From: Verrucomicrobiaceae bacterium
GTDB taxonomy: Bacteria > Verrucomicrobiota > Verrucomicrobiia > Verrucomicrobiales > Verrucomicrobiaceae
DNA: 64,000 nt
Assembly (NCBI GenBank): GCA_947458455.1
Contig: CANGYJ010000008.1
Span: 248,001-312,000, forward strand
Direction: 5' to 3'
The translations under genes and the position numbers were made by a program. Numbering within the stretch: the first letter of the stretch is position 1; every line of letters starts with the position of its first letter. Shown piece after piece: positions 1 to 64,000 of the stretch. The notes below the pieces were generated by a model. The model worked only from the letters and a program-made list of their open reading frames with translations. It did not search any database and was not told where the DNA came from.

Positions 1-2
1 CT

Positions 3-623
3 CTGCCAGCCGAGTTCATGCCAGCGAAGAGCGGCGAGGTGCTCATTTGCGAGCGCCACATCTGGGCAGAGAAAGACGGCAGCATCACCGCCGTCTCCTG
101 GAGTCGCACCAATCAACGCGATGCTCAAAAACGCTTCGTCGTCACACGCCACACCCATTTGCTGCACAGCACCGATCTCGGCAAAACGTGGACGCATCAC
201 GCTCACGTCGGCCTCGGCGGTGAACCCGCCGTCGTGCGCCTCAGCGACAGCGAATGGCTCGCCGTCACACGTCCCGATGGCCACATGTCGAACCTCCTCC
301 AACACCGTTCGCTCGATGGCGGCAAGACCTGGATGTTCGAGCGCACGCTGGAAGAAGGCAGCGTCATGCCCGACCTCGTGCTCATGAGCAACGGCGTGCT
401 CGCTTGCAGCTACGGCCGCCCCGTTTCCAATCTCATGTTCAGCCTCGATGGCGGCCGCACCTGGCGCGACCACCGCGTCATCTCCGACCGCGCGAACTTC
501 AACTACACCACCATCCGCGAGATCAGCCCCGGTCGCCTGCTCTATATGCACGACGGCCCAATCCCCGGCACCCTGGCTCGGATTAACTCACTCTATGTCG
601 AGGTGCAGAAGGCGAAGCCTTGA
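3..623 (+). CDS. Sialidase/BNR-repeat protein, C-terminal part (5' end outside window)
   Basis: The reading frame is open from base 3 with no stop before the first ATG at 18, so the gene very probably begins upstream. Three Asp-box motifs (S-x-D-x-G-x-T-W) are visible: STDLGKTW, SLDGGKTW and SLDGGRTW, spaced about 45 residues apart as in beta-propeller sialidases and related BNR proteins. The visible part carries the last propeller blades and the C-terminus, so the catalytic N-terminal arginine region cannot be judged. Known members cleave or bind glycans outside the cytoplasm; the substrate cannot be inferred here. The esterase gene follows 21 bases after the stop on the same strand, suggesting co-transcription. 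Confidence 0.85.
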   Translation: MPAEFMPAKSGEVLICERHIWAEKDGSITAVSWSRTNQRDAQKRFVVTRHTHLLHSTDLGKTWTHHAHVGLGGEPAVVRLSDSEWLAVTRPDGHMSNLLQHRSLDGGKTWMFERTLEEGSVMPDLVLMSNGVLACSYGRPVSNLMFSLDGGRTWRDHRVISDRANFNYTTIREISPGRLLYMHDGPIPGTLARINSLYVEVQKAKP

Positions 624-644
624 AGGCAACATTCCACTCAAAAC

Positions 645-1625
645 ATGAAACTCGAACTCACCCTCATCGCCCTCCTCCTAGCTCCACTGACGACGCTTCT
701 CGCCGCTGATGCCCCAGCCAAGGCGCAGAAGCCCGCACCCGAGCACCGGAAGTATGAGCTGCCCGTCGAGCCTGACGAAAACGTCGCGTATGGCACGCAT
801 CGGATGCAGGTGATTTATTTTTGGAGGGCCAAGTCCGACCAACCCACGCCGCTGCTCGTTTACATCCATGGCGGCGGCTGGCAGGGCGGGGATCGCTCCG
901 TGGCTCGAAGCATGATCCTGCCAGCGCTCAGTGCTGGGATCTCGGTGGCCTCCGTGGAATACCGCACCATCAAAGACTCCACCGCCGATGGGCTCGTGCC
1001 GCCGGTGAAGGGGCCGATGCTCGACTGCGCCCGCGCTCTCCAGTTCTGCCGCAGCAAAGCCAAGGACTGGAACCTCGACAAAACCAAGGTCGCCCTGGCT
1101 GGCGGCTCCGCTGGTGCCTGCACCAGTCTCTGGCTAGCCTTTCACGATGACCTCGCCGATCCTACCAGCGCCGATCCGGTCGCTCGCGAATCCACCCGCG
1201 TCCTCTGTGCCGCCGTCTCAGGAGCGCAGACCACGCTCGATCCTCACCAGATGCGCGAATGGACGCCCAACAGCAAATACGGCTCCCACGCCTTCGGCAT
1301 CGTGTGGGATGCGAAGAAGAAAATCGGCTCCTTCCAGACGTTCTACGAAGCCCGAGAGCGCCTCATGCCCTGGATCAAAGAATACTCGCCCTACGAACTC
1401 GTCACCCCGGGCGACCCGCCCGTCGGCCTTTACTACAGCGCCCCGCCCAACCTCGGCCACGACGAAAAAGATCCCACCCACACCGCGAACTTCGGCGTGA
1501 AGCTCAAAGAACACTGCGACGCCCACCAAGTCCCCTGCGACCTCGTCTATCCCGGTGCCCCGAACGTGAAGCACGCCACCGACAACGATTACATCAAGGC
1601 GCATCTGAGGCCGGAGCTGAAGTAA
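645..1625 (+). CDS. Secreted alpha/beta-hydrolase (esterase/lipase, HSL/BD-FAE-like)
   Basis: 326 residues with a Sec signal peptide (about residues 1-21, ending LLAADA). The fold markers of the hormone-sensitive-lipase-like group are present: the oxyanion motif HGGGW at about residues 75-79, the nucleophile in GGSAG (Ser155) and a C-terminal histidine at about H310 in NVKHATDND. These enzymes hydrolyse ester bonds, often acetyl or feruloyl groups on polysaccharides, in the periplasm or outside. The start ATG at 645 is fixed by the signal peptide. It sits 21 bases behind the sialidase-like gene. The exact substrate is unknown. Confidence 0.88.
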   Translation: MKLELTLIALLLAPLTTLLAADAPAKAQKPAPEHRKYELPVEPDENVAYGTHRMQVIYFWRAKSDQPTPLLVYIHGGGWQGGDRSVARSMILPALSAGISVASVEYRTIKDSTADGLVPPVKGPMLDCARALQFCRSKAKDWNLDKTKVALAGGSAGACTSLWLAFHDDLADPTSADPVARESTRVLCAAVSGAQTTLDPHQMREWTPNSKYGSHAFGIVWDAKKKIGSFQTFYEARERLMPWIKEYSPYELVTPGDPPVGLYYSAPPNLGHDEKDPTHTANFGVKLKEHCDAHQVPCDLVYPGAPNVKHATDNDYIKAHLRPELK

Positions 1626-1715
1626 GTCCCACCGCATCATTGGAAGACTCTCCCCACAGATCTTGGTTGCCACGAATGGCTTGATCTCCTCTTACCTTCA
1701 TGCAGAGCTAACACG

Positions 1716-2378
1716 ATGAACCCTCCCCCCTTTGAATCGCTGAGCGCCATCAAGAACTGGCTCGGAGACGCGGAAGCCGTCCCGCTTCCGCAACCACAGC
1801 CTCAAGGGCTGAGTGCGCAGGAGAGACAGGAACTTAAAAAAGTGGAGCGAGCAATGGCCCAACTTGCAGAGCTTGGCTTTCCGATCCCTCCGGAAATGAC
1901 CACCAAACACAAACAGTTGGCCGAGCGCGTTGTCCCTGAGGCACCCGAACCGGAGGCAGCACTAATGCTCCCCGAGCTTGAGCGGCTGTGTGACGATCTC
2001 AGTGGCATCTCGAAACGCGCCCGCACTCTGAGAGACAGTGTTCGGGCAACTGCCAGCGCCAACGGCCCCAGAAGGCACTATCCAGTGAGTCCTTTTGATC
2101 TGCTTGAAGCTGATCTACTATCTACCGAGGACCGACTCGAACTCCAATGGTCAAGGGAGAGTGATGTTTATGAGGGCAGGCTCGAAGCAGATGGCAGTAT
2201 TCGAGCCAATACCCAAGATGGCTGGATGCAGTTCCGCTCCCTATCAACAGCTGCACAGCATATCAGCGGAAGGCCTCAGAATGGTTGGCAACACTGGCGT
2301 AGAGTCAATGATGATGGCTCAAGAACGCCGTTGGAGGCCGTTCGTGATCAATACCTCCGCGAAAGAGGGCAGTTGTGA
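1716..2378 (+). CDS. Protein with RAMA/DUF4357-like C-terminus; probable partner of the downstream ATPase
   Basis: 220 residues, no signal peptide. The N-terminal half is proline- and glutamate-rich with short helical stretches (about residues 30-115). The last 60 residues show a small beta-rich pattern, YEGRLEADGSIR then SLSTAAQHISG then NGWQHWRR, which resembles the RAMA/DUF4357 type of domain found with restriction enzymes and DNA methylases. That match is by eye and needs a profile search. It lies 40 bases upstream of the 1060-residue GHKL ATPase on the same strand and shares its lower G+C, so the two probably form one transferred unit. Inference: a DNA-reading or specificity subunit. It could be an unrelated hypothetical protein. 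Confidence 0.75.
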   Translation: MNPPPFESLSAIKNWLGDAEAVPLPQPQPQGLSAQERQELKKVERAMAQLAELGFPIPPEMTTKHKQLAERVVPEAPEPEAALMLPELERLCDDLSGISKRARTLRDSVRATASANGPRRHYPVSPFDLLEADLLSTEDRLELQWSRESDVYEGRLEADGSIRANTQDGWMQFRSLSTAAQHISGRPQNGWQHWRRVNDDGSRTPLEAVRDQYLRERGQL

Positions 2379-2418
2379 TTGATCTTGCCACTTACCCTCT
2401 GCACCCGATTCTCATAGA

Positions 2419-5400
2419 ATGCCCACGGACTACCAAACCATTGCTGACGAGAATCTGCGTAAATATGGGACTGCTACTGGTGACTACGGGCCTGTCCTGC
2501 TCGCGGGTATCTACTCGGAACGCACACATTTCATCTATGAGCTGCTGCAAAACGCGGAGGATGCGTTAGCCAGGCGCATTCGCGCCTATCCCAACGCCCA
2601 ACGGCCTTCGGGAACGGTTAAGTTTAACCTTTACCCGGATCGCTTGGAGTTTCGCCATTGCGGCAGACCATTCGACGAAGCCGATGTGAAGGGAATCTGC
2701 GGATTGGTATCAAGCACCGCTCGGGGTGACGCGAATCGGATCGGCAATTTCGGAATCGGATTCAAATCCGTGTATGCCTACACGACAACCCCGGAGGTTC
2801 ATTCAGGTGACGAGCACTTTGTTGTCCGAAACTATGTGCTCCCCAGCCCAACGAACAGCCATGATGTTGACGACGGCATAACATTGTTCGTTTTCCGGTT
2901 TGATCGCGAGGATGTGATTCCGATGGCTGCTTTTGGAGAAATCGCGGACAGGCTTGCCAAACTTGAGCGTGAAACATTGCTGTTTCTTGAATGCATTAAT
3001 GAAATTCAATGGACGATTGAAGGCCATCCATCTGGCCACTACACACGTCAGATCAGAAAGAGAGGCAAAGGATACCGGATAGTTCAGCTTGTGATGAAGC
3101 AAGCTGAGCAGTTGAACGAGTCGCCGTTCCTTGTCTTTGACGCCTCCCCAGATGCTTCGGCCAACGAACGAATTGCGGTCGCATTCCTGCTCAACGAGAG
3201 TCCTAACGCGAATGCGCTGGGTTACTTGGTCAGTCCATTGCACTCGTCGCCATTGTCCGTGTTTTTCCCCACAAAGATTGAGACCAAGCTGAAATTTCTC
3301 GTGCATGGCCCCTATCGCACGACACCGACTCGCGAAACTATCCATGAAGACAATCCGCAGAATCGCGAACTGATTGAGCGCTCCGTAGAACTGTTGATAA
3401 CGGCATTGAATCAGTCACGCGAGTTGAGACTGCTCACACCGGCCTTTCTGGAATGTCTCCCGCTCCGCGAAACCGATTTTTCAGATCGCGTCTTTTTCAA
3501 ACCCTTTTTCTCCAAGGTTAAGGAGACACTCCAATTGGAACCACTTTTGCCAACTGACCGTGGTGGTTTCGCCAGCGCAAATCAGGTTCGAATTGCTGGC
3601 TCACAAGCCGTGAGAGATCTTCTGACCGATGAGCAACTGACCGCACTGCTTTGCGCAGAGACCCAGCTCGTTTGGCTTTCAGGATTAATTACCTCCGCAA
3701 GGACCCCTGACCTATTTCTATACCTCACAAATTCGTTGGGTATTCAAGAGATGACCCCCGAGCGCATAGCAGGCGCGATTACACCGCAATTCATCCAAAC
3801 GCAGACAGATGAATGGATTACCGAATTTTACAGCTTTCTTGCGTCACAGGAAGCTCTATGGCGCCCGAAGACTCCCCACAGGTCTGCTGGGCCACTTCGA
3901 GGCAAGGCTTTCATTCGGCTTTCCGACGGCACGCATGTGTCACCATTTCATCCCGATGGGTCTCCACAAGCCTATCTGCCTCCAGATGAAGGTGGAAGTG
4001 AATTTGCTCTCGTATCCCGATCGCTTGCCGCCCATCCCAACGCGATGGAGTTCTTGAAGAAACTTGGCTTGCGGTATCCTGATGTGGTTGCTGAGGCATT
4101 GGAAAAAGTCCTTCCTCGTTACGATCAGGGCGACCTCGTGCCACCAGAACGTCACATCTTGAACCTGGGCATAATTTTCCGCGCTCTCGAAGCGCCGCAA
4201 TCCGAATCAAAGAAGCAGCTTGAAGCAAAGCTCCGCGAGACGGCATTCGTTCTGGCACGAGACAGTTGCACGGGGCAAACCGCATACAGGAGGCCCGATG
4301 AAGTCTATTTGGAGACGAAAGAACTCACCAAGTATTTTGAGGGAACTAGCGAACGCGTTTGGGTTCTCGCGGAGCAAATTCCCGCTGGGCAGATCTCCGC
4401 ATTGTTGAAACTTGGCGTCTCAGACAGGCCTCGCCGTATCAGAATTGACGGAGCACTAGACGAACAGCAATTGAGAACCCTTCGTGGTGGAACAAATGCA
4501 ACAGGGAACAGCAGTAGCATTGATGACTATCAGTTACAGGGCCTGAAAGTCTTCGTCGGCCGTATGCGCAGCGCACCACCATCTGAGCGAGTGGCTTTGG
4601 CTCTCATTTTGTGGGATTTCTTGTTTCAAGAGGCGGTGATAGCCAGTGAGCGAGCATGGGATGATGTATTTTTCTGGGGAAAGTATCGTTGGTCTTATCG
4701 CGGTGCACGATCTGCCAGATTTGAGCCGCAGTTCATGAAGGTGCTGAAGGGTGAATCTTGGCTTCCCAAGAAAGATGGGACTTTTCACAAACCGAACGAG
4801 ATTTCACTCGATGACTTGCCAAGCGAGTTCGCGGTTAACGAGTTCCTTGCGAAGCAGTTGGGGTTTCTCTCCGAAACAGAACAGGCTCTGGCTAGAAGGA
4901 TTGGCATTGATCCTCAGCTCATCGCCTATCTCAAAAGCAATCCGGAAGCACAGCGGAGGTTGCAGCGTTCGATGGCACAGAACCGAATTGGACAGGCCGT
5001 CGAAGAAGCCGACGACAAAGCGGATTCTTCCAGCGATGAGGCAAACGTCGAGAAGCCAGGGGGGGCAAAAGGTAGCCAGCAACGGAGGGGGAATTCAGGA
5101 GGCTCATCCGTCCGAATTGAAACTCGCGTCTATGTCGAGCACGAAAAGCCATCAGAGGATCGTGTTGAGCGAGGATCAAACGAAGTGCGAAACTCGGTCG
5201 ATGTAGCAGGTATTCAGCTTGTTTTGGCCTATGAGAGAAAGAATGGGCGTAACCCTGTCGAGCAAGCTCATGGGAATCCAGGGTTCGACATTCGTTCCGA
5301 AGATGACGCCGGAGGCGTTCGATACATAGAAGTTAAGTCGCTGGCTGCTGCATGGTCCGCTAGCGGTGTTGCTCTATCAGATACACAGTTCGAAGAAGCT

Positions 5401-5601
5401 CAAAAGCGCGGAGAGGAATTTTGGCTCTACGTCGTTGAACGTGCCGAATCTTCCGACGCCAAAGTTTTCGCAATCCAAAATCCTGCCAACTCGATTCGAT
5501 TCGTCTTGTTCGATCATGGCTGGCGTTCATTGAGCGAAGCACGAGATGATTTGGGGCATGGTCGGCCACAAAGCCAACAGACATCTAGCGGAGTTAGTTG
5601 A
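2419..5601 (+). CDS. HSP90/sacsin-like GHKL ATPase with C-terminal DUF3883 nuclease-like domain
   Basis: 1060 residues, cytoplasmic. Residues about 35-120 form a GHKL ATP-binding domain: the N box ELLQNAEDA at 41-49, a HCGRPF segment at 80-85 and the glycine lid GNFGIGFKSVY at 109-119, as in sacsin/HSP90-type proteins. The central 700 residues have no motif I can name. Residues about 860-920 are charged and low-complexity, a likely linker. Residues about 925-1050 resemble DUF3883 (NO VEIN-type): an AYER segment, then GFDI (D957) and YIEVKS (E971, K973), the D...E-x-K spacing of a PD-(D/E)xK nuclease. Such ATPase-DUF3883 proteins are often found in defence islands. No catalytic residue is obviously lost. 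G+C is visibly lower than in neighbours, which suggests transfer. Confidence 0.85.
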   Translation: MPTDYQTIADENLRKYGTATGDYGPVLLAGIYSERTHFIYELLQNAEDALARRIRAYPNAQRPSGTVKFNLYPDRLEFRHCGRPFDEADVKGICGLVSSTARGDANRIGNFGIGFKSVYAYTTTPEVHSGDEHFVVRNYVLPSPTNSHDVDDGITLFVFRFDREDVIPMAAFGEIADRLAKLERETLLFLECINEIQWTIEGHPSGHYTRQIRKRGKGYRIVQLVMKQAEQLNESPFLVFDASPDASANERIAVAFLLNESPNANALGYLVSPLHSSPLSVFFPTKIETKLKFLVHGPYRTTPTRETIHEDNPQNRELIERSVELLITALNQSRELRLLTPAFLECLPLRETDFSDRVFFKPFFSKVKETLQLEPLLPTDRGGFASANQVRIAGSQAVRDLLTDEQLTALLCAETQLVWLSGLITSARTPDLFLYLTNSLGIQEMTPERIAGAITPQFIQTQTDEWITEFYSFLASQEALWRPKTPHRSAGPLRGKAFIRLSDGTHVSPFHPDGSPQAYLPPDEGGSEFALVSRSLAAHPNAMEFLKKLGLRYPDVVAEALEKVLPRYDQGDLVPPERHILNLGIIFRALEAPQSESKKQLEAKLRETAFVLARDSCTGQTAYRRPDEVYLETKELTKYFEGTSERVWVLAEQIPAGQISALLKLGVSDRPRRIRIDGALDEQQLRTLRGGTNATGNSSSIDDYQLQGLKVFVGRMRSAPPSERVALALILWDFLFQEAVIASERAWDDVFFWGKYRWSYRGARSARFEPQFMKVLKGESWLPKKDGTFHKPNEISLDDLPSEFAVNEFLAKQLGFLSETEQALARRIGIDPQLIAYLKSNPEAQRRLQRSMAQNRIGQAVEEADDKADSSSDEANVEKPGGAKGSQQRRGNSGGSSVRIETRVYVEHEKPSEDRVERGSNEVRNSVDVAGIQLVLAYERKNGRNPVEQAHGNPGFDIRSEDDAGGVRYIEVKSLAAAWSASGVALSDTQFEEAQKRGEEFWLYVVERAESSDAKVFAIQNPANSIRFVLFDHGWRSLSEARDDLGHGRPQSQQTSSGVS

Positions 5602-5667
5602 GTTGTGACGACGCGATACCATGCAGCGCTGGCACTGGCGTTGATCGAGACGCTACGAAACCAGATC

Positions 5668-5751
5668 ATGAAACAAAAGGCCTCATTATCATTCCTTCTC
5701 ACCGCGATGCTGCTCGCTCCGCTAGCCAAGCAGTACGCCGCCGACAAATAA
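5668..5751 (+). pseudogene. Remnant of a secreted-protein gene (signal peptide only)
   Basis: A 27-codon frame begins ATG AAA and encodes a classical Sec signal peptide, hydrophobic core SFLLTAMLLAPLA, ending YAADK and then a stop. The codons after the stop still read as a lysine/alanine/proline-rich mature start (AKAKPK), like the opening of the esterase at 645 (LLAPLTTLLAADAPAKAQ). It looks like the 5' end of a lost secreted-protein gene at the right border of the ATPase insert. A functional 27-residue peptide cannot be excluded. Confidence 0.5.
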
Positions 5752-5847
5752 GCTAAAGCCAAGCCCAAGGTGAGTGGAAAATAACCTTCACCTGGCCTGT
5801 GACCCAAAATTCCGCTCAAATCCATTCTCCTCCCTATTCCAACTCTC

Positions 5848-6801
5848 ATGAACCGCCGTAGCCTCCTTCAACTCGCCGCTCTCACTCCACTCGGAGCCGC
5901 GACGGCGCACGCTGCTTATTCGCCGCTCCCGCGCATGGGCAAAGCACGCTTCACGCCGACGCTGAACGCGTATTCCTTCCTCGAACAGCTCAACGCCAAC
6001 ATCGCCGATCCCAAGACGGGCATCGACCTCTTCGGCGTGTGCGATTTCTGCGTGAAACATGACATCGAGGCGGTGGATCTCACGGGCTACTTTTTCCCGG
6101 GCTACCCGAATGCGCCGTCTGACGACTACATCGCCCGCATCAAGCGCTATACGCATGACCGTGGCATCACGATCAGCGGCACGGGCGTGAAGAACGACTT
6201 CGCCACGGCGGAAAAGGCCGTGCGTGCCGAGGGCGTGGCTTTGACGAAGCGGTGGATCGAGGTGGCCGCGCGGCTCGGTGCGCCGGTGGTGCGTGTGTTT
6301 GCCGGTCCGCAGCAAAAGAATGCGAAGGACTGGCAGGGGGCCGCCGGTGGTGCTTCACGCGATGAGGTGGAGAAGTGGATGGCTGAGGCGCTGCGCGAGT
6401 GCGCCGAGCATGGCGAGAAGCATGGCGTCATCGTCGCCGTGCAAAATCACGGCGACTTCCTCAGCACTGGCCCGGAGCACGTCGGCCTGCTGAAGCGCGT
6501 CGATCATGCCTGGTGCGGTGCGCTCGTGGACACCGGCAAATACTTCACCGAAGATCCGTATGCCGACATCGCGATGATGGTGCCGCACGCGGTGAACTGG
6601 CAGATCAAGGAAACGCTCGGCAGCAGCCTCAAAACCCCGCCCACCGACTACACGAAGCTCGCCAAGATCATCCACGACGGCGGCTATCGCGGCTTTGTGC
6701 CCATCGAAACGCTCGCCATGGGCCGCAAGGACTACGATCCTGCCGCCGAAGTCGTGAAAGTGCTCGCGGCCATGCGTGCGGCGATCGCGGAGTTGAAGTG
6801 A
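5848..6801 (+). CDS. Secreted sugar phosphate isomerase/epimerase-like TIM-barrel protein
   Basis: 317 residues. The leader MNRRSLLQLAALTPLGAATAHA has a Tat-like twin arginine at residues 3-4. The body reads as an AP-endonuclease-2/xylose-isomerase-like TIM barrel: HDIEAVDLTGYFFPGYP, then RVFAGPQQ, VAVQNHGDF, and GALVDTGKYF, with acidic and histidine residues in the expected metal-site strands, ending GFVPIETLAMG. Proteins of this type isomerise or epimerise sugars, or process keto-sugars. It precedes a ThuA-domain gene by 28 bases, and the two families often occur together in sugar-catabolic loci of this phylum. The substrate is not predictable from sequence. Confidence 0.87.
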   Translation: MNRRSLLQLAALTPLGAATAHAAYSPLPRMGKARFTPTLNAYSFLEQLNANIADPKTGIDLFGVCDFCVKHDIEAVDLTGYFFPGYPNAPSDDYIARIKRYTHDRGITISGTGVKNDFATAEKAVRAEGVALTKRWIEVAARLGAPVVRVFAGPQQKNAKDWQGAAGGASRDEVEKWMAEALRECAEHGEKHGVIVAVQNHGDFLSTGPEHVGLLKRVDHAWCGALVDTGKYFTEDPYADIAMMVPHAVNWQIKETLGSSLKTPPTDYTKLAKIIHDGGYRGFVPIETLAMGRKDYDPAAEVVKVLAAMRAAIAELK

Positions 6802-6829
6802 CACGCTGTTTCCACATCCTCTACCAATC

Positions 6830-7723
6830 ATGAAACTCATCGCCTTGCTCCTGTGTGCTCTCGTTTGTCCGATCTTTGCCGCCGAACCCATCCGTGTGCT
6901 CGTTTGGGACGAGCAGCAGCCGCAGCAAAAGGAGGGCTATGGTGAAAAATTCCTCGGCGAAACCATCGCCGCGCATCTGGCGAAGGTGCCGAGCCTCTCG
7001 GTGAAGACGGCGAAGCTCGACGAGGCGGATCAAGGCCTTTCCGAGGCCACGCTGGATGCCACCGATGTGCTCATCTTTTGGTGTCATCGCCGCGTGAAGG
7101 ATCAGGACGATGACCGCATGGAAGCCGTCGTGAAGCGTGTGATGGAGGGGAAAATCGGCTTCATCGGGCTGCACTCCACGCATTGGGGCAAGCCCTTCGT
7201 GCGGCTCATGCAGGAGCGTGCCAAGGCGGATGCGGTCAAGGCTTTGCCCGAAGTCGAGCGTGCCACGGCGAAGTGGGAGTTGGTCAATGAAGCGCCGTAT
7301 TACAAAGGCGTCGGTCGTGCCGCCCGCGTCACCCCCTTTGTCGAGAAGGCCGAGGGCGACGTGTGGAAGCTCACCCTGCCAGCCTGCGTCTTCCCCGTGT
7401 ATCGCAATGACGGCATGCCCTCGCATGTCACCACGATACTGCCGCAGCATTCCATCGCCGCTGGTTTGCCCGCGAAGTGGGACATCCCGCACACGGAGAT
7501 GTATGGCGAGCCCTTCCACGTGCCGCCGCCCGACGAGGTCGTGTTCGAGGAAAAGTGGGACAAAGGCGAGCACTTCCGCAGCGGCTGCGTGTGGCAGGTC
7601 GGCAAAGGCCGCGTCTTCTACTTCCGCCCCGGTCACGAGACCTATGGCATCTTCCAGCAAGCCGAGACGCAACGTGTGCTGGAGAATGCGGTGCGGTGGC
7701 TGGGAGGTGCGATCACGCGATAA
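6830..7723 (+). CDS. ThuA-domain (trehalose utilization-like) secreted protein
   Basis: 297 residues with a Sec signal peptide (cleavage near IFAAEP). The glutamine-amidotransferase-like ThuA fold is recognisable: VRVLVWDEQQ-type first strand, LDATDVLIFWCHRR, then GKIGFIGLHSTHWGKPF, and the C-terminal GRVFYFRPGHETYGIF with the histidine usual in ThuA proteins. Family members are linked to sugar uptake and catabolism, including formation of keto-sugars in rhizobia, but the biochemical role is poorly defined. It follows the isomerase-like gene by 28 bases and likely shares its transcript. Confidence 0.88.
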   Translation: MKLIALLLCALVCPIFAAEPIRVLVWDEQQPQQKEGYGEKFLGETIAAHLAKVPSLSVKTAKLDEADQGLSEATLDATDVLIFWCHRRVKDQDDDRMEAVVKRVMEGKIGFIGLHSTHWGKPFVRLMQERAKADAVKALPEVERATAKWELVNEAPYYKGVGRAARVTPFVEKAEGDVWKLTLPACVFPVYRNDGMPSHVTTILPQHSIAAGLPAKWDIPHTEMYGEPFHVPPPDEVVFEEKWDKGEHFRSGCVWQVGKGRVFYFRPGHETYGIFQQAETQRVLENAVRWLGGAITR

Positions 7724-7790
7724 ATCGGCCATTTCGGCCCGCTGCATTGCCGTTGGCGAAGATCACTCAGGGCGTTGAATGTTACCGCTT

Positions 7791-10016
7791 ATGTCACGCT
7801 GCCTGTTTCTCATCTCGCTCACTCTTTTCACCTCGCTCACGCTCGCGGCTGAGCCGTCCGCTTTGGACTGGATGCCGCGTGTGGAGGATCAAACGGGGCT
7901 TTGGTGGGTGGATGGGCCGCCGAGGATGTTTGGGAGTGAGGCGGGGAAGAGGGAGGAGATCCTCAGCTTTCAATTTGGGAAGGAGACGATGCGCTTCGAC
8001 ACGCGGCGTGTGCGGCCGGTGGAGGGTGAGTGGGAGTGCGCGGTGATCGCGGAGGGGCGGCGGTTTGTTTGCAGCGGCCACATGCAACCGGCGGACGAGT
8101 GGCAGCAGCCAGTGCGCTTTGTGGAGAGCGGGCGCTTTTTTCAGCGGGTGGTGATCGAGGGGCTGACGTTTGCGGATGCGGAAGGGAAGGCGTTCAGCGG
8201 CACGGCGCGGCTGGAGATCAGCGTGTGGCCGGATCGGCTGGCGTTTCGTCTGGAGAGCGAAGGCCATGCGGTGATGGAGTTGCGGCATGGTGAGAAGACG
8301 GCGAACGGCAGCCGCAGCGTGCTGCTGGAGGTGCTCGCGAATGCTTCGAAGGCCGTGGTGGAGTCGGAGCTGGTGGTGACGCGGAATGAGGCGCTGGGTT
8401 GTCATCGGCTGGCGCTGCCGGAAAAGCCGTGGAGCAATGCGGGCGGCACCTATTACCCGGAGGAGCATCTGGACCGCATCGACCGCTGGCGCGTGACGCT
8501 GCGCAATGATGCCGACGAGCCCACGGTGGCGCGGTTGATGTTCACGCAGGAGAAGCATCTGCCGATCACGGGCTTCACACCGATGCTGTGCGAGCCGGAT
8601 GGCACGCCGACGGGCCTGCCAGTGCAGCTTTCAAAGAACTGGCATATCCGCGCGGAGAAGGGTCGCCTGCCGCATGACGGGTCGTGGCTTCATGGTTTCG
8701 CGTATGTGCGTATGCCGCCGAAGTCGCAGCGCGAGTTCATTTTCCAGATGGTGCATGCTCGCTACGGCGGTGTGTGCGCGGCCTCTCATGCGCAGCTCTG
8801 CCTCATCGGCTGGGGGCACAATCAATTCTGGGATCAGGCGGCGGTGGGTAGCTTTGGCGAGAGCATCTGCTTCGAGCCGGGACGCGTGCAGCGTCGCTGC
8901 TTCATCACGGATGTACGCCCGCTCATGACACTGCCCGTCGAGCCCAACGCGAAACGCTGGGGCTGGGCCGAAAACTGCGGCGGTGGCGATTTCCTGATGT
9001 GGAAGGACGCGCAGGGTCGCTACCAAAAGATGATCGGCACACGCACGGACTATCGGGCGCATGGGCCGTGCCTCACCGACGTGAGCTACAGCGAGGAATC
9101 GAGCGGCGGCGAGATCGCGGCACGCATGGACGTGTCCGTGCCGGCGGCGAATGATCATCTGCGCACTTTTCTGCGACTGCGCTACGACGTGCGGAAGCCG
9201 GTGCGCTGGCAAAGGCTCGCGTTCTTCCAGCTCGGTGCGGATTTCTACAACGACGTGCCCGCACGCCGCGTGGCCATCGGCGATGTCACCGGCCTGCGCG
9301 AGGAATGGGAGCCGCGTCGAGTGAAGGACGAGTATGATCGCACTGCGCTGCCGCTCGATGGCGAGAGTGCATGGATCTCCGTGCATGGCGTGGAACACGA
9401 GGCGTTGAAAAAGGGCCACGCGATGGCCAGTCGCGGTCTCATCGTGCGCTCGTGGCGTGCCGTGCTCGGTGGAAAATCCGCCGCGCCGCATGTGTCCACC
9501 TTCGGCACCGAGTGGGGCAAAGGGAACCACAAGACCGCCGTCGAGCTCTCACCGCCGCCCGGCCTCACCGAGTTGCAGCCCGGTGACTTTGTCGAGGCGG
9601 AACTCGAGCTCGTCATCTTCCCCGCCGATGCCGCCGCTTACTACGGCCCGGATGCCAAGCTCCGTGACATGCTCACCCACGATGCCGACACTTGGCGTCC
9701 CATGCATTGCGAGGCCCAAGGCAACGCCCTGAAACCCATCGCAAAACGCGGTGAGATCACGAAAAGCTATCCACTGGTTATCACCGTTGATGATGAACAG
9801 CTTGCGCATGTCATGATGAAAGGTGGACTTGGGCATGTGCCGGTGACTTTTGCCGGTTTGAAGTCACCGAAGGGCCATCGCGTGCTCGTGGATGGCCAAC
9901 CGGTCACGCATTGGCAGACCGACTGGAATGCGGCGACACAACGCTGGCAGATTGTGTGCAATGTGGCTGCTGGCGAAGATCTCGAGATGGAGATCGTATT
10001 GGAAAGCACCCCATGA
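7791..10016 (+). CDS. Large secreted protein of unknown function
   Basis: About 741 residues starting at the ATG at 7791, which gives a clean signal peptide (MSRCLFLISLTLFTSLTLAAE). An in-frame ATG at 7779 would add four residues and is the alternative. I recognise no catalytic motif. The sequence is rich in tryptophan, arginine and beta-strand patterns (for example RLEISVWPDRLAFRLE and MEIVLE at the end), consistent with a carbohydrate-active or surface protein built from beta domains. No membrane helix follows the signal peptide. It lies 67 bases after the ThuA gene on the same strand. An imperfect but strong hairpin follows 45 bases after its stop. Confidence 0.8.
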   Translation: MSRCLFLISLTLFTSLTLAAEPSALDWMPRVEDQTGLWWVDGPPRMFGSEAGKREEILSFQFGKETMRFDTRRVRPVEGEWECAVIAEGRRFVCSGHMQPADEWQQPVRFVESGRFFQRVVIEGLTFADAEGKAFSGTARLEISVWPDRLAFRLESEGHAVMELRHGEKTANGSRSVLLEVLANASKAVVESELVVTRNEALGCHRLALPEKPWSNAGGTYYPEEHLDRIDRWRVTLRNDADEPTVARLMFTQEKHLPITGFTPMLCEPDGTPTGLPVQLSKNWHIRAEKGRLPHDGSWLHGFAYVRMPPKSQREFIFQMVHARYGGVCAASHAQLCLIGWGHNQFWDQAAVGSFGESICFEPGRVQRRCFITDVRPLMTLPVEPNAKRWGWAENCGGGDFLMWKDAQGRYQKMIGTRTDYRAHGPCLTDVSYSEESSGGEIAARMDVSVPAANDHLRTFLRLRYDVRKPVRWQRLAFFQLGADFYNDVPARRVAIGDVTGLREEWEPRRVKDEYDRTALPLDGESAWISVHGVEHEALKKGHAMASRGLIVRSWRAVLGGKSAAPHVSTFGTEWGKGNHKTAVELSPPPGLTELQPGDFVEAELELVIFPADAAAYYGPDAKLRDMLTHDADTWRPMHCEAQGNALKPIAKRGEITKSYPLVITVDDEQLAHVMMKGGLGHVPVTFAGLKSPKGHRVLVDGQPVTHWQTDWNAATQRWQIVCNVAAGEDLEMEIVLESTP

Positions 10017-10060
10017 CCCCTCTCACGGCCAAACTGGCTTCATGGGCTATGAATCGACAA

Positions 10061-10106
10061 AAGAATGGGGACAGAAGAATGAATGGATTCTCCTGTCCCC
10101 ATTCTT
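10061..10106. repeat. Strong hairpin, 20-bp arms, GGGGACAG-type palindrome
   Basis: Bases 10061-10080 pair with 10087-10106 in 19 of 20 positions around a six-base loop. The arms contain GGGGACAG. No T-tract follows on either strand, so it is a poor intrinsic terminator; it looks more like a REP-type mobile palindrome. It may still stabilise or end the upstream transcript. Confidence 0.75.
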
Positions 10107-10174
10107 CTGTCGAACTCAGTCCTGTGTCTTTTCGAAGACATCGTTAGCGGCCGCCGTTACCTCCAAATCCTTCC

Positions 10175-10879
10175 ATGAACCGCCTCACCTTCCTCCTCGC
10201 TACCGTTTTCGCCATTCACAGCCTCGCCGCCGAAACACCGGTCGAGACTGATTCTCGTCTGCATTCCGACGGCAAAGGCTGGAAGCTCAATCAGGCGACC
10301 ATCAAGGACTCGAAGCGTCCGCGTGTGCTGCTCATCGGCGACTCGATCCTGAGCGGTTACATGGCGCATGCGATCAAGAAGCTCGACGGCAAGGCCTACG
10401 TCGATGCCTGGGTGAACCCTTACAACCAGTCCGTGCATCTCAATACGAAGATCCTGCCGGAGGTGCTCGCGAAAGGGCCGTATGACGTGATCCATTTCAA
10501 CATGGGCCTGCATGGCTGGCAGGAGGGCCGCATCAAGCCGGGCACCTTCGAGCCGCTGACCAAAGGCTACGTCGATGCCATCCGCGCAAAGCTCCCCAAC
10601 GCCAAACTCATCTGGGCCAGCAGCACGCCCGTGATGCTGGAAGGCGATGTCAAAAAACTCGATCCCGTCATCAACGGCACCATCATCGACCACAACCGCA
10701 TGGCCGCCCAAGTCATGGCCGAATGCGGCGTGCCCGTGAGCGATTTCTACTCGCTCCTCGTGGAAAAGCTCGACCTCGCCCGCGGCGGCAAAGATAAGTT
10801 CCACTGGAGTGGCCCCGCCTATCAGATCCTCGGCGACAAATGCGTGGAAGAGGTGCTGAAGGCGCTGCCGTCGAAGTGA
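10175..10879 (+). CDS. Secreted SGNH/GDSL-family hydrolase
   Basis: 234 residues with a Sec signal peptide ([20 protein letters not shown]). Block I is VLLIGDSIL with the nucleophile Ser57, and block V is a D-x-x-H motif (DKFH, D207/H210) followed by [10 protein letters not shown]. The middle block is HFNMGLHGW, with Asn as oxyanion donor. SGNH enzymes remove acyl groups from carbohydrates or lipids; in this phylum many secreted members accompany polysaccharide-degrading genes. The REP-like palindrome follows seven bases after the stop. Confidence 0.87.
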
Positions 10880-10886
10880 TGAATGA

Positions 10887-10939
10887 GTGTGGTTGAGTCC
10901 TCTGGACTCATCTGAGCAGTCGAGACGACTGCACCACAC
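10887..10939. repeat. REP-like two-hairpin element, GTGTGGT family, copy 1
   Basis: The ends GTGTGGT and ACCACAC are inverted repeats. Between them are two hairpins, GAGTCC-TCT-GGACTC and GCAGTCG-AGA-CGACTGC. A 26-base stretch (10885-10910) is identical to bases 49232-49257, so this is a dispersed element. It lies between the SGNH gene and the next hydrolase and overlaps none of the chosen starts. Confidence 0.85.
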
Positions 10940-10971
10940 TGGTGCCTTCTTTTTTCCAACCAATCAAAGCC

Positions 10972-12837
10972 GTGATCACCTCCCGACGCCATTTTCTCCA
11001 AAACACCTCGTTGCTCGCCAGCGCACCTTTTTTGACCTCGCAGGCCGTTTTTGCCGCCGAAGGCATCCCGCAATCGGTGCAGGACCTGTGGGCGGACTTT
11101 GATCCGCGACGTGACCCCATCGAAACCGAGGTCATTCGTGAGTGGACGGAGGACGGCATGATTTTGCGGCATGTGCGCTACTTCATCGGCAGTTTCAAAG
11201 GCAAGCCCGCGCGGATGGCGGCGGTGTATGGGTTTCCTGAAGGCACGAAGGAAAAACTGCCGGCGGTGATGCACATCCATGGCGGAGGCCAGCGTGGCTC
11301 GGTGAGCGAGGTGAAGCTGCTCGTGGCGCGAGGTTACGCGGCGCTGTCGGTCAACTGGGGCGGCAGCGGCACGGGCAAGGCACCGTTCAACACCTGCGAG
11401 AAGTCCGAGCCTGGCGATCCGAACACCGATTGGGGCGCGGTCGATCCCTCGCAGCTCAATGTGCCGGGCTACTCGTCGATGCTCCCAGGTCCCAAGCACG
11501 TCTTCGAAGACCGCGAGCATCCGAAGAACAACAACTGGTATCTGCTCACGCTCGGCTGTCGTCGCGGACTGACTTTTCTCGAACAGCAGCCGGAGGTCGA
11601 TGCCGGCCGCCTCGGTGTGCATGGTTACTCGATGGGTGGCAACCTCACGATGTATGTCGCTGGCACCGATCGCCGTGTGAAGGCCGCCGTTCCCGGCGTC
11701 GGCGGTCAGGGCTGGCGCTGGCAGCCGCATCCGTTCATCGGCGGCACGGACCAGCAGGACCGGATCAAAGGCGATGTCGAGGTCTTCAAGCGCACGCTCA
11801 GCTTTGAAAGCTACGCGCCGCGCATCCAGTGCCCGGTTTTGCATCGCAGCGCCACGAACGACTTCCACGGCTGGTTGGACGACGTGTATCGCACGAACGC
11901 ACTCATCGAAAAACAGCCGACGCGCTACAGTTGGGTGCCGCACATGAACCACCGCCTCACGCCCGAGGTCGCCGTCACCATGCCGCTGTGGTTTGATCAG
12001 CATCTCAAAGGCGGCCCCGCGCTGCCCGAGACACCGCAAAGCGAGCTCCGCCTCAAATCGAACGACGACGTGCCCATGCTGCGCGTGCGGCCAGATGCCA
12101 AATCGCTGCCCGTGGCCCGCGTGGAGATCTTTTACAGCGTCGATCCCGATCCCCGCGCCCGCTTCTGGCGCAGCACCGAGGTTCATCACGAATCCGAAGG
12201 CTACATCGCCCAACTGCCGCTGCACACGCACGACCTGCCGCTCTTTGCCTTCGCGAACGTTTACTACACACTGCCGAAGCCCGAATCGCTGGCGCAACTG
12301 CCCGGCAATTCCAAACCCGTCACCGAGCTCTGCATCAGCAGCTTGCTTCATTCACACAGCGCCGCCGAGGTGAAGCATGCCGCCCACCAACTCACCACCA
12401 AGCCCTCGAAGCTCATCGAAGACTTCACCCACGGCCAACGCGACTGGTATGCGCTCAACGCCGGCAATCTCACGCATCAGCAACTGTGGACGCGCAAAGT
12501 CACCGATCCGCTCTGGCGCGGCCCGGACGGCTCAAAGCTCGTCCTCACGCTCAGGATGCCGCAGACCAACCGCTTTCACATCGTCCTCCAGCAAAACGAA
12601 TGGCGCAGCTACTGCGGCCAACGCCGCACCTTTGTCTGCACCCGCGAAATCCCCGGCTCAGATGCTTCGCAAACCCTCACGCTCGATTTGAAGGACTTCA
12701 CCTCCCCCGAAGGCTCGCCGACAAACTGGTCCGAAATCGATCAACTCGGGCTCTGCGCCAGCCACGGCCTCCCAGCCAACGAAGTCCCGCTCTGGAAAGG
12801 CCCCGCGCCCGAGTTTTTAAGAGTGGCGTGGGAATGA
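10972..12837 (+). CDS. Tat-exported alpha/beta-hydrolase (acetyl-xylan-esterase-like)
   Basis: About 621 residues from the GTG at 10972, which gives a Tat-type leader ITSRRHFLQNTSLLAS. An upstream in-frame GTG at 10942 is possible but abuts the palindromic element. An alpha/beta-hydrolase domain covers roughly residues 50-360: the oxyanion segment HIHGGGQ, the nucleophile in GYSMGG (about Ser220), and a late PHMNHR histidine. The C-terminal third is beta-rich and may be a carbohydrate-binding or jelly-roll domain. Likely role: deacylation of polysaccharide or glycoside substrates outside the cytoplasm. The exact family (AXE1-like or dienelactone-hydrolase-like) is not settled. Confidence 0.83.
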   Translation: MITSRRHFLQNTSLLASAPFLTSQAVFAAEGIPQSVQDLWADFDPRRDPIETEVIREWTEDGMILRHVRYFIGSFKGKPARMAAVYGFPEGTKEKLPAVMHIHGGGQRGSVSEVKLLVARGYAALSVNWGGSGTGKAPFNTCEKSEPGDPNTDWGAVDPSQLNVPGYSSMLPGPKHVFEDREHPKNNNWYLLTLGCRRGLTFLEQQPEVDAGRLGVHGYSMGGNLTMYVAGTDRRVKAAVPGVGGQGWRWQPHPFIGGTDQQDRIKGDVEVFKRTLSFESYAPRIQCPVLHRSATNDFHGWLDDVYRTNALIEKQPTRYSWVPHMNHRLTPEVAVTMPLWFDQHLKGGPALPETPQSELRLKSNDDVPMLRVRPDAKSLPVARVEIFYSVDPDPRARFWRSTEVHHESEGYIAQLPLHTHDLPLFAFANVYYTLPKPESLAQLPGNSKPVTELCISSLLHSHSAAEVKHAAHQLTTKPSKLIEDFTHGQRDWYALNAGNLTHQQLWTRKVTDPLWRGPDGSKLVLTLRMPQTNRFHIVLQQNEWRSYCGQRRTFVCTREIPGSDASQTLTLDLKDFTSPEGSPTNWSEIDQLGLCASHGLPANEVPLWKGPAPEFLRVAWE

Positions 12838-12902
12838 CCGGCTGATGCGGCACTGCATCCGGCGATAGCGTCGGTCCGATTTCGGCGTTATACAGCCCCC
12901 CA

Positions 12903-14348
12903 ATGAACTCCCCCGTTTCTCATCATGCTCCGAATGTGGAGCATGCGTTTCTGACGCGTCGTCAGATGCTCAGCCGTGTTGGCATGGGCTTTGGCAGCAT
13001 GGCCATGGGCTCGCTGTTTTCACCCGGCGAGGCCGCTGCGGCCACAATGAACCCGCTGGCGCTGAAGCGTCCGCATTTCGAGCCGAAGGCCAAACGCGTC
13101 GTCCACTTCTTCATGAATGGCGGTCCCTCGCATGTTGATACCTTCGACCCGAAACCGATGCTCACGAAGATGGATGGCAAGGCGCTGCCGAACATGCTCA
13201 AAACGGAGCGCCCCACCGGCGCGGCCTACAAATCGCCCTTTGCCTTCTCGAAGCGCGGCCAGTGTGGCCTCGAAATGAGCGAACTTTTCCCCAAGTTGGG
13301 TGAATTTGCCGATGATCTCTGCGTGATCCGCTCGATGCACGCAGATGTGCCGAACCATGAGCCTTCGCTGGGTCTCATGAACAGCGGCGAGAGCCGTCTG
13401 AACCGCCCCACGATGGGCTCCTGGGTCACCTACGGCCTCGGCAGTGAGAATGCGAACCTGCCCGGCTACATCTCCATGTGCCCCGGCGGCATGCCAACGC
13501 GGCGCACCAAGAACTGGCAGGCTGCCTTCCTGCCAAGTGCGTATCAAGGTGCCTACATCAACACCGAAGACACCCGCGTGGAGAAGCTCGTGGAGTTCAT
13601 CCAAAACGGTTCGCTCGATCTGAAGCAGCAGCGTCGCCAGCTCGATCTGCTCCAGGAGCTCAATCAGAAGCATCTCATCGAGCGTGAGCGTGATCAGCAG
13701 CTCGAAGCCCGCGTGCAGAGCTACGAACTGGCCTACCGCATGCAGATGGAGGCCACGGACGCTTTTGACATCATGAAGGAGCCTGAGTGGGTGCGAAAAA
13801 TGTATGGCGACCACGCCTTTGGCCGCCAGTGCCTCATCGCACGGCGTCTGTTGGAGCGGGGTGTGCGCTTCATTCAGCTCTGGACCGGTGCCGGGCAGCC
13901 CTGGGATAACCATGACGAGATCCTCGAGCATGCGAAGCTGGCGCAGCAGACGGATGGGGCCATCGCTGCCTTCATGAGTGATCTGAAGATGCGTGGCCTC
14001 TGGGATGAGACGCTCATGATGTGGGGCGGTGAATTCGGCCGCACACCCACCGTGGAGCTGCCTACGCCCGGCTCGAATGCAGGGAAACAACGCGGTCGCG
14101 ATCACAATCACTACGGCTTCAGCATGTGGCTGGCGGGCGGTGGCGTGCGTGGCGGCTACACGCATGGCGCCACGGATGAGTTCGGCTTTGCGGCTGTCGA
14201 GAAGCCGGTGCATGTACATGATCTGCACGCCACGATTTTGAAGCTGCTGGGCTTTGACCACGAAAAGTTCACTTACCGCTATGCAGGCCTCGATTTCCGC
14301 CTCACGGGCGTGAACGAATGCTCGGTGGTGAAGGAATTGCTGGCGTGA
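12903..14348 (+). CDS. DUF1501 family secreted protein (copy 1)
   Basis: 481 residues with a Tat-like leader containing TRRQMLSRVG. The DUF1501 signature is complete: HFFMNGGPSHVDTFDPKP near the start, LARRLLERGVRFI-type core with HDEI, then MWGGEFGRTP and RDHNHYGFSMWLAGGGVRGG near the end. DUF1501 proteins are alkaline-phosphatase-superfamily-like (sulfatase-like) with unknown substrate. They are usually encoded beside DUF1549/DUF1553 cytochrome proteins; here none is adjacent. The gene is followed after 32 bases by a hydrolase gene. Confidence 0.92.
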   Translation: MNSPVSHHAPNVEHAFLTRRQMLSRVGMGFGSMAMGSLFSPGEAAAATMNPLALKRPHFEPKAKRVVHFFMNGGPSHVDTFDPKPMLTKMDGKALPNMLKTERPTGAAYKSPFAFSKRGQCGLEMSELFPKLGEFADDLCVIRSMHADVPNHEPSLGLMNSGESRLNRPTMGSWVTYGLGSENANLPGYISMCPGGMPTRRTKNWQAAFLPSAYQGAYINTEDTRVEKLVEFIQNGSLDLKQQRRQLDLLQELNQKHLIERERDQQLEARVQSYELAYRMQMEATDAFDIMKEPEWVRKMYGDHAFGRQCLIARRLLERGVRFIQLWTGAGQPWDNHDEILEHAKLAQQTDGAIAAFMSDLKMRGLWDETLMMWGGEFGRTPTVELPTPGSNAGKQRGRDHNHYGFSMWLAGGGVRGGYTHGATDEFGFAAVEKPVHVHDLHATILKLLGFDHEKFTYRYAGLDFRLTGVNECSVVKELLA

Positions 14349-14380
14349 TGGGTGGGGCGGGGTTGAATGACGCCCCTGTC

Positions 14381-15391
14381 ATGCGCCTCACCTGTCTTTT
14401 CGCCCTTTTCCCGCTGCTCCTCCATGCCGAGGCGCAGCGCTTTGAATTCACCGCTCGTGCCAGCGAGATCGATCCGCGTGCCAAGGCGCATCCCGAGATC
14501 GAGTTCGTCTTCGATTCGAAGGGCAAGCCGGCGGACATCCAGCATGCGAGCGTGGACACCCGCGTGAAGCCTCAGGGCAAGCTCGTCATCTGGCTCATGG
14601 GCCACAGCGCGGGCTTGTTTGAGCGAGTGAACAGCTTTGGCCTCCACGCTATCCGCGTGCATTACGCGAACGGCTGGTTTGGCAAATTCGGCAATCAATC
14701 TCCCGGCGCGGACGGCCAGCAAAACGGCCACATCCGCCTCGAAGCTGCCACGGGCGAGGATTTTAGCCCGCTCGTCGAGATCCCGAAGCCGGACGGCATG
14801 ATGGAGCGCTCGTTTCAGTTCGTGAAGTGGCTGGCAAATAAGAATCCGGAAGGGAAGTGGAAGCAGTTCCTGACGAAAGACGGCAAAGGGCTCGATTGGA
14901 GCAAGGTGATCATCTCCGGCAGTTCGCACGGCAGCACCACCGCCGCTCGTTTTGCCAAGCATCAGGCCGTGGATCGCGTGGTGATGTTCTGCGGACCGCG
15001 TGACCAGCTCGAGACGTGGCAGTCACTGCCTTCCGCCACGCCGTCGAACCGCTTTTTCGGCTTCTCCCATGTGCTCGATAGCGGCTGGAGCGGCGATCAC
15101 TACTGCCGCTCTTGGGAACTGCTCGGCCTGAACGCCCACGGCCCCATCGTGAATGTCGATCAGATGACGCCGCCGTATGAAAATACTCGCCGCCTCATCA
15201 CCGATGCGGATGTGAAGGGCGATGACAAACGAGCTCATAGCTGCGTCGTGCCCGGTGGAGCCTCGCCGAAGTCCGCCGATGGCAAATTTCTTCATGAAGC
15301 CGTGTGGAAGTATCTTTTCACCCAGCCCGTCGATCAGAGCGGCCCCGCCACAGCAGCGGATGAGGATTGCGAGAAGGACCTCCAGAAGTGA
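14381..15391 (+). CDS. Secreted alpha/beta-hydrolase-like protein
   Basis: 336 residues from the ATG at 14381, chosen because it opens a signal peptide (MRLTCLFALFPLLLHAEA); an upstream in-frame start at 14318 would overlap the DUF1501 gene. The core has an alpha/beta-hydrolase look: GKLVIWLMGHSAG, then a G-x-S-x-G nucleophile elbow in SGSSHGSTTAARFA, and VVMFCGPRDQLE. A late histidine, in LHEAVWKYLF, could complete the triad. The substrate is unknown. The next gene starts nine bases after the stop, so the two are probably co-transcribed. Confidence 0.8.
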   Translation: MRLTCLFALFPLLLHAEAQRFEFTARASEIDPRAKAHPEIEFVFDSKGKPADIQHASVDTRVKPQGKLVIWLMGHSAGLFERVNSFGLHAIRVHYANGWFGKFGNQSPGADGQQNGHIRLEAATGEDFSPLVEIPKPDGMMERSFQFVKWLANKNPEGKWKQFLTKDGKGLDWSKVIISGSSHGSTTAARFAKHQAVDRVVMFCGPRDQLETWQSLPSATPSNRFFGFSHVLDSGWSGDHYCRSWELLGLNAHGPIVNVDQMTPPYENTRRLITDADVKGDDKRAHSCVVPGGASPKSADGKFLHEAVWKYLFTQPVDQSGPATAADEDCEKDLQK

Positions 15392-15399
15392 CCTCCGCC

Positions 15400-16329
15400 A
15401 TGCGCATCACCGCGATCGATCTCCACTTTCAAAGCACGCCCGGCCTCATCGCCGCCTACCTCGTCGAGAGCGGCGGGGAGCTGGCGCTCATCGAAACCGG
15501 CCCCGGCTCCACCCTGGCCAACCTTCGCGCCGCGCTGAAAACGCAGGGCGTGGATGAAAACGATATCCGGAAGGTCTTCGTCACGCACGTTCACCTCGAC
15601 CACGCGGGCGCGGCGGGCTGGTTTGCGCAAAACGGAGCCACCATCTACTGCCATCCGTATGCGGCCCGGCATCTCGTCGATCCCTCGAAGCTCATCGAGA
15701 GCGCCCGCCAGGTGTATCAGGACCAAATGGATACGTTGTGGGGCGAGATGCTGCCTGCTCCAGCGGAAAGAGTCGTCGCGTTGAAAGACGGTGAGTCCGT
15801 GCCCTTTGGCGAGGTCAGCGTCATCGCTTGGGATACACCGGGGCATGCGCGACATCACCACGCCTTCGTCATCGGCGGCGTTTGCTTCGCAGGCGACACG
15901 GCGGGCATGCGCCTCGCGGGAACAAACTACCTCAGCGTCACCGCCGCGCCGCCACAGTTTGATCCCGTGGCTTACGTCGCCTCCATCGATCGCCTTCTCG
16001 CGGCGAACTTCGAGAAGCTCTACCTCACGCACTTTGACGCCGTGCCGGATGTGAAGGCGCACCTCACCGCCTACCGCGCCCGCATCACCGAGGTGCATCA
16101 GCGAGTGGCCGCCTGGCATGCCGCTGGATGGAGCGAGGCGCAGATCCGTGAAGGCTATCGCGAAGCGGAGCATGCGCTTGGGTTGCAATGCGGCCTCACT
16201 TCAGAGCAGTGGGACCGCTGCGAGGCCTCGAACGGCACCGCGATGTGCGCCGATGGCGTGCGGCTGCATTGTCTGAAGAGCGCGAAAGCAGAAAAGCATC
16301 CCTTTGGTGATGGTGCTTCTTACGCTTGA
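15400..16329 (+). CDS. Metallo-beta-lactamase-fold hydrolase (glyoxalase II-like)
   Basis: 309 residues from the ATG at 15400; earlier in-frame codons overlap the previous gene. The zinc motif VTHVHLDHAG (H63, H65, D67, H68) is intact, followed by GHARHHHAF and FAGDTAGMR, and a final YLTHFDAVPD histidine. No signal peptide, so it is cytoplasmic. The C-terminal 90 residues are helical, as in many family members that act on thioesters or lactones. Its 3' end overlaps the 3' end of the opposing DUF1552 gene by ten bases. Confidence 0.9.
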   Translation: MRITAIDLHFQSTPGLIAAYLVESGGELALIETGPGSTLANLRAALKTQGVDENDIRKVFVTHVHLDHAGAAGWFAQNGATIYCHPYAARHLVDPSKLIESARQVYQDQMDTLWGEMLPAPAERVVALKDGESVPFGEVSVIAWDTPGHARHHHAFVIGGVCFAGDTAGMRLAGTNYLSVTAAPPQFDPVAYVASIDRLLAANFEKLYLTHFDAVPDVKAHLTAYRARITEVHQRVAAWHAAGWSEAQIREGYREAEHALGLQCGLTSEQWDRCEASNGTAMCADGVRLHCLKSAKAEKHPFGDGASYA

Positions 16330-17591
16330 TTGATGTCCAAAATGCCGGTGCTGAAGCCGAATTTGTCAGTCTCGACGCCCATGCGTTGGGCGAGGGGGAC
16401 GAAGAGGTTGGAGAAGACGTGCTTCTCTTTGTCGATGGCGATGTGGCGGCCGTGTTTGAAGCCACCACCGGCGAGTAGCAGGGGAATGTTCGCGGTGCTG
16501 TGGGCGCTGGCGTTGCCCAAGTTGGAGCCAAACATGACGGCGGTGCTGTCGAGGAGGGAGGCAGCCTTCATCTTGGTCAAAAAGGCGGCCAAGGCAGTGA
16601 ATTCGGCCTTCTCGATGATTTTGAGCTCTTCGATCTTCGCGGCGTCCTGACCGTGGTGGGAGAGGTTATGCCAGTCGTTTTTGACGCCGACGATCTCGGG
16701 CACGGCGTTCATGCCGCTGAGGCGCAGGGTGATGGTGCGGGTGGAATCGGTCTGGAGGGCCAGCAGGATGAGGTCAAACATGAGGTTCATGCGTCCGATG
16801 GCATCGGTGCGGCTCTGAATGTCGGTGGGTGGTTTGGCATCGACCTTGGGCTTCGGCTTTTGCACCCACTCCTCGTTTTGGACGAGGCGGCCTTCGAGGT
16901 CACGCACGGCACTGAAATACTCGTCGAGCTTCTCCTGATCGCGTTTGCCGAGCTCGCCGTGGAGTTTTTTGGCCTGGCCCATGACGGTGTCCAAAATGCT
17001 GCGGCCACGTTTGAGGCCACGCACTTGCGCTTCAATCTCAGCTTGAGTGCCATCGACAAAAAGCTGCCGAAACGCGTTCGACGGCGAAGGTTCGGCAGGC
17101 AGCGGCACGCCGCTGGCGGACCAGGACATCGAATCACTGCCGGTGCCGAGGATGAGGCTCGGAAAACGCGTCTGTGAGCCGATTTGCTCGGCGATGAGCT
17201 GGTCGAGGGAGATCGAGTTTTTGAAGCCCGCGAGTCCGGGATGCTTCGCGGAGGTCAGCCACGTCATTTCGGAGGTGTGGCCATTCGCGCCATTTTGCTC
17301 CTCATGCTGCAAACCAGAGAGAACGGAGAAATCGCCCTTCAAATCCTTCAGCGGCTCCAAGTAGGGCGTGAGGGTGTAATCCGCCCCGGTTTCCTGCGGA
17401 AACAAAAACGGCGTGTGAAAGCCCAGCGTGGCACACATCGCCAAAAAACGCGGCGGCGGCTGGGCGACGGCGGCTTGCGCCCGTGTGGCAAAGGCTGGCA
17501 CCATGGCCTCCAAAAACGGCAGTGAGAGCACCGTTCCGGCTCCACGAAGAAAAGCACGGCGGTCGAGATGGCGTTTAGTGGCGGTGTGCAT
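16320..17591 (-). CDS. DUF1552 family secreted protein (copy 1)
   Basis: 423 residues. The leader contains DRRAFLRGAGTVLSLPFLEAM, a Tat-like signal typical of this family. Family marks include RFLAMCATLGFHTPF, the FSVLSGLQHEE segment, SLDQLIAEQIG, a KLDEYFSAVRDLE helix and the C-terminal LLLAGGGFKHGRHI. DUF1552 proteins are exported and usually sit beside DUF1592/1588-type heme proteins; that partner is absent here. No enzymatic role is established. It converges with the metallo-hydrolase gene. Confidence 0.92.
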   Translation of the reverse strand: MHTATKRHLDRRAFLRGAGTVLSLPFLEAMVPAFATRAQAAVAQPPPRFLAMCATLGFHTPFLFPQETGADYTLTPYLEPLKDLKGDFSVLSGLQHEEQNGANGHTSEMTWLTSAKHPGLAGFKNSISLDQLIAEQIGSQTRFPSLILGTGSDSMSWSASGVPLPAEPSPSNAFRQLFVDGTQAEIEAQVRGLKRGRSILDTVMGQAKKLHGELGKRDQEKLDEYFSAVRDLEGRLVQNEEWVQKPKPKVDAKPPTDIQSRTDAIGRMNLMFDLILLALQTDSTRTITLRLSGMNAVPEIVGVKNDWHNLSHHGQDAAKIEELKIIEKAEFTALAAFLTKMKAASLLDSTAVMFGSNLGNASAHSTANIPLLLAGGGFKHGRHIAIDKEKHVFSNLFVPLAQRMGVETDKFGFSTGILDINQA

Positions 17592-17636
17592 GGCGTCTGA
17601 CGCTACAACGAACGATCGGCGGGAAGTCTGACAGAA

Positions 17637-18506
17637 TCACAGCCTTAGCTTCTTCACCAGCAGCGACTCCTTCTCGGCATCCGTCATCGGCTTGAAGTCC
17701 ACTTTGCAGTTTGGTAGCGCCACCCGGATCGCCTCCACATCCGATTGTGAGATGTCCACGGTCTCGATTTTGAGCTTCGAGAGATTGGGCAGGGCCTGGA
17801 GGTGAGGGATGATCTTTGCGGAAAGGCGGGCTTCGGTGAGTTCGAGGGCTTCAAGTGTCTTGATCTGTGCGATGAGGCTCATCGTGGTCTCGTCGAAGCT
17901 GGCAGGAGCCTCTTTGCCCCATTCTGGCAGGCGCTGGCCGATGCGGAGCGAGGTGAGAGAAAGCTTCGCGAGAGGCGCATTCCCCGCCTGCGTCTGCGCC
18001 GTGTGCCAGGTGCGGAATTCCTTGAGCGGCGTGATCTGCCCGATGGACTCCATCGCCGCATCACCCGCCGTCGATCCGGCAAACGTCAGCCTCTCCAGTT
18101 TCGGCAGCGCCTTCAAATGCACCAAACCGCTGCCCGTGAACTCCTTCGAGCGAAACGCCGGATGGAAAAACGAGATCGACTTCAGCTTCTGAAACGCCGC
18201 GAAGTGCCGAAAGCCCGCATCCGTGAGCTGCACACCATCGCTGCTGAGCCGTTCTAGCTCCGTGAGGCCGGTGAGCAGCGTCAGCGTGTCATCCGTGATC
18301 GTTTTGCCGCTGATCGTGAGGTCTTTGATCGTGGTGAAGCTGCCTAGCGTACGGAAGTCGGCCTCGGTGAAGCCATCGCACTTCACATTCACCTGCGTGA
18401 TCATGCCAGCGGTCTCGGTGACCTTCGCACCGAGCTTTCGCAAGGCTTCCGCATCAGCGGCAAAGGTGACTACAGCGGAGAAGAGCAGGCTGAGGAGCGT
18501 TTTCAT
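17637..18506 (-). CDS. Secreted leucine-rich-repeat protein
   Basis: 289 residues from the ATG at 18506, where a signal peptide begins ([19 protein letters not shown]). The body is a series of LRR units, for example [60 protein letters not shown] and [19 protein letters not shown]. Such proteins mediate binding; the partner is unknown. It lies ten bases downstream of the phosphofructokinase gene on the same strand, so it is probably co-transcribed with it. Confidence 0.88.
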
Positions 18507-18516
18507 GCATGCACGA

Positions 18517-19665
18517 TTACCACGAGCTGAGGTCGTCGTGGAGACGGTCCATTTCTTGGGAGAAGACCTCACGCTCGGGCATATCTGGCTCGCCGTAGGG
18601 GACGATCTCGACCACGTTTTTGCGCAGCGCGGTGATGCCGCTGCCGCCGTCCGGGTTCTGGATGCACTTCCAGGCGCAGTCGGCAAAGCGGGCCGCGAGG
18701 ATGCAATCCTGGGGTGTGGTGTGACCGCCGCGTTGGAGATGGCCGAGTACCGATGGGCGCACCTCAAGATCCGGGAAGGGGGCACCCGCACGCTGGAAAT
18801 ACTGCTGGAAGGCATCCATCAGCACATAGGCGCGATTGCGCTTCTGTGGCGGGTCAAACTGCACGCCCTCGGCCACGAGCACGATGGCATGACCGCGACC
18901 GCGAGTCATCGCGCCCTCGATCTTCGCGGCGAGTTTCTCCATGGCCACATTGGTGAGCGCTCCGGGTTCCGGCGTGATGATCATTTCCGCGCCAGAGGCC
19001 AGACCAGCCATGCGGGCGAGGTCACCGCTCTCGCGCCCCATCGTCTCCAGCACCATGACGCGGCGGTGACTGCGAGCGGTATCAATGAAATGATCGACCG
19101 CCCAGACGAGTGTGTTCACGGCGGTGTCCACTCCGAGCGCCATATCCGTGAATTGAAGGTCGTTATCAATGGTGGCCGGGATGCCGATGATGCGCAGATC
19201 ACTTTCATCAGCCAGCAAGCGGGCACCCGTGAGCGAGCCATCCCCGCCGACGACCACGAGGGCGCGGACATTGAGCGATTTGAGGAGCTTGATGACCTTC
19301 GTGCGCACTTCCTTGTCATGAAACTCCAGGCAGCGGGCGGAACCGAGGATGGTGCCACCTTTGCCCATGATGCCGCTGACGCTCGCATGATCCATCTGGA
19401 TGAGATCGAGCTGGTCATTGATGAGGCCGGCGCGGCCCGGATGGCTGGCGATGGTGTTTTTCAGACGGATGAGTGCCTCGGCATCGCCATTCACGGCACG
19501 GGCGGTGCGCACTAGGCCACGGTAACCATCTCGCACGCCGAGCACGGCGATTTTTTCGCGGTTGAGGCCGAGGCGCACGATGGCGCGGAGAAAGGCGTTC
19601 ATGCCGGGGGCGTCGCCGCCGCTGAAAAGCACGGCGACAGCTTGATCAGGATAAGAAGCAGTCAT
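18517..19665 (-). CDS. pfkA: 6-phosphofructokinase
   Basis: 382 residues from the ATG at 19665; 17 further codons upstream are in frame but look like leader sequence. Phosphorylates fructose 6-phosphate to the 1,6-bisphosphate in glycolysis. Motifs: SGGDAPGMN (ATP/phosphate loop), [16 protein letters not shown] and [10 protein letters not shown]. The glycine in GGDGS and the lack of lysine in PATIDND favour the ATP-dependent type over the pyrophosphate-dependent one; this is inference from family knowledge. The core is complete, and the roughly 60-residue excess over the short bacterial form lies at the C-terminus. Confidence 0.93.
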
Positions 19666-19761
19666 GGGGAAATTGGGTTGGGGCCTTCGCCTTAGCGTGG
19701 CGAGACTCATGCGCAAGTGACGGTGTGTCGACGCTGATTGGCGGAAGCTCTCACGGCCCTT

Positions 19762-19931
19762 TCATCCGCCATAGCCAGTCTTTGTCCTGCACCCGCCATC
19801 GTCCCCCGCATCCGGCCCGGCAGACCAGAGCAAGCAGCCACCATTTTTGAGGCGGTAGTTCGGCAGATGCTTCGGACGTGCCGGATCATCGAGCGTGAGA
19901 TCGTTGTCCTCATCCGCAAACACCGCAAATG
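19762..19931 (-). pseudogene. C-terminal fragment of a secreted prepilin-like or hypothetical protein
   Basis: The minus-strand translation reads FADEDNDLTLDDPARP, then PNYRLKNGGCLLWSAGPD and a DDGG tail before a stop. The Y-x-L-x-N-G-x-x-LLWSxGPD...DDGG pattern is the typical C-terminus of secreted hypothetical proteins in Planctomycetes and Verrucomicrobia. Nothing upstream on the minus strand encodes the rest of such a protein. It is most likely a decayed gene end between pfkA and a cluster of palindromes. Confidence 0.5.
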
Positions 19932-20100
19932 ACCGCTGCATGTGACGATGTTCGTGGAGAACATTTTGTTCTGAACATGAAAACCGCACTCGATCACTGG
20001 CTGCTGCTCTCAAAACACCTCAACCTTGCTGGCAGAAGAGAATCATCGGGCTTTGATCGCTGTATTGGCAGATGCGCGATCACGCGTCATTCACGCTCCC

Positions 20101-20321
20101 GAGCCGGAGGCTCGAAAGGTATTAGCCGGTGGTGAAACCACCGGAACGCACGCCCGCAATCGAACCTATGCTGCACCCTAGAAGGGTGAGAGAAGTGCAT
20201 GGAGGCCCGGCAGCCGTCGAATGCTTCTCGCGCTCCCTCCAGGGCGCCATGCCTTGGTGGGTGTGGGTGATCTCATCCGGTGGTTTCACCACCGGCTATT
20301 TTCTTGCGAGCCTTCGGCTCG
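20101..20321. repeat. Long inverted repeat with nested hairpins
   Basis: Bases 20101-20144 and 20278-20321 are inverted copies of about 44 bases. Each arm holds two hairpins, one around GAGCC-GGA-GGCTC and one around CCGGTGGTGAAACCACCGG. The region between the arms contains another hairpin (CACCCT-AGA-AGGGTG at about 20174-20188). No gene fits here. It looks like nested REP-type elements, and fills most of the gene-free stretch between pfkA and the DUF1552 gene; bases 19980-20100 show nothing I recognise. Confidence 0.85.
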
Positions 20322-20328
20322 ATGGGTG

Positions 20329-20349
20329 ATTCGATTACCAATCGAATCG
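20329..20349. repeat. Palindrome GATTCGATT-ACC-AATCGAATC
   Basis: Perfect nine-base arms around ACC. The same arm word occurs in the element at 53660 (GATTCGAT/ATCGAATC). It ends two bases before the stop codon of the minus-strand DUF1552 gene and could act in 3'-end formation of that transcript. Confidence 0.8.
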
Positions 20350-20350
20350 A

Positions 20351-21670
20351 CTAAATCACCAACGCATTCTCCGCGTCGCCGAAGTGGCTGGTTTTGACGC
20401 CCATGCGGTCCATGAGGGCGAGGTGGAGACGACAGAGTTTGCGGTTGGGGTCTTTGCTGAGGTCGTGGAAACGGCCGCCTTGAATGGTGCCGCCGCCACC
20501 GCCGGCGAGGACAACGGGGAGCTGGCGGGAGTCGTGCGCGTTGCCGTCCATGAGGCTGCTGGTGAGCAGGATCATGCTGTTTTCCAGCAGCGTGCGTTCG
20601 CCTTCGTTCGTGGCCTGCATTTTGGCGAGGAGCTCGGCCCAGAGTTTGACCTGATGCTCGTTCACGCGCTGATACAGGCTGAGGCGGTGCTCGTCATTGG
20701 CATGGTGCGATAGCTCGTGAATGCCGCCGCTGATGCCGTCGAGGCTGGGGAAGCGCATGTTGGAGAGGTCGTTGTTCATCATGAAGGTGGCAACGCGGGT
20801 GCGGTCCATCTGGAAGGCGAGGAGCATGATGTCGAACATGAGGCGCAGATGATCTTCAGCGCTTGCGGGGATGCCTGCGGCGGGTCGGCCGAGGGTCGGG
20901 GCCTTCACGGTGGGCATCCAGCCCTGGCCGTTGGTCTCGGCCTGGCTGATTTTTTCGGCGAGTTCGACTCGCTGCTCGATCTCACGCACGGAGGTGAGGT
21001 ATTCGTCGAGCTTCTGCTTGTCGCGGCTGCTGAGCTTCGGTTTGAGGCTGCTGGCGTCTTCGAGCACAAGGTCGAGGATGCTTTTGTCACGCTTGCGACG
21101 GCTGCCATCGTCAAAGAGCTGGTCAAAGGCCTGCTGCGGGAAGATTTCCTTCGGTGCAGGCGTGGTGGGCGTGCTCCAAGAGATGTAGGCGGAGTAGATC
21201 GACGTGAAGCCGCTGTCCGTGCTGTAGCTGGGCCGCTCGGTGCCGAGCACGACGCTGGGCACGGGCGTGAATTTGCCTGTCTGTGCCGCGATGAGCTGGT
21301 CCATCGTGGTGCCGACCTCGACATCGGTGGTGGTCTTTTTCACCTTCAGGCCGCAGAGCACATTCATCTTCGGATAGTGGCCGCCTTCGCCTTCCACGGT
21401 CGTTGGGTTCCACAGGCCCTGAAACACGTTCACGTGCTTTTTGAGCCCTTCGAGCGGCGTGAGCGATTTCATCAAGTCCATGCCGCCAGCACCCATTTTG
21501 GCACCCCAGTGGTGCGGATTGACGCCATTGCCGGTGAAGCACACGGCGAGACGACGCGGCGCGGTGTTGTTTTTGACCGATTCAGCTCCGAAAGCGCAGA
21601 TGGACTCCAGCCACGGCAGGCCGAGCGCTGCACCGGTGCCACGGAGGAAAAGACGACGAGAGGTATTCAT
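20351..21670 (-). CDS. DUF1552 family secreted protein (copy 2)
   Basis: 439 residues from the ATG at 21670, where the leader MNTSRRLFLRGTGAALGLPWL starts (Tat-like twin arginine); a longer in-frame extension upstream lacks family similarity. Family features: RRLAVCFTGNGVNPHHWG, VNVFQGLWNPTT, TMDQLIAAQTGKF, QKLDEYLTSVREIEQRVE, MLLAFQMDRTRVATFMMNND and VVLAGGGGGTIQGGRFHDL. Exported; function not established. Downstream of it on the minus strand is a palindrome; upstream lies the DUF5069 gene 124 bases away. Confidence 0.92.
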   Translation of the reverse strand: MNTSRRLFLRGTGAALGLPWLESICAFGAESVKNNTAPRRLAVCFTGNGVNPHHWGAKMGAGGMDLMKSLTPLEGLKKHVNVFQGLWNPTTVEGEGGHYPKMNVLCGLKVKKTTTDVEVGTTMDQLIAAQTGKFTPVPSVVLGTERPSYSTDSGFTSIYSAYISWSTPTTPAPKEIFPQQAFDQLFDDGSRRKRDKSILDLVLEDASSLKPKLSSRDKQKLDEYLTSVREIEQRVELAEKISQAETNGQGWMPTVKAPTLGRPAAGIPASAEDHLRLMFDIMLLAFQMDRTRVATFMMNNDLSNMRFPSLDGISGGIHELSHHANDEHRLSLYQRVNEHQVKLWAELLAKMQATNEGERTLLENSMILLTSSLMDGNAHDSRQLPVVLAGGGGGTIQGGRFHDLSKDPNRKLCRLHLALMDRMGVKTSHFGDAENALVI

Positions 21671-21794
21671 GTTTGGGGGAGGGCAAAGGACACGCGACGA
21701 GAGCGTGGTTTTTTGCAGGCTTCTCAAGCGAAGCACGCTGGAGGCCAAGAATGGGCCAGAGAGATCCGGTGAAACTCGTTTTGAGGCTCCGCAC

Positions 21795-22226
21795 TCAAGG
21801 CATCCGGCCTTCCTCGACGTCCATGAGGTCGAAGAAGACGACGATGTCGTCGCGATGGCCGAGGCCAGCTTCCTCCTTCTGTTTTTGGAAGCCGTTGGAG
21901 GCGGCGTCATTCCAGCCGCGTTTGGACATGAAGCCGTTCCAAATCTCGATCTGCTCGGGGGAGGGGCGTTTGCCGGTCTGGCAGCACCATTCGAAGATCT
22001 CCTCGTCGGTGCCACCTTCGTGGGTGCGTTGGGTCAGCGCATGGAAATCAACGCCGAGGAACTTGCACACGCGCTCGTCGAAGGTGCGATTACCGGCCAG
22101 ATAGCCGAGGTGGTAGCCATCCGGCAGTTTTCCCTCGCGGGCGAAGTAGCGGATTTTGTCGAGGATGCGACCGAGGACGACGATGCTGCCGACGGTGTCG
22201 CGAGGGGAACGGAAAGGAAAGGCCAT
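21795..22226 (-). CDS. DUF5069 domain protein
   Basis: 143 residues, cytoplasmic. The sequence runs as in DUF5069: RSPRDTVGSIVVLGRILDKIRY, LPDGYHLGYL, FLGVDFHAL, GGTDEEIFEWC, then EIWNGFMSKRGW and VVFFDLMDVEEGR at the end. The family is common in this phylum and in Planctomycetes and has no known function. It lies between two export-linked genes, DUF1501 (36 bases upstream) and DUF1552, on the same strand, which suggests one transcript. Confidence 0.9.
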   Translation of the reverse strand: MAFPFRSPRDTVGSIVVLGRILDKIRYFAREGKLPDGYHLGYLAGNRTFDERVCKFLGVDFHALTQRTHEGGTDEEIFEWCCQTGKRPSPEQIEIWNGFMSKRGWNDAASNGFQKQKEEAGLGHRDDIVVFFDLMDVEEGRMP

Positions 22227-22262
22227 GGGGCTTCATAAAGCGCCGCGGAGAGGCGTCAACGA

Positions 22263-23711
22263 TCACGCGAGGAGCCGGTCCACGATCTTCGCGCCCTGGT
22301 TGTCGGTGAGGCTGGCGGCGAGGCCGTTGCGTTTGTAGGTGAGCCGGGTGTGATCGAGGCCGAAGAGCTTCAGCAGCGTGGCGTGGTAGTCGAAGTGCCG
22401 TACCTCGTCGAGGACGGCTTTGTGGCCAAAATCATCGGTCTCGCCGTGGACGTAGCCTTTTTTGAAGCCACCCCCGGCGAGCCACATGCTGAAGCCGAAG
22501 GTGTTGTGATCGCGGCCCCATTTTTCGTAGCCAGCATCGTTTTGCAGCACGGGCAGGCGGCCCATCTCGCCGCCCCAGTGGACGACGGTGCTATCGAGGA
22601 GGCCGCGCTGCTTCAAATCGATCAAGAGAGCGGCGCTGGGCTGGTCGGTGGCGGCGCAGAGCTTCGGCAGGGAGGTGACGAGGGCGCTGTGCTGGTCCCA
22701 GCTTTGCCCGGCATTGAGCACCTGCACATAGCGCACGCCACGTTCGACGAGGCGGCGGGCAATGATGCAGCGTGTGGCGTAGTCTTTCGTTTCGGGATTA
22801 TCCACGCCGTAGAGTTTTTTCACGTGCTCGGGCTCCTGCGAGATGTCGAGGGCCTCCTTGGCGGCGGTCTGCATCTTCGCAGCGAGTTCGTAGCTGGAGA
22901 TGCGGGCCTGGAGATCGAGCTCACCGGGGTGAGCGTGGAGGTGGTCTTCGTTGAAAGCCTTTAAAAGAGCGAGCTGCCGCGCCTGCGGGCCACCGGCGAG
23001 CGAGGGCGGCGGGTCGAGATTGAGAATGCGAGGCTCGGCAGGGCGCACGAGCGTGCCCTGGAAGAGAGCGGGCAGCCAGCCGTTCGTGTAGTGCTCGCCG
23101 CTGAAGGTAGGCAGGCCGCCGGGGTGGGAGAGCACCATGTAGGCGGGCAGTTCATCGGTCTCGCTGCCGAGGCCGTAGGTGAGCCAGGAGCCGATGGCGG
23201 GACGGCCAGCGGTGATGCGCCCGGCATTCATGGCGTAGAGTCCCTGGGCGTGATTGCTCACGCCGGAGGTCATGGAGCGGACGAGGGTGATCTCATCGGC
23301 CACCTGGCTGAGGCTCGGCAGCAGTTCACTGAGTTCCATGCCGCATTGGCCGTGTTTTTTGAACTTCCACGGCGAACCAAAGCACTTCGAGGAGGCCTGG
23401 GCGAGGTTGTCATACTTCACCTCGCCGGGGAACTTTTGGCCGTGATACTTCGTGAGCATCGGCTTCGGGTCGAAGAGGTCCATCTGCGAGGGACCGCCCA
23501 TCATGAAGAGGGAGATCATCGCCTTCGCCCGCGGCTCGAAGTGCGGCTTTTTCGGCAGCAGGTCGTAGCGCACCTCGCCAAAGCTTTCCGGCTTCACCGG
23601 AGCGGCGAGGAGTCCGTCCTTTTCCAGCAGCGAGGCCAGGGCGAGCGTGCCGAGGCCAAAGCCATTGGAATGCATGAAGTGACGGCGGGAGCAAAAACGG
23701 GCGGAGGACAT
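22263..23711 (-). CDS. DUF1501 family secreted protein (copy 2)
   Basis: 482 residues from the ATG at 23711 (leader MSSARFCSRRHFMHSNGFG, Tat-like). An in-frame start at 23753 adds 14 residues without leader character. Signature segments: SLFMMGGPSQMDLFDPKP, then ARRLVERGVRYVQV, HWGGEMGRLPVLQ and WGRDHNTFGFSMWLAGGG. It lacks an adjacent DUF1549/1553 gene. The upstream 111 bases separate it from the divergent ppnP gene and must hold both promoters. Confidence 0.92.
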   Translation of the reverse strand: MSSARFCSRRHFMHSNGFGLGTLALASLLEKDGLLAAPVKPESFGEVRYDLLPKKPHFEPRAKAMISLFMMGGPSQMDLFDPKPMLTKYHGQKFPGEVKYDNLAQASSKCFGSPWKFKKHGQCGMELSELLPSLSQVADEITLVRSMTSGVSNHAQGLYAMNAGRITAGRPAIGSWLTYGLGSETDELPAYMVLSHPGGLPTFSGEHYTNGWLPALFQGTLVRPAEPRILNLDPPPSLAGGPQARQLALLKAFNEDHLHAHPGELDLQARISSYELAAKMQTAAKEALDISQEPEHVKKLYGVDNPETKDYATRCIIARRLVERGVRYVQVLNAGQSWDQHSALVTSLPKLCAATDQPSAALLIDLKQRGLLDSTVVHWGGEMGRLPVLQNDAGYEKWGRDHNTFGFSMWLAGGGFKKGYVHGETDDFGHKAVLDEVRHFDYHATLLKLFGLDHTRLTYKRNGLAASLTDNQGAKIVDRLLA

Positions 23712-23822
23712 GATGGGGCCGCTTACATACGGGGCTGAGGCTTGCGATCTCACAGCGCATCAACGGGCGGTGGGCCTCTCCGCTTGCCGTTTCGGCATTC
23801 ATCGCCTATCCCTCGCGCCCCT

Positions 23823-24149
23823 ATGCCCATCCCCGCTGAATTCCCCGGAGTCACCGCCATCGCCAAAGCGAATGTCTATTTCGACGGCAAAGTCGTCAGT
23901 CACACCATCCTTTTCCCGGATGGCAGCAAGAAGACGCTGGGCCTGATCTACCCCGGTGATTTCCATTTCGGCACCGCCAAGGCGGAGCGCATGGAAATCG
24001 TGGCCGGCGACTGCGTGGTGAAGCTGGATGGCAGCGATGCCAAAACGAGCTACACCGGCGGCCAGCACTTCGACGTGCCTGCCAACAGCGGTTTCGACAT
24101 CTCCGTGCCCGGTGGCATCTGCGAGTACATCTGCTCGTTCCTCGATTGA
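23823..24149 (+). CDS. ppnP: Pyrimidine/purine nucleoside phosphorylase
   Basis: 108 residues from the ATG at 23823; upstream in-frame codons overlap the divergent promoter region. A single cupin-type barrel: FPGVTAIAKANVYFDGKVVSHTI, then KKTLGLIYPGDFHFGTAKAERMEIVAGD and FDVPANSGFDISV. This matches the YaiE/PpnP (UPF0345) family, which cleaves nucleosides with phosphate to free base and ribose 1-phosphate. Slightly longer than the usual 94 residues because of a 12-residue N-terminal extension. Cytoplasmic. Confidence 0.92.
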   Translation: MPIPAEFPGVTAIAKANVYFDGKVVSHTILFPDGSKKTLGLIYPGDFHFGTAKAERMEIVAGDCVVKLDGSDAKTSYTGGQHFDVPANSGFDISVPGGICEYICSFLD

Positions 24150-24211
24150 CCCACGCGGGGCGGAAGAAAGCCCGGCTTGCAACTCCTGCGGCGTGCTCGC
24201 ATACTTCCGCC

Positions 24212-24787
24212 ATGCTCGTCACCTCCCTGCCACCGCACAGCCCGCCGCTCATGCGCATCTCCTGTGATCGCTATCACGAGATGATCGCCAGCGGCGGTCT
24301 TCGTGAGGACGATCGTATCGAGCTGATCGAAGGTTATCTCGTCACGAAAATGTCCATCGGTTCTCTCCATTCCGGAATGGTGAACCGCCTCAACCGCTTG
24401 CTTGGCCGGTTGTTTGGCGATTCCGCCATCGTCACCATCCAAAATCCCGTCACCATTCACGAATACTCCGAGCCGGAGCCGGATGTCGTCGTGGCCAAGT
24501 TCCGTGAGGATTTCTATGCGGACCGCCATCCCTATCCCGAGGACATTTTGCTCGTCATCGAGGTGGCGGATACCAGCCTCGCCTTTGATCGTGAGGCGAA
24601 AATCCCGCTCTATGCCTCCTGCGGCATTCCAGAGTCCTGGCTGGTGGATTTGATCCATCACGAGATCCACGTTTTCCGCCGCCCGGACGGCGCGAAGTAT
24701 CAAGAAACCCTCGTCTTCCGCTCCGGTGATCTACTGCCAGTGCCTGGAAGCACAGAAACTCTAGCAGTGGTCGAACTCGGTCTGTGA
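24212..24787 (+). CDS. Uma2 family (DUF820) restriction-endonuclease-like protein
   Basis: 191 residues from the ATG at 24212; an earlier in-frame start overlaps the ppnP stop. The Uma2 pattern is clear: YHEMIASGGLREDDRIELIEGYLV, EPEPDVVVAK, ILLVIEVADTSLAFDREAK and YASCGIPESWLVDL. The PD-(D/E)xK-like core (E..., PDVVV, IEVADTS...K) is intact. The family is abundant in cyanobacteria and Planctomycetes, with no clear role; few members are tested. The next gene starts 12 bases after its stop. Confidence 0.9.
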   Translation: MLVTSLPPHSPPLMRISCDRYHEMIASGGLREDDRIELIEGYLVTKMSIGSLHSGMVNRLNRLLGRLFGDSAIVTIQNPVTIHEYSEPEPDVVVAKFREDFYADRHPYPEDILLVIEVADTSLAFDREAKIPLYASCGIPESWLVDLIHHEIHVFRRPDGAKYQETLVFRSGDLLPVPGSTETLAVVELGL

Positions 24788-24799
24788 TCCGGTCCTGCG

Positions 24800-25477
24800 A
24801 TGCCCTTCCGTGAAACACTCCTCAATCTCGCCATCACGGCGGTGCTGGTGCTGATCATCACCCTGGTGGCTATTTTGCTCAAAGAAAGCCGCCCCGTGCC
24901 CGTGGCCGCCATTCCTGTGGGAAAGGCCGCGCCCTCAGCGGCAGCGGAAAGCGGCCTCCCGGCTGCCAAAGCGGAGTTTGAAGTCTTCCCGAAAGCAAAA
25001 CTTATCGAGAGCAAAAACAACGAGGCCGACACGCTGCGCATCAAGGTCAAAGACTCGCACGAGGAGACGGTCTTCACGCTCTACTTTGCCGATGCGCCGG
25101 AGTCCTCCCTCACGCATCCGCAGCTCGTGCAGGATCAGTCGCGCTACTTTCAGATCAGCCAGGATGACGTCATCAAAGTAGGAGCCGAGGCCGCCACGTA
25201 TGTGACGGGCCTGCTCAAGGACAAACCTTTCACCCTGCTCACTCGCTGGGAACCCGTGCCGGATCGCAGCCGCTACTACGCCCTCATCCTCGTCGAGACA
25301 GAAAAAGGAAACGTCTATCTCGCCGATCTGCTCATGCAAAAGGGCTACGCCCGTCTCGCCGGTCTTTCGTGCGACCTGCCAGGCGGCGTGAAAGGGGCTG
25401 ATGACTATGGCCTCTACCTCCACAAGCTCAGCAAAGAAGCTCGTGAAGCCAAGCTGGGTGCCTGGGGAGTCCAATAG
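24800..25477 (+). CDS. Membrane-anchored SNase (thermonuclease)-like protein
   Basis: 225 residues. One N-terminal membrane helix (about residues 8-27, LAITAVLVLIITLVAILL) with no clear cleavage site, then an Ala/Pro linker, then an SNase-like OB fold: LYFADAPESS corresponds to the usual IDAPE calcium and catalytic segment, DRSRYYALILVE to the DRYGR segment, and NVYLADLLMQKGYARL to the final strand-helix. The arginine that normally precedes IDAPE by about five residues is a Thr here, so activity is uncertain. The body should be periplasmic. Confidence 0.78.
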   Translation: MPFRETLLNLAITAVLVLIITLVAILLKESRPVPVAAIPVGKAAPSAAAESGLPAAKAEFEVFPKAKLIESKNNEADTLRIKVKDSHEETVFTLYFADAPESSLTHPQLVQDQSRYFQISQDDVIKVGAEAATYVTGLLKDKPFTLLTRWEPVPDRSRYYALILVETEKGNVYLADLLMQKGYARLAGLSCDLPGGVKGADDYGLYLHKLSKEAREAKLGAWGVQ

Positions 25478-25483
25478 ACCGCC

Positions 25484-26029
25484 TCACTCACGCCAGATGC
25501 GACCCTGCCCAGTGCGAAAACCACGCTCCAGGCTCTGAAAAAGCGAGTTCAACCTCGCCTCCTCTTTCAGCACAAACTCCACCGTGTGCGCATGCGTGGA
25601 GGCCGGGTAGGTCTTCACCACCTTCGGCTCCGTGAGCGTGGGGGAGATGCGTGACGTGGCCTGCTCGACCATGTTTTTGGCTCGGTCGAGCGCATTCATA
25701 GCCGCCTCAGCCGCCGTGCTGCCCGTCTCCGGCTTCGCGGGTTCGAGAAAGTAGAAGCGCACGATCTGGGACGAACCCAGCGTCAGATTCACCTCCACCA
25801 CGCGGGCCACGCCATCGGCCACATACTCATGCTTCGAGAGTCCGATGATCGAGTTGCAGCGCACGAGATAGTTTCCGCCTTTGAAGCGTCCATCCCAAAT
25901 GCCGTCCTTCGTGGCTTCATCGCCCTGTTGCTGCTGACCGCCCTGGCCAGTGGTATTCTGGCCGGGAGCGGATTGAGCGTGAAGAAAAGCCGCCGAAAGC
26001 AGCACGAGCGCGAGAGTGAGCGTTTTCAT
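25484..26029 (-). CDS. Secreted protein of unknown function
   Basis: 181 residues from the ATG at 26029 (signal peptide MKTLTLALVLLSAAFLHAQ). A glutamine- and glycine-rich segment follows (about residues 20-40). The rest has a strand-rich section, YLVRCNSIIGLSKHEYVADG then VEVNLTLGSSQIVRFYFLEPA, and a helical part before ending RTGQGRIWRE. I do not recognise a family. It converges with the SNase-like gene (gap of six bases) and is divergent from the DUF1501 gene. Confidence 0.82.
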   Translation of the reverse strand: MKTLTLALVLLSAAFLHAQSAPGQNTTGQGGQQQQGDEATKDGIWDGRFKGGNYLVRCNSIIGLSKHEYVADGVARVVEVNLTLGSSQIVRFYFLEPAKPETGSTAAEAAMNALDRAKNMVEQATSRISPTLTEPKVVKTYPASTHAHTVEFVLKEEARLNSLFQSLERGFRTGQGRIWRE

Positions 26030-26160
26030 GTTCCAGGAGTGTGCTGCGACCTCGCCACTCTGGCAAGGGCCGGAAAGCCCCATCGGCAAAGTGGCATCAT
26101 CCATTCAGTTTCCGGCCTGAGGAGCGTATGTTTAGCCAGCATCAACACCCCACGCGCCCC

Positions 26161-27540
26161 ATGTTCACCTTCACCGACAAAGCTGCCGTCACCACCTGCG
26201 ATGGCGTTTCACGCCGCGATTTCATCACCGCCGGCGCTTTGAGTGCCATCGGCCTCACGATGCCTAGTTTCGCCAAACTGAAGGCGGAAGGCAAAGTGGA
26301 CCCCAAAAAGAGCAACAAGGCCTGCATCATGATCTTCAACCTCGGTGCGCCGAGCCAGCAGGATCTCTGGGACATGAAACCGGATGCGCCGAGCGAGATT
26401 CGCGGCCCCTTCAAACCCATCCGAACGAAGAGCAATGCCTTCGAGATCTCCGAGATCCTGCCGATGCATGCAAAGATCGCGGATAAATTCAGCCTCGTGC
26501 GTTCCTGCTACCACACCGCCGCTGCGGTGCATGACACCGGGCATCAGATGATGCAAACGGGCCGCCTTTTCACCGGTGGCGTGAACACACCACACGTCGG
26601 CAGCGCGCTCGAATTCCTCCAAGGCCGTCGCAGCGATCTACCCGCGCACATCATCCTGCCGGAATCAATGGGCCCTACCGGTGGCAACATGCCGCACGGC
26701 CAGGACGCGGGCTTCCTCGGCAAGGCCTATGATCCCTTCGTCCTGAACGCGAATCCGTCGGAAAAGGACTTCAAAGTGCCCGATCTGCTCCCGCCGAAGG
26801 AAATCAGTGAAGTGCGGATGGAGCGCCGCCGCGAAATGCGCGAGCTGGTGGACAGCAGCGTGCGCAATTTCGAATACAGCGAGCAGGCGAAGCTCATGGA
26901 TTCCAACTTCGAGTCCGCCTACCGCATCATGACCAGCACGCAGGCCCGCGAGGCCTTCGACCTGACCAAAGAGCCCCTCAAAGTGCGCGAGCGCTACGGT
27001 TTGAACCGCTTCGGCCAGAGCTGCCTGCTCGCCCGTCGTCTCGTGGAGCGCGGTGTGCGTTTCGTCACCGTGAACACCTTCATCACCGTCTTTGGCGAGA
27101 TCACTTGGGACATCCACGGCTCCAAACCCTTCACCAGCATCGAAGGCATGCGCGACATCGTCGCCCCGATGTATGATCAGGGCTACAGCGCCCTCATCGA
27201 GGACCTTTTCCAGCGCGGCATGCTCGACGACACCATGGTCACCTGCCTCGCCGAATTCGGCCGCACGCCGAAGATCAATCCCGCCGGCGGTCGCGACCAC
27301 TGGCCGAACTGCTGGACCGTCAATTTCGCCGGCGGCGGCGTCAAAGGCGGCGAAGTCATCGGCAAGTCCGACGACATTGGCGGCTACCCCACCGAGCGCC
27401 CCGTCGCCCCCAAAGAAATCGTCGCCACCATCTACCAAGCCCTCGGCGTCGATCTCCACACCGAGCTGCCGGGCCCGCAGGGCAGACCGTACCCCGTCGT
27501 CGATTTCGGCACGCAGGCGGTCAAGGAGCTGTTTGCGTGA
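26161..27540 (+). CDS. DUF1501 family secreted protein (copy 3)
   Basis: 459 residues from the ATG at 26161; a further ATG at 26128 is the alternative. A leader with SRRDFITAGALSAIGL follows a 16-residue N-region. Signature: MIFNLGAPSQQDLWDMKPDAP, ARRLVERGVRFVTVNTF, then LAEFGRTPKINPAGGRDHW and FAGGGVKGGEVIG. Unlike the other two copies, the first motif reads GAPSQQDLWD, where they have GGPS..D.FD. No cytochrome partner lies next to it. Confidence 0.92.
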   Translation: MFTFTDKAAVTTCDGVSRRDFITAGALSAIGLTMPSFAKLKAEGKVDPKKSNKACIMIFNLGAPSQQDLWDMKPDAPSEIRGPFKPIRTKSNAFEISEILPMHAKIADKFSLVRSCYHTAAAVHDTGHQMMQTGRLFTGGVNTPHVGSALEFLQGRRSDLPAHIILPESMGPTGGNMPHGQDAGFLGKAYDPFVLNANPSEKDFKVPDLLPPKEISEVRMERRREMRELVDSSVRNFEYSEQAKLMDSNFESAYRIMTSTQAREAFDLTKEPLKVRERYGLNRFGQSCLLARRLVERGVRFVTVNTFITVFGEITWDIHGSKPFTSIEGMRDIVAPMYDQGYSALIEDLFQRGMLDDTMVTCLAEFGRTPKINPAGGRDHWPNCWTVNFAGGGVKGGEVIGKSDDIGGYPTERPVAPKEIVATIYQALGVDLHTELPGPQGRPYPVVDFGTQAVKELFA

Positions 27541-27576
27541 TCGGGGCAGGGTTGAGGTAAGAGATCAGGAGGAAAA

Positions 27577-27632
27577 TAGGTTAACCCAACTCAGCGAGAG
27601 GTTACACAGCTGAGACAAGTTAGGTTAACCCA
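27577..27632. promoter_or_regulatory. Two identical palindromic sites TAGGTTAACCCA upstream of the FIST gene
   Basis: The 12-mer TAGGTTAACCCA, with the core palindrome GGTTAACC, occurs at 27577-27588 and 27621-27632, 44 bases apart centre to centre (about four helical turns). Between them lies a third dyad, CTCAGC (27590) and GCTGAG (27609). The pair is 60 bases upstream of the FIST start. This arrangement suggests paired operator sites for a dimeric regulator; the regulator is unknown. Confidence 0.55.
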
Positions 27633-27691
27633 CAAAGGACCGTGGCATAGTTCCTCTCTCCTCCTCACCCAACCCTCACCGCTTTCCTCCG

Positions 27692-28882
27692 ATGCTCGAA
27701 TTCTTTTCCGCCAGTACCCGCATGGTCAATTCAAGGCACGCCATCCTCGAATGCCTTGAAGCCGCCCTAGGATCCAACAAAAAATGCGACCTTGTCATGC
27801 TCCATGCTTCGATTGGCCATGATTACCATGCCTTGGCGGACGAGGTGCGGCGGCAGATCCCCGGTGTGCGGGTGGTGGGGGCCTCGTGCTGCGGGATCGT
27901 GGGCAGCGAAGGCGTGAGCGAATCGATGAAGGATCTGGCGATAATGGCGGTCCGCGGACCGGAGCTGGCCGTCGCCCATGTGGACGGCATCTACGGCCAC
28001 AATGCTTTCGAAAAGGCGGTGGAGCTGGCGCAGCAGCTCAAGACTCAGAAGCCTGGCATCACGATGATTCATTTCCTGGCGTCAGGAATCGACATCGCCA
28101 ATGACAGAGCCATCGCGGGTATCGAGTCCGTCTTTGGACCGGAGGTGACGATCTTCGGGGCGACCTCTTCGGACAACATGCGCGGTGTGATCAGCTACGA
28201 GATCGTCGATGATCAGGTTTTGGAGCATGGCGCGTGGGCAGTAGGATTTGCCGATCCCTCACTGGAGGTGGACACGCAGGCGACGCACGGTTTTCTCGCT
28301 GTCGGCGAACCCATGGTGGTCACACGGGCCGAGGGCACCCGCATCATCGAATTGAACGGCCGCCCGGCGTGGCAGGAATACACCAGCCGACTTGGCCTCG
28401 ACCCTGAAAAGGCCACCTGTGGCGACTCGATCCCTGTGGGTGCCCTGGCCGAAGAGCTTCCCACCGCTCTGGCAGAGGAGTATGGCAACCCGCACCTCCT
28501 GCGCGTGGTGACGAAACGGGATGCCGATGGTGCCATGCACTACGCCACGACGATTCGCGAAGGAACACGGCTCTGGCTCACCGTGCGCGATGAGGAGCGC
28601 ATCTTCGCCGATATGGACCGCATGATGGCGGCGATGGTGGCGCGGGTGGGCGGGCGCAGGCCAGTGGCCGTTTTCCACGCGGACTGCCTCGCGCGAGGCC
28701 GTTATCTCTTCAATCGCGTGATGAAGGAGGAGCTGGTGGGCCGGATGCAGTTCCCGCTGAGCTGCGACGGTATTGCCCCCCCCTGGCTGGGTATGTATGG
28801 CTTTGGCGAGTTCGCGCGGCTGGGCGGCGCCAACACCTACCACAACTACACCACGGCCATCTACGCCATCTACCGCCGCTGA
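27692..28882 (+). CDS. FIST domain sensory protein
   Basis: 396 residues, cytoplasmic. FIST_N covers roughly 30-220 (CDLVMLHASIGHDYHALADEV, VRVVGASCCGIVG, ITMIHFLASGIDIAND, EVTIFGATSSDNM) and FIST_C the rest, ending RPVAVFHADCLARGRYLF and GMYGFGEFARLGGANTYHNYTT. FIST proteins are sensory modules, thought to bind small ligands such as amino acids, and are usually encoded with kinases or cyclases. The start of the hybrid kinase lies 18 bases downstream, which supports a sensor-kinase pair. Confidence 0.92.
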   Translation: MLEFFSASTRMVNSRHAILECLEAALGSNKKCDLVMLHASIGHDYHALADEVRRQIPGVRVVGASCCGIVGSEGVSESMKDLAIMAVRGPELAVAHVDGIYGHNAFEKAVELAQQLKTQKPGITMIHFLASGIDIANDRAIAGIESVFGPEVTIFGATSSDNMRGVISYEIVDDQVLEHGAWAVGFADPSLEVDTQATHGFLAVGEPMVVTRAEGTRIIELNGRPAWQEYTSRLGLDPEKATCGDSIPVGALAEELPTALAEEYGNPHLLRVVTKRDADGAMHYATTIREGTRLWLTVRDEERIFADMDRMMAAMVARVGGRRPVAVFHADCLARGRYLFNRVMKEELVGRMQFPLSCDGIAPPWLGMYGFGEFARLGGANTYHNYTTAIYAIYRR

Positions 28883-28900
28883 GCGTGCCTCATTCAGACG

Positions 28901-31120
28901 ATGACTGAAAAAGAAGAAACGCCCGCCTTTGAGGCGCTGAAGCATCGCTACGACGAGCTCCAGCGCCGCGTGACGCGTTTCTCTGTGGTCGAGCAGGAGC
29001 TCATTGACACAAGAAACCGGCTCGACTGTGAGCTCGGGCGTTACGGCCGTATTCACGCCTTCAGCACCCGGGCGCTTCAGGCAGCATCGGATGAAGCCTT
29101 CGCCATCATGGTGGCGGACGCGCTCCTTGATGTGTTCGAGCTCGAAGTGGGCTTGTTCTGGCTCTTTGACGCGCAGGGACTTCTGTTGCCGCAGCCTGCC
29201 GCCTCATCGGGTTTTCGAGCAGGTTATGAGTCCTTTGCGAGCATTCGTTCCTGGCTCTCCTCGCGTATCACGGTCCAGCAGGACAAGGCTTGCTTCTTTG
29301 CTGCGGGGAGCGTCGAGTTTCAGCAGGCGGGCCTCGATTTCTCCCACATGCTCGCCGGGTGTTGCAGGCATCCCGACGGGAAACCGCTGGCGCTGCTGAT
29401 CACCGGCATCAGCACGGCGGCTGCAAAGTTTCATGAGGCGTTGAGCGAGAATAAAGCGCAGTCATTCCGTGTCTTCACTGCACAGGTCGCCGCCTTGTAT
29501 GCGAATCGTGCCAGCGCCGCGATCATCCAGAAGCAAATGATCGACCTGCATGAGTCTGAGGAACGGCTCACCCTAGCCATCAAAGGCAGTGAAATCGGTT
29601 TCTGGGATTGGTTTCTGGATGAAGGTGCCATTGTTCTCTCCCACGAGTGGAAGGCTATGTTGGGTTATCGCGATGAGGAGATCGTCGACAATCCAGATGC
29701 CTGGCAGTCTCGAATTCACCCTGAAGATATCGACCGCAGCTTGCAGCTCGTGGAAGATCATATCACAGGCATGACGGAGACTTACGAGAATCTGCACCGC
29801 CTCCGTCATAAGGATGGTTATTACGTTTGGATCATGGCCCGCGGTCGTGCTCTCCGGGACGAAAAGGGCCGAGCCCGGCGTTTTGTCGGCACGCATCTCG
29901 ACATCTCTCGGCAAAAGGCCCTTGAAGAACGTCTGCGCGAGGCAGAAGAGCTCCAACGTCAGGCACGTGAGCAGGCAGAATCCGCCAGCCAAGCCAAAAG
30001 CATCTTCGTGGCCAGCATGAGCCATGAGATCCGCACGCCGATGAATGGTGTCATTGGCATGCTGCAGTTGCTTCGGGATACATCGCTCACTCCGGCCCAG
30101 TCCTCCCTCGTTACGATTGCTGAGCAATCCGCCACGGCACTGCTCGACATCATCGGAGACATTCTAGACATCTCCAAGGTCGAGGCGGGCAGGGTGGAGA
30201 TCAACCATGAGCCCTTTGATCTCCTAGCGCTTTTGAAAAACGTCATCCAGCTCATGCGTCATCGCGCCGAGGCAAAGGACATCCTGCTAGAATGCCAAGT
30301 AACGAAGCAACGAGAGTGTCTGGTCCTCGGCGATGAAGGAAGGCTCCGCCAAGTGCTGATCAACCTCATCGGCAATGCCATCAAGTTTACCGACCGTGGC
30401 AGCGTACGCCTTGCGGTCGAAAAGGGCCGCAGCACCATCAACCGACATTCGTTTACCTTCCGCATCACGGATACAGGTGTCGGGATCTCGTCGCAGGCCT
30501 TGGAGCATGTGTTTGAACCGTTCAATCAAGGCGACTCCAATCAAAACGTTCGCTCGCATGCTGGCACCGGTCTGGGGCTGGCCATTTCGCAGTCACTTGT
30601 TCAGCTGATGGGCGGTGACATTACGGTGACCAGTGAGAAAGGTGGCGGTTCTGAATTCCGCTTCACCTTGGCACTGCCCCTTACAAGTCCCAGAACACCA
30701 GCGCCGGTGCTGGAGAACGACCTGCCCGCTGCCATTCCAGAACGGCTCGCGGGACGAATTCTGGTCGTGGATGACAGCCAGACGAGCCGCATGGTGGCGA
30801 AGCTCATGATGGAGCCGACTGGATTAAAGGTGGATCTCGCCTGCGATGGCGAGGAGGCCGTCTGCAAAGTCAAAAAAGGCCATTACGACGCCATCCTCAT
30901 GGACTGCCAGATGCCTGGCATGGACGGTTACGAGGCCACCCGGCAAATTCGAAAGCTGCAGGACAAGCGCGGCCGAGTTCCCGTTATTGCTCTCACAGCC
31001 AACGTCGAAACCGGGTTCATCGGCGAGTGCTATGCATCTGGCATGAGCGATCACCTCAGCAAACCGGTCCAGAAGCTCTCGCTTCTCGCCAAGATCGCTC
31101 ATCACCTTGCCAAACCTTGA
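28901..31120 (+). CDS. Hybrid sensor histidine kinase (GAF-like, PAS, HisKA, HATPase, receiver)
   Basis: 739 residues, no membrane helix. Order: N-terminal coiled coil (1-50), GAF-like region (about 50-200), PAS with PAC (about 220-345, IGFWDWFLDEG...HKDGYYVWI), HisKA with MSHEIRTPMNG (phospho-His H375), HATPase_c (N box NLIGNAIKF, G1 DTGVGIS, G2 GTGLGLAI) and a C-terminal receiver ILVVDDSQ...AILMDCQMPGMDGYEATRQIR with acceptor D668 and K in LSKPVQ. All catalytic residues are present. There is no separate output regulator adjacent, so the phosphate is probably passed to a partner encoded elsewhere. It is paired with the upstream FIST protein. Confidence 0.95.
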   Translation: MTEKEETPAFEALKHRYDELQRRVTRFSVVEQELIDTRNRLDCELGRYGRIHAFSTRALQAASDEAFAIMVADALLDVFELEVGLFWLFDAQGLLLPQPAASSGFRAGYESFASIRSWLSSRITVQQDKACFFAAGSVEFQQAGLDFSHMLAGCCRHPDGKPLALLITGISTAAAKFHEALSENKAQSFRVFTAQVAALYANRASAAIIQKQMIDLHESEERLTLAIKGSEIGFWDWFLDEGAIVLSHEWKAMLGYRDEEIVDNPDAWQSRIHPEDIDRSLQLVEDHITGMTETYENLHRLRHKDGYYVWIMARGRALRDEKGRARRFVGTHLDISRQKALEERLREAEELQRQAREQAESASQAKSIFVASMSHEIRTPMNGVIGMLQLLRDTSLTPAQSSLVTIAEQSATALLDIIGDILDISKVEAGRVEINHEPFDLLALLKNVIQLMRHRAEAKDILLECQVTKQRECLVLGDEGRLRQVLINLIGNAIKFTDRGSVRLAVEKGRSTINRHSFTFRITDTGVGISSQALEHVFEPFNQGDSNQNVRSHAGTGLGLAISQSLVQLMGGDITVTSEKGGGSEFRFTLALPLTSPRTPAPVLENDLPAAIPERLAGRILVVDDSQTSRMVAKLMMEPTGLKVDLACDGEEAVCKVKKGHYDAILMDCQMPGMDGYEATRQIRKLQDKRGRVPVIALTANVETGFIGECYASGMSDHLSKPVQKLSLLAKIAHHLAKP

Positions 31121-31203
31121 TCGCAAACGGGGCGGGATAGGCTCAAAACACGGCGGCATCGTCCATTTAGAATCGAAGCTGGCAGGCGTATTGTTTGCAA
31201 ATC

Positions 31204-33405
31204 ATGCCACGTGTCCTGTTAAGTCTTATCGCCTCCTTTTTGACGGCAACTTTGGCCTTCTCCGCCGAAGCCCCGTCCTTCCGCAACACCATTCAGCCGA
31301 TTCTCACACGCTACGGCTGCGCGATGGGCGCCTGCCACGGTGCCGCAGCGGGACAGGGCGGCTTTCGTCTCTCGCTGCGTGGTTTCGATGACGAGGGCGA
31401 CTGGCTTTCGATCACGCGCAGCGCGAATGGTCGCCGTCTCACGCTCGAAGATCCGGCTCGCAGTCTCTTTCTCCTCAAAGCGGTCAAAGCCGTGCCGCAC
31501 AAGGGCGACAAGCGTTTTGAGATGAACTCTGTAGAGTACAAAGCGATCGCCGACTGGATCGCGGCGGGAGCGCCGGGGCCGAAGGCGGATGATCCGCGCA
31601 TCGTTTCGCTCAGCGTGTCGGAGCCGCATCTGGTCACGCAGGCCGGCAAAAGCATGCAACTCAAAGTGACCGCGAAATTCAGCGATGGGCACAGCGAGGA
31701 CGTCACGCGCTGGTGCAAATACAACGCCACCAATGCGAGCGTGGCCACCGTGGATGATGCGGGCCTCATCAAGACCACCGGCAGCGGCGAGGCAACGGTC
31801 AGTGCCTGGTACCTGAGCCTGCTGAGCGTGACCACCATCACCGTGCCGCAGCCGAACAAGCTCGAACCTGCCGCCTTTGCCGTGCTCAAGCCGCGAAACT
31901 TCATCGACGAGCATGTTTTGACGAAACTTCGCGAGCTGAACATTCCGCCGTCAGATCGGGCGAGCGATGCCGAATTCATCCGACGTGCTTTTCTTGACAC
32001 CATCGGCGTTTTGCCCACGACCGATGAAGCTCGCGCATTCCTCACCGACAAAGCAGCCGACAAACGCGACCGCCTCATCGACACGCTTTTGAAACGGCCC
32101 GAGTTCGTCGATTACTGGTCGCACCGCTGGAGCGATCTACTGCTCGTCAATGGCGACAAATTGATGCCTGAGGCCATGTGGGCCTACTACAACTGGATTC
32201 GCCGCCACGTCGCCGCGAACACGCCGTGGGACGCCATGGTGCGTGATCTGCTCACCGCCAGCGGCAGCACGCTGGAGCATGGCGGCGGCAATTTCTTCGT
32301 GCTCAACGACGAGCCCACCAAATGCGCCGAAACCGTCAGCGTGGCCTTCATGGGCACCTCCATCGCCTGCGCGAAGTGTCACAACCACCCGATGGAAAAA
32401 TGGACGCACGATCAGTACTACGCCTTCGCGAATCTCTTCGCCCGCATCCGGTCCAAAAACGGCACGCAGGCCAATGAGCGCGTGCTTTTCAGCGACACGC
32501 AGGGCGAGATCATCACGCCACTCACCGGCAAAGCCCAGCCTCCGCGCCCGCTCGATGCCGTGCAGCCCGTCTCGATGACCTCCACCAAGGATCGTCGCAT
32601 CACACTCGCGAACTGGCTCACCAGCGCCGATAACAAACTCTTTCAACGCGCCATCGTGAACCGCGTGTGGGCGAACTTCTTCGGCAGCGGACTCGTCGAG
32701 GCCGTCGATGACCTCCGCGTCACCAATCCCGCCAGCAACGAGCCGCTCTTCGCCGCCGCCTGCGAGCACCTCGTGAAGCAAAAATTCGACTTGAAGGCCC
32801 TCATGCGCACCATTTTGCAAAGCGAGACCTATCAGCGCAGCAGCATCACCCTTCCCGAAAACATCACCGACCTCCGCTACGGCTCCCACTGCGTGCCACG
32901 CCGTCTGAAGGCCGAGGTGCTGCTCGACACCGTGTCGCAGGTCACCGCCGCGCCCACCACCTTCAAGATCGACCGCCGCAACGCCAACCGCGGCACCGCC
33001 GACGCCTACCCCATGGGCTTCCGCGCCCTGCAATTGCCCGACAGCAACATCGCCAGCTACTTCCTCAAAAGTTTCGGCCGCGCCGACCGCGTCGCCACCT
33101 GCGAATGCGAGCGCACCAACGAACCCAGCATGGCCCAGGCCCTCCACATCGCCAACGGCGACACCCTGAACCTCAAACTCGCCCAAAAAGACAACCGCCT
33201 CGACGCCCTCCTCACCAGCCAGCAACCCGACGCCAAAATCATCGAAGAAGCCTACCTCCTCACCCTCACCCGCGCCCCCACCGCTCACGAACTCGAAAAA
33301 GCCACCGCGATGCTCACCACCGCCAAACGCGAAGACCGCCGCACCACGCTGGAAGATCTGTTTTGGAGCCTGATGAGCTCGAAGGAGTTTTTGTTTAATC
33401 ACTGA
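31204..33405 (+). CDS. Secreted DUF1549/DUF1553 protein with N-terminal heme-like motif and Ig-like domain
   Basis: 733 residues from the ATG at 31204 (signal peptide PRVLLSLIASFLTATLAFSAEA). N-terminal cytochrome-like region with a C-x4-CH motif (GCAMGACHG) instead of C-x2-CH. An Ig-like BIG2 domain follows (VTAKFSDGHSEDVTRWCKY...SGEATVSAWYL), then DUF1549 (FIDEHVLTKLRELNIPPSDRASDAEFIRRAFLDTIG...RPEFVDYWSHRW) and DUF1553 (LANWLTSADNKLFQRAIVNRVWANFFG, QSETYQRSS). Such proteins are typical of PVC bacteria and often accompany DUF1501; here the downstream gene is a membrane protein. The function is unknown. Confidence 0.93.
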   Translation: MPRVLLSLIASFLTATLAFSAEAPSFRNTIQPILTRYGCAMGACHGAAAGQGGFRLSLRGFDDEGDWLSITRSANGRRLTLEDPARSLFLLKAVKAVPHKGDKRFEMNSVEYKAIADWIAAGAPGPKADDPRIVSLSVSEPHLVTQAGKSMQLKVTAKFSDGHSEDVTRWCKYNATNASVATVDDAGLIKTTGSGEATVSAWYLSLLSVTTITVPQPNKLEPAAFAVLKPRNFIDEHVLTKLRELNIPPSDRASDAEFIRRAFLDTIGVLPTTDEARAFLTDKAADKRDRLIDTLLKRPEFVDYWSHRWSDLLLVNGDKLMPEAMWAYYNWIRRHVAANTPWDAMVRDLLTASGSTLEHGGGNFFVLNDEPTKCAETVSVAFMGTSIACAKCHNHPMEKWTHDQYYAFANLFARIRSKNGTQANERVLFSDTQGEIITPLTGKAQPPRPLDAVQPVSMTSTKDRRITLANWLTSADNKLFQRAIVNRVWANFFGSGLVEAVDDLRVTNPASNEPLFAAACEHLVKQKFDLKALMRTILQSETYQRSSITLPENITDLRYGSHCVPRRLKAEVLLDTVSQVTAAPTTFKIDRRNANRGTADAYPMGFRALQLPDSNIASYFLKSFGRADRVATCECERTNEPSMAQALHIANGDTLNLKLAQKDNRLDALLTSQQPDAKIIEEAYLLTLTRAPTAHELEKATAMLTTAKREDRRTTLEDLFWSLMSSKEFLFNH

Positions 33406-33408
33406 GCC

Positions 33409-33431
33409 GTAGAGCGAATGTCCACATTCGC
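33409..33431. repeat. GTAG-headed palindrome GCGAATGT-CC-ACATTCGC
   Basis: GTAG at 33409-33412 is followed by a perfect hairpin (eight-base arms, loop CC) at 33414-33431. It is a single hairpin with the GTAG head shared by the larger elements in this window. It lies four bases after the DUF1553 stop codon and could serve as 3'-end structure. Confidence 0.75.
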
Positions 33432-33446
33432 TGAACCTGGAACCCC

Positions 33447-34085
33447 ATGAAACGCTTCTTCCAATTGATGCTCGGGCTGCTTTTCACAGCCGTGGGCTTT
33501 TTGGGGTGTTGGTTTGCCCTGCTCACTTACCGAGTTTGGCGTTTCCCTTGGCAGTTGTGCCTCGCAGTTCTTTTGCTTGTTGGAGCTGTTTACCTTTTTG
33601 CGGACAAGAAGAGGTCAAGCTGGGTGAGATTCCCTTCCTTTGGGTTCATGGGTGGAGCAGGATCACTGGGAGCCGCGCTAAGCTACGGTCGCCCTTTGGA
33701 ATCGGCGATTCTGGTTGGGGTCGTCTCTCTATTTTGGGCTGCCTCCTATTGGTTTAAAGCGGTTCGAAGTTCATCATTACTCTTCGTCGTGCCTCTGGCC
33801 TTCGGTTGGATCACTTTCGTGACTGACCACGCTGTTTTTGGAGGCCAGATTTATGCGTGGAAGTGGCGCGTTATCGAGCATCCAATCTTCAGTCCTACTG
33901 GATTCAGCAAGATCGAGCATCATGGACGCCGCACGATTTATGTCACGGACACCGGCTTTGTTGATCCTTGCGTTGTGGCCGTCGTGTGGGGCTGGCAAGT
34001 TTTCCCGAAAAGCGTGAATTTGGGCGATAACGAACCGGATGGAAGGTTGATTGATGATCCGCGGATCGAGGAGGCGATACGATGA
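33447..34085 (+). CDS. Membrane protein of unknown function
   Basis: 212 residues. Four to five hydrophobic segments are visible: FFQLMLGLLFTAVGFLGCWFA (about 4-24), LCLAVLLLVGAVYLF, SAILVGVVSLFWAASY and LLFVVPLAFGWITFV. The C-terminal 80 residues are soluble and read GWQVFPKSVNLGDNEPDGRLI. I recognise no family. G+C looks lower than in neighbours, as does codon use, and palindromic elements lie on both sides, which may mean transfer. The stop overlaps a short ATG frame at 34082, which is probably spurious. Confidence 0.75.
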   Translation: MKRFFQLMLGLLFTAVGFLGCWFALLTYRVWRFPWQLCLAVLLLVGAVYLFADKKRSSWVRFPSFGFMGGAGSLGAALSYGRPLESAILVGVVSLFWAASYWFKAVRSSSLLFVVPLAFGWITFVTDHAVFGGQIYAWKWRVIEHPIFSPTGFSKIEHHGRRTIYVTDTGFVDPCVVAVVWGWQVFPKSVNLGDNEPDGRLIDDPRIEEAIR

Positions 34086-34155
34086 GCCGCGCAATCCAAC
34101 TCATCCAAGCCCAACGGGGTTCCGTCAGTCTCCACGGTGCCCGCACCTCGCGTGA

Positions 34156-34242
34156 GCGTCCTGGAGTGCTCCAGCCCTCTGGAGCTTTTCGCAGGCCAAA
34201 CGACTCCCGAAAGCGCCGGAGGACCGGCGCACTCCAGGACGC
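34156..34242. repeat. Palindromic element, GCGTCCTGGAGTGC family, copy 1
   Basis: The ends GCGTCCTGGAGTGC (34156) and GCACTCCAGGACGC (34229) are perfect inverted repeats. Inside are two hairpins, CTCCAG-CCCT-CTGGAG and CGCCGG-AGGA-CCGGCG. A related copy in the opposite orientation lies at 38032-38119. It fills most of the 193-base gap between the membrane gene and the WD40 gene. Confidence 0.88.
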
Positions 34243-34278
34243 TTCCGCGTGCTTTCACCCTTCCCGTCTCTTGATGTC

Positions 34279-35580
34279 ATGAAACGACTTCTTCTCCTCT
34301 CACTCGCCTTCATCGCCACCACCCACGCCCAAACCGTGGACTACACGAAGCAGATCACTCCGCTCTTCGACACCTACTGCATCGACTGCCACAGCGCGGA
34401 CGACGCGGATGGGGAGTTCGCGTTGGACACCTTCGCGGCGCTCATGAAGGGCGGCGAGGAAGGCGCGGCCATCGTGGCGGGGAAGGCGGACGAGTCGCTG
34501 CTGGTGAAGTTTCTCGAAGGGCGCTCGGGTCGCGGTGGGAAGAATGAATTCATGCCGCCGGGCAAGCGCGAGAAGCTGAAGGCGGAAGAGATCGCGCTCA
34601 TCAAGGCATGGATCAACGCGGGTGCGAAAGGCCCGCTCGTCACGGAGGCGAAACCGATGCCCAAAGAGGTCATCACACCAAAAATCGCACCGACGGTGCC
34701 GCCGAAGCGCTCGATCCAGGCGGTGGCGTTTTCGCCGAAGGTGCAATTCGTCGCGGTGGGACGTTACGGAGAGGTGGAACTCGTCAATCCGGTCAATCAA
34801 GTCACCGTTCGGAAACTCACTGGCTTCACGGGCAAGGTGAACGCGGTCGTCTTCTCGCCCGATGGCGAAACGGTCTATGCCGCCGGTGGAGAGGCGGGCA
34901 TCGTGGGTATCGTGCGGAGCTGGAAAACGGGTGATGGCACGGCGCTACGCTCATTTGAAGGTCACACCGATGCCGCGTATGCGCTCGCGGTTTCGCCGGA
35001 TGGCAAATGGATTGCCACGGGAGCCTACGATCAAAAAATCCGCCTTTGGGACACCGCGACGGGCAAAGAGATCGCTTTGCTAAAAGGCCACAACGGCGCG
35101 GTGAACGGCCTCTCGTTCCGCCCCGATGGCAAGGTGCTCGCCAGCGCCAGCGCGGACCGCACGGTGAAGCTGTGGAGCATCCCGACAGGCCAGCGACTCG
35201 ACACGCTCTCGCAGCCGACGAAAGAGCAGACGAGCGTCGTCTTCAGTGCCGATGGGAAAACGCTCTTCGCCGCCGGTGGCGACAACCGCATCCGCGTGTG
35301 GGCGATCAGCGCCGCGGCGAAGGAAGGCACGAACAAAATCCTCACCAGCCGCTTCGCGCATGAAGGCGGCATCTTGAATCTCGCGCTCTCCGCCGATGGC
35401 AAACGGCTCGCCTCGACCGCGACGGACAAAACGCTCAAACTCTGGAACACCGCCGACCTCACCGAAAAACTCCTCCTCGAAAAACAACCCGACTGGTCCT
35501 CCGCCCTCGCCTTCACCGACAAAGCGCAACTCATCGCAGGTCGCGTCGATGGCACCTGGAGCGTGTATGAGCCTCGCTGA
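34279..35580 (+). CDS. Secreted planctomycete-type cytochrome c plus WD40 repeat protein
   Basis: 433 residues from the ATG at 34279 (signal peptide MKRLLLLSLAFIATTHAQ). N-terminal heme domain (about residues 20-125): FDTYCIDCHSADDADG with a CxxCH site, and a MPPGKREKL segment providing a possible methionine ligand, as in PSCyt1 domains. Residues 145-433 form WD40 repeats, for example SFEGHTDAAYALAVSPDGKWIATGAYDQKIRLWD and LKGHNGAVNGLSFRPDGKVLASASADRTVKLWS. It probably acts outside the cytoplasm. The next gene starts 14 bases after the stop, so the two are co-transcribed. Confidence 0.92.
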   Translation: MKRLLLLSLAFIATTHAQTVDYTKQITPLFDTYCIDCHSADDADGEFALDTFAALMKGGEEGAAIVAGKADESLLVKFLEGRSGRGGKNEFMPPGKREKLKAEEIALIKAWINAGAKGPLVTEAKPMPKEVITPKIAPTVPPKRSIQAVAFSPKVQFVAVGRYGEVELVNPVNQVTVRKLTGFTGKVNAVVFSPDGETVYAAGGEAGIVGIVRSWKTGDGTALRSFEGHTDAAYALAVSPDGKWIATGAYDQKIRLWDTATGKEIALLKGHNGAVNGLSFRPDGKVLASASADRTVKLWSIPTGQRLDTLSQPTKEQTSVVFSADGKTLFAAGGDNRIRVWAISAAAKEGTNKILTSRFAHEGGILNLALSADGKRLASTATDKTLKLWNTADLTEKLLLEKQPDWSSALAFTDKAQLIAGRVDGTWSVYEPR

Positions 35581-35593
35581 ACCTTTGACTGCC

Positions 35594-38014
35594 ATGAAAT
35601 CCCTCTTTCCCGTTCTTGTCCTCCTGCTCGGCCTTTCGTCCGCTGAGGCTCAAAAGGCCCCCAAACCCAAAAAAGCCGACGCAGTCGCCAAAATGGCCAC
35701 AAAGTCCGCCAAACCGACGCTCACGAGCGTTTCGCCGCGTGGGCTGCATCTCGGTGCGGAGCAGGTTTTCAGCCTCGCGGGCAAAGATTTGGCCGGTGCG
35801 ACTGTTTTGACCTCACACAAGGATTTGAAGCCCGTCATCGATGCGGCGGCGAGCACGGCCACGAAGCTCGTTTTCAAGCTCCAATCACCCGCAACGCTCG
35901 GTCGCAGCAGTCACGACGTTTGGGTGAAAACGGCGGGCGGCGAGTCAGCCAAGCTCAAACTCTATGCCGACGATCTCGCGCCCATCACCACCACGGCGGC
36001 GGATTTCAAAAACGGCCCGGTGCAGATCGCCCAGCTCCCCGCGAGCGTGTGGGGCACGCTCACCGAGACGGGCCAGCATGACGCCTATCGTTTCACCGCA
36101 AAGGCAGGCGAGGAACTCGTGCTCGATCTCGCCGTGGCGCAGGTCGGCAGCGCGGCAAAATCGCCCACGCTCGAAATCGTGGATGCGAACCGCAACGTGC
36201 TCGTCGTGAATCGCGGCCTCGACAGCGGCAGCGATCCCTTCCTCGCGTGGAAAGCGCCTGCGGATGGCGATTACCACGTCCTCGTCAGCAACACGACGAT
36301 GGATGGCAGTGACGGTCATGCGTATCGCCTCACCATCGGTGCTTTGCCGTATGTCACCGCTTGGACGCCGCTCACCGCGCAGCTTGTTCAAGAGACGAAA
36401 GTCACGCTCATCGGCCATCACCTCGGCGACAAGGCCACGGTGACGATGAAAGCGGACAAGGAAGGCATGGCAAACGTACCACTCGATGCCAAAGCGCTGC
36501 GTTTTCGCACGATGCCCTCGTTGCGCGTGAGTGCGCTGGCGCAGGTCAGCGAGGTGGAGGGGAATGATGACCTCGCGAAGGCGCAGGTGGTGATTTTGCC
36601 GGTGAATGTGAGCGCAGCGCTTCGTAGAACGAGTTTTCCAACTCGTTCAGGTTTCGGCACGGCGGGGAACGAGTTGGAAAACTCGTTCTACGACACCGAT
36701 CACTTCGCCTTCGATGCCAAAAAAGGCCAAACGTGGATCATCGAGGCCACCGCCGCTCAAGCCGGCTCGCCCGCCGATACGAAGCTCGAAGTCCTCCACA
36801 CCGATGGCAAACCCGTCGCCCGTTTGCTCATGCAGGCCGTGCGCGACAGCTACAACAACTTCCGCAGCGTCGATGCCAACAACCCGGACATCCGCCTACA
36901 AAATTGGGAGGAGATGGAGCTCAATGAGTATGTCTGGTTCAACGGCGATGTGATGAAGATCATCCGCATGCCACGCGGGCCGGACGGCGGCTGCTTCTTC
37001 TACATCAACGATGGCAAACGCCGCGCTTACTTCGACACCAGCGCCACCTCGCACTCGCTCGACGAGCCCTGCTACGTCGTGCAGCCCTATCCGCTCGGCA
37101 GCAGCATCGCCGCGAATGGCCTTCCCATTTTCACCGTGAACTATCAAAACGACGACAGCGGCGACCGTAAAATCGGCCGCGACTCGCGCCTGACCTTCAC
37201 CGCGCCTGCCGATGGCCGTTTCGTCGTCAAAGTCACCGACACGCGCGGCTGGGGCGGCGAGCGCTTTGTCTATTCACTCGCCATCCGCGAGCCGAAGCCC
37301 GACTTCAGCGTCAAACTCGCCGGCATGAATCCCACCGTGATGCCCGGAGCCTCCGTGGGCTTCTCCTTCCGCGCCGAGCGCACGGACAATTTCGACGATC
37401 CCATCCAGATCGACATCACCGGCCTGCCACCGGGTTTTTTCGCCTCCTCGCCTCTCCTTATTGAAGCCGGTCACGATTTGATCAGCGGCTCACTCCGCGC
37501 CGCACCCGATGCCAAAGCGGAGGCGGATTGGAGCAAGCTCAAGATCACCGCGAAGGGCAAAGGCATCACGCACGACGCCGGAACCTTCGGCAAGGTCACG
37601 CTAGGTGCCACGCCGAAGTTCATCATCGTCATGGAGCCCGACAACGGCGGCAGAGCCGTCATGCGTGAGATCAAAGACGAGACCCAGCCGCTCGAAATCA
37701 CCCTCGTCCCCGGCCAGACCGTCAAAGCCTGGATACGCGCCGTCCGCCAGGGCAACGACGGCCTCATCAACCTCGACGTGCACGGCCTTCCGCACGGCGT
37801 CATCATCGATGACATCGGCCTCAACGGCGTGCAGATCCGCGAGAAGGAAAACGAGCGCCCCATCTTCATCCGCGCCGCGAACTGGGTGAAGGACCAAGAG
37901 AAACTCATCCACGCCGCCCTCAGCTCCGCCCGCAACGAGCACGACAGCGCCGCCCTTCAAACGAGCTTCCCGATCCTCATGAAGATCCGCAAGCCCGGCG
38001 TCGCGGCGAGGTGA
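35594..38014 (+). CDS. Secreted PPC-domain protein with in-frame palindromic insertion
   Basis: 806 residues from the ATG at 35594 (signal peptide MKSLFPVLVLLLGLSSAEAQ). Bacterial Ig-like TIG segment near residues 45-115 (LTSVSPRGLHLGAEQVFSLAGKDL), then pre-peptidase C-terminal (PPC) domains, recognisable by GTLTETGQHDAYRFTAKAGEELVLDL and ADGDYHVLVSNT, and again after residue 365 (DTDHFAFDAKKGQTWIIEATAAQ) and near 530 (TFTAPADGRFVVKVTD). At residues about 343-366 a palindromic DNA element adds RRTSFPTRSGFGTAGNELEN between two segments that read as one PPC domain. Such proteins often follow a heme/WD40 gene in PVC bacteria; the role is unknown. Confidence 0.88.
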   Translation: MKSLFPVLVLLLGLSSAEAQKAPKPKKADAVAKMATKSAKPTLTSVSPRGLHLGAEQVFSLAGKDLAGATVLTSHKDLKPVIDAAASTATKLVFKLQSPATLGRSSHDVWVKTAGGESAKLKLYADDLAPITTTAADFKNGPVQIAQLPASVWGTLTETGQHDAYRFTAKAGEELVLDLAVAQVGSAAKSPTLEIVDANRNVLVVNRGLDSGSDPFLAWKAPADGDYHVLVSNTTMDGSDGHAYRLTIGALPYVTAWTPLTAQLVQETKVTLIGHHLGDKATVTMKADKEGMANVPLDAKALRFRTMPSLRVSALAQVSEVEGNDDLAKAQVVILPVNVSAALRRTSFPTRSGFGTAGNELENSFYDTDHFAFDAKKGQTWIIEATAAQAGSPADTKLEVLHTDGKPVARLLMQAVRDSYNNFRSVDANNPDIRLQNWEEMELNEYVWFNGDVMKIIRMPRGPDGGCFFYINDGKRRAYFDTSATSHSLDEPCYVVQPYPLGSSIAANGLPIFTVNYQNDDSGDRKIGRDSRLTFTAPADGRFVVKVTDTRGWGGERFVYSLAIREPKPDFSVKLAGMNPTVMPGASVGFSFRAERTDNFDDPIQIDITGLPPGFFASSPLLIEAGHDLISGSLRAAPDAKAEADWSKLKITAKGKGITHDAGTFGKVTLGATPKFIIVMEPDNGGRAVMREIKDETQPLEITLVPGQTVKAWIRAVRQGNDGLINLDVHGLPHGVIIDDIGLNGVQIREKENERPIFIRAANWVKDQEKLIHAALSSARNEHDSAALQTSFPILMKIRKPGVAAR
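36624..36691. repeat. GTAG/CTAC palindromic element inside the PPC-domain gene
   Basis: 68 bases from GTAG (36624) to CTAC (36691). The outer 25-base arms are perfect inverted repeats, each being a hairpin built on AACGAG...CTCGTT. The reading frame stays open through it and the protein resumes family similarity on both sides. The same arm words occur at 54152 and 58127. Confidence 0.9.
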
Positions 38015-38031
38015 TGTCCGAAGATCGCGAA

Positions 38032-38119
38032 GCGTTTTGGAGTGCGCCGGGCATCCGGCGCTTTCGTGGGTCGGGCGACGCTCGAAAAGCTCCAGAGGGC
38101 TGGGAGCACTCCAGGAGGC
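38032..38119. repeat. Palindromic element, GCGTCCTGGAGTGC family, copy 2 (inverted)
   Basis: Reverse-complement relative of the element at 34156: it shares the CTCCAG-CCCT-CTGGAG type hairpin (here with one extra base), the AGCTTTTCG stretch, CGAAAGCGCCGGA and the CGGCGCACTCCA end. The two copies flank the heme/WD40 and PPC genes in opposite orientation. After it, bases 38120-38251 show no gene. Confidence 0.85.
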
Positions 38120-38251
38120 TGCAGCGAGAGAGGGCGTCCCATGTAAGTGCGTGTTCGCCTAACTCGATGATTCAGGTGGCGGCCATTTGCGTAGGAGGGG
38201 ATTGCTTTGCCGAGCTGCGACATAATTGAAGCCAGACCCACGTTTGTTCTT

Positions 38252-38959
38252 ATGATGAGACTCCTGCTCACGCTTCTTCTTTTGACCTCCCCAGCTTTCG
38301 CGGAGGACACACTGGCCTTCAAAGATCTTTTCAATGGCAAGGATCTGAGTGGCTGGGTGGATGTGAATACATCCAAAGAGACCTGGAGCGTCAAAGACGG
38401 TCTGCTGGTTTGCAGTGGGTTGCCGATCGGTGTGATGCGGAGCGAGCGGCAGTATGAAAACTTTGTCCTGCACATTGAGTGGCGGCACATGAAGCCCGGT
38501 GGGAACAGCGGCGTGTTTTTGTGGAGCGATGCCACACCTGCGCCGGATAAGCAGCTTCCGAAAGGCCTCGAAGTGCAGATGCTAGAGCTGCAATGGCCCG
38601 CTCTGCATCCGACGAAAGACGGCCAGCCCAATCATCCTGGCTATGTGAGCGGTGAACTCTTCGGCGCGAATGGCCTGGAAATCATCCCGGAGAATCCACG
38701 AGGCAAACGAAGCATGTCGTTTGAGTTTCGCTGCAAAGGAGCGGGTGAATGGAATACCTACGATGTGGTGGCGGTGGATGGCGTGGTTAAGCTGAGCATC
38801 AACGGCAAGTTCGTGAATGGCGTTAGCCAGTCCACCGTGCGCAAAGGCTACCTCTGCCTCGAATCCGAAGGCAGTGAGATTCATTTCCGCCATATCCGTC
38901 TGCTGGAGTTGCCGCCAGGTCGCAGCACACCGGAGCAGACGGCACCGATGCTGAAGTGA
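38252..38959 (+). CDS. Secreted DUF1080 (3-keto-disaccharide hydrolase-like) protein
   Basis: 235 residues from the ATG at 38252; an ATG follows directly at 38255. Signal peptide [18 protein letters not shown]. The DUF1080 jelly roll is clear: [57 protein letters not shown], and [25 protein letters not shown]. Some members of this family hydrolyse 3-keto-glucosides; others bind glycans. A convergent BNR-type gene ends six bases away. Confidence 0.92.
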
Positions 38960-38965
38960 GATGCC

Positions 38966-40171
38966 TTAGGGCTTCGGTTTCAGAAAAAGCACCTCCGCAC
39001 GCTCGATCCAGCCTTTGCGCAGGTCCATGCGAAACCAGCCGTCGCTATTCATGCGATTGATGCGGCAGCCGCTACGAGCGCCGAACTCCTTCAAATCATA
39101 CTGCGCCCATGTTTTGCCGCCATCCGGTGACCAGATGATGCCGCAGCCATAAGGGGAGGCCGGGGCGCAGTGCGTGGCGAGGAAGACGCCGTCCTCATGG
39201 AGCATGTTGGCCGATTCGTAACCCGGATTGAAGAGCATCGTGTGCTTCGAGGTATCCGTGATGTCTTTTGGATCACTCACAAAGATGCCGCGATCATAGC
39301 GGTTGGCGATGGCGAGGCCATTCGCATCGGCGATCCAGTGGCATTTGCCATCAATGAAATTCAACCCACCGCATTTGAAGCGCGAATTTGAGTTCACGCT
39401 GATAACGAGCTTCCAATCCCACTGATCCGCCGCGGCGTCGTAGGTGCCGCGAATCCAATGAACCTCGTTGCCATCGCCGCGATCAATATCGCCGGTGACG
39501 GCATAGAAGGCGTTTTCAGCCGGGTTGTAGGTTACGTTGTGGATGTGACGGGCGATGAGCTTGTTTTCGGGATCGCCAAGCAGTGGTGCATCTTTTTGCT
39601 GGAACTTCGGATTCTGGCCGAAGGCATACGCCAGCTTCACCGTCGCACCGCTGTCGGTGGAATAATAAATGTTCACCGGCACGGCACCGCCGAGCACGTT
39701 GCAGTAGTTTCCCCAGACGACTATTTCCTTTCCGCCGACTTCGAAGCAGTGCTCACCATCGAGTGAATGAAAGTACCATCCTGGCTGGTCCGCCTTCACG
39801 GGCGTGTGAGGCAGGTAATCGCTGCCACCCGAACGCTTCACGATGATCTCGCGGTGTGATTTGAGATTGTCCGTGCTGAGGAAAAGCCGCTCGCGGGTGG
39901 CGAAGAGCACGTTTCCGTTCTTCAAGAGCACGCTGAAGGTGATGTTTTGTGCCTCCGGGAACTCCGCCACATGCGGCCAAGTTTTGCCGCAATCATCTGA
40001 AAGCATGATTTGCGTGCCTTTGAAGGCAACCATGCGGCTTCCGCGCTGGGTATCGATGTAGGGTTCCTCCGCCGAGGGCATGCGATAATAAAAATGCTCC
40101 GTCTCACCCTCTGTGAGGGCTGACGCGAGGGTGGAGGCGAAGGAGAAAAGAGCGAGGAGAAGCGGCTTCAT
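38966..40171 (-). CDS. Secreted BNR/sialidase-like beta-propeller protein
   Basis: 401 residues from the ATG at 40171 (signal peptide MKPLLLALFSFASTLASA). Asp-box-like motifs: LSDDCGKTWPHV near the start, YSTDSGATV in the middle and WSPDGGKTWAQYD near the end. These mark a sialidase-type propeller, but sialidase catalytic residues cannot be assigned with confidence. A 298-base stretch with a deacetylase fragment separates it from the next operon. Probably exported and glycan-related. Confidence 0.83.
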   Translation of the reverse strand: MKPLLLALFSFASTLASALTEGETEHFYYRMPSAEEPYIDTQRGSRMVAFKGTQIMLSDDCGKTWPHVAEFPEAQNITFSVLLKNGNVLFATRERLFLSTDNLKSHREIIVKRSGGSDYLPHTPVKADQPGWYFHSLDGEHCFEVGGKEIVVWGNYCNVLGGAVPVNIYYSTDSGATVKLAYAFGQNPKFQQKDAPLLGDPENKLIARHIHNVTYNPAENAFYAVTGDIDRGDGNEVHWIRGTYDAAADQWDWKLVISVNSNSRFKCGGLNFIDGKCHWIADANGLAIANRYDRGIFVSDPKDITDTSKHTMLFNPGYESANMLHEDGVFLATHCAPASPYGCGIIWSPDGGKTWAQYDLKEFGARSGCRINRMNSDGWFRMDLRKGWIERAEVLFLKPKP

Positions 40172-40248
40172 GGCATAGCGAACTACGGACGACGAAGCGG
40201 CAACCATTCACCACCGCCCTGCTTCAGAATTTCAAGCGGCGGCTAAGC

Positions 40249-40434
40249 TCAGGATGGAGCCGCGAATGTCTTCGGCATCTGCTTCGTCAGACCCGCGTGC
40301 TTTCGCGTATGATTGCCGATCTCAAACCCATCCACATGCAGCGCCTGGATCTGCTCCCAGATCATGTAGTTCTTTTGGAACGCTGACATTTGCTGGCCCC
40401 CATTTCTGTCAGCCAAAACCAAACTGCTTCCCAT
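40249..40434 (-). pseudogene. Fragment of a polysaccharide deacetylase gene
   Basis: The 61-codon minus frame reads YMIWEQIQALHVDGFEIG then NHTRKHAGLTKQMPK, the second metal-site motif (H-x3-H) of NodB-type polysaccharide deacetylases. The catalytic aspartates upstream and the rest of the barrel are absent, and no neighbouring frame supplies them. It looks like a deletion remnant between the BNR gene and the sulfatase operon. Confidence 0.65.
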
Positions 40435-40469
40435 TGAGCGATTTAAGTGAAGCCAGACGTTAAAACGAC

Positions 40470-41339
40470 ATCAAAGCCACCTTTCTCCTCGCTACCCTTT
40501 GCCTCACCGCACTCATCACCCGCGCGGATGATTTGCAGCCGCCGATCACCGTCGGGCAGCGAGTCGCCACCTGCGGTCACAGCTTCCATGTCTTCACCTA
40601 TCGACAGGTCGAACAGATCGCGACTTCGGCGGGCTTGAAGCATCAATTGGCGGGCCTTTCGAGCATCGGCGGGTCCACAGTGCAGAAGCATTGGGACGTG
40701 CCGGAGGAGAAAAGCGCGGTGAAACAGGTGCTCAAGGCCGGAAAGGCCGATGTGCTCACGCTTTCGCCCATCTGGCTGCCGGACGAGGCCATCGAGCAGT
40801 TCGTGAAGCTTGGCATCGAGCACAACCCGACGCTGCGCATCAGCGTGCAGGAATACTGGATGCCAAATGACGAGTATGAGCCCGTCTATCCGCTCCAGAC
40901 CAAGAAGAAGGTCGATCACAACGCCACCGATCTCGCCAAGCTCCGCGATGCCACGCTGCGCTACGCCAAGGACATCGAAGACTACGCTAAAGGCATCAAC
41001 CAACGCCTTGGCAAAGACGCCGTGCTCATCGTGCCCGTCGGCATGGCGGCGGTGGCGCTGCGTGAAAAGATCGTCAAAGGCGAAGCCCCCGGCCTCAAAG
41101 CCCAAGCCGACCTCTTCCGCGACACCTGGGGCCACGCCAATCCTCCGCTGCAAATCCTCGCCAGCTACTGCCACTACGCCGTCATCTATCGACAAAGCCC
41201 CTTCGGTCTGCCTGTGCCACAAGCCTTCAAACTGCTTAAAGAAATGGGCGATGACGACCAAGCCAAGCTCAACACCCTGCTCCAGCAAATCGCCTGGGAC
41301 ACCGTGAGCACCCACCCAATGAGCGGGATCAACAAGTAA
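40470..41339 (+). CDS. Secreted SGNH-like protein with a non-standard (ATC) start, first gene of the sulfatase operon
   Basis: About 290 residues if read from 40470. No ATG or GTG fits: the frame after the stop at 40461 begins AAC GAC ATC AAA and then encodes a perfect signal peptide (KATFLLATLCLTALITRADD). The first standard start, TTG at 40533, would remove the whole leader. Likely an ATG to ATC change at 40470 or a sequencing error. Mature part: VATCGHSFHVFTYRQ (GHS serine site), LAGLSSIGGSTVQKHW, then LTLSPIWLPDEAIEQFV and ILASYCHYAVIYRQSP. It resembles SGNH-type hydrolases of PVC bacteria. The sulfatase start is 11 bases downstream. Confidence 0.7.
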   Translation: MKATFLLATLCLTALITRADDLQPPITVGQRVATCGHSFHVFTYRQVEQIATSAGLKHQLAGLSSIGGSTVQKHWDVPEEKSAVKQVLKAGKADVLTLSPIWLPDEAIEQFVKLGIEHNPTLRISVQEYWMPNDEYEPVYPLQTKKKVDHNATDLAKLRDATLRYAKDIEDYAKGINQRLGKDAVLIVPVGMAAVALREKIVKGEAPGLKAQADLFRDTWGHANPPLQILASYCHYAVIYRQSPFGLPVPQAFKLLKEMGDDDQAKLNTLLQQIAWDTVSTHPMSGINK

Positions 41340-41350
41340 CGCACCATCCC

Positions 41351-42889
41351 ATGAAACGACTCCTTCTCTTCCTCACCCTCTCTTCTTCGCTCTTCGCAGC
41401 GCAGCCGAACATCGTCATCATCCTCGCGGATGACCTTGGATACGGCGACATGCACGCGAACAACCCGGAGCGCTCCAAAATCCCCACACCGAACATGGAT
41501 CGACTGGCCGCCGAGGGCATGCGGTTCACGGATGGGCATTCGAGTTCCGGCTGCTGCTCGCCTTCGCGCTACACGCTGCTCACGGGGCGTTATCATTGGC
41601 GGACGACGCTTCAAGCTGGGATTGTTGGCGAGTGGGGGAAGCCGCTCATCGCACCGGATCGCCTGACGATTGGCAAGCTGACGCAGCAGCATGGCTACCA
41701 CACGGCCTGCATCGGCAAATGGCATCTCGGCAGCGATTGGCCAATCACACCGGAGCAAAAGAAACACTTCAGCGGCTTCGGTGGCAAAGCGGGTGGCGGT
41801 GGTGAGGTTTCGACGGCGATCACCGACGCGCATCGCGAGACGTGGAAGGCGGTGTTTTCGCAGCGCATCCCCGGTGGTCCGAAGGAACGCGGCTTTAACG
41901 AGTATTTCGGCACCGACGTGCCGAACTGGCCACCGTATTGCTTCATTGACGGTGATCGAACCGTGGGCATTCCGAGCGAGCTGCTGCCGACGTCAAAGCT
42001 CGTAAAAAACCAAGCCAGCAAGCAAGGCCCTGCGCTGCCAGGTTGGCAGTTGGAGGGCATCTTGCCTGCGTTGGCGGATCGGGCGGAAAAGTTCATCAAG
42101 GTGCAGTCGGAAGCGAAGAAGCCCTTTTTGCTCTACCTGCCGCTCACCTCGCCGCATACGCCGTTGGCCGTGAATCCCGAGTGGAAGGGCAAAAGTGGCC
42201 TGAACAACGACTTCGCCGATTTGGTGATGGAGACGGATCACGTGCTCGGTCGCGTGCTCGATGCGCTGAAGGCCAGCGGCGTTGAAAACGAGACCTTCGT
42301 GCTTTTCACCAGCGACAACGGCTGCGCTTCCTACATCGGCGTGAAGGAGATGGAAAAGCAGGGCCACTATCCCAGTGGGCCGCTGCGCGACTACAAGACC
42401 TCCGTTTATGAAGGCGGGCATCGCGTGCCCTTTGTGGTGAAATGGCCCGGCGTCGTCAAAGCAGGCAGCGTTTGTAAACAGCTCGTGCTGCAAGCCGACA
42501 CTCTCGCCACGCTCGCCGAGATCCTCGGCACGACGCTGCCGGAGACTGCAGGCGAGGACAGCTTCAGCCTGATGCCTCTGCTCAAAGGCGAAGATCGCCC
42601 CATCCGCACGAACGCCGTGAACACGGCCTGCGGCGGCACGCCCAGCTACCGCGAAAGCGCTTGGAAATACGTCGCCGCAGCCAAGCCCGAACTCTACAAC
42701 CTCGATGAAGATCTCGCCGAGTCGATGAACGTGGCCCCGCTGCATCCCGACCGCGTCAAAGCGATGCAGGCCGCCTTTGAAAAACTCATCCGTGCCGGCC
42801 GCAGCACGCCTGGAGCCCCGCAAAAGAACGACATCAAGGTCGTGCGTTACCCCAAAGCCACCGCACCCGCCAAAGCGAAGAAGAAATAG
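41351..42889 (+). CDS. Secreted sulfatase (operon sulfatase 1)
   Basis: 512 residues with a Sec signal peptide (MKRLLLFLTLSSSLFAAQ). Arylsulfatase-type features: PNIVIILADDLGYGD metal site, C69-S-P-S-R with the formylglycine cysteine in CCSPSRYTLLTGRY, GKWHLGSDW, and FTSDNGC late metal ligand. The C-x-P-S-R site is canonical, so activation needs a formylglycine-generating enzyme, not seen in this window. Likely removes sulfate esters from a polysaccharide outside the cytoplasm. Two bases separate it from the next gene. Confidence 0.95.
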   Translation: MKRLLLFLTLSSSLFAAQPNIVIILADDLGYGDMHANNPERSKIPTPNMDRLAAEGMRFTDGHSSSGCCSPSRYTLLTGRYHWRTTLQAGIVGEWGKPLIAPDRLTIGKLTQQHGYHTACIGKWHLGSDWPITPEQKKHFSGFGGKAGGGGEVSTAITDAHRETWKAVFSQRIPGGPKERGFNEYFGTDVPNWPPYCFIDGDRTVGIPSELLPTSKLVKNQASKQGPALPGWQLEGILPALADRAEKFIKVQSEAKKPFLLYLPLTSPHTPLAVNPEWKGKSGLNNDFADLVMETDHVLGRVLDALKASGVENETFVLFTSDNGCASYIGVKEMEKQGHYPSGPLRDYKTSVYEGGHRVPFVVKWPGVVKAGSVCKQLVLQADTLATLAEILGTTLPETAGEDSFSLMPLLKGEDRPIRTNAVNTACGGTPSYRESAWKYVAAAKPELYNLDEDLAESMNVAPLHPDRVKAMQAAFEKLIRAGRSTPGAPQKNDIKVVRYPKATAPAKAKKK

Positions 42890-42891
42890 AT

Positions 42892-43641
42892 ATGAAACTC
42901 ATCCTGCTGCTCGCAGCGACACTCTGCCTAACTGCCAAAGCCGACGATCTGCCCACGCTCATGACCACGCGTGGCAAGCTGCTCGCCAGCGAGGACTTCG
43001 CTCAAGCGCCTCCGCCATTCACGGGCAAGCCCGTTGGTTTCGCGAGCGGCTTCACCGGCTGGCGCTACAACAGCAGCGCCACGGGCGGCAAAGGCGGACG
43101 TTGGGAAATCGCGAAGGGCGAGTTCCGTGGCATCGAGACGCCCGGCGCGAACCATCCGGCCACGGCTTCGTTTGGCCTTCCGTTTCAAAACGTGATCATC
43201 CAGTGCGAGGTGCGCCTCAACGACGTTCCTGACGAGGGCCGGAAGTATCGCTCGCTGTTTCTGAAGGCCACGGATGCGAAGGACTACGTCATCTCGCTCA
43301 GCCTCGGCCAAGGCGGTCTGTTTTTGACGCCGTATGATGCGGACAAGATCCATCCCACCACCAAGCAGCGCGAGAAAGGCACCACCGTGAAGCTGCTCAC
43401 GCCGATCAAACTCAACGAATGGCACACCGTCGTGCTGGAGATCCTCGGAAACGAAGTCGTTGGCACGCTGGACAAGCAAAGCATCACGCTGAGCAATCCG
43501 CTCATCGGCAGCGCCAAACACAGTCTCATGCTCGGTGCGGGCACCGAGGCGAGCTTTCGCAAGCTGCGCATCTGGGAAGCGCTGACGAATGCCGAGTGGG
43601 AGAAGAACAAGGCGAAACTCCATGCCACCGCAAAGCCATGA
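42892..43641 (+). CDS. Secreted DUF1080/LamG-like jelly-roll protein
   Basis: 249 residues (signal peptide MKLILLLAATLCLTAKADD). Beta-rich, with the pattern of DUF1080/concanavalin-like folds: LLASEDFAQ, GRWEIAKGEFRGIE, NVIIQCEVRLNDV, NEWHTVVLEILGNEVVGTLDKQSI and FRKLRIWEA. May bind or cleave glycans released by the neighbouring enzymes; the assignment to a catalytic family is not certain. Its stop overlaps the start of the polysaccharide lyase gene (ATGA). Confidence 0.82.
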   Translation: MKLILLLAATLCLTAKADDLPTLMTTRGKLLASEDFAQAPPPFTGKPVGFASGFTGWRYNSSATGGKGGRWEIAKGEFRGIETPGANHPATASFGLPFQNVIIQCEVRLNDVPDEGRKYRSLFLKATDAKDYVISLSLGQGGLFLTPYDADKIHPTTKQREKGTTVKLLTPIKLNEWHTVVLEILGNEVVGTLDKQSITLSNPLIGSAKHSLMLGAGTEASFRKLRIWEALTNAEWEKNKAKLHATAKP

Positions 43642-44957
43642 GAGCCGCGCTTTGCCTCTGCCTTTGGAGTTTGTGCGTGATGGCAAATGAACTGCCGAAG
43701 ACGCTCCGCCTCGATCTTCAGCGTCCGGTTGATCCACGGCTCGCGAAGATCGAATCCGGCGACTTTGGCAGCGGTGAGGTGCATGTGGCTCATTCAGCCA
43801 TCGAAGTCCGTGCGTTGTCCGGCAAGCTCAAGCCGGGCGATCAGTTGGTGCTCTCGGGCACGGACTGGATCGATACGCGATTCACCTTTGAAGGTCACGG
43901 CACGGCTGAGGCTCCGATCATCATCCGGCCGGAGAAGCTGGGCAGCGTGAGTTTCACCGGCGAATCTGCGGTGACGTTCCATGGCGAGCATCTCATCGTG
44001 CATGATCTGGCTTTTCAAGGCGTGGCGGTATCGAAGAACAACGAGGTGCTCTTCCGCGTGGGCAATGGCGAGGCCAAACCGGCCAATCACTGCCTCTTCA
44101 ATCGCCTGCGCTTCGAGAACTGCGGCTCCACGAACCCTGCGGACTGGCCGAAGCTGCATCTCTGGCTCATGAGCATGCGCGGCCGTGGTAATACGGTGTC
44201 GAACTCCACCTTCAGCGGCTTCAAGCACATCGGGCAGATGCTCGGCGCGGCGGAACTGCCCAAGGACGGGCTGCAACAACTGCATGTGCTCAACAACCGC
44301 TTCCTCGACCGACCAAAGATCGACGATCAAAACGGCTACGAGATCATCCAGATCGGCTGGAGCGGCTCGCGTGCGGCTGCCACAGGATCGCTCATCCAGG
44401 GAAACACCTTCGAGCGCTGCGACGGCGAGAACGAACTCATCACGCTCAAGGCCTCTGACATCGTCGTGCGAAAGAATCGCTTCATCGCCAGCCAGGGCGT
44501 GCTCTGCCTGCGCACCGCTCGCCGCGTGCTCGTGCAGGACAACCTCTTCGACGGCCAAGGCCGCGAGAACACTGGCGGCGTCCGTTTGCAAGGCGACGGC
44601 CATGCCCTCATCGGAAACATCTTCCGCAACCTGAAAAAGCCGAAGGACTACTACGCCTGGCCCATCTCCCTCATGGCCGCCGACGTGGAGACCTACGGCG
44701 AAACCGACGCTCTCGGTGGCTACGGACGCTCACACGACATCCTCATCACCCGCAACCGCTTCGAGCATTGCGAGAAGCGCATCGCCGTCGGCATCTACGC
44801 ACGCAAAGAGTATCCACTGCTGCCGAAGAATATCGTCGTGCGCGAGAATGTGTTCGCAGGCATGGGAGATGGTAGCGCCTTCGACTACATCGCCCCTGAC
44901 CCGATCGGCGAACTGCCGAAGGAACTTCATGAGTCCAAAAACACCTTCGAGCCATGA
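43638..44957 (+). CDS. Polysaccharide lyase family 6 (chondroitinase B/alginate lyase-like)
   Basis: 439 residues from the ATG at 43638, which overlaps the previous stop; a signal peptide follows (RAALCLCLWSLCVMANE). Right-handed beta-helix with the PL6 core: NELITLKASDIVVRKNRF gives the catalytic Lys (K271) and GVLCLRTARRVLVQDNLFDG the Arg (R292), 21 residues apart as in chondroitinase B; GGVRLQGDGHALIGNIFRN follows. The LRHG motif usual at the Arg is LRTA here. PL6 enzymes cleave dermatan/chondroitin sulfate or alginate by beta-elimination. Which of these is used here is not shown by sequence alone. Confidence 0.9.
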   Translation: MRAALCLCLWSLCVMANELPKTLRLDLQRPVDPRLAKIESGDFGSGEVHVAHSAIEVRALSGKLKPGDQLVLSGTDWIDTRFTFEGHGTAEAPIIIRPEKLGSVSFTGESAVTFHGEHLIVHDLAFQGVAVSKNNEVLFRVGNGEAKPANHCLFNRLRFENCGSTNPADWPKLHLWLMSMRGRGNTVSNSTFSGFKHIGQMLGAAELPKDGLQQLHVLNNRFLDRPKIDDQNGYEIIQIGWSGSRAAATGSLIQGNTFERCDGENELITLKASDIVVRKNRFIASQGVLCLRTARRVLVQDNLFDGQGRENTGGVRLQGDGHALIGNIFRNLKKPKDYYAWPISLMAADVETYGETDALGGYGRSHDILITRNRFEHCEKRIAVGIYARKEYPLLPKNIVVRENVFAGMGDGSAFDYIAPDPIGELPKELHESKNTFEP

Positions 44958-46387
44958 TCCACCGATTTCTCCTCATCCTCTTCGCTCTCTGCCCTTCGAT
45001 CTTCGCGGCGCAGCCGAATATTCTGCACATCCTCGCCGATGACATGGGATGGAATGCGCTGAGCTGTTACGGCAACAAAGACCTGCAAACGCCGCACTTG
45101 GATCGTCTCGCGGCGCAGGGGATGCGGTTCACGCAGGCGTATGCCGATGCACAATGCTCGCCGACGCGTGCCGCCTTTCTCTCCGGTCAATACGGTGCTC
45201 GCACGGGCGTGTTCAAGGTGCTGAATGAGAAGGAGCCGTCGTTTGCGCCGATGCGTTCCGCCGAGGCGAAGGATGCGCTGGGACCGGAAACAGCCACACT
45301 GGCGACCACCTTGCGCCAAGCGGGCTACACGACCGGCATCAGCGGCAAGTGGCACATCGCGAACAACTACGCTGTCGCAGCATTGCGTAAGCGCGAAGGC
45401 TACTTCGACGCCTACGGCTTCGATTTCGCCGGTCCGGCGAATGGCAACGAACATCACGAGGATAAAACCGTCTCCGCCATCACGGACGACATCATCGGCT
45501 TTATCGAAGCGAACCGCAGCAAGCCATGGTTTGCCTTCGTATCGCATTTCAGCCCCCACACGAAGCTGGAAGCACCGGAGGCGTTGATCGCGAAGCATGT
45601 CGCCCGAGGCTTCAAGCGATCGGCAAACGATGAAGGCAAGTCCACCGAGCGCCCCATCGCGAACTACCTCGCCATGCTGGAGCATCTCGACAACGAAGTG
45701 GGCCGCCTTCTCGCGAAACTCGATGAACTCAAGCTCAGCGACGACACGCTCGTCATCTTCACCAGCGACAACGGCGGCCTCTCCCGCGTGACGAACAACG
45801 CCCCACTCCGCGAAGGCAAAGGCTCGCCCTACGAAGGCGGCATCCGCGTCCCGCTCCTCGTGCGCTGGCCAGCAAAGGTGAAAGCTGGCAGCGAGTGCGA
45901 TGCTCCCGTCCATACCGTGGATTTTTATCCGACGTTTGCCGCGCTCGCCGACGCGCCACCGACTTCAGCGCATCCGCTCGATGGCGAAAACCTCCTACCG
46001 CGACTCACCCAAACCGGCCCACTCCAGCGTCCGGCTTTGTTCTGGCACATGCCCACCTACACCACGAACTACGGACGCACGCCCTGCGCCGTCATCCGCG
46101 AGGGCGCTTGGAAGCTCATCCACTGGTTCGGTGACTACCTCGACACCACCGGCTTCACGCCCGACGACAAACCCTACGGCAAACTCGTCGTCGGCCCGCG
46201 CACCGAGCTCTTCAACCTCCGCGAAGACCCCAACGAAACCCACAACCTCGCCACCGACCGCCCCAAGAAAACCACCCACCTCACCAACGCCCTCAACGCC
46301 TGGCTCAAACGCACCAAGGCCAAGCTCCCCACCCCGAATCCCGACTTCAATGAGAAACGCTGGCGGATATCGGCTGGTGCCAAATAA
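44954..46387 (+). CDS. Secreted sulfatase (operon sulfatase 2), CxPTR type
   Basis: 477 residues, start ATGA overlapping the lyase stop; signal peptide MIHRFLLILFALCPSIFAAQ. Metal site PNILHILADDMGWN, formylglycine site AQCSPTRAAFLSG (C68, R72), GKWHIANNY, and FTSDNGGLSR near residue 275. The site has Thr in place of the usual Ser (C-S-P-T-R). Likely exo-acting sulfatase on the oligosaccharides made by the lyase. The next gene starts 18 bases on. Confidence 0.94.
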   Translation: MIHRFLLILFALCPSIFAAQPNILHILADDMGWNALSCYGNKDLQTPHLDRLAAQGMRFTQAYADAQCSPTRAAFLSGQYGARTGVFKVLNEKEPSFAPMRSAEAKDALGPETATLATTLRQAGYTTGISGKWHIANNYAVAALRKREGYFDAYGFDFAGPANGNEHHEDKTVSAITDDIIGFIEANRSKPWFAFVSHFSPHTKLEAPEALIAKHVARGFKRSANDEGKSTERPIANYLAMLEHLDNEVGRLLAKLDELKLSDDTLVIFTSDNGGLSRVTNNAPLREGKGSPYEGGIRVPLLVRWPAKVKAGSECDAPVHTVDFYPTFAALADAPPTSAHPLDGENLLPRLTQTGPLQRPALFWHMPTYTTNYGRTPCAVIREGAWKLIHWFGDYLDTTGFTPDDKPYGKLVVGPRTELFNLREDPNETHNLATDRPKKTTHLTNALNAWLKRTKAKLPTPNPDFNEKRWRISAGAK

Positions 46388-46405
46388 CCCAGGTTGGTTC
46401 ATCCC

Positions 46406-47839
46406 ATGATACGCGTTCTTTTCATCCTCTTCGCCCTGTGCTGCACGCTCCAGGCAGCGCAGCCCAACATCCTCATCATCCTCGCCGATGACCTCGGCTA
46501 CGGTGATCTCGGCTGCTATGGCGCGAAGGACATCCGCACGCCGCATCTCGATAAGATGGCCGCAGAGGGCTTGAAGCTCACCAGCTTCTACGCGCAGCCG
46601 ATTTGCGGTCCAAGTCGCGCAGCACTGATGACCGGCTGTTATCCCCTTCGCATCGGCGAGGTGAAAAACGGCAAAAACGGCCACACGCTGCCGCATACGA
46701 AGGAAGTCTTCATGGCGGAGATGCTGCGTGATTCGGGCTATCGCACCGGCATCGTCGGCAAATGGCATCTCGGCATGAACGCAGGCTGCGACCCCATCGC
46801 GCAAGGCTTTCAGCACGGCTACTTCACACCCGCTTTCAATGGAGCCACCCGCGACATCCAGCCCGGAGCGGTCGTGCCCTTCATGCGCAGGCCAGGTGAG
46901 GTTGTGCGCACCATCAAGACGCAGGCAGATATGGACACACTCACCGCCGACTGCACCCGCGAGGCGCTGGAGTTCATGCGCAACTCAAACCAAGAACCAG
47001 CAACCAAGAATAAAGAACCTTTCTTCCTCTACCTCGCCTATCACATGCCGCATGTGCCGCTCGGCGTGTCGGAGACGTTTCGCGGTAAGTCAAAGCGCGG
47101 CTTGTATGGCGATGCCGTCGAGGAACTCGACACCGCCATCGGCGACATCTTCGCCGAGCTGAAAAAACTCGGCCTCGATGACAACACGCTTGTCGTCTTC
47201 ACCAGCGATAACGGCCCGTGGACCGACAAACAGATCGGTGACCATGGCGGCAGCCCTGGTCCTTTTCGTGGAGCCAAAATGACCACTTGGGAAGGCGGTT
47301 GGCGTGTCCCCGGCATCGTGCGCTGGCCCGGCAAAGTCCGCGCCGATGAAACCAGCGACGGCATCGCCGCCACCATCGACCTGCTGCCTACCTTCGCCGC
47401 ACTCTCTGGCGCAAAACTCCCGGACGCTAAGCTCGACGGCCTCGACCTCACCGATTTCCTCACCACGCCAAACGCTCCCAGCCCACGCGAGACCTTCCTC
47501 TACCACAACGGCGCACGCCTCACCGCCGTGCGGCACAAGGACTTCAAACTCGTCTTCGCCCGCCCCGCCGGCGGCGAGATGCCCTACATGCCCAACTTTG
47601 TGACCGGCCACATCGAATCCCTGCCGCAGACCCAGCTCTACCAACTCTCCGCCGACCCGACTGAATCCACTGACCTTTCCGCGAAGCGTCCCGCCGTCGT
47701 GAAGCTCCTCACCCAACTCGCCGACGAATCCCGCGCCGACCTCGGCGACTTCACCGGCCCCGGCAATGGTGCGCACTTCTTTGACGAAGGCCCCCGCTGG
47801 CCCAAAGCCGCCGAAACGAAGCGCAAACAGGCCAAGTGA
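46406..47839 (+). CDS. Secreted sulfatase (operon sulfatase 3)
   Basis: 477 residues from the ATG at 46406; the in-frame TTG at 46394 is less likely. Signal peptide MIRVLFILFALCCTLQAAQ. Motifs: PNILIILADDLGYGDLGCYG, canonical C67-G-P-S-R in ICGPSRAALMTG, GKWHLGMNAG, YLAYHMPHVPLG, FTSDNGPW. Around residues 195-205 (NSNQEPATKNKE) there is a short insertion before PFFLYLAYHMP that sulfatases of this type lack; its DNA is an AAGAACC-type repeat. Typical of N-acetyl-galactosamine- or arylsulfatase-like enzymes, but the substrate is not predictable. Confidence 0.95.
   Translation: MIRVLFILFALCCTLQAAQPNILIILADDLGYGDLGCYGAKDIRTPHLDKMAAEGLKLTSFYAQPICGPSRAALMTGCYPLRIGEVKNGKNGHTLPHTKEVFMAEMLRDSGYRTGIVGKWHLGMNAGCDPIAQGFQHGYFTPAFNGATRDIQPGAVVPFMRRPGEVVRTIKTQADMDTLTADCTREALEFMRNSNQEPATKNKEPFFLYLAYHMPHVPLGVSETFRGKSKRGLYGDAVEELDTAIGDIFAELKKLGLDDNTLVVFTSDNGPWTDKQIGDHGGSPGPFRGAKMTTWEGGWRVPGIVRWPGKVRADETSDGIAATIDLLPTFAALSGAKLPDAKLDGLDLTDFLTTPNAPSPRETFLYHNGARLTAVRHKDFKLVFARPAGGEMPYMPNFVTGHIESLPQTQLYQLSADPTESTDLSAKRPAVVKLLTQLADESRADLGDFTGPGNGAHFFDEGPRWPKAAETKRKQAK
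46986..47019 (+). repeat. AAGAACC-type micro-repeat inside sulfatase 3
   Basis: The DNA reads AAACCAAGAACCAGCAACC, then AAGAATAAAGAACC, a run of AAGAACC-like units in frame. It encodes the insertion NSNQEPATKNKE. A similar tract occurs in the giant heme protein gene at 57818-57851. Confidence 0.6.
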
Positions 47840-47858
47840 CTCGATGCCTTCTCACACC

Positions 47859-49262
47859 ATGACACGCCTCCTTTTGATCTTCTTCGCTCTTTGCCCTGCG
47901 CTGTTCGCAGCGCCGCCAAACGTCCTCTTCATCATCGTCGATGACCTCACGACGACGTTGGGCTGCTATGGCAATGCACACGTCCGCACGCCGGGGATGG
48001 ATGCGCTGGCGGCGCGTGGGGTGCGGTTTGATCGGGCTTACACGCAGTTCGCGCTGTGCAATCCCTCGCGGTGCTCGTTTCTCACGGGCTGCTATCCGGA
48101 GAAGACGGGCGTGATGGATCTCACGACGAGTTTGCGCAAGGCATTGCCGAACGAAGTGACGCTGCCGCAGCATTTCAAAGACAACGGCTACGCCACCGGA
48201 CGCGTCGGCAAGGTCTTCCATGTGCCTGATCCAAAGACGAAGCTCGATGTCGAACTCGGCTCCGCGCTGCACCGGGACAACGAAATCCTCACCGAGGCCA
48301 AAACGGCAAACGATCCCGACGACAAACCGCGCACGAAGGCCAAGGGCGATGGCTACAACCGCACTTACGCGGCCTCATCGCGGCCAGCGGCAGAATTCAC
48401 CGATTACGCGATCGCTGACGATGCCATCGCCACGCTGGAGCAGTTCAAGGCGAAGCCGTTTTTCCTCGCCGTGGGCTTCATCCGACCTCACACGCCGTTT
48501 GTGGCCCCGAAATCGTTCTTTGAGGCCATCGACCAGACGAAGCTCACGCTGCCGCCGTTATACCGCGACGGAGGTGAAGTCCTCACGCAACTGCCCAAAG
48601 CCTCGCTGCGGCCCAACAACAACGTTTTCCGCTACGCCGCTCCCACTCGCGATGAAGCCCGTGATGCGTTGCAGGCTTACCTGGCCTCCACGAGCTTCGT
48701 GGACTCGCAAATCGCTCGTGTGCTCGAAAAGCTCGATGAACTGCATCTCGCCGAAAAAACCATCATCGTGCTCACCGGCGATCACGGCTATCAACTCGGC
48801 GAACACGGCCTGTGGGCCAAGCAGACGCTCTTTGAAGGCGCGAACCATGTACCGCTGATCATCGCCGCACCCGGTGTGAAGCCTGGAGCTCGCAGCGGCC
48901 TGGCCGAGCAGGTGGACATCTATCCCACGCTCTGCGATCTCGCCGGATTGCCCAAGCCGAAGCATCTACAAGGCCGCAGCCTGAAACCGATGCTCGATGA
49001 TCCGAGCACAAAGGGAAAGCAGGTGGCCATCAGCACCATGATCGCCCCGCACACGAAACAAACCGGCCACAGCCTGCGCACCGATGCCTTTCGCTACATC
49101 GCCTGGGAAGGCGGCGAAGAACTTCTCTATGATTTGCGCACCGATGCGGATGAACTCCACAACCTCGCCAAGCAACCCGCACAAGCCGAGCGCATGAATC
49201 GAATGCGGGAGCGACTGGCGGCGCATTTGAAGAGTGTGGTTGAGTCCTCTGGACTCAGGTGA
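47859..49262 (+). CDS. Iduronate-2-sulfatase-like secreted sulfatase (operon sulfatase 4)
   Basis: 467 residues from the ATG at 47859 (signal peptide MTRLLLIFFALCPALFAAP); 47844 is an alternative. The run NVLFIIVDDLTTTLGCYG, ALCNPSRCSFLTG (C67-N-P-S-R), VGKVFHVPD, FFLAVGFIRPHTPF, and LTGDHGYQLGEHGLWAKQTLFEGANHVPLI parallels human iduronate-2-sulfatase (SVGKVFH, FLAVGYHKPHIPF, GEHGEWAKYSNF). It likely acts on 2-O-sulfated uronic acid or a similar sugar. The last nine codons, SVVESSGLR, lie in a palindromic element (GTGTGGT family), so the native C-terminus was replaced or extended. Confidence 0.92.
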   Translation: MTRLLLIFFALCPALFAAPPNVLFIIVDDLTTTLGCYGNAHVRTPGMDALAARGVRFDRAYTQFALCNPSRCSFLTGCYPEKTGVMDLTTSLRKALPNEVTLPQHFKDNGYATGRVGKVFHVPDPKTKLDVELGSALHRDNEILTEAKTANDPDDKPRTKAKGDGYNRTYAASSRPAAEFTDYAIADDAIATLEQFKAKPFFLAVGFIRPHTPFVAPKSFFEAIDQTKLTLPPLYRDGGEVLTQLPKASLRPNNNVFRYAAPTRDEARDALQAYLASTSFVDSQIARVLEKLDELHLAEKTIIVLTGDHGYQLGEHGLWAKQTLFEGANHVPLIIAAPGVKPGARSGLAEQVDIYPTLCDLAGLPKPKHLQGRSLKPMLDDPSTKGKQVAISTMIAPHTKQTGHSLRTDAFRYIAWEGGEELLYDLRTDADELHNLAKQPAQAERMNRMRERLAAHLKSVVESSGLR

Positions 49263-49291
49263 AGACCGCTGTCCAGAGGACGGCACCACAC
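49234..49291. repeat. REP-like two-hairpin element, GTGTGGT family, copy 2
   Basis: GTGTGGT (49234) and ACCACAC (49285) are inverted ends. Hairpins are GAGTCC-TCT-GGACTC and GTCC-AGA-GGAC. Bases 49232-49257 are identical to 10885-10910. The sulfatase 4 coding region ends inside it (stop 49260-49262), and the minus-strand gene ends five bases after it. Confidence 0.88.
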
Positions 49292-49295
49292 GGAT

Positions 49296-51089
49296 TCAGC
49301 AGGCCCACGACAGACGTGGTGCCTCAAAGGTCATCATGTGACCGCTAAGCGGATGCTTCAGGCTGAGCTTCCAGGCATGAAGGCAGAGCGGGGGGGCATC
49401 CACAGGCAGGGTTTGTGTATCGCCAGTGCCGCCTTCGGCAGGGTAGGTGGCATCGCCCGTGATCGGATGGCCGAGATGGCGAAGGTGCAGGCGGATTTGA
49501 TTCGTGCGGCCCGTGAGAGGTCGTGCCTCGACGAGGGCCGTGCCATCGGCGGCACGGCTCAGCACGCGGAACTCGGTGTGTGCCGCTTGGCCGTCTTCGG
49601 CGATCTCGCGACCACCGAGTTTTCCTGCCTCGGCGCTCACAGGCGCATCGCAGGCAAACTCGTCCGCTTGCGGGTGCCCCTGCACGCGGGCGAGATAGAC
49701 TTTTTCGATCTCGCCATGCTCAAACTGCGGCTGCACGAGACGGGCAAAGTGCCGCGTCTTGGCAAAGACCACCACGCCCGTCGTGTTCGCATCGAGGCGG
49801 TGGATGGAGCGCGGCATGAGCGGATGCAGCGCGAGGTTGAGAAAGTATTGCAGCGTGTTTCGGCAGAAGCGCCCGCCCTCGTGCATGGGGAGCGGTGCCG
49901 GTTTATGGAGAACGAGCAGTGCCTCGTCCTCAAAGAGCACCTTCACCTCTGCGTTTACTGCAGGCTCGAGTGAGGCGGGTTTGAGATGGTGGTAATGCTC
50001 GCCGGACCTGACTTTGTGCGCAAGCAGCGCGGGCAAGGCGTCCTTGGTCGTGATACGGCCTTCCGCAAAGACGCGGAGCCAATCCTCGCGATCCGTGTGA
50101 GGCAGGATGTGGCAGATGGCATCGAGCACCGTCATCCCATCACAGGCCGCTGGGATGTGAAAGGGGCGTACGAGGTCATACGGCACACAGCCTGGCAAAG
50201 GCTCCGCCGCACGCCGAATAGCCGCCTCGGTCTGCAAGCGATGCAGCTCCTGCTGCTGCTCATCCGTTTTAAAACAATACAGGCAGGACACATGCGGCAC
50301 ATAGCGTGAGTCAGCCTGCTCTTCGGCGGTGAGTGGTGTCTGGCAGACAAAACACTGGGCCGAGGGCGTCTCCTCCAGCGCGGGGTCCACCCCCACTCGC
50401 TGATCAAAGACGAAGCACTCACCTTCGAAATGAGCGGGGCCGCATTCCTCGAAGTATTTCAAGATGCCGCCATCGAGCTGCCAGATCTGTTCGAAGCCCT
50501 CTCGCTCCATGAAGGGAGCCGCTTTTTCGCAGCGGATGCCACCGGTGCAGAAGGTGACGATGGGTTTCTTTTTCCAGTCCTCCGGTAGTTTGGCGACAGC
50601 GGCGGGGAAATCGCGGAAATGATCCACCTGGGCTGGCACCGCGCCTTTGAAGGTGCCCATCTTGACCTCGTAATCGTTGCGTGTGTCGAAGAGCAGCACC
50701 TCGCGACCTTCATCGAGCCACCTTTTCAGTTCCTGCGGCGGCAGATGACGGGAGGTGTATTTCGATGGATCAATGCCCTCCACGCCAAAGGCGATGATCT
50801 CCTTTTTGATGCGCACCAGCATGCGGCGAAAGGGCTGCTCCTCACTCAGGCTCACCTTCGGCGTCAGATCCTCCAGGCCGGGCAGTGAGCGGAGTTCCGC
50901 CACGAGGGTGTCAACCGCCTCGCCTGGGCCAGCGATGAAAAGATTCACGCCTTCTGTGCTCAGCAGGATGGTGCCCTTCAGCTCCAAGCTCTTGCACAGC
51001 CTCAGCAAACGCTCACGCAGTTCCTTGAGCCCTGTCATGGGAGCGAATTTGTAGGTCGAGATGTTGGTGATCGGCTTCGGCTTCGTCAT
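49296..51089 (-). CDS. Fusion of TrhO/YceA-type rhodanese with RluA-type pseudouridine synthase
   Basis: 597 residues. Residues 1-90: an acylphosphatase-like TrhO N-terminus (ISTYKFAPM, GTILLSTEGVNLFIAG). Residues 110-220: rhodanese with active-site C181 in TFCTGGIRCEKAAPFM, followed by the cysteine pairs C246/C249 and C269/C272 typical of YceA. Residues about 310-597: RluA pseudouridine synthase, RSIHRLDANTTGVVVFAKT with catalytic D433, and LTGRTNQIRLHLRHLGHPITGD. TrhO hydroxylates tRNA U34 wobble uridine; RluA-type enzymes make pseudouridine. One polypeptide joining both is unusual; the domains are each complete. A palindromic element lies downstream. Confidence 0.92.
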   Translation of the reverse strand: MTKPKPITNISTYKFAPMTGLKELRERLLRLCKSLELKGTILLSTEGVNLFIAGPGEAVDTLVAELRSLPGLEDLTPKVSLSEEQPFRRMLVRIKKEIIAFGVEGIDPSKYTSRHLPPQELKRWLDEGREVLLFDTRNDYEVKMGTFKGAVPAQVDHFRDFPAAVAKLPEDWKKKPIVTFCTGGIRCEKAAPFMEREGFEQIWQLDGGILKYFEECGPAHFEGECFVFDQRVGVDPALEETPSAQCFVCQTPLTAEEQADSRYVPHVSCLYCFKTDEQQQELHRLQTEAAIRRAAEPLPGCVPYDLVRPFHIPAACDGMTVLDAICHILPHTDREDWLRVFAEGRITTKDALPALLAHKVRSGEHYHHLKPASLEPAVNAEVKVLFEDEALLVLHKPAPLPMHEGGRFCRNTLQYFLNLALHPLMPRSIHRLDANTTGVVVFAKTRHFARLVQPQFEHGEIEKVYLARVQGHPQADEFACDAPVSAEAGKLGGREIAEDGQAAHTEFRVLSRAADGTALVEARPLTGRTNQIRLHLRHLGHPITGDATYPAEGGTGDTQTLPVDAPPLCLHAWKLSLKHPLSGHMMTFEAPRLSWAC

Positions 51090-51150
51090 CAGCGCTTCAA
51101 AAACACACCTTCATGCCGCGTGCGAGGGAAAATCCCGCACCATCCTTGCG

Positions 51151-51175
51151 CTGGGGGTGCGCTTTGCACACCCAG
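51151..51175. repeat. Imperfect hairpin between two minus-strand genes
   Basis: CTGGG-G-GTGC pairs with GCAC-A-CCCAG around a short GCTTT loop. It lies between the exonuclease-like gene and the tRNA-modification fusion gene, both on the minus strand. No T-run follows directly, so a terminator role is only possible. Confidence 0.4.
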
Positions 51176-51204
51176 AGAAGAATAGGCAGCTGCAAGGCAC
51201 CATC

Positions 51205-52188
51205 TCACCAAGCAAACTCCAACTGATCTGCCCGCTCCAGGGACCATGCCTCAAAGCCTTCAGCACGCAGCTCGGAGGCAAACTCACGCGTGAAGCCATG
51301 CACCAGCCACACGCGGCGGGGCTTCACAAGGCCAATGGTCTCGCGTAACTCCGGGTGGTCCGCATGGTCGCTCAGCGGAAACAACGCATCTGCACGGTAG
51401 CGATACTTCGCGGAGGCATCCAGCGCCCAGCCACTCGCCATGGCAAAGCGGCAGCCCGGCACCGCTGGCTTCGTGCCCGGTGGAAAGACCAGCGCATGGC
51501 CCCGCGCCTCCAGCGGATCAAAGAGACGCCACTCAGGTAATTCGCCGATCTCCTCACGCACCACCTCGGTCATCAGGGCCACGGATGGATGCACCATCAC
51601 GGGCACATTGAGCCCGAGAAGCGCACGCAGCAGTTCCTGCGCCTTGCCGAGCGAGTAGCCCTGCAGCACGGGCACGCCGCCTTGAGAGAGAGTTTCCACC
51701 ACGAAGGTCTGGATGCCCTTCTGCACCTCCTTCAGCGGAGGAAAGCGATACCTCGGCAGACCAAAGGTACACTCCATGATCAGCACATCGGCGGGCAGCG
51801 GCTCGCACGGCGGGCAGGAGAGGCCAGGACGCAGCTTGTAGTCCCCCGTGTAGAGCAGCGTAGCTCCATCCGCCTGCCGCGTGAGGTGCAGCATCGTGGA
51901 GCCGATGATGTGACCCGCAGGCAGCAGCCGCAGCTCCCAGCCTTCCCACTCGATCACCTCACCCGGACTCGGTGAGATCACCACACCCGACTTTTTGGCC
52001 GATTTTCTCGCCACCATGAGCCGGTGCGTCGTGGCGGAGCAAAACGTGAGGTCATGCCGCGCCACATGATCGCTGTGCGCATGCGAGATGAAGGCCCGCT
52101 TCACGCCAAAGTGCGGATCGAGCCACAAATCCGCGTCCGGGAGGTAGATCCCCTTCCGGTGGGTGACTTCGATCAAGGGCGGCGGCAT
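51205..52188 (-). CDS. Metallo-beta-lactamase-fold, ligase-associated DNA exonuclease-like protein
   Basis: 327 residues, cytoplasmic. SNM1/beta-CASP-like features: LWLDPHFGVKRAFISHAHSDHVARHD (H36, H38, D40, H41), LPAGHIIGSTMLHL, LLYTGDYKLRP, MECTFGLPRYRFPP, LQGYSLGKAQELLRAL, and FPLSDHADHPELRE near the C-terminus. This pattern matches the bacterial ligase-associated DNA exonuclease family, which is often encoded with an ATP-dependent DNA ligase and Lhr helicase; neither is seen here. Divergent from aroC, 117 bases apart. Confidence 0.88.
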   Translation of the reverse strand: MPPPLIEVTHRKGIYLPDADLWLDPHFGVKRAFISHAHSDHVARHDLTFCSATTHRLMVARKSAKKSGVVISPSPGEVIEWEGWELRLLPAGHIIGSTMLHLTRQADGATLLYTGDYKLRPGLSCPPCEPLPADVLIMECTFGLPRYRFPPLKEVQKGIQTFVVETLSQGGVPVLQGYSLGKAQELLRALLGLNVPVMVHPSVALMTEVVREEIGELPEWRLFDPLEARGHALVFPPGTKPAVPGCRFAMASGWALDASAKYRYRADALFPLSDHADHPELRETIGLVKPRRVWLVHGFTREFASELRAEGFEAWSLERADQLEFAW

Positions 52189-52305
52189 GGGCGAGAGGTG
52201 CTTCTACGCCTCAAGCCCTCCTTTGGAACTCAATTTCTCACTCGTGGCCTCTTTGAGCACAGGCAGCCTTGAACGCGAGGCAATCCTCCCCATCGTGAGC
52301 GCCTT

Positions 52306-53388
52306 ATGGCGAGCAATTTTGGTACTCTTTTCCGCATCAGCACCTGGGGTGAATCCCACGGACCCGGCGTCGGCGTCGTCGTGGATGGCTGCCCGCCGCT
52401 CATTCCCCTGACCGTGGAGGACATCCAGCACGAGCTGAACCGCCGCCGCCCCGGCCAGAGCAAGATCGTCACGCCCCGCAAGGAAGACGACACTGCGGAA
52501 ATCCTCTCCGGCGTGCTCGATGGGCAGACGCTCGGCTCCCCCATCGGCATCTTCGTGCGTAACACCGATCAGCGCCCCTCCGCCTACACGGAGATGCAGC
52601 AGGCCTACCGCCCCAGCCATGCCGATTACACTTACGATGCGAAGTATGGCATCCGCGCCGTCTCCGGCGGCGGACGCTCCAGCGCCCGCGAGACCATTGG
52701 TCGCGTGGCCGCCGGAGCCATCGGACGGAAGGTGCTCCAGCACTCTCTTTCCGGCTACGAGGCTCTCGCCTATGTGAAAACGGTGCGGCACCTCCACGCC
52801 GAGGTGCCCACTGGGGCCGCGCTGACGGCCGAGCTCATCGAATCCAACATCGTCCGCACCTGCGATCCCGTGGCGGCGGAAAAGATGATCGAACTCATCG
52901 AAGCCATCCGCCGCGAGGGCAACAGCGTCGGCGGCGTGATCGAGTGCGTCGTGCGCGGCGTGCCGCCGGGGCTTGGTGAGCCCGTTTTTGATCGCCTGGA
53001 GGCAGATCTCGCCAAGGCCATGCTCAGCCTGCCGGCCACGAAGGGTTTTGAAATCGGCAGCGGCTTCGCTGGCACCACGATGACCGGTTTGGAACACAAC
53101 GACGAGTTCTACATGGACGGCCAAAACGTCCGCACTCGCACGAACCGCAGCGGCGGTGTGCAAGGGGGCATCAGCAATGGCGAGGAGATCATCTTCCGCG
53201 TGGCCTTCAAACCCACCGCCACTGTCCTCCGCGAGCAAAAGACCGTCACCAACACCGGTGAGGACACCACCCTCTCCGCTCGCGGTCGCCATGACCCCTG
53301 CGTGCTCCCCCGCGCCGTGCCGATGGTCGAGGCGATGGTCCACCTTGTGATGGCGGATCATTTTCTACGGCAAAAAGCGCTTCGGTGA
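52306..53388 (+). CDS. aroC: Chorismate synthase
   Basis: 360 residues, complete. Converts 5-enolpyruvylshikimate 3-phosphate to chorismate with reduced FMN, the last step of the shikimate pathway. Signature motifs: [19 protein letters not shown] (residues 3-21), [47 protein letters not shown], and [22 protein letters not shown], ending [18 protein letters not shown]. The start ATG at 52306 is fixed by the conserved N-terminus. It converges with a small membrane gene ten bases away. Confidence 0.97.
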
Positions 53389-53398
53389 CCCGCCTCAC

Positions 53399-53650
53399 TC
53401 ACCGCCGCTTCCACCACCAGGCAAGGAAGTGACCGAGGCCGCTGAATTTGAATTTCGGGTCCACCCATCGCTCGATGACATAAAACGCGAAGTAGTAAGC
53501 GCGGCAGAAGCCCCACACGCCAAGCGCCAGCAGGCCCGCCGTGCGCCAGCTCCAGTTCTCCACCAGCAAGATCGCCGTAGAAAGCAGGCCGATGAAAAGA
53601 AACAGCCAGGCTTTCAGCCACATGGCCTTGGTGGAGTGGAGGTCGCGCAT
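53399..53650 (-). CDS. Small membrane protein of unknown function
   Basis: 83 residues from the ATG at 53650; a further in-frame ATG at 53677 lies inside a palindromic element and is less likely. Two hydrophobic segments: WLKAWLFLFIGLLSTAILLVE and TAGLLALGVWGFCRAYYFAFYVIE, then a basic tail (WWWKRR). The N- and C-termini probably face the same side. I recognise no family. A GTAG/CTAC element lies ten bases upstream. Confidence 0.7.
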   Translation of the reverse strand: MRDLHSTKAMWLKAWLFLFIGLLSTAILLVENWSWRTAGLLALGVWGFCRAYYFAFYVIERWVDPKFKFSGLGHFLAWWWKRR

Positions 53651-53659
53651 GGTTGATTC

Positions 53660-53722
53660 GTAGATTCGATTGGCCATCGAATCGCTTTGGAACGTTCGGC
53701 TTCGAGTGCCACTCGAAGCTAC
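53660..53722. repeat. GTAG/CTAC two-hairpin element; provides the stop of the giant heme gene
   Basis: GTAG at 53660 and CTAC at 53719. Hairpins: GATTCGAT-TGGCC-ATCGAATC and GCTTCGAGTG-C-CACTCGAAGC. The minus-strand stop TAG of the 1603-residue gene (53719-53721) is part of the CTAC end, read in reverse as GTAG. Confidence 0.9.
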
Positions 53723-56700
53723 TTCTTCTCCAGCCTCACATAATCCAGCCCCACCATGTTCGACGGCACGGCGTCGGGATTCGGCGGAGCTAGCGTGAAG
53801 GTGAGCTTGTGCTCGCCAGCGGTGAGTTCATGCGTGCCCCACTCTTTTTCGCCGGTGTGGATGACTTTGGGGCCGTTGTAGCCATCGAAGCTCGACGCCA
53901 CCGGCTTACCATCCAGCGTGATGCTCGTCACGCCGTAGTCGCGGGCCATGGTGAGAGCGCCGTAAAGCGTGTACTTGCCCGCTTCCTTCACTGAAAGGGC
54001 GAGCGTGAGCTTTTGATCGGACTTGCCGCCGGTCCACCAGAGCTGTGCGCCGCCGCTCCAGTCGCTGCCGAAGCCGCCCATGCCTTGTGGCTTGGCTTTT
54101 CCGCCGGTGATTTCGAGGACTTTGAGGAATTCGCCTTCGAGGGCGCCGGGCGTAGAACGAGTTTTCGAACTCGTTCCGCCAGACTGGAAAGTCCGGCCTA
54201 CGTTTCCACTCTGCAAATACTTCACGAGATCGACCACCATCTCCGGCTGCAAAGCATCAAAAAGCCCCTCGGGCATCGTGCTGAGCTTCGAGACCTCGCG
54301 TTTCGCGATGTCCGCCTGCGGCAGCGTGAACTCCACGCCGCCCATCATGGCGATCTTCACGGCCGCTGGGTTTTCCTCTTTGATGACGCCGCTCATGACG
54401 CGGCCGTCCTTCATGGTGAACAAATTGAGCTGGTAGGCCTTGCCGATGACCGCGTTCGGATCGAGCACGTTTTCGAGCAGGTAGTTCAAATCGGCGCGAT
54501 TGCTGCCGGTGATGTCGGGACCGACGTTTTGACCTTCACCGAAGAGCTTGTGGCATTGGCCGCAAGTGGCCATGTAGAGAATCTTGCCCTTCGCGAGATC
54601 ACCTTTCGCCAATGCAGCCGGCGTGAGCAGCGTTTTGTATTTTTTCGTCCGCTCACCGAGATCGGCTTTTGGCGCGTTGACATCTCCCCAGGCTGATTTG
54701 ATCAAAGCGTTGATCTCCGCGTCGCCGAAGGCAGAGAGCTGTCGCACCAAAAACGGCGACAAAGCCGTCACGCGCACGGTTTTGGCCTCCACGGCCTTCA
54801 AGAGCGTTTTCGAGCCTTCTTTGGTCGAGGCGAGTGTGTTGACCGCATCGGGCAATTCGTTCGCGGAGAGCTTTGGAAGGGCCGCGCCGAGGATTTGGGG
54901 CGTTTCAGCGTCTTTGAGCGAGGCGAGAGCCTGGATGGCCTGTCGGCGAAGGGAGGCCGGTGAATCGTTGGAGACGATCGTGAGCAGGATTTTGGCCGTC
55001 GCGGCATCCTTGGCCTGCAACAGCACCTTCAAGGCGCTTTCACGCGCCGATGGGTTTGCGGTCGCGAGGGAGAGTTGATCGCGGAAGTGCTTCAGAGCAT
55101 CCGCTTCACCAAACAGGGCGCTGAGTTCTCGAACGAGGTTTGTAGTTCGGGCTTTAGCCCGTTCATGCTCTTCCGGACGACCTAAAGGCCGAACTACAAG
55201 CAGCGCTTTCGCGATCTGGGACCAGTTTTCGGGCATGGTCGCTACGCCGCCATTTCGCACAGCGGCCAGGATCATCCCAAGCGTGGCCTCTCGCTTCGGC
55301 GGGTCGTTTTCCTTCACTAGCGCCGCGAGCACCGCGCCGCGTCCCACCTCCTCGCCCGCCAGGCGGCGATAGATGAACTCCGTGACCTTCGGCATCTTCG
55401 ACACCGCCGAGAGCTGCAACCCCACCGCCGCATCCGCCGCCACCACCGGCTCGATGCCATACCAGATCAGCAGCGGGATCATCGGGTCTTCCGCGTCTTC
55501 GCCGTGCTTGAGGAGGGCGGTGGCGAGGGGTTGGCGTTGGTCGATGGGAAGACGCTGAAGCGCGGAGGCATATGCAGACCTCACCTGAGGACTAGATTCC
55601 TTTGCTCCCGAAATCGCGACCCAACGTCCAAATAGTTCGGGATATGAACCGGCAAGTCGAAGCGCTGTCCGTCGAACTTCTGGGAACGAAGAATCCACGG
55701 CGAAGCCAACAGCTTTTGGAGCTCCAGCGCTGGCCATTGCCCACAGGGCTCGTTGGATTGTAGCCACGGACCGCTCACCGCCGTCACCTTCAAATATCTT
55801 GGCTAAAGCTGGATCCACTTTGTTAATATCTTTCAGCGGAGACCGTTCTGTGAGCACCCGCCTCGCCATGCGTGAAAACCACTCGTTCTTCGTCTGCACA
55901 GCGAGTTTGGCGAGGGTTTCATCGCTTTCCTTGGCGAGGTCGAAGGGGGCAGTGAAGCGGGCACTCTTGCCCGCAAAGTCGAAGCGGGCAGGAGTGCCCG
56001 CTTCACTTCCATACGTCACCCGATAAATCCTCCCATTACTCCGATCCCAATGCTCCACCGCTCCACTGCCGCGATGGCAGATTTGCTGATCGGACCAATC
56101 ACTCACATACAACGCGCCATCCGGGCCGACCTTCTGTGTGACGGGGATGAAGTGCATGTCGTTCGCTCGCAGGAAGTCGGCGGCGTGTTTGCCGATGTAG
56201 GTGCTGGCGTGCGGGTCGGTGTAGTTCGCGACGAGGCGATGGCCGTGGAGGTTGCCGAAGAGGAGCTGGTTGCGATACGTCGGCGGGAAGAGGCTGCTCT
56301 GATAAATGGCGAGGCCGCAGTGCGCGTGACCGCCGCCGAGCGCATTCGTGTCGTTGTTCATCACGCCTGCGCCGGTCGTTTTGTCGAAGCTGACATCGGG
56401 TCGCGGATTGCCGGCGTAGTGCGCGTGGTCGGCGATGGTCTTGATGTCCTCGTAGGTGTGCGCGTTGAAGTGCTGCCCGGCCTGCCGTTGATAACGCCCG
56501 CCGGGGACGATGTGGTAGAGATGCGGAATGACGCACGCGGTGACGAACCACTCGCCATGCTGGTCGTAATCGAGCCCCCACGGGTTGCTGGTGCCATGCG
56601 CGAAGACCTCAAACTCATGCCGCACGGGATGGTAACGCCACACACCGGCATTGATCGGCTCGCGCTGGGCATCCGGCGTACCCGGTTTGCCAACGCGGCT

Positions 56701-58530
56701 GTGCGTGAAGACGCCATGACAGCCATACAGCCAGCCGTCCGGGCCCCAGATGAAGCTGTTGAGCGTTTCGTGCGTGTCTTGGCTGCCCCAGCCGTCGAGG
56801 AGGGCATAGGCGGTGAAGTTGAGGCCGGGGACTTTCGGGCGCTGATCGGTCGGATCAGACGGATCGGGCTGATCATTCCGATCCTTGTCTGGAATGAACA
56901 TCAAATACGGCGCTGCCCCCACCCACACACCACCGAAGCCGAGTTCGATGGCGCTGACGAGGTTCAGGCCTTCGCAGAAGATTTTTTTCGTCTCGAAGGT
57001 GCCGTCGCCGTCTTTGTCTTCGAGGATCTTGATGCGGTCCTGGCCTTTGCCGACTTCGCGGGGCTGCGGGTAGCTGTTGCCTTCCACGACCCAGATGCGG
57101 CCGCGTTCGTCAAAGGTGAAGGCCATCGGCTGCACAAGGTCCGGCTCCGCGGCGATGAGTTCGGCTTTGAAGCCGGCGGGGAGCTGGATGGACTTCAGCG
57201 CATTCTGCGCGGACTGACCTTTGGCGTATTCGGCCTGCGGCTTCAAAGCGGAGCCGTAGAGTTTCTTCGGCGTGAGGTCGGCGGTGGTGTCCTTCCGCTC
57301 CTGCGTGAGGATATAAACACCCGCTTTGTTGCCGACGACGATGTCGGGCAGCGTGTCGCCGTTCACATCTCCGACCTGCACATCGACACCGACGCCGCTT
57401 TCGGCATCGACGAGATGCGGGACGAAATCGACGCCCCCCTTGCCATCGCGCTTCGTTTGATACCAGTAGATGACGCGGTGGCCACGCTCGTCGGGGTCGT
57501 GGCCGTTGTGCGCCCAGTAGCGCTTGCCGGTGACGATGTCTTTGATGCCATCGCCGTCGATGTCGGCGAGAAAGGCGGCGTGCGGCTGGGAGAAGACGAT
57601 GCCGTAGTCGTTGTCCTGCGGCTGCTCGCTGGCGAGCATGATGCGGTTCCAATGTGGTACAGCCGTCCCGTCTGCATCTTTGTTCTGCAAATACACCGCC
57701 ACGCCGTAGCGATGCGCGGCCAATGAGGTGAAGACGTCGCTGGTACCATTGCCATCGAAGTCATAGGCGAACATCTGCGCCCCACCGCCGACACCGGCAG
57801 CGAAGTTGTGCTGGATGAAGTTCTTGGTTCCTGGTTCTTCGTTCTTCGTTGGATTCTCCCACCAGCGCCGAGCCTCCAGCAAATCCATCTTCCCATCGCC
57901 ATTCACATCGCCGACGCCGAGGCCGTGGGTGAATTTGGCGACCTTCATGTCATCCGTGACGGCGACGAAGGGCCATTTCTCGGTCGGTTTGTCCCAGTTC
58001 GGGGCGAACCAGCCAAACCGGCCTGCCGTGCTGCACACGATCTCCGGTTTGCCGTCGCCAGTGATGTCAGTGAAGACGGGCGATTCATTATCCACCACAT
58101 CGGCGACGAGGTGCATGGGCCAATATGTAGAACGAGTTTTCGAACTCGTTTCCTCCGAGCCAACGGACTGGAAAGTCCGTTCTACGTTGTTCAGATACAG
58201 CCGCGCTTCCTTGCCGGGGAAGCCGAGGATGAGGATGTCATTCCGTTTGTCCGCATCGAAATCATGGACGTAGGCGAAGAAGTTGTCCGAATAGCCATGG
58301 AGGCTGAAAATCTTCGGTTCGTAGTAGGCGTGTTTATTTTCAAACGCCGGACCTTCCCACCAGAACGGGCCGGCGACGATGTCAGGTTTGCCGTCGCCAT
58401 TGATGTCGCCGATGGCGGCACCTTCGGAATAGAAGTCGCCGTGAAGCTGCTGGCGCTTCCAGGTGATCTGGGTCTCGGCGAAGAGATTCACCACAGAGAA
58501 GGCACAGAGGAGCACAGAGAGGGTTTTCAT
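53719..58530 (-). CDS. Giant secreted FG-GAP / beta-propeller / HEAT / heme / CBM-like protein
   Basis: 1603 residues from the ATG at 58530 (signal peptide MKTLSVLLCAFSVVNLFAE). Order: FG-GAP/VCBS repeats (about 20-430, e.g. GDINGDGKPDIVAG, ADIDGDGIKDIVTG); a PVC-type glucose/sorbosone dehydrogenase-like propeller (about 450-840, LPAGFKAELIAAEPDLVQPM); HEAT-like helices (about 870-1310); a heme domain with ATCGQCHKLFGEGQNVGPD; a C-terminal beta domain (about 1470-1603, KYTLYGALTMARDYG). Four palindromic DNA elements interrupt it in frame (residues about 115-134, 841-860, 1111-1129, 1443-1459). It probably works outside the cytoplasm in oxidising sugars or alcohols; no substrate is known. Confidence 0.9.
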   Translation of the reverse strand: MKTLSVLLCAFSVVNLFAETQITWKRQQLHGDFYSEGAAIGDINGDGKPDIVAGPFWWEGPAFENKHAYYEPKIFSLHGYSDNFFAYVHDFDADKRNDILILGFPGKEARLYLNNVERTFQSVGSEETSSKTRSTYWPMHLVADVVDNESPVFTDITGDGKPEIVCSTAGRFGWFAPNWDKPTEKWPFVAVTDDMKVAKFTHGLGVGDVNGDGKMDLLEARRWWENPTKNEEPGTKNFIQHNFAAGVGGGAQMFAYDFDGNGTSDVFTSLAAHRYGVAVYLQNKDADGTAVPHWNRIMLASEQPQDNDYGIVFSQPHAAFLADIDGDGIKDIVTGKRYWAHNGHDPDERGHRVIYWYQTKRDGKGGVDFVPHLVDAESGVGVDVQVGDVNGDTLPDIVVGNKAGVYILTQERKDTTADLTPKKLYGSALKPQAEYAKGQSAQNALKSIQLPAGFKAELIAAEPDLVQPMAFTFDERGRIWVVEGNSYPQPREVGKGQDRIKILEDKDGDGTFETKKIFCEGLNLVSAIELGFGGVWVGAAPYLMFIPDKDRNDQPDPSDPTDQRPKVPGLNFTAYALLDGWGSQDTHETLNSFIWGPDGWLYGCHGVFTHSRVGKPGTPDAQREPINAGVWRYHPVRHEFEVFAHGTSNPWGLDYDQHGEWFVTACVIPHLYHIVPGGRYQRQAGQHFNAHTYEDIKTIADHAHYAGNPRPDVSFDKTTGAGVMNNDTNALGGGHAHCGLAIYQSSLFPPTYRNQLLFGNLHGHRLVANYTDPHASTYIGKHAADFLRANDMHFIPVTQKVGPDGALYVSDWSDQQICHRGSGAVEHWDRSNGRIYRVTYGSEAGTPARFDFAGKSARFTAPFDLAKESDETLAKLAVQTKNEWFSRMARRVLTERSPLKDINKVDPALAKIFEGDGGERSVATIQRALWAMASAGAPKAVGFAVDSSFPEVRRTALRLAGSYPELFGRWVAISGAKESSPQVRSAYASALQRLPIDQRQPLATALLKHGEDAEDPMIPLLIWYGIEPVVAADAAVGLQLSAVSKMPKVTEFIYRRLAGEEVGRGAVLAALVKENDPPKREATLGMILAAVRNGGVATMPENWSQIAKALLVVRPLGRPEEHERAKARTTNLVRELSALFGEADALKHFRDQLSLATANPSARESALKVLLQAKDAATAKILLTIVSNDSPASLRRQAIQALASLKDAETPQILGAALPKLSANELPDAVNTLASTKEGSKTLLKAVEAKTVRVTALSPFLVRQLSAFGDAEINALIKSAWGDVNAPKADLGERTKKYKTLLTPAALAKGDLAKGKILYMATCGQCHKLFGEGQNVGPDITGSNRADLNYLLENVLDPNAVIGKAYQLNLFTMKDGRVMSGVIKEENPAAVKIAMMGGVEFTLPQADIAKREVSKLSTMPEGLFDALQPEMVVDLVKYLQSGNVGRTFQSGGTSSKTRSTPGALEGEFLKVLEITGGKAKPQGMGGFGSDWSGGAQLWWTGGKSDQKLTLALSVKEAGKYTLYGALTMARDYGVTSITLDGKPVASSFDGYNGPKVIHTGEKEWGTHELTAGEHKLTFTLAPPNPDAVPSNMVGLDYVRLEKK
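54152..54201. repeat. GTAG/CTAC element within the giant gene (linker before the CBM-like domain)
   Basis: 50 bases from GTAG to CTAC. First hairpin on AACGAG-TTTTCG-AACTCGTT, second around GGAC/GTCC. In the protein it adds GRTFQSGGTSSKTRSTP between the heme domain and the C-terminal domain. The frame remains open. Confidence 0.88.
55142..55197. repeat. GTAG/CTAC element within the HEAT region of the giant gene
   Basis: 56 bases from GTAG (55142) to CTAC (55194). Hairpins: TTCGGGCT-TTAGCCC and the GGCC/CGACC arm pair near 55180. The minus frame reads VVRPLGRPEEHERAKARTT through it. Another arm family than the AACGAG elements. Confidence 0.85.
55951..56007. repeat. Palindromic element AGTGAAGCGGGC within the giant gene
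   Basis: 57 bases. The ends AGTGAAGCGGGC and GCCCGCTTCACT are inverted repeats, and the full 24-base arms match in 23 positions. The frame reads GSEAGTPARFDFAGKSARF. No GTAG end, so this is a separate family. It lies between the propeller and HEAT parts. Confidence 0.87.
57818..57851 (-). repeat. AAGAACC-type micro-repeat within the giant gene
   Basis: On the minus strand the DNA reads AACGAAGAACGAAGAACC, then AGGAACCAAGAAC, encoding NEEPGTKN in a loop between FG-GAP repeats. It shares the AAGAACC unit with 46986-47019. Confidence 0.55.
58127..58185. repeat. GTAG/CTAC element near the start of the giant gene
   Basis: 59 bases from GTAG (58127) to CTAC (58182). Outer ends GTAGAAC and GTTCTAC are inverted. 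First hairpin AACGAG-TTTTCG-AACTCGTT, second GGAC-TGGAAA-GTCC with its flanks. The frame reads ERTFQSVGSEETSSKTRST. Its arms match those at 54152 and 36624. Confidence 0.9.
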
Positions 58531-58554
58531 GATTGGAAAACCAACGCTAACAGA

Positions 58555-58583
58555 TTGGGCCCATGGCGGACAAGTTTTATACG
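58555..58583 (+). promoter_or_regulatory. Possible sigma70-type promoter for the glycosidase-like gene
   Basis: TTGGGC (58555-58560), a 17-base spacer, and TATACG (58578-58583). The spacing is standard and the hexamers share four bases each with TTGACA and TATAAT. It lies about 90 bases before the chosen start at 58671 in a divergent gene gap. Confidence 0.4.
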
Positions 58584-58670
58584 CCATCGGCCATAACGGG
58601 GTTCGCTGGTCCGCCGGATGAACCAGATGAGGCGGATTGTGTGCCGCCGATTCGTGGGAAGCATCGAACC

Positions 58671-60182
58671 ATGGCCCGCCTGAGAATGATTTCCGCCCTG
58701 CTCATTGCTGTCAGCCTACCGGTGACGGCTGAGGAGGTGTTTTTTGCCTTTGATGATCACAACATCGCCTGGCAGCACAATTTGAAGCTGGTGCTCGAAA
58801 CGGCCCAGAAGCATCCGGAGAACCCGGTGCTAAAAAACGGCCCGCCTGGCTCGCCGGACGCGGGGCATGCGATCCTCTACGGCACCGTTTTGAAGCAGGG
58901 CGATACCTTCCGCATGTGGTATCTTGGCATGCACGAGGCGGAGATCGTCAAAGGCCAGGCCCCCGGCTGGTGGCGGCCGATGTGCTACGCGGAAAGCAAG
59001 GACGGCATCACCTGGACCAAGCCGGAGCTCGGTCTGGTGGAGTTCAACGGCAGCAAGAAGAACAACATCTGCCTCATCGAGAGCGAGCCGCATTCGATGA
59101 CTCGCGTGAACGACTTCCTCTCCGTGCTTTATGAGCCCGACGAGCCTGATCCGGGGAAGCGCTACAAATGCGCCTACATCGCCCACATGCCGATCGAGGA
59201 AGTGAAAGGCGGGCGCAGCCAGATCGGACCGAATGAGAAGCGCTGGGGTTCCTTTGTCACGGCTACCAGCGCCGACGGCCTGACGTGGAAATGCGTCGGG
59301 GATCGCCCGGCCAACGCGGGCGGCGAGCGCTTCGAGGTGAGCGGTTTGTATCGCTTCGGCGATTTTTATTATGCCACCGGCCAGCTTCTCAGCCCGTGGT
59401 CATGGCGACCGGACGGCAGTGAGATCGGTCGAGACATGCTGGCGTATCGCTCGCCGGATTTCGTGACGTGGTCGAAAGCGAAAGCGCTTTCGTATGCGCG
59501 GCCGGGGCAGCTTTCGAATCCACCGACGAAAGGCCAGCAAATGCACATGGGCGCCGGCCTTTGGAACCGTGGCAATGTGCTCGTGGGCCTGCACGGCCTG
59601 TGGCAGGATGCTGCGGAGCCGCCGCCGAAGGGCAAAAGCTGGAACTACGGCGTCCGCGTGGACCTGGGCCTCATGCTGAGCAACGACGGCGTGCATTTCC
59701 GCGAGCCGGTGCCCGGCCACACGGTGATCCCACGAGGCAAAGAGGGCGAGTGGGACGACGTGGCGATCCTCCAAGGTCATGCGTTTGTGAATGAGGGAGA
59801 CAAAACCATGATCTGGCACTCGCATTGGGATACCGGCGGCGTGCTCGAAAACATGGACATCGGTCTGGCGACGCTGCGCCGTGATGGTTTTGGCTCGCTC
59901 ACGCCCAAGGTGACGGAAAACGACGCTCACTTCATCACCAGCCCATTCATGGGCAAAAGCATCTCTCTGAATGTGGATGGCGTGACGGAGGAGTCTCCGC
60001 TCACGGTGCAGCTCCTCGATCATCTCGACCAGGCGCTGGAGGGTTTTGAGTCCAAAGTGACGACCAGCGGCATTCGAGTGCCATTGAAATGGCCGAAGCC
60101 TTTGCCCGATCAAAAAATCGCTCTTTGGGTGAACTACCCCGAAAACAGCGCCGCCCGGGTTTTCGCCATTTACCTCGATTGA
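58671..60182 (+). CDS. Secreted glycosidase-like five-bladed propeller protein
   Basis: 503 residues from the ATG at 58671 (ARLRMISALLIAVSLPVTAE signal peptide); another ATG at 58686 is possible, and a longer frame from 58563 contains no leader character before this point. The pattern FRMWYLGMHEAE, RPMCYAESKDGITWTKPELGLVE, SADGLTWKCVG and LMLSNDGVHFREP, repeated around the fold, is that of GH32/GH43/GH130-like propellers. It is exported and likely acts on a glycan. It is divergent from the giant heme gene. Confidence 0.85.
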   Translation: MARLRMISALLIAVSLPVTAEEVFFAFDDHNIAWQHNLKLVLETAQKHPENPVLKNGPPGSPDAGHAILYGTVLKQGDTFRMWYLGMHEAEIVKGQAPGWWRPMCYAESKDGITWTKPELGLVEFNGSKKNNICLIESEPHSMTRVNDFLSVLYEPDEPDPGKRYKCAYIAHMPIEEVKGGRSQIGPNEKRWGSFVTATSADGLTWKCVGDRPANAGGERFEVSGLYRFGDFYYATGQLLSPWSWRPDGSEIGRDMLAYRSPDFVTWSKAKALSYARPGQLSNPPTKGQQMHMGAGLWNRGNVLVGLHGLWQDAAEPPPKGKSWNYGVRVDLGLMLSNDGVHFREPVPGHTVIPRGKEGEWDDVAILQGHAFVNEGDKTMIWHSHWDTGGVLENMDIGLATLRRDGFGSLTPKVTENDAHFITSPFMGKSISLNVDGVTEESPLTVQLLDHLDQALEGFESKVTTSGIRVPLKWPKPLPDQKIALWVNYPENSAARVFAIYLD

Positions 60183-60226
60183 GCGGCGTTTGCATTCTGA
60201 GACCGGGCCGCTAGCATGGCGGCCCC

Positions 60227-60628
60227 ATGATCACTTTTGCCCCCCGAGATTCGAAAGAAGCCGTCGAAGAAGGCCTGCAATTTGCGCCCAAATTTGATGA
60301 GCATGGCCTCATCGCTGCGATGGCGGTGGATGCAGACACGAATGCTCCGCTGATGCTGGCCTACATGAACGAGGAATCGCTGCGCATGACGCTGGAGCTG
60401 GGGCAGGCCGTTTACTGGAGCCGCAGCCGGAAGACGCTCTGGCACAAAGGGGCGACCAGCGGTGAGTTTCAGGAGATCGTGGAGATCCGCACGGATTGCG
60501 ATCAGGATGCGCTGGTGCTGCGGGTAAAGCAGCGCGGTGGCGGCTGCTGCCACACGAAGCGGGCCTCATGCTTTTACCGCGTGGTGAAGCTGGTGGATGG
60601 CCAGGCGATGCTGGAGAAGAAGGCTTGA
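60227..60628 (+). CDS. hisI: Phosphoribosyl-AMP cyclohydrolase
   Basis: 133 residues. Hydrolyses phosphoribosyl-AMP in histidine synthesis. Metal-site motifs: IRTDCDQDAL (C91 with the following aspartates) and GGGCCHTKRASCFYRVV (C108, H109, C115). The family core LLAYMNEESLRMTLELGQAVYWSRSRKTLWHKGATSG is intact. HisI only, without the HisE pyrophosphatase domain. A terminator hairpin follows 16 bases after the stop. Confidence 0.95.
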   Translation: MITFAPRDSKEAVEEGLQFAPKFDEHGLIAAMAVDADTNAPLMLAYMNEESLRMTLELGQAVYWSRSRKTLWHKGATSGEFQEIVEIRTDCDQDALVLRVKQRGGGCCHTKRASCFYRVVKLVDGQAMLEKKA

Positions 60629-60644
60629 GCACCCGGACAAACAA

Positions 60645-60671
60645 AAAGGACGGCTTTTTCAGCCGTCCTTT
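60645..60671. terminator. Bidirectional rho-independent terminator between hisI and the lipoprotein gene
   Basis: AAAGGACGGCT (60645-60655) pairs perfectly with AGCCGTCCTTT (60661-60671) around a five-base loop. T-rich sequence follows on the plus strand (TTTCCTT), and on the minus strand the run TTTTTGTTTG follows. It serves both convergent genes. Confidence 0.85.
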
Positions 60672-60697
60672 CCTTGAAAACTGTCTCGAAAAGCCGA

Positions 60698-60892
60698 TCA
60701 ACGGCTCTGCGGCACCATCGGGCCGTAGCGGGCGGTGCCCTCCCACTGGCGTGGACGATTCCAAGGCAGGCTGCTGGCCCCATCACTAGGCGGGCCGACG
60801 ACTTTCTTGCGCTTCGGCACATCTGAAGAGCACGAGGCTAGGCAGGAGAGAACTGAAACGACGGAGAGACTGAGAAGGAACTTCGTTTTCAT
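60698..60892 (-). CDS. Small lipoprotein
   Basis: 64 residues. Signal peptide with a lipobox: LSVVSVLSCLASC, cysteine at about residue 21. The mature part is short and polar: SSDVPKRKKVVGPPSDGASSL, ending PMVPQSR. I do not recognise it. It is the last of three minus-strand genes (27 bases after the coiled-coil gene) and is followed by the terminator. Confidence 0.8.
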   Translation of the reverse strand: MKTKFLLSLSVVSVLSCLASCSSDVPKRKKVVGPPSDGASSLPWNRPRQWEGTARYGPMVPQSR

Positions 60893-60919
60893 AGCGCGAG
60901 CCGCTCCAAGCGGCGCAGA

Positions 60920-61711
60920 TTACTTACCAGCAGTCAGGTTTTCAAGGATCACACGGTCTCCTGGAACGATGGAGGAGCCACCGTAGATCGCATCTGGCAC
61001 GATGCTGGCCACGGAGCGGCCGCCTTCGACGCTAAGGATGCTGATTTTGCCGACGGTCTGGCGATTGCGGGTGACGAGCAGTTTGGTGTCCTGCTCGATG
61101 CCGGAGGCTTTGCCTGCATCGATCACCACAAAGCCCCAATCGGGATTCACGGCGAGCACGCGGGCCTGGAGGGAGTTCCGCTCAAACATCTTTTGGCGCT
61201 CTACGATCTTGCGGGTGATCTCGTCGAGCTTCTTCTGGGCATCCGCGATCTTCGCCTCCTCAGTTTTGACTTCGTCGGCCTTGGCGAGGGCCTGAGCTTC
61301 GAGCTCCGCCTGCTCTTTTTTCATGCGATTGATGTCCTCGGCGATGGTCTCGGCCTTTACGCCTGGTGGGAGTTCAGGCAAGGAGTCTTCGAGATCCTTC
61401 TTTTTCTTGAGGCTGATATCCAGCTCTTCTTGGACGCGTTTCGCATCGCTATCGGCGAGGGTGAAACGATTCTTGTTCTGTTTGAGGCGCTCTTGCTCGA
61501 CATCGAGATCACCTTTGATTTTGGCGACATCACCCGAGATGCGGGCGCAGTCAGCGAGGACGGCTGCATCGGCCTGTTTTTCACGGGCGATCTCGCTGTT
61601 GATCTGAGCGATGTTATTGCGCACATCGGAGAAGCTGCGGCCGTTCTTGAAGGCGAAGACCAAGGCCACGCCGGTGACAAGGATGGAAAGGATGAACAGG
61701 ACTTTAATCAT
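60920..61711 (-). CDS. Membrane-anchored coiled-coil protein (cassette copy B)
   Basis: 263 residues. One N-terminal membrane helix (IKVLFILSILVTGVALVFAF), then long heptad-rich coiled coil (about residues 25-180; e.g. LDVEQERLKQNKNRF, KRVQEELDISLKKKKDLE), then a C-terminal beta domain with the segments NPDWGFVVIDAGKASGIEQD, KISILSVEGGRSVASIV and SSIVPGDRVIL. The same tail arrangement (NEWGFVVLSKG...SIRPGDLVV) occurs in the next upstream gene, so they are paralogs. Likely an envelope spacer or scaffold. Function unknown. Confidence 0.85.
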   Translation of the reverse strand: MIKVLFILSILVTGVALVFAFKNGRSFSDVRNNIAQINSEIAREKQADAAVLADCARISGDVAKIKGDLDVEQERLKQNKNRFTLADSDAKRVQEELDISLKKKKDLEDSLPELPPGVKAETIAEDINRMKKEQAELEAQALAKADEVKTEEAKIADAQKKLDEITRKIVERQKMFERNSLQARVLAVNPDWGFVVIDAGKASGIEQDTKLLVTRNRQTVGKISILSVEGGRSVASIVPDAIYGGSSIVPGDRVILENLTAGK

Positions 61712-61765
61712 GAGCGGGAGGAAATTGACGTTGCGTGACGGTTGGGGCGAACGGCTGGAGAGGGA

Positions 61766-62830
61766 TTATTTCGCGGGTGGAGCTGCACCAAAAGGATCAG
61801 CGGTGCTCGGTGCGGCTGGCGTGCCAGCACCACCTGCGGCTGGAGCCGCAGGTGCTCCGAAGGGATCCGAAGCGGCTGGAGCCATGCCGCCAGCAGGGGG
61901 AGCCGCGCCAAAAGGATCCGAAGCGGCTGGAGCAGCGGGTGCCATGCCGCCAGCGGGTGGAGCACCAAAAGGATCCGCAGCCGCAGGTGCGCCCGAAGCA
62001 GCGGGAGCCACGGGTGCGGCGGCAGCGCCAGCAGCGGCGGTTTTTGGAGCAGGCTGTGCCTGGGGAGCAGCCACGACGAGGTCTCCGGGGCGAATGCTGG
62101 TGCCTTCAGCAAGGCTTCCCTTCACGATGTCCGCCACGGAAGTGCTTTGCTCCACATTCCGCACCTTGAGCTTGCCGATAACTTCCTTGCCGCGCTTCAC
62201 ATCAAGATCAGCGTTCGCAAAGACGCCACCACCGTTGCCTTTGCTGAGCACCACAAAGCCCCATTCATTAAAAGAGCGAGAGACGCTGGCAGTGAAATCA
62301 GGCTCCACGATGCCTTTGCGGCCGCGGGCCTCACGTTCCTCAGCGGATTTGACGCCATCGAGCAGGCCTTTCACGTTTTCCTGGGCACTGGCGAAGCGCT
62401 GATTCTGATTGGCGAGAGCACCCTCGGCCTCTTTCTTTTTGTTGGTAAGGTCTTTGATGGTGGCCATGAGCTTGGTGATGTCACCCGCCTCGTCGATCTT
62501 CCCCTGAAGTTCTTTGACCACCTTTGCCACACCTTCGAGGTTGATTTTGACTTGGGCCAGCTCCTGCTCCTTCTCCTGAGCCTTGGCGGCGGTGTCAGTG
62601 ACCTCCGCTTTGATTTTTTCGATCTCCTTGGTCGCTTCCGCAAGATCACCCGCGTGCTTGGTCTTGGCCTCCTCGGCGGCTTTTTTATGCTCCTGCACGG
62701 AGACGAGATTCTTTTGCGTATACTCCTCGCGAGCACGCTCGTTCTTCAGACGTTCCTGATTTTTCCAGGCAAAAAAGGCAGAGCCTGCGAGGCAGACGGC
62801 AGCGAGAGCAGATAAAATTTTCCAGGCCAT
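61766..62830 (-). CDS. Membrane-anchored coiled-coil protein with Ala/Pro tail repeats (cassette copy A)
   Basis: 354 residues from the ATG at 62830; 33 further in-frame codons upstream are not leader-like. N-terminal helix WKILSALAAVCLAGSAFFAW, coiled coil of about 130 residues (KKAAEEAKTKHAGDLAEATKEIEKI), a beta domain homologous to copy B, then a tail of about 90 residues with four DPFGA units separated by PPAGGMAPAA-like runs. The tail may be a flexible spacer through the periplasm or cell wall. Transcribed toward copy B (gap 54 bases). Confidence 0.85.
   Translation of the reverse strand: MAWKILSALAAVCLAGSAFFAWKNQERLKNERAREEYTQKNLVSVQEHKKAAEEAKTKHAGDLAEATKEIEKIKAEVTDTAAKAQEKEQELAQVKINLEGVAKVVKELQGKIDEAGDITKLMATIKDLTNKKKEAEGALANQNQRFASAQENVKGLLDGVKSAEEREARGRKGIVEPDFTASVSRSFNEWGFVVLSKGNGGGVFANADLDVKRGKEVIGKLKVRNVEQSTSVADIVKGSLAEGTSIRPGDLVVAAPQAQPAPKTAAAGAAAAPVAPAASGAPAAADPFGAPPAGGMAPAAPAASDPFGAAPPAGGMAPAASDPFGAPAAPAAGGAGTPAAPSTADPFGAAPPAK
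61775..61990 (-). repeat. Internal repeats encoding DPFGA/PPAGGMAPAA tail
   Basis: The DNA carries AAAAGGATCCGAAGCGGCTGG-type units four times with variation, encoding the repeated DPFGA and AAPAGGMAP-like stretches of the tail. Such tracts easily change length. Confidence 0.8.
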
Positions 62831-63006
62831 GTGTGATGAGGGGAGAGATTGAATTTTTTGTTTTACCGAAAACCCATCCTTTCGACAACAGCATTTTTTC
62901 ACAGGAGTGAAGTTATTGAGTTCTTTCACCTCCAGGGGGCTCCCAAAGCCCGAATTCCTTCGAGAATCGTGCTTGTGCCATCCCGGATGCCGTGCACGGA
63001 TGACCG

Positions 63007-63104
63007 CGTCAGGGACCGTGGATGTTCAGCTTGCGAACCCCGCCAGGTCCGGAAGGAAGCAACGGCAGCCTGCCTGCTCATGCTGCGGTTCCCTGGCATT
63101 TTTT
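63007..63104 (+). ncRNA. ffs: Signal recognition particle RNA (small bacterial type)
   Basis: The conserved domain IV loop AGGTCCGGAAGGAAGCA lies at 63045-63061. The flanking arms pair: TCAGGGACCG near 63009 with CGGTTCCCTGG near 63086-63096, and GATGTTCAGC with GCTCATGC. A run of six T follows at 63099-63104, forming a terminator. The length, about 95 bases, fits the 4.5S-like class. The end points are approximate. Confidence 0.93.
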
Positions 63105-63153
63105 CAAAAATTTCGCGGCAGAGAGCACTCGCAGCGCCGTTAAAGCGGTCTGC

Positions 63154-64000
63154 ATGACCCGCCTCACCTTCTTCCTTGCTCTTGTTTGCCTTGGCTGCTC
63201 CCTCCAGGCCGCCGATCTCCCCGGTAAAAAGCCGAATATCATCTTCCTGCTCACCGATGACCAGGGCTACGGCGATCTCTCCTCCCACGGCAATCCCATT
63301 CTCAAGACACCGAATCTTGACCGCCTGAATGCCGAGGGCGTGCGTTTCGAGGACTTCTGCGTGAGCCCCACCTGCGCCCCCACCCGCTCTGCCCTGCTCA
63401 CCGGGCGTCACGAGTTCAAAAACGGTATCACGCACACCATCCTCGAACGTGAACGCCTCACGCCGAAGGCCACCACGCTGGCCCAGGTGCTGAAAACCGC
63501 CGGTTACACCACCGGCATCTTTGGTAAATGGCACCTCGGTGATGAGCCGGAGTATTGGCCCAGTGCCCGCGGCTTTGATGAAATGTTCATCCATGGAGCT
63601 GGCGGCATCGGCCAGACCTATCCCGGCTCCTGCGGCGATGCGCCGGGGAATAAATACTTCGACCCCGCGATCCTCCACAACGGCACCTTCGAGAAAACTC
63701 AGGGCTACTGCACCGATGTGTTCTTTTCCCAGGCCGCGAAATGGATCGAAAGTGTGAAGGGCAAGCAGCCCTTCTATTGCCACCTCGCCACGAACGCCCC
63801 GCACGGTCCCTACATTGCCCGCCCGGAGGACAAAGCCCTTTTTAAAGACAAGGTCGAGGGCGAGGACGTGCAGAACTTCTTCGGCATGCTCCATAACATC
63901 GACCAGAACCTCGGCCGCCTCCTCGACAAGCTGAAGGAATGGGGCATCGAGAAGGACACGCTTGTCATCTATATCAATGACAACGGCGGCACCGCCGGAA
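63154..64000 (+). CDS. Secreted sulfatase, N-terminal part (3' end outside window)
   Basis: 282 residues visible from the ATG at 63154 (signal peptide MTRLTFFLALVCLGCSLQA); open at the right edge. Metal site KPNIIFLLTDDQGYGDLSS, formylglycine site TCAPTRSALLTGRH (C74, R78, CxPTR type), GKWHLGDEPEYWP, HLATNAPHGPY, and YINDNGGTAG at the end of the window. Its start lies 50 bases after the SRP RNA T-run. Not part of the main sulfatase operon. Confidence 0.93.
   Translation, partial: MTRLTFFLALVCLGCSLQAADLPGKKPNIIFLLTDDQGYGDLSSHGNPILKTPNLDRLNAEGVRFEDFCVSPTCAPTRSALLTGRHEFKNGITHTILERERLTPKATTLAQVLKTAGYTTGIFGKWHLGDEPEYWPSARGFDEMFIHGAGGIGQTYPGSCGDAPGNKYFDPAILHNGTFEKTQGYCTDVFFSQAAKWIESVKGKQPFYCHLATNAPHGPYIARPEDKALFKDKVEGEDVQNFFGMLHNIDQNLGRLLDKLKEWGIEKDTLVIYINDNGGTAG

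Follow-up and report, generated by a model that had tools for sequence, protein, structure and literature searches.

In a REPIN, two REPs face each other in inverted orientation across a short spacer; matching REPs flank RAYT genes, and elements of this type have been described mainly as extragenic. Here we ask how several such elements came to lie, and to persist, inside the reading frame of a single gene in a Verrucomicrobiaceae genome. The window that we analysed, a stretch of 64,000 nucleotides, contains a gene for a protein of 1603 residues in which elements 1–4 (Table 1) are intragenic. A previous sequence-only reading of this DNA had concluded that the genome tolerates or uses REP insertion to lengthen protein linkers.

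That reading had described four palindromic elements from three families, each with two hairpins and all leaving the frame open. Folding and translation confirm the two hairpins and the open frame for elements 1–4, and all four positions were correct. The DNA folding z-scores are -4.4, -5.3, -9.7 and -4.3 for elements 1, 2, 3 and 4, respectively, and for each of them none of 200 dinucleotide shuffles folded equally well. Each element is an inverted REP pair with a short spacer, has a length of 50–59 bp and ends in GTAG or GTGA. Elements 1, 2 and 4, together with a fifth element at the 3' end of the gene, have GTAG...CTAC ends; element 3 stands outside the GTAG class because its ends are AGTGA...TCACT. 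An exact 24-nt hairpin is common to elements 1 and 4. The TAG stop codon of the gene (53719–53721) comes from the terminal GTAG of the fifth element, of which no further copies were found in a 464-kb scan, each hairpin core being present once. The degenerate half-REP of family D is the sole plus-strand match to its family at ≤3 mismatches in the window. The fifth element and the half-REP had been overlooked before, as had an in-frame REPIN at 36624–36691 in a second ORF of the window.

Table 1. Features of the gene and its surroundings (positions in the window)
Feature	Position	Strand	Basis or description
Gene for 1603-residue protein, probably secreted	53719..58530	-	Pfam and NCBIfam matches, translation, models
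Element 1: REPIN, family A (GTAG-AACGAGTT)	54152..54201		Encodes NVGRTFQSGGTSSKTRST, between heme and C-terminal domains
Element 2: REPIN, commonest of the three families (GTAG-TTCGGGC)	55142..55197		Encodes LVVRPLGRPEEHERAKARTT, HEAT region
Element 3: REPIN, family B (AGTGA-GCGGGCACTC)	55951..56007		Encodes SEAGTPARFDFAGKSARFT, between propeller and HEAT
Element 4: REPIN, family A	58127..58185		Encodes VERTFQSVGSEETSSKTRST, loop of N-terminal propeller
Fifth REPIN-like element (GTAG...CTAC, two hairpins)	53660..53722		Gene 3' end, fold z -5.2
Degenerate half-REP, family D (TGTGGT-), in frame	57653..57675		Joint near residue 285, 2 mismatches
Hypervariable HEAT cassette, residues 897–984	55579..55842	-	Ortholog comparison, pairwise identity, dS
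Variable block, residues 838–894, with element 3 and linked F/E residue (NEWFSRM/NEWESRM)	55849..56019	-	
Second variable block, residues 1060–1149, with element 2	55084..55353	-	

The count of three families is also right: at ≤3 mismatches, the genome contains 39 half-sites of the family of elements 1 and 4, 77 of element 2's family and 61 of element 3's, compared to none for reversed control patterns. These half-sites group into 126 dispersed REP clusters. Chance palindromes are thus ruled out by the folding shuffles and the multi-copy families. Furthermore, a RAYT-type ORF flanked by matching REPs was found for each family (family A at locus L010, family B at L008, element 2's family at L245). 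Three further RAYT-type ORFs are flanked by REPs of family C (L009), family D (L011) and the GCGGGCACTC/GCGGACAC variant (L007); in this survey, the choice of ORF at L005 and L006 is doubtful. The best NCBIfam match of all six ORFs is the REP-associated tyrosine transposase (REP_Tyr_transpos), with scores of 60.6–74.4 bits that lie below the curated cut-off of 80, and the ORF at L245 reaches 16.2 for Pfam Y1_Tnp, below the cut-off of 23. Presumably, RAYT (Y1/HUH) transposases move these REPINs.

The gene itself is intact. The minus-strand ORF is free of stops over 1603 residues, where the ATG at 58530 was taken as the start codon (the mechanical ORF opens 57 nt further upstream), and the N-terminus, judged by eye, resembles a signal peptide. 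The protein comprises an FG-GAP propeller, a DUF7133/TIGR02604 region, HEAT repeats, a CxxCH heme domain (TIGR02603) and a C-terminal beta domain. With 404.8 bits for TIGR02604 (curated cut-off 122.2) and 138.3 bits for TIGR02603 (cut-off 68.15), it belongs to the PVC-type heme-binding CxxCH proteins. Very little literature was found on DUF7133, PVC-type heme-binding or TIGR02604 proteins. In the comparison with L045, dN/dS is 0.04–0.15 in five of seven segments and 0.40 in one short segment, and it is not computable for the cassette segment. The ORFs are open and the dN/dS of the core is low, so that a pseudogene, an outcome that would have spoken against the sequence-only reading, is unsupported. 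In one of six gene neighbourhoods fetched (G016, L144), a partial C-terminal copy (residues 1265–1603) without the cassette lies downstream of the gene.

When aligning homologs, as the earlier reading had proposed, we found that the empty form is the majority at two sites. Site 4 is empty in 36 of 42 orthologs and filled in six, with at least six changes on the core tree; it is also empty in the nearest relative, a partial sequence outside this count. Site 3 is empty in 28 of 43 orthologs and carries an insert in 15, with at least eight changes, or at least 14 when insert types are distinguished by the analyst's labels, a count that overstates insertions because many state changes are probably block exchanges. 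Among the orthologs listed, one other shares the insert at site 1 and one other that at site 2: family A occurs at element 1's joint only in L015 and L060, and element 2 is shared only with L075. L015 and L075 both contain element 2, yet this block is just 58–76% identical between them. The presumed movement of the REPINs would show here as presence or absence among relatives.

Some joints have been filled more than once. Site 4 of L048 is occupied by a different REP pair, the joint at residue 285 contains at least three types of palindrome across orthologs while other orthologs are short there, and the joint at residue 560 has some inserts that are repeats of another sort. Re-use of joints is likewise seen in a second gene, which contains three REPINs. 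Insert DNA reached a fold z-score of -3 or lower in 28 of 79 cases (51 failed), compared to eight of 158 control windows. A peptide that is conserved and merely looks palindromic is unsupported; orthologs are as a rule empty at the site or differ in sequence, and linker peptides conserved without the palindrome, which the earlier reading had named as evidence against itself, were not seen among the orthologs listed.

The sequence-only reading had also suggested a scan for REPs in ORFs. Scanning for GTAG...CTAC pairs by fold energy gave a weak signal (24 pairs compared to 19 in shuffles; at a cut-off of -0.22, five compared to 1.3), and a strict scan for stems ≥8 gave 106 hairpins compared to 66 in a Markov shuffle. 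A scan for tagged dimers yielded 39 hits compared to 3.7 expected at a score ≥14; as it misses elements 1 and 2 and the short-stemmed family of element 2, we recounted by REP family. In the sample, the three families form 37 clusters, of which 20 lie in genes, three at gene edges and 14 between genes. Intragenic copies thus exist, but REPINs are 6- to 9-fold rarer per base in coding DNA, and those within genes are concentrated in DUF7133 genes and at one joint of PSD1 proteins. A general tolerance of this genome for REP insertion is therefore not what we find.

The 1603-residue gene holds four of 18 confident intragenic clusters compared to 0.08 expected by length. The sample contains 13 DUF7133 genes, which make up about 3.6% of the sampled coding DNA (3.2% without the 1603-residue gene). 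Leaving this gene out, the dimer scan places 6/12 intragenic elements in DUF7133 genes (P ~8e-7 by length; 4/10 when counted by gene, P ~2e-4) and the family scan 5/14 (P ~5e-5; 4/13 by gene, P ~6e-4). PSD1/DUF1553, representing 0.75% of the genome, accounts for 13 of the 126 REP clusters, at one joint in 13 paralogs (P ~2e-11). Both the DUF7133 and the PSD1 enrichment were noticed and tested in the same data. For PSD1, 55 of 60 hits were used and 40 of these were fetched (13 with a REP and 27 without, among which L219, L238 and L241 were uninformative in the comparison of translations). The REP-bearing paralogs are diverged and interspersed with empty ones.

In addition to its REPINs, the gene contains a HEAT cassette of 88 residues; species with flanks of at least 95% identity have versions of it that are unrelated to each other. 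As blastp clustering (E<0.001) chained 39 of 50 cassettes into one group via weak HEAT-like matches, we relied on pairwise identities and dS. In some pairs the cassette is younger than its flanks and was thus exchanged. L019 and L031 (cassette identity 0.86) give no sign of recent exchange, since dS in the cassette is no lower than in the flanks, and the identities of pairs with L070 are inflated because L070 is without most of the cassette. The block of site 3 also differs abruptly between relatives, with FPxAPF and NEWF flanking the site in filled taxa and GWKPWKG and NEWE in empty ones. Such blocks may have moved by homologous recombination; no silent donor cassettes were found near the gene in six neighbourhoods fetched. 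The chances seem about even that the gene is a diversity locus, in which cassettes are swapped wholesale and diversifying selection acts on an exposed segment used for recognition; REPIN joints may then be the seams of block exchange. Under this reading, some cassette versions recur in other lineages by exchange, at times with the upstream REPIN linker, and candidate recognition targets are phage, grazer, self-recognition or a substrate.

We consider it very probable that REPINs were inserted into coding DNA, were kept as linkers at tolerant joints that have been refilled, and that the gene is in addition a mosaic. REPINs are inverted pairs of REP hairpins of about 50–70 bp; they would be non-autonomous and presumably moved by RAYTs. 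Those that insert into coding sequence would persist only if they keep the frame, avoid stops and land at a tolerant joint. Translation of a persisting element would then give a linker that is hydrophilic and probably disordered. Large PVC-type proteins such as DUF7133 and PSD1 proteins may offer tolerant joints, so that in orthologs and paralogs alike different REP families refill the same joints. In the mosaic gene, close relatives differ abruptly in the HEAT cassette and in blocks with their REPIN states, which would have been exchanged in some pairs.

Alternatively, only few insertions might have occurred per joint and been copied later among species and paralogs by recombination or gene conversion, which is possible, if doubtful. 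This would fit the block differences at site 3 with their linked flanking residues, and the position and frame shared by PSD1 inserts of the same family. However, unrelated REP families at one joint require at least one insertion each, the PSD1 paralogs with the same family are diverged from each other, and the spacers between hairpins vary from copy to copy.

It is also conceivable, although we think it unlikely, that the RAYT picks a short DNA motif that lies in the joints and that tolerance of the protein is secondary. PSD1 insertions of family A begin directly after GTAT in four of seven cases and those of element 2's family after TTC, TTT or CTC in six of six; each family has a single orientation and frame in the first half of the PSD1 insert. 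Starts after such motifs could also stem from conversion between the paralogs. Motifs this short must be common, yet all 13 insertions start 244–288 nt into the domain, within 45 nt of one another. Furthermore, two families occupy the same PSD1 joint at slightly different bases. Across 16 elements, the frames used are more hydrophilic than the other open frames (P 0.003), which again argues against a choice made by DNA alone. We thus favour tolerance of the protein as the probable cause of the choice of joints.

About four of six frames are open in the intragenic elements that we examined, which would help REPINs through the coding filter. The earlier proposal that REP insertions lengthen linkers at domain joints is supported by the empty orthologous sites and by rough structure models. 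In these models, elements 1 (segment 1014–1029), 3 and 4 fall in segments with pLDDT<50 and element 2, in the HEAT region, is part of a helix-loop-helix, so that three of the four inserts may lie in disordered linkers. Element 4 is the only long segment with pLDDT<50 of a confident propeller model; for the others the agreement is weak, because the larger model has a pLDDT below 50 at 287 of its 1174 residues. The inserts had been called Arg/Ser/Thr-rich, which is the case for elements 1 and 4 but not for elements 2 and 3. The hydrophilic bias and the repeated occupation of the same joints might also reflect a selected use, where longer hydrophilic linkers or the DNA or RNA hairpins themselves benefit the cell. 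This appears improbable: most orthologs manage without a given insert, and the purging of harmful insertions would equally yield frame bias and choice of joints. It is extremely improbable that the inserts are ordinary variable linkers in which palindromes arose by chance, or that they are an artefact of assembly or of a pseudogene: linkers evolve fast and most compared genomes are metagenome-assembled, but the fold z-scores, the multi-copy families with zero control matches, the intact ORFs with low core dN/dS and the named strain Brevifollis gellanilyticus NBRC 108608 (L060), in which sites 1, 3 and 4 have inserts of family A as well, all stand against it.

REPINs that persist in coding sequence resemble known REPIN/RAYT systems in their inverted REP pairs and in the matching REPs around RAYT-type ORFs, and differ from them in lying inside reading frames. 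Coding palindromes had been taken to be known mainly from Rickettsia, which overlooks a survey that describes GTAG and CGTC REPs inside genes of several species (PMC3733652, 2013). These include the verrucomicrobium Opitutus terrae, described there as having the most intragenic GTAG repeats. As in that account, we observed GTAG hairpins and inverted dimers in ORFs, genes that are hit more than once and GTAG ends that supply TAG stop codons. The survey stresses DNA-repair genes and describes two Xanthomonas species in which recB has different REPs at nearly the same position, whereas we find one joint re-used by several families across many orthologs and paralogs, and a concentration in DUF7133 and PSD1 genes. 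Beyond what it describes, we measured frame bias and orthologous empty sites. Rickettsia palindromic elements likewise lie in frame inside protein genes; they are described as about 150 bp long (PMC10969869) or, for RPE-4 and RPE-6, as short CGTC-type repeats (via PMC3733652). The elements found here do not belong to them, being 50–70 bp long, ending in GTAG or GTGA and having matching RAYT-type ORFs. For the host protein, the closest described case is Lac161_ORF7 from Verrucomicrobia, whose purified protein hydrolyses lactose (PMC5342196). It shares the architecture of TIGR02604, HEAT_2 and CxxCH; that description lists these three domains without FG-GAP and contains neither REPs nor a variable cassette.

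In-frame REPs as a kind are therefore known, from Rickettsia and from the survey of GTAG-REPs that includes Opitutus. As far as we searched, the literature contains nothing that combines REPINs inserted in open reading frames with Opitutus, and nothing on hypervariable, recombining heme-binding proteins in Verrucomicrobia. To that extent, it is new that different REP families re-use the same joints across orthologs and paralogs, and so is a HEAT segment of 88 residues whose versions in different species are unrelated and which has been exchanged in some pairs.

REPs in genes represent a natural insertion experiment, which reveals the joints that accept about 17–25 residues from several families, and in which frame. 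Whether linkers of large multidomain proteins regularly evolve from selfish DNA thereby becomes testable. The swapped cassette nearby points to a diversifying, little-studied protein of Verrucomicrobia.

The four palindromic elements that the sequence-only reading had placed in the main gene (minus strand, 53719-58530) are correctly positioned. All four are in frame within an uninterrupted 1603-residue ORF, and each folds far better than its own shuffles. The source genome comprises 28 contigs and 5.35 Mb at 96% completeness. Searching with the protein, the nearest named records found carry the labels Prosthecobacter, Brevifollis and Verrucomicrobiaceae, and we therefore assign the genome to that family. 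Pfam and NCBIfam profiles detect FG-GAP repeats, DUF7133/TIGR02604, HEAT repeats and a CxxCH heme domain. Compared with the homolog L045, dN/dS is 0.04-0.15 in five of seven segments and 0.40 in the short segment 1000-1060, while it was not computable for the segment at HEAT residues 897-984 (the cassette). Outside its variable parts, the gene evolves under purifying selection.

The elements are REPINs (pairs of inverted REP hairpins) from multi-copy families. With up to three mismatches allowed, the genome-wide half-site counts were 39 for family A, 77 for element 2's family, 61 for family B and zero for the reversed control patterns of the three families. Family A (at most one mismatch) has a patchy distribution, being present in 9 of 24 genomes of the genus. 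A Pfam search yielded 12 Y1_Tnp matches, five of them REP-flanked ORFs; a sixth REP-flanked ORF (L245) lies below the Pfam cut-off and was missed by that search. The top NCBIfam match of all six is the REP-associated tyrosine transposase (RAYT), at 60.6-74.4 bits, below the curated cut-off of 80. Finding the RAYT-type locus of element 2's family (L245) slightly raised our confidence in the main explanation: REPINs very probably inserted into coding DNA and persist at tolerant joints as translated linkers. In-frame REPs are already described in PMC3733652, and PMC10969869 provides the in-frame precedent of the Rickettsia RPEs.

Elements in and at the main gene, and RAYT-type ORFs with their flanking REPs (C and D are further REP families)
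Feature	Position	Description
Element 1	54152-54201	family A
Element 2	55142-55197	family GTAG-TTCGGGC
Element 3	55951-56007	family B
Element 4	58127-58185	family A
Fifth REPIN-like element	53660-53722	last bases are the TAG stop codon of the main gene
Half-REP, fourth family	57653-57675	in frame within the main gene
RAYT-type ORF L010		family A
RAYT-type ORF L008		family B
RAYT-type ORF L009		family C
RAYT-type ORF L011		family D
RAYT-type ORF L007		GCGGGCACTC/GCGGACAC variant
RAYT-type ORF L245:543-1319	G000:C2:337943-338719 (approx.)	element 2's family, 3 before and 2 after

Orthologs were drawn from relatives and named public genomes, and the alignment contains 52 distinct proteins after 11 identical pairs were merged and L036, L042, L043, L044, L076 and L083 were excluded as partial or paralogous. 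From the counts at sites 3 and 4 (the joints holding elements 3 and 4), we dropped L032, L033 and L035 (partial copies of L060, L072 and L064, respectively) and four outgroups, and at site 4 additionally L067. Comparison with homologs lacking the inserts supported the proposed insertions: site 4 is empty in 36 of 42 orthologs and filled in 6, and site 3 is empty in 28 of 43 and filled in 15. In the nearest relative, which stands outside these counts, site 4 is empty and the contig stops before site 3. The filled forms at the two sites are not one single insert. Of the six inserts at site 4, five belong to family A (one a half element) and the sixth, in L048, is another hairpin pair; at site 3 several unrelated palindromes occur. 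The filling of the residue-285 joint also varies by ortholog (family B, GAGCGCGGGCACTC type or GTAGAGCAAGCC type). Insert DNA from the whole alignment folds unusually well, with z<=-3 in 28 of 79 inserts compared to 8 of 158 control windows; these 79 of 117 inserts leave out 38 that are N-terminal, in the cassette region or from outgroups, and count the three partial copies alongside the full versions. Our searches of the open-licence literature turned up no description of joints being re-used by orthologs and paralogs, nor of hypervariability of the HEAT cassette 897-984.

Other repeats were observed in these proteins. The residue-560 joint (e.g. in L022, L024, L046 and L070) carries further in-frame repeats (GTCAAGG, AGATAGA, GGACTGAAGG, AAAATCCAAAATC), some inverted, and L070 has a 117-residue insert of mostly tandem SGEPSxR repeats near residue 1075 in the HEAT region. 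At about residues 430-445, L031, L033, L034, L045, L072 and L080 contain GC-rich multi-hairpin inserts, a palindrome class distinct from REPINs. In one genome, a partial copy of residues 1265-1603 (L144:12373-13395, 89% identical) lies about 4.7 kb downstream of the ortholog and resembles an orphan C-terminal module.

In a set of 16 intragenic elements, roughly four of the six frames are free of stops. The frame actually used exceeds a random open frame in hydrophilicity (mean GRAVY -0.86 vs -0.43, P 0.003) and is the most hydrophilic of all in 8 of the 16. In the model of the N-terminal propeller (pLDDT 82, pTM 0.85), the sole long segment with pLDDT<50, fragment residues 99-114, lies inside the site-4 insert. 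In the model of residues 430-1603, the segments with elements 1 and 3 have low confidence and element 2 forms part of a helix-loop-helix, which is only a hint because this model is poor (pLDDT 66, pTM 0.47, 287 of 1174 residues <50).

The suggestion that this genome tolerates REP insertion is not supported as a general property; REPINs are depleted in genes. We sampled 1.262 Mb, including the window, which had been chosen for its REPs, and called genes with our own hexamer gene finder (88.5% coding). A tagged-dimer scan gave 39 rows (37 merged) compared to 3.7 expected; 17 of the merged elements are intragenic, 18 intergenic and 2 at edges, a density per base about nine-fold lower in genes. 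A second tally, the three-family count, which also catches element 2's family, gave 37 clusters (20 in genes, 18 of them confident, 3 at edges and 14 intergenic), a density about 6.5-fold lower in genes. DUF7133 genes hold 8 of the 14 intragenic dimer-scan elements retained after three of 17 were dropped for a poor coding score on one flank, and 9 of the 18 confident clusters. Without the main gene, their share is 6/12 elements (P ~8e-7) and 4/10 genes (P ~2e-4) in the dimer scan, and 5/14 (P ~5e-5) and 4/13 genes (P ~6e-4) in the three-family count. Nine REPIN genes (not L089) were typed with Pfam: four encode DUF7133 proteins, three PSD1 or PSCyt2 proteins, one a beta-helix protein and one a PPC protein. 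ORF 35396-38014 (872 aa, PPC domain) contains, in frame, a near-perfect family A REPIN (window 36624-36691).

PSD1 (DUF1553) domain matches make up 0.75% of the genome and hold 13 of 126 genome-wide three-family clusters (family A in 7, element 2's family in 6). All 13 start 244-288 nt into the domain, in 13 of the 55 matches analysed. When 40 of these matches were aligned (three misframed rows disregarded), the joint followed an MSxTYRQSS-like motif, and REP-free paralogs had an ordinary short loop at that position. REP-filled paralogs are diverged and interspersed with empty ones on the tree. Within each family, all elements share one orientation and one first-half frame, and the insertion point is nearly identical; therefore, this pattern may owe something to a transposase preference at the DNA level or to conversion among the paralogs.

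The cassette is unrelated between close orthologs. Among 38 region-spanning orthologs, 34 pairs have flanks at least 95% identical; cassette identity is <0.35 in 32 of these pairs and >0.8 in two, with a median of 0.24 compared to a shuffled-sequence mean of 0.21. Between L029 and L052, DNA identity in 15-codon windows is 91-100% at 700-834, 50-77% at 835-894, 14-51% at 895-984 and 90-100% from 985 to about 1240. For L021/L050, dS is 0.05 in the cassette, 0.53 before it, only 0.17 in the adjoining 1000-1060 and 0.52 at 1241-1440; for L048/L081, the values are 0.13, 0.67, 0.31 and 0.70. L027 and L052 have a flank identity of 0.68, yet share a common cassette at 0.55. Such low cassette dS and this common cassette indicate that cassettes have passed from one lineage to another.

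The upstream block with element 3 covaries with the cassette; it reads NEWF in 13 of 15 filled taxa and NEWE in 26 of 28 empty ones, with at least eight changes on the tree. L015 and L045 also show an abrupt difference in another block, 1060-1149, which contains element 2. Furthermore, a 1242-aa DUF7133 gene (L142:6925-10650; G000:C2:486925-490650) contains three in-frame REPINs of three types; in its orthologs these joints are occupied by other inserts, and the HEAT region is again of low identity. In the nearest relative (L036/L076, genome G014), one contig ends at about residue 824, immediately ahead of the variable block, and the sequence resumes on another contig at about 1007; strain polymorphism could be the cause.

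In PMC5342196, beta-galactosidase activity was measured for a verrucomicrobial protein that shares this core architecture, which suggests a role in sugar use. Our guess is that the cassette is a recognition segment under diversifying selection.
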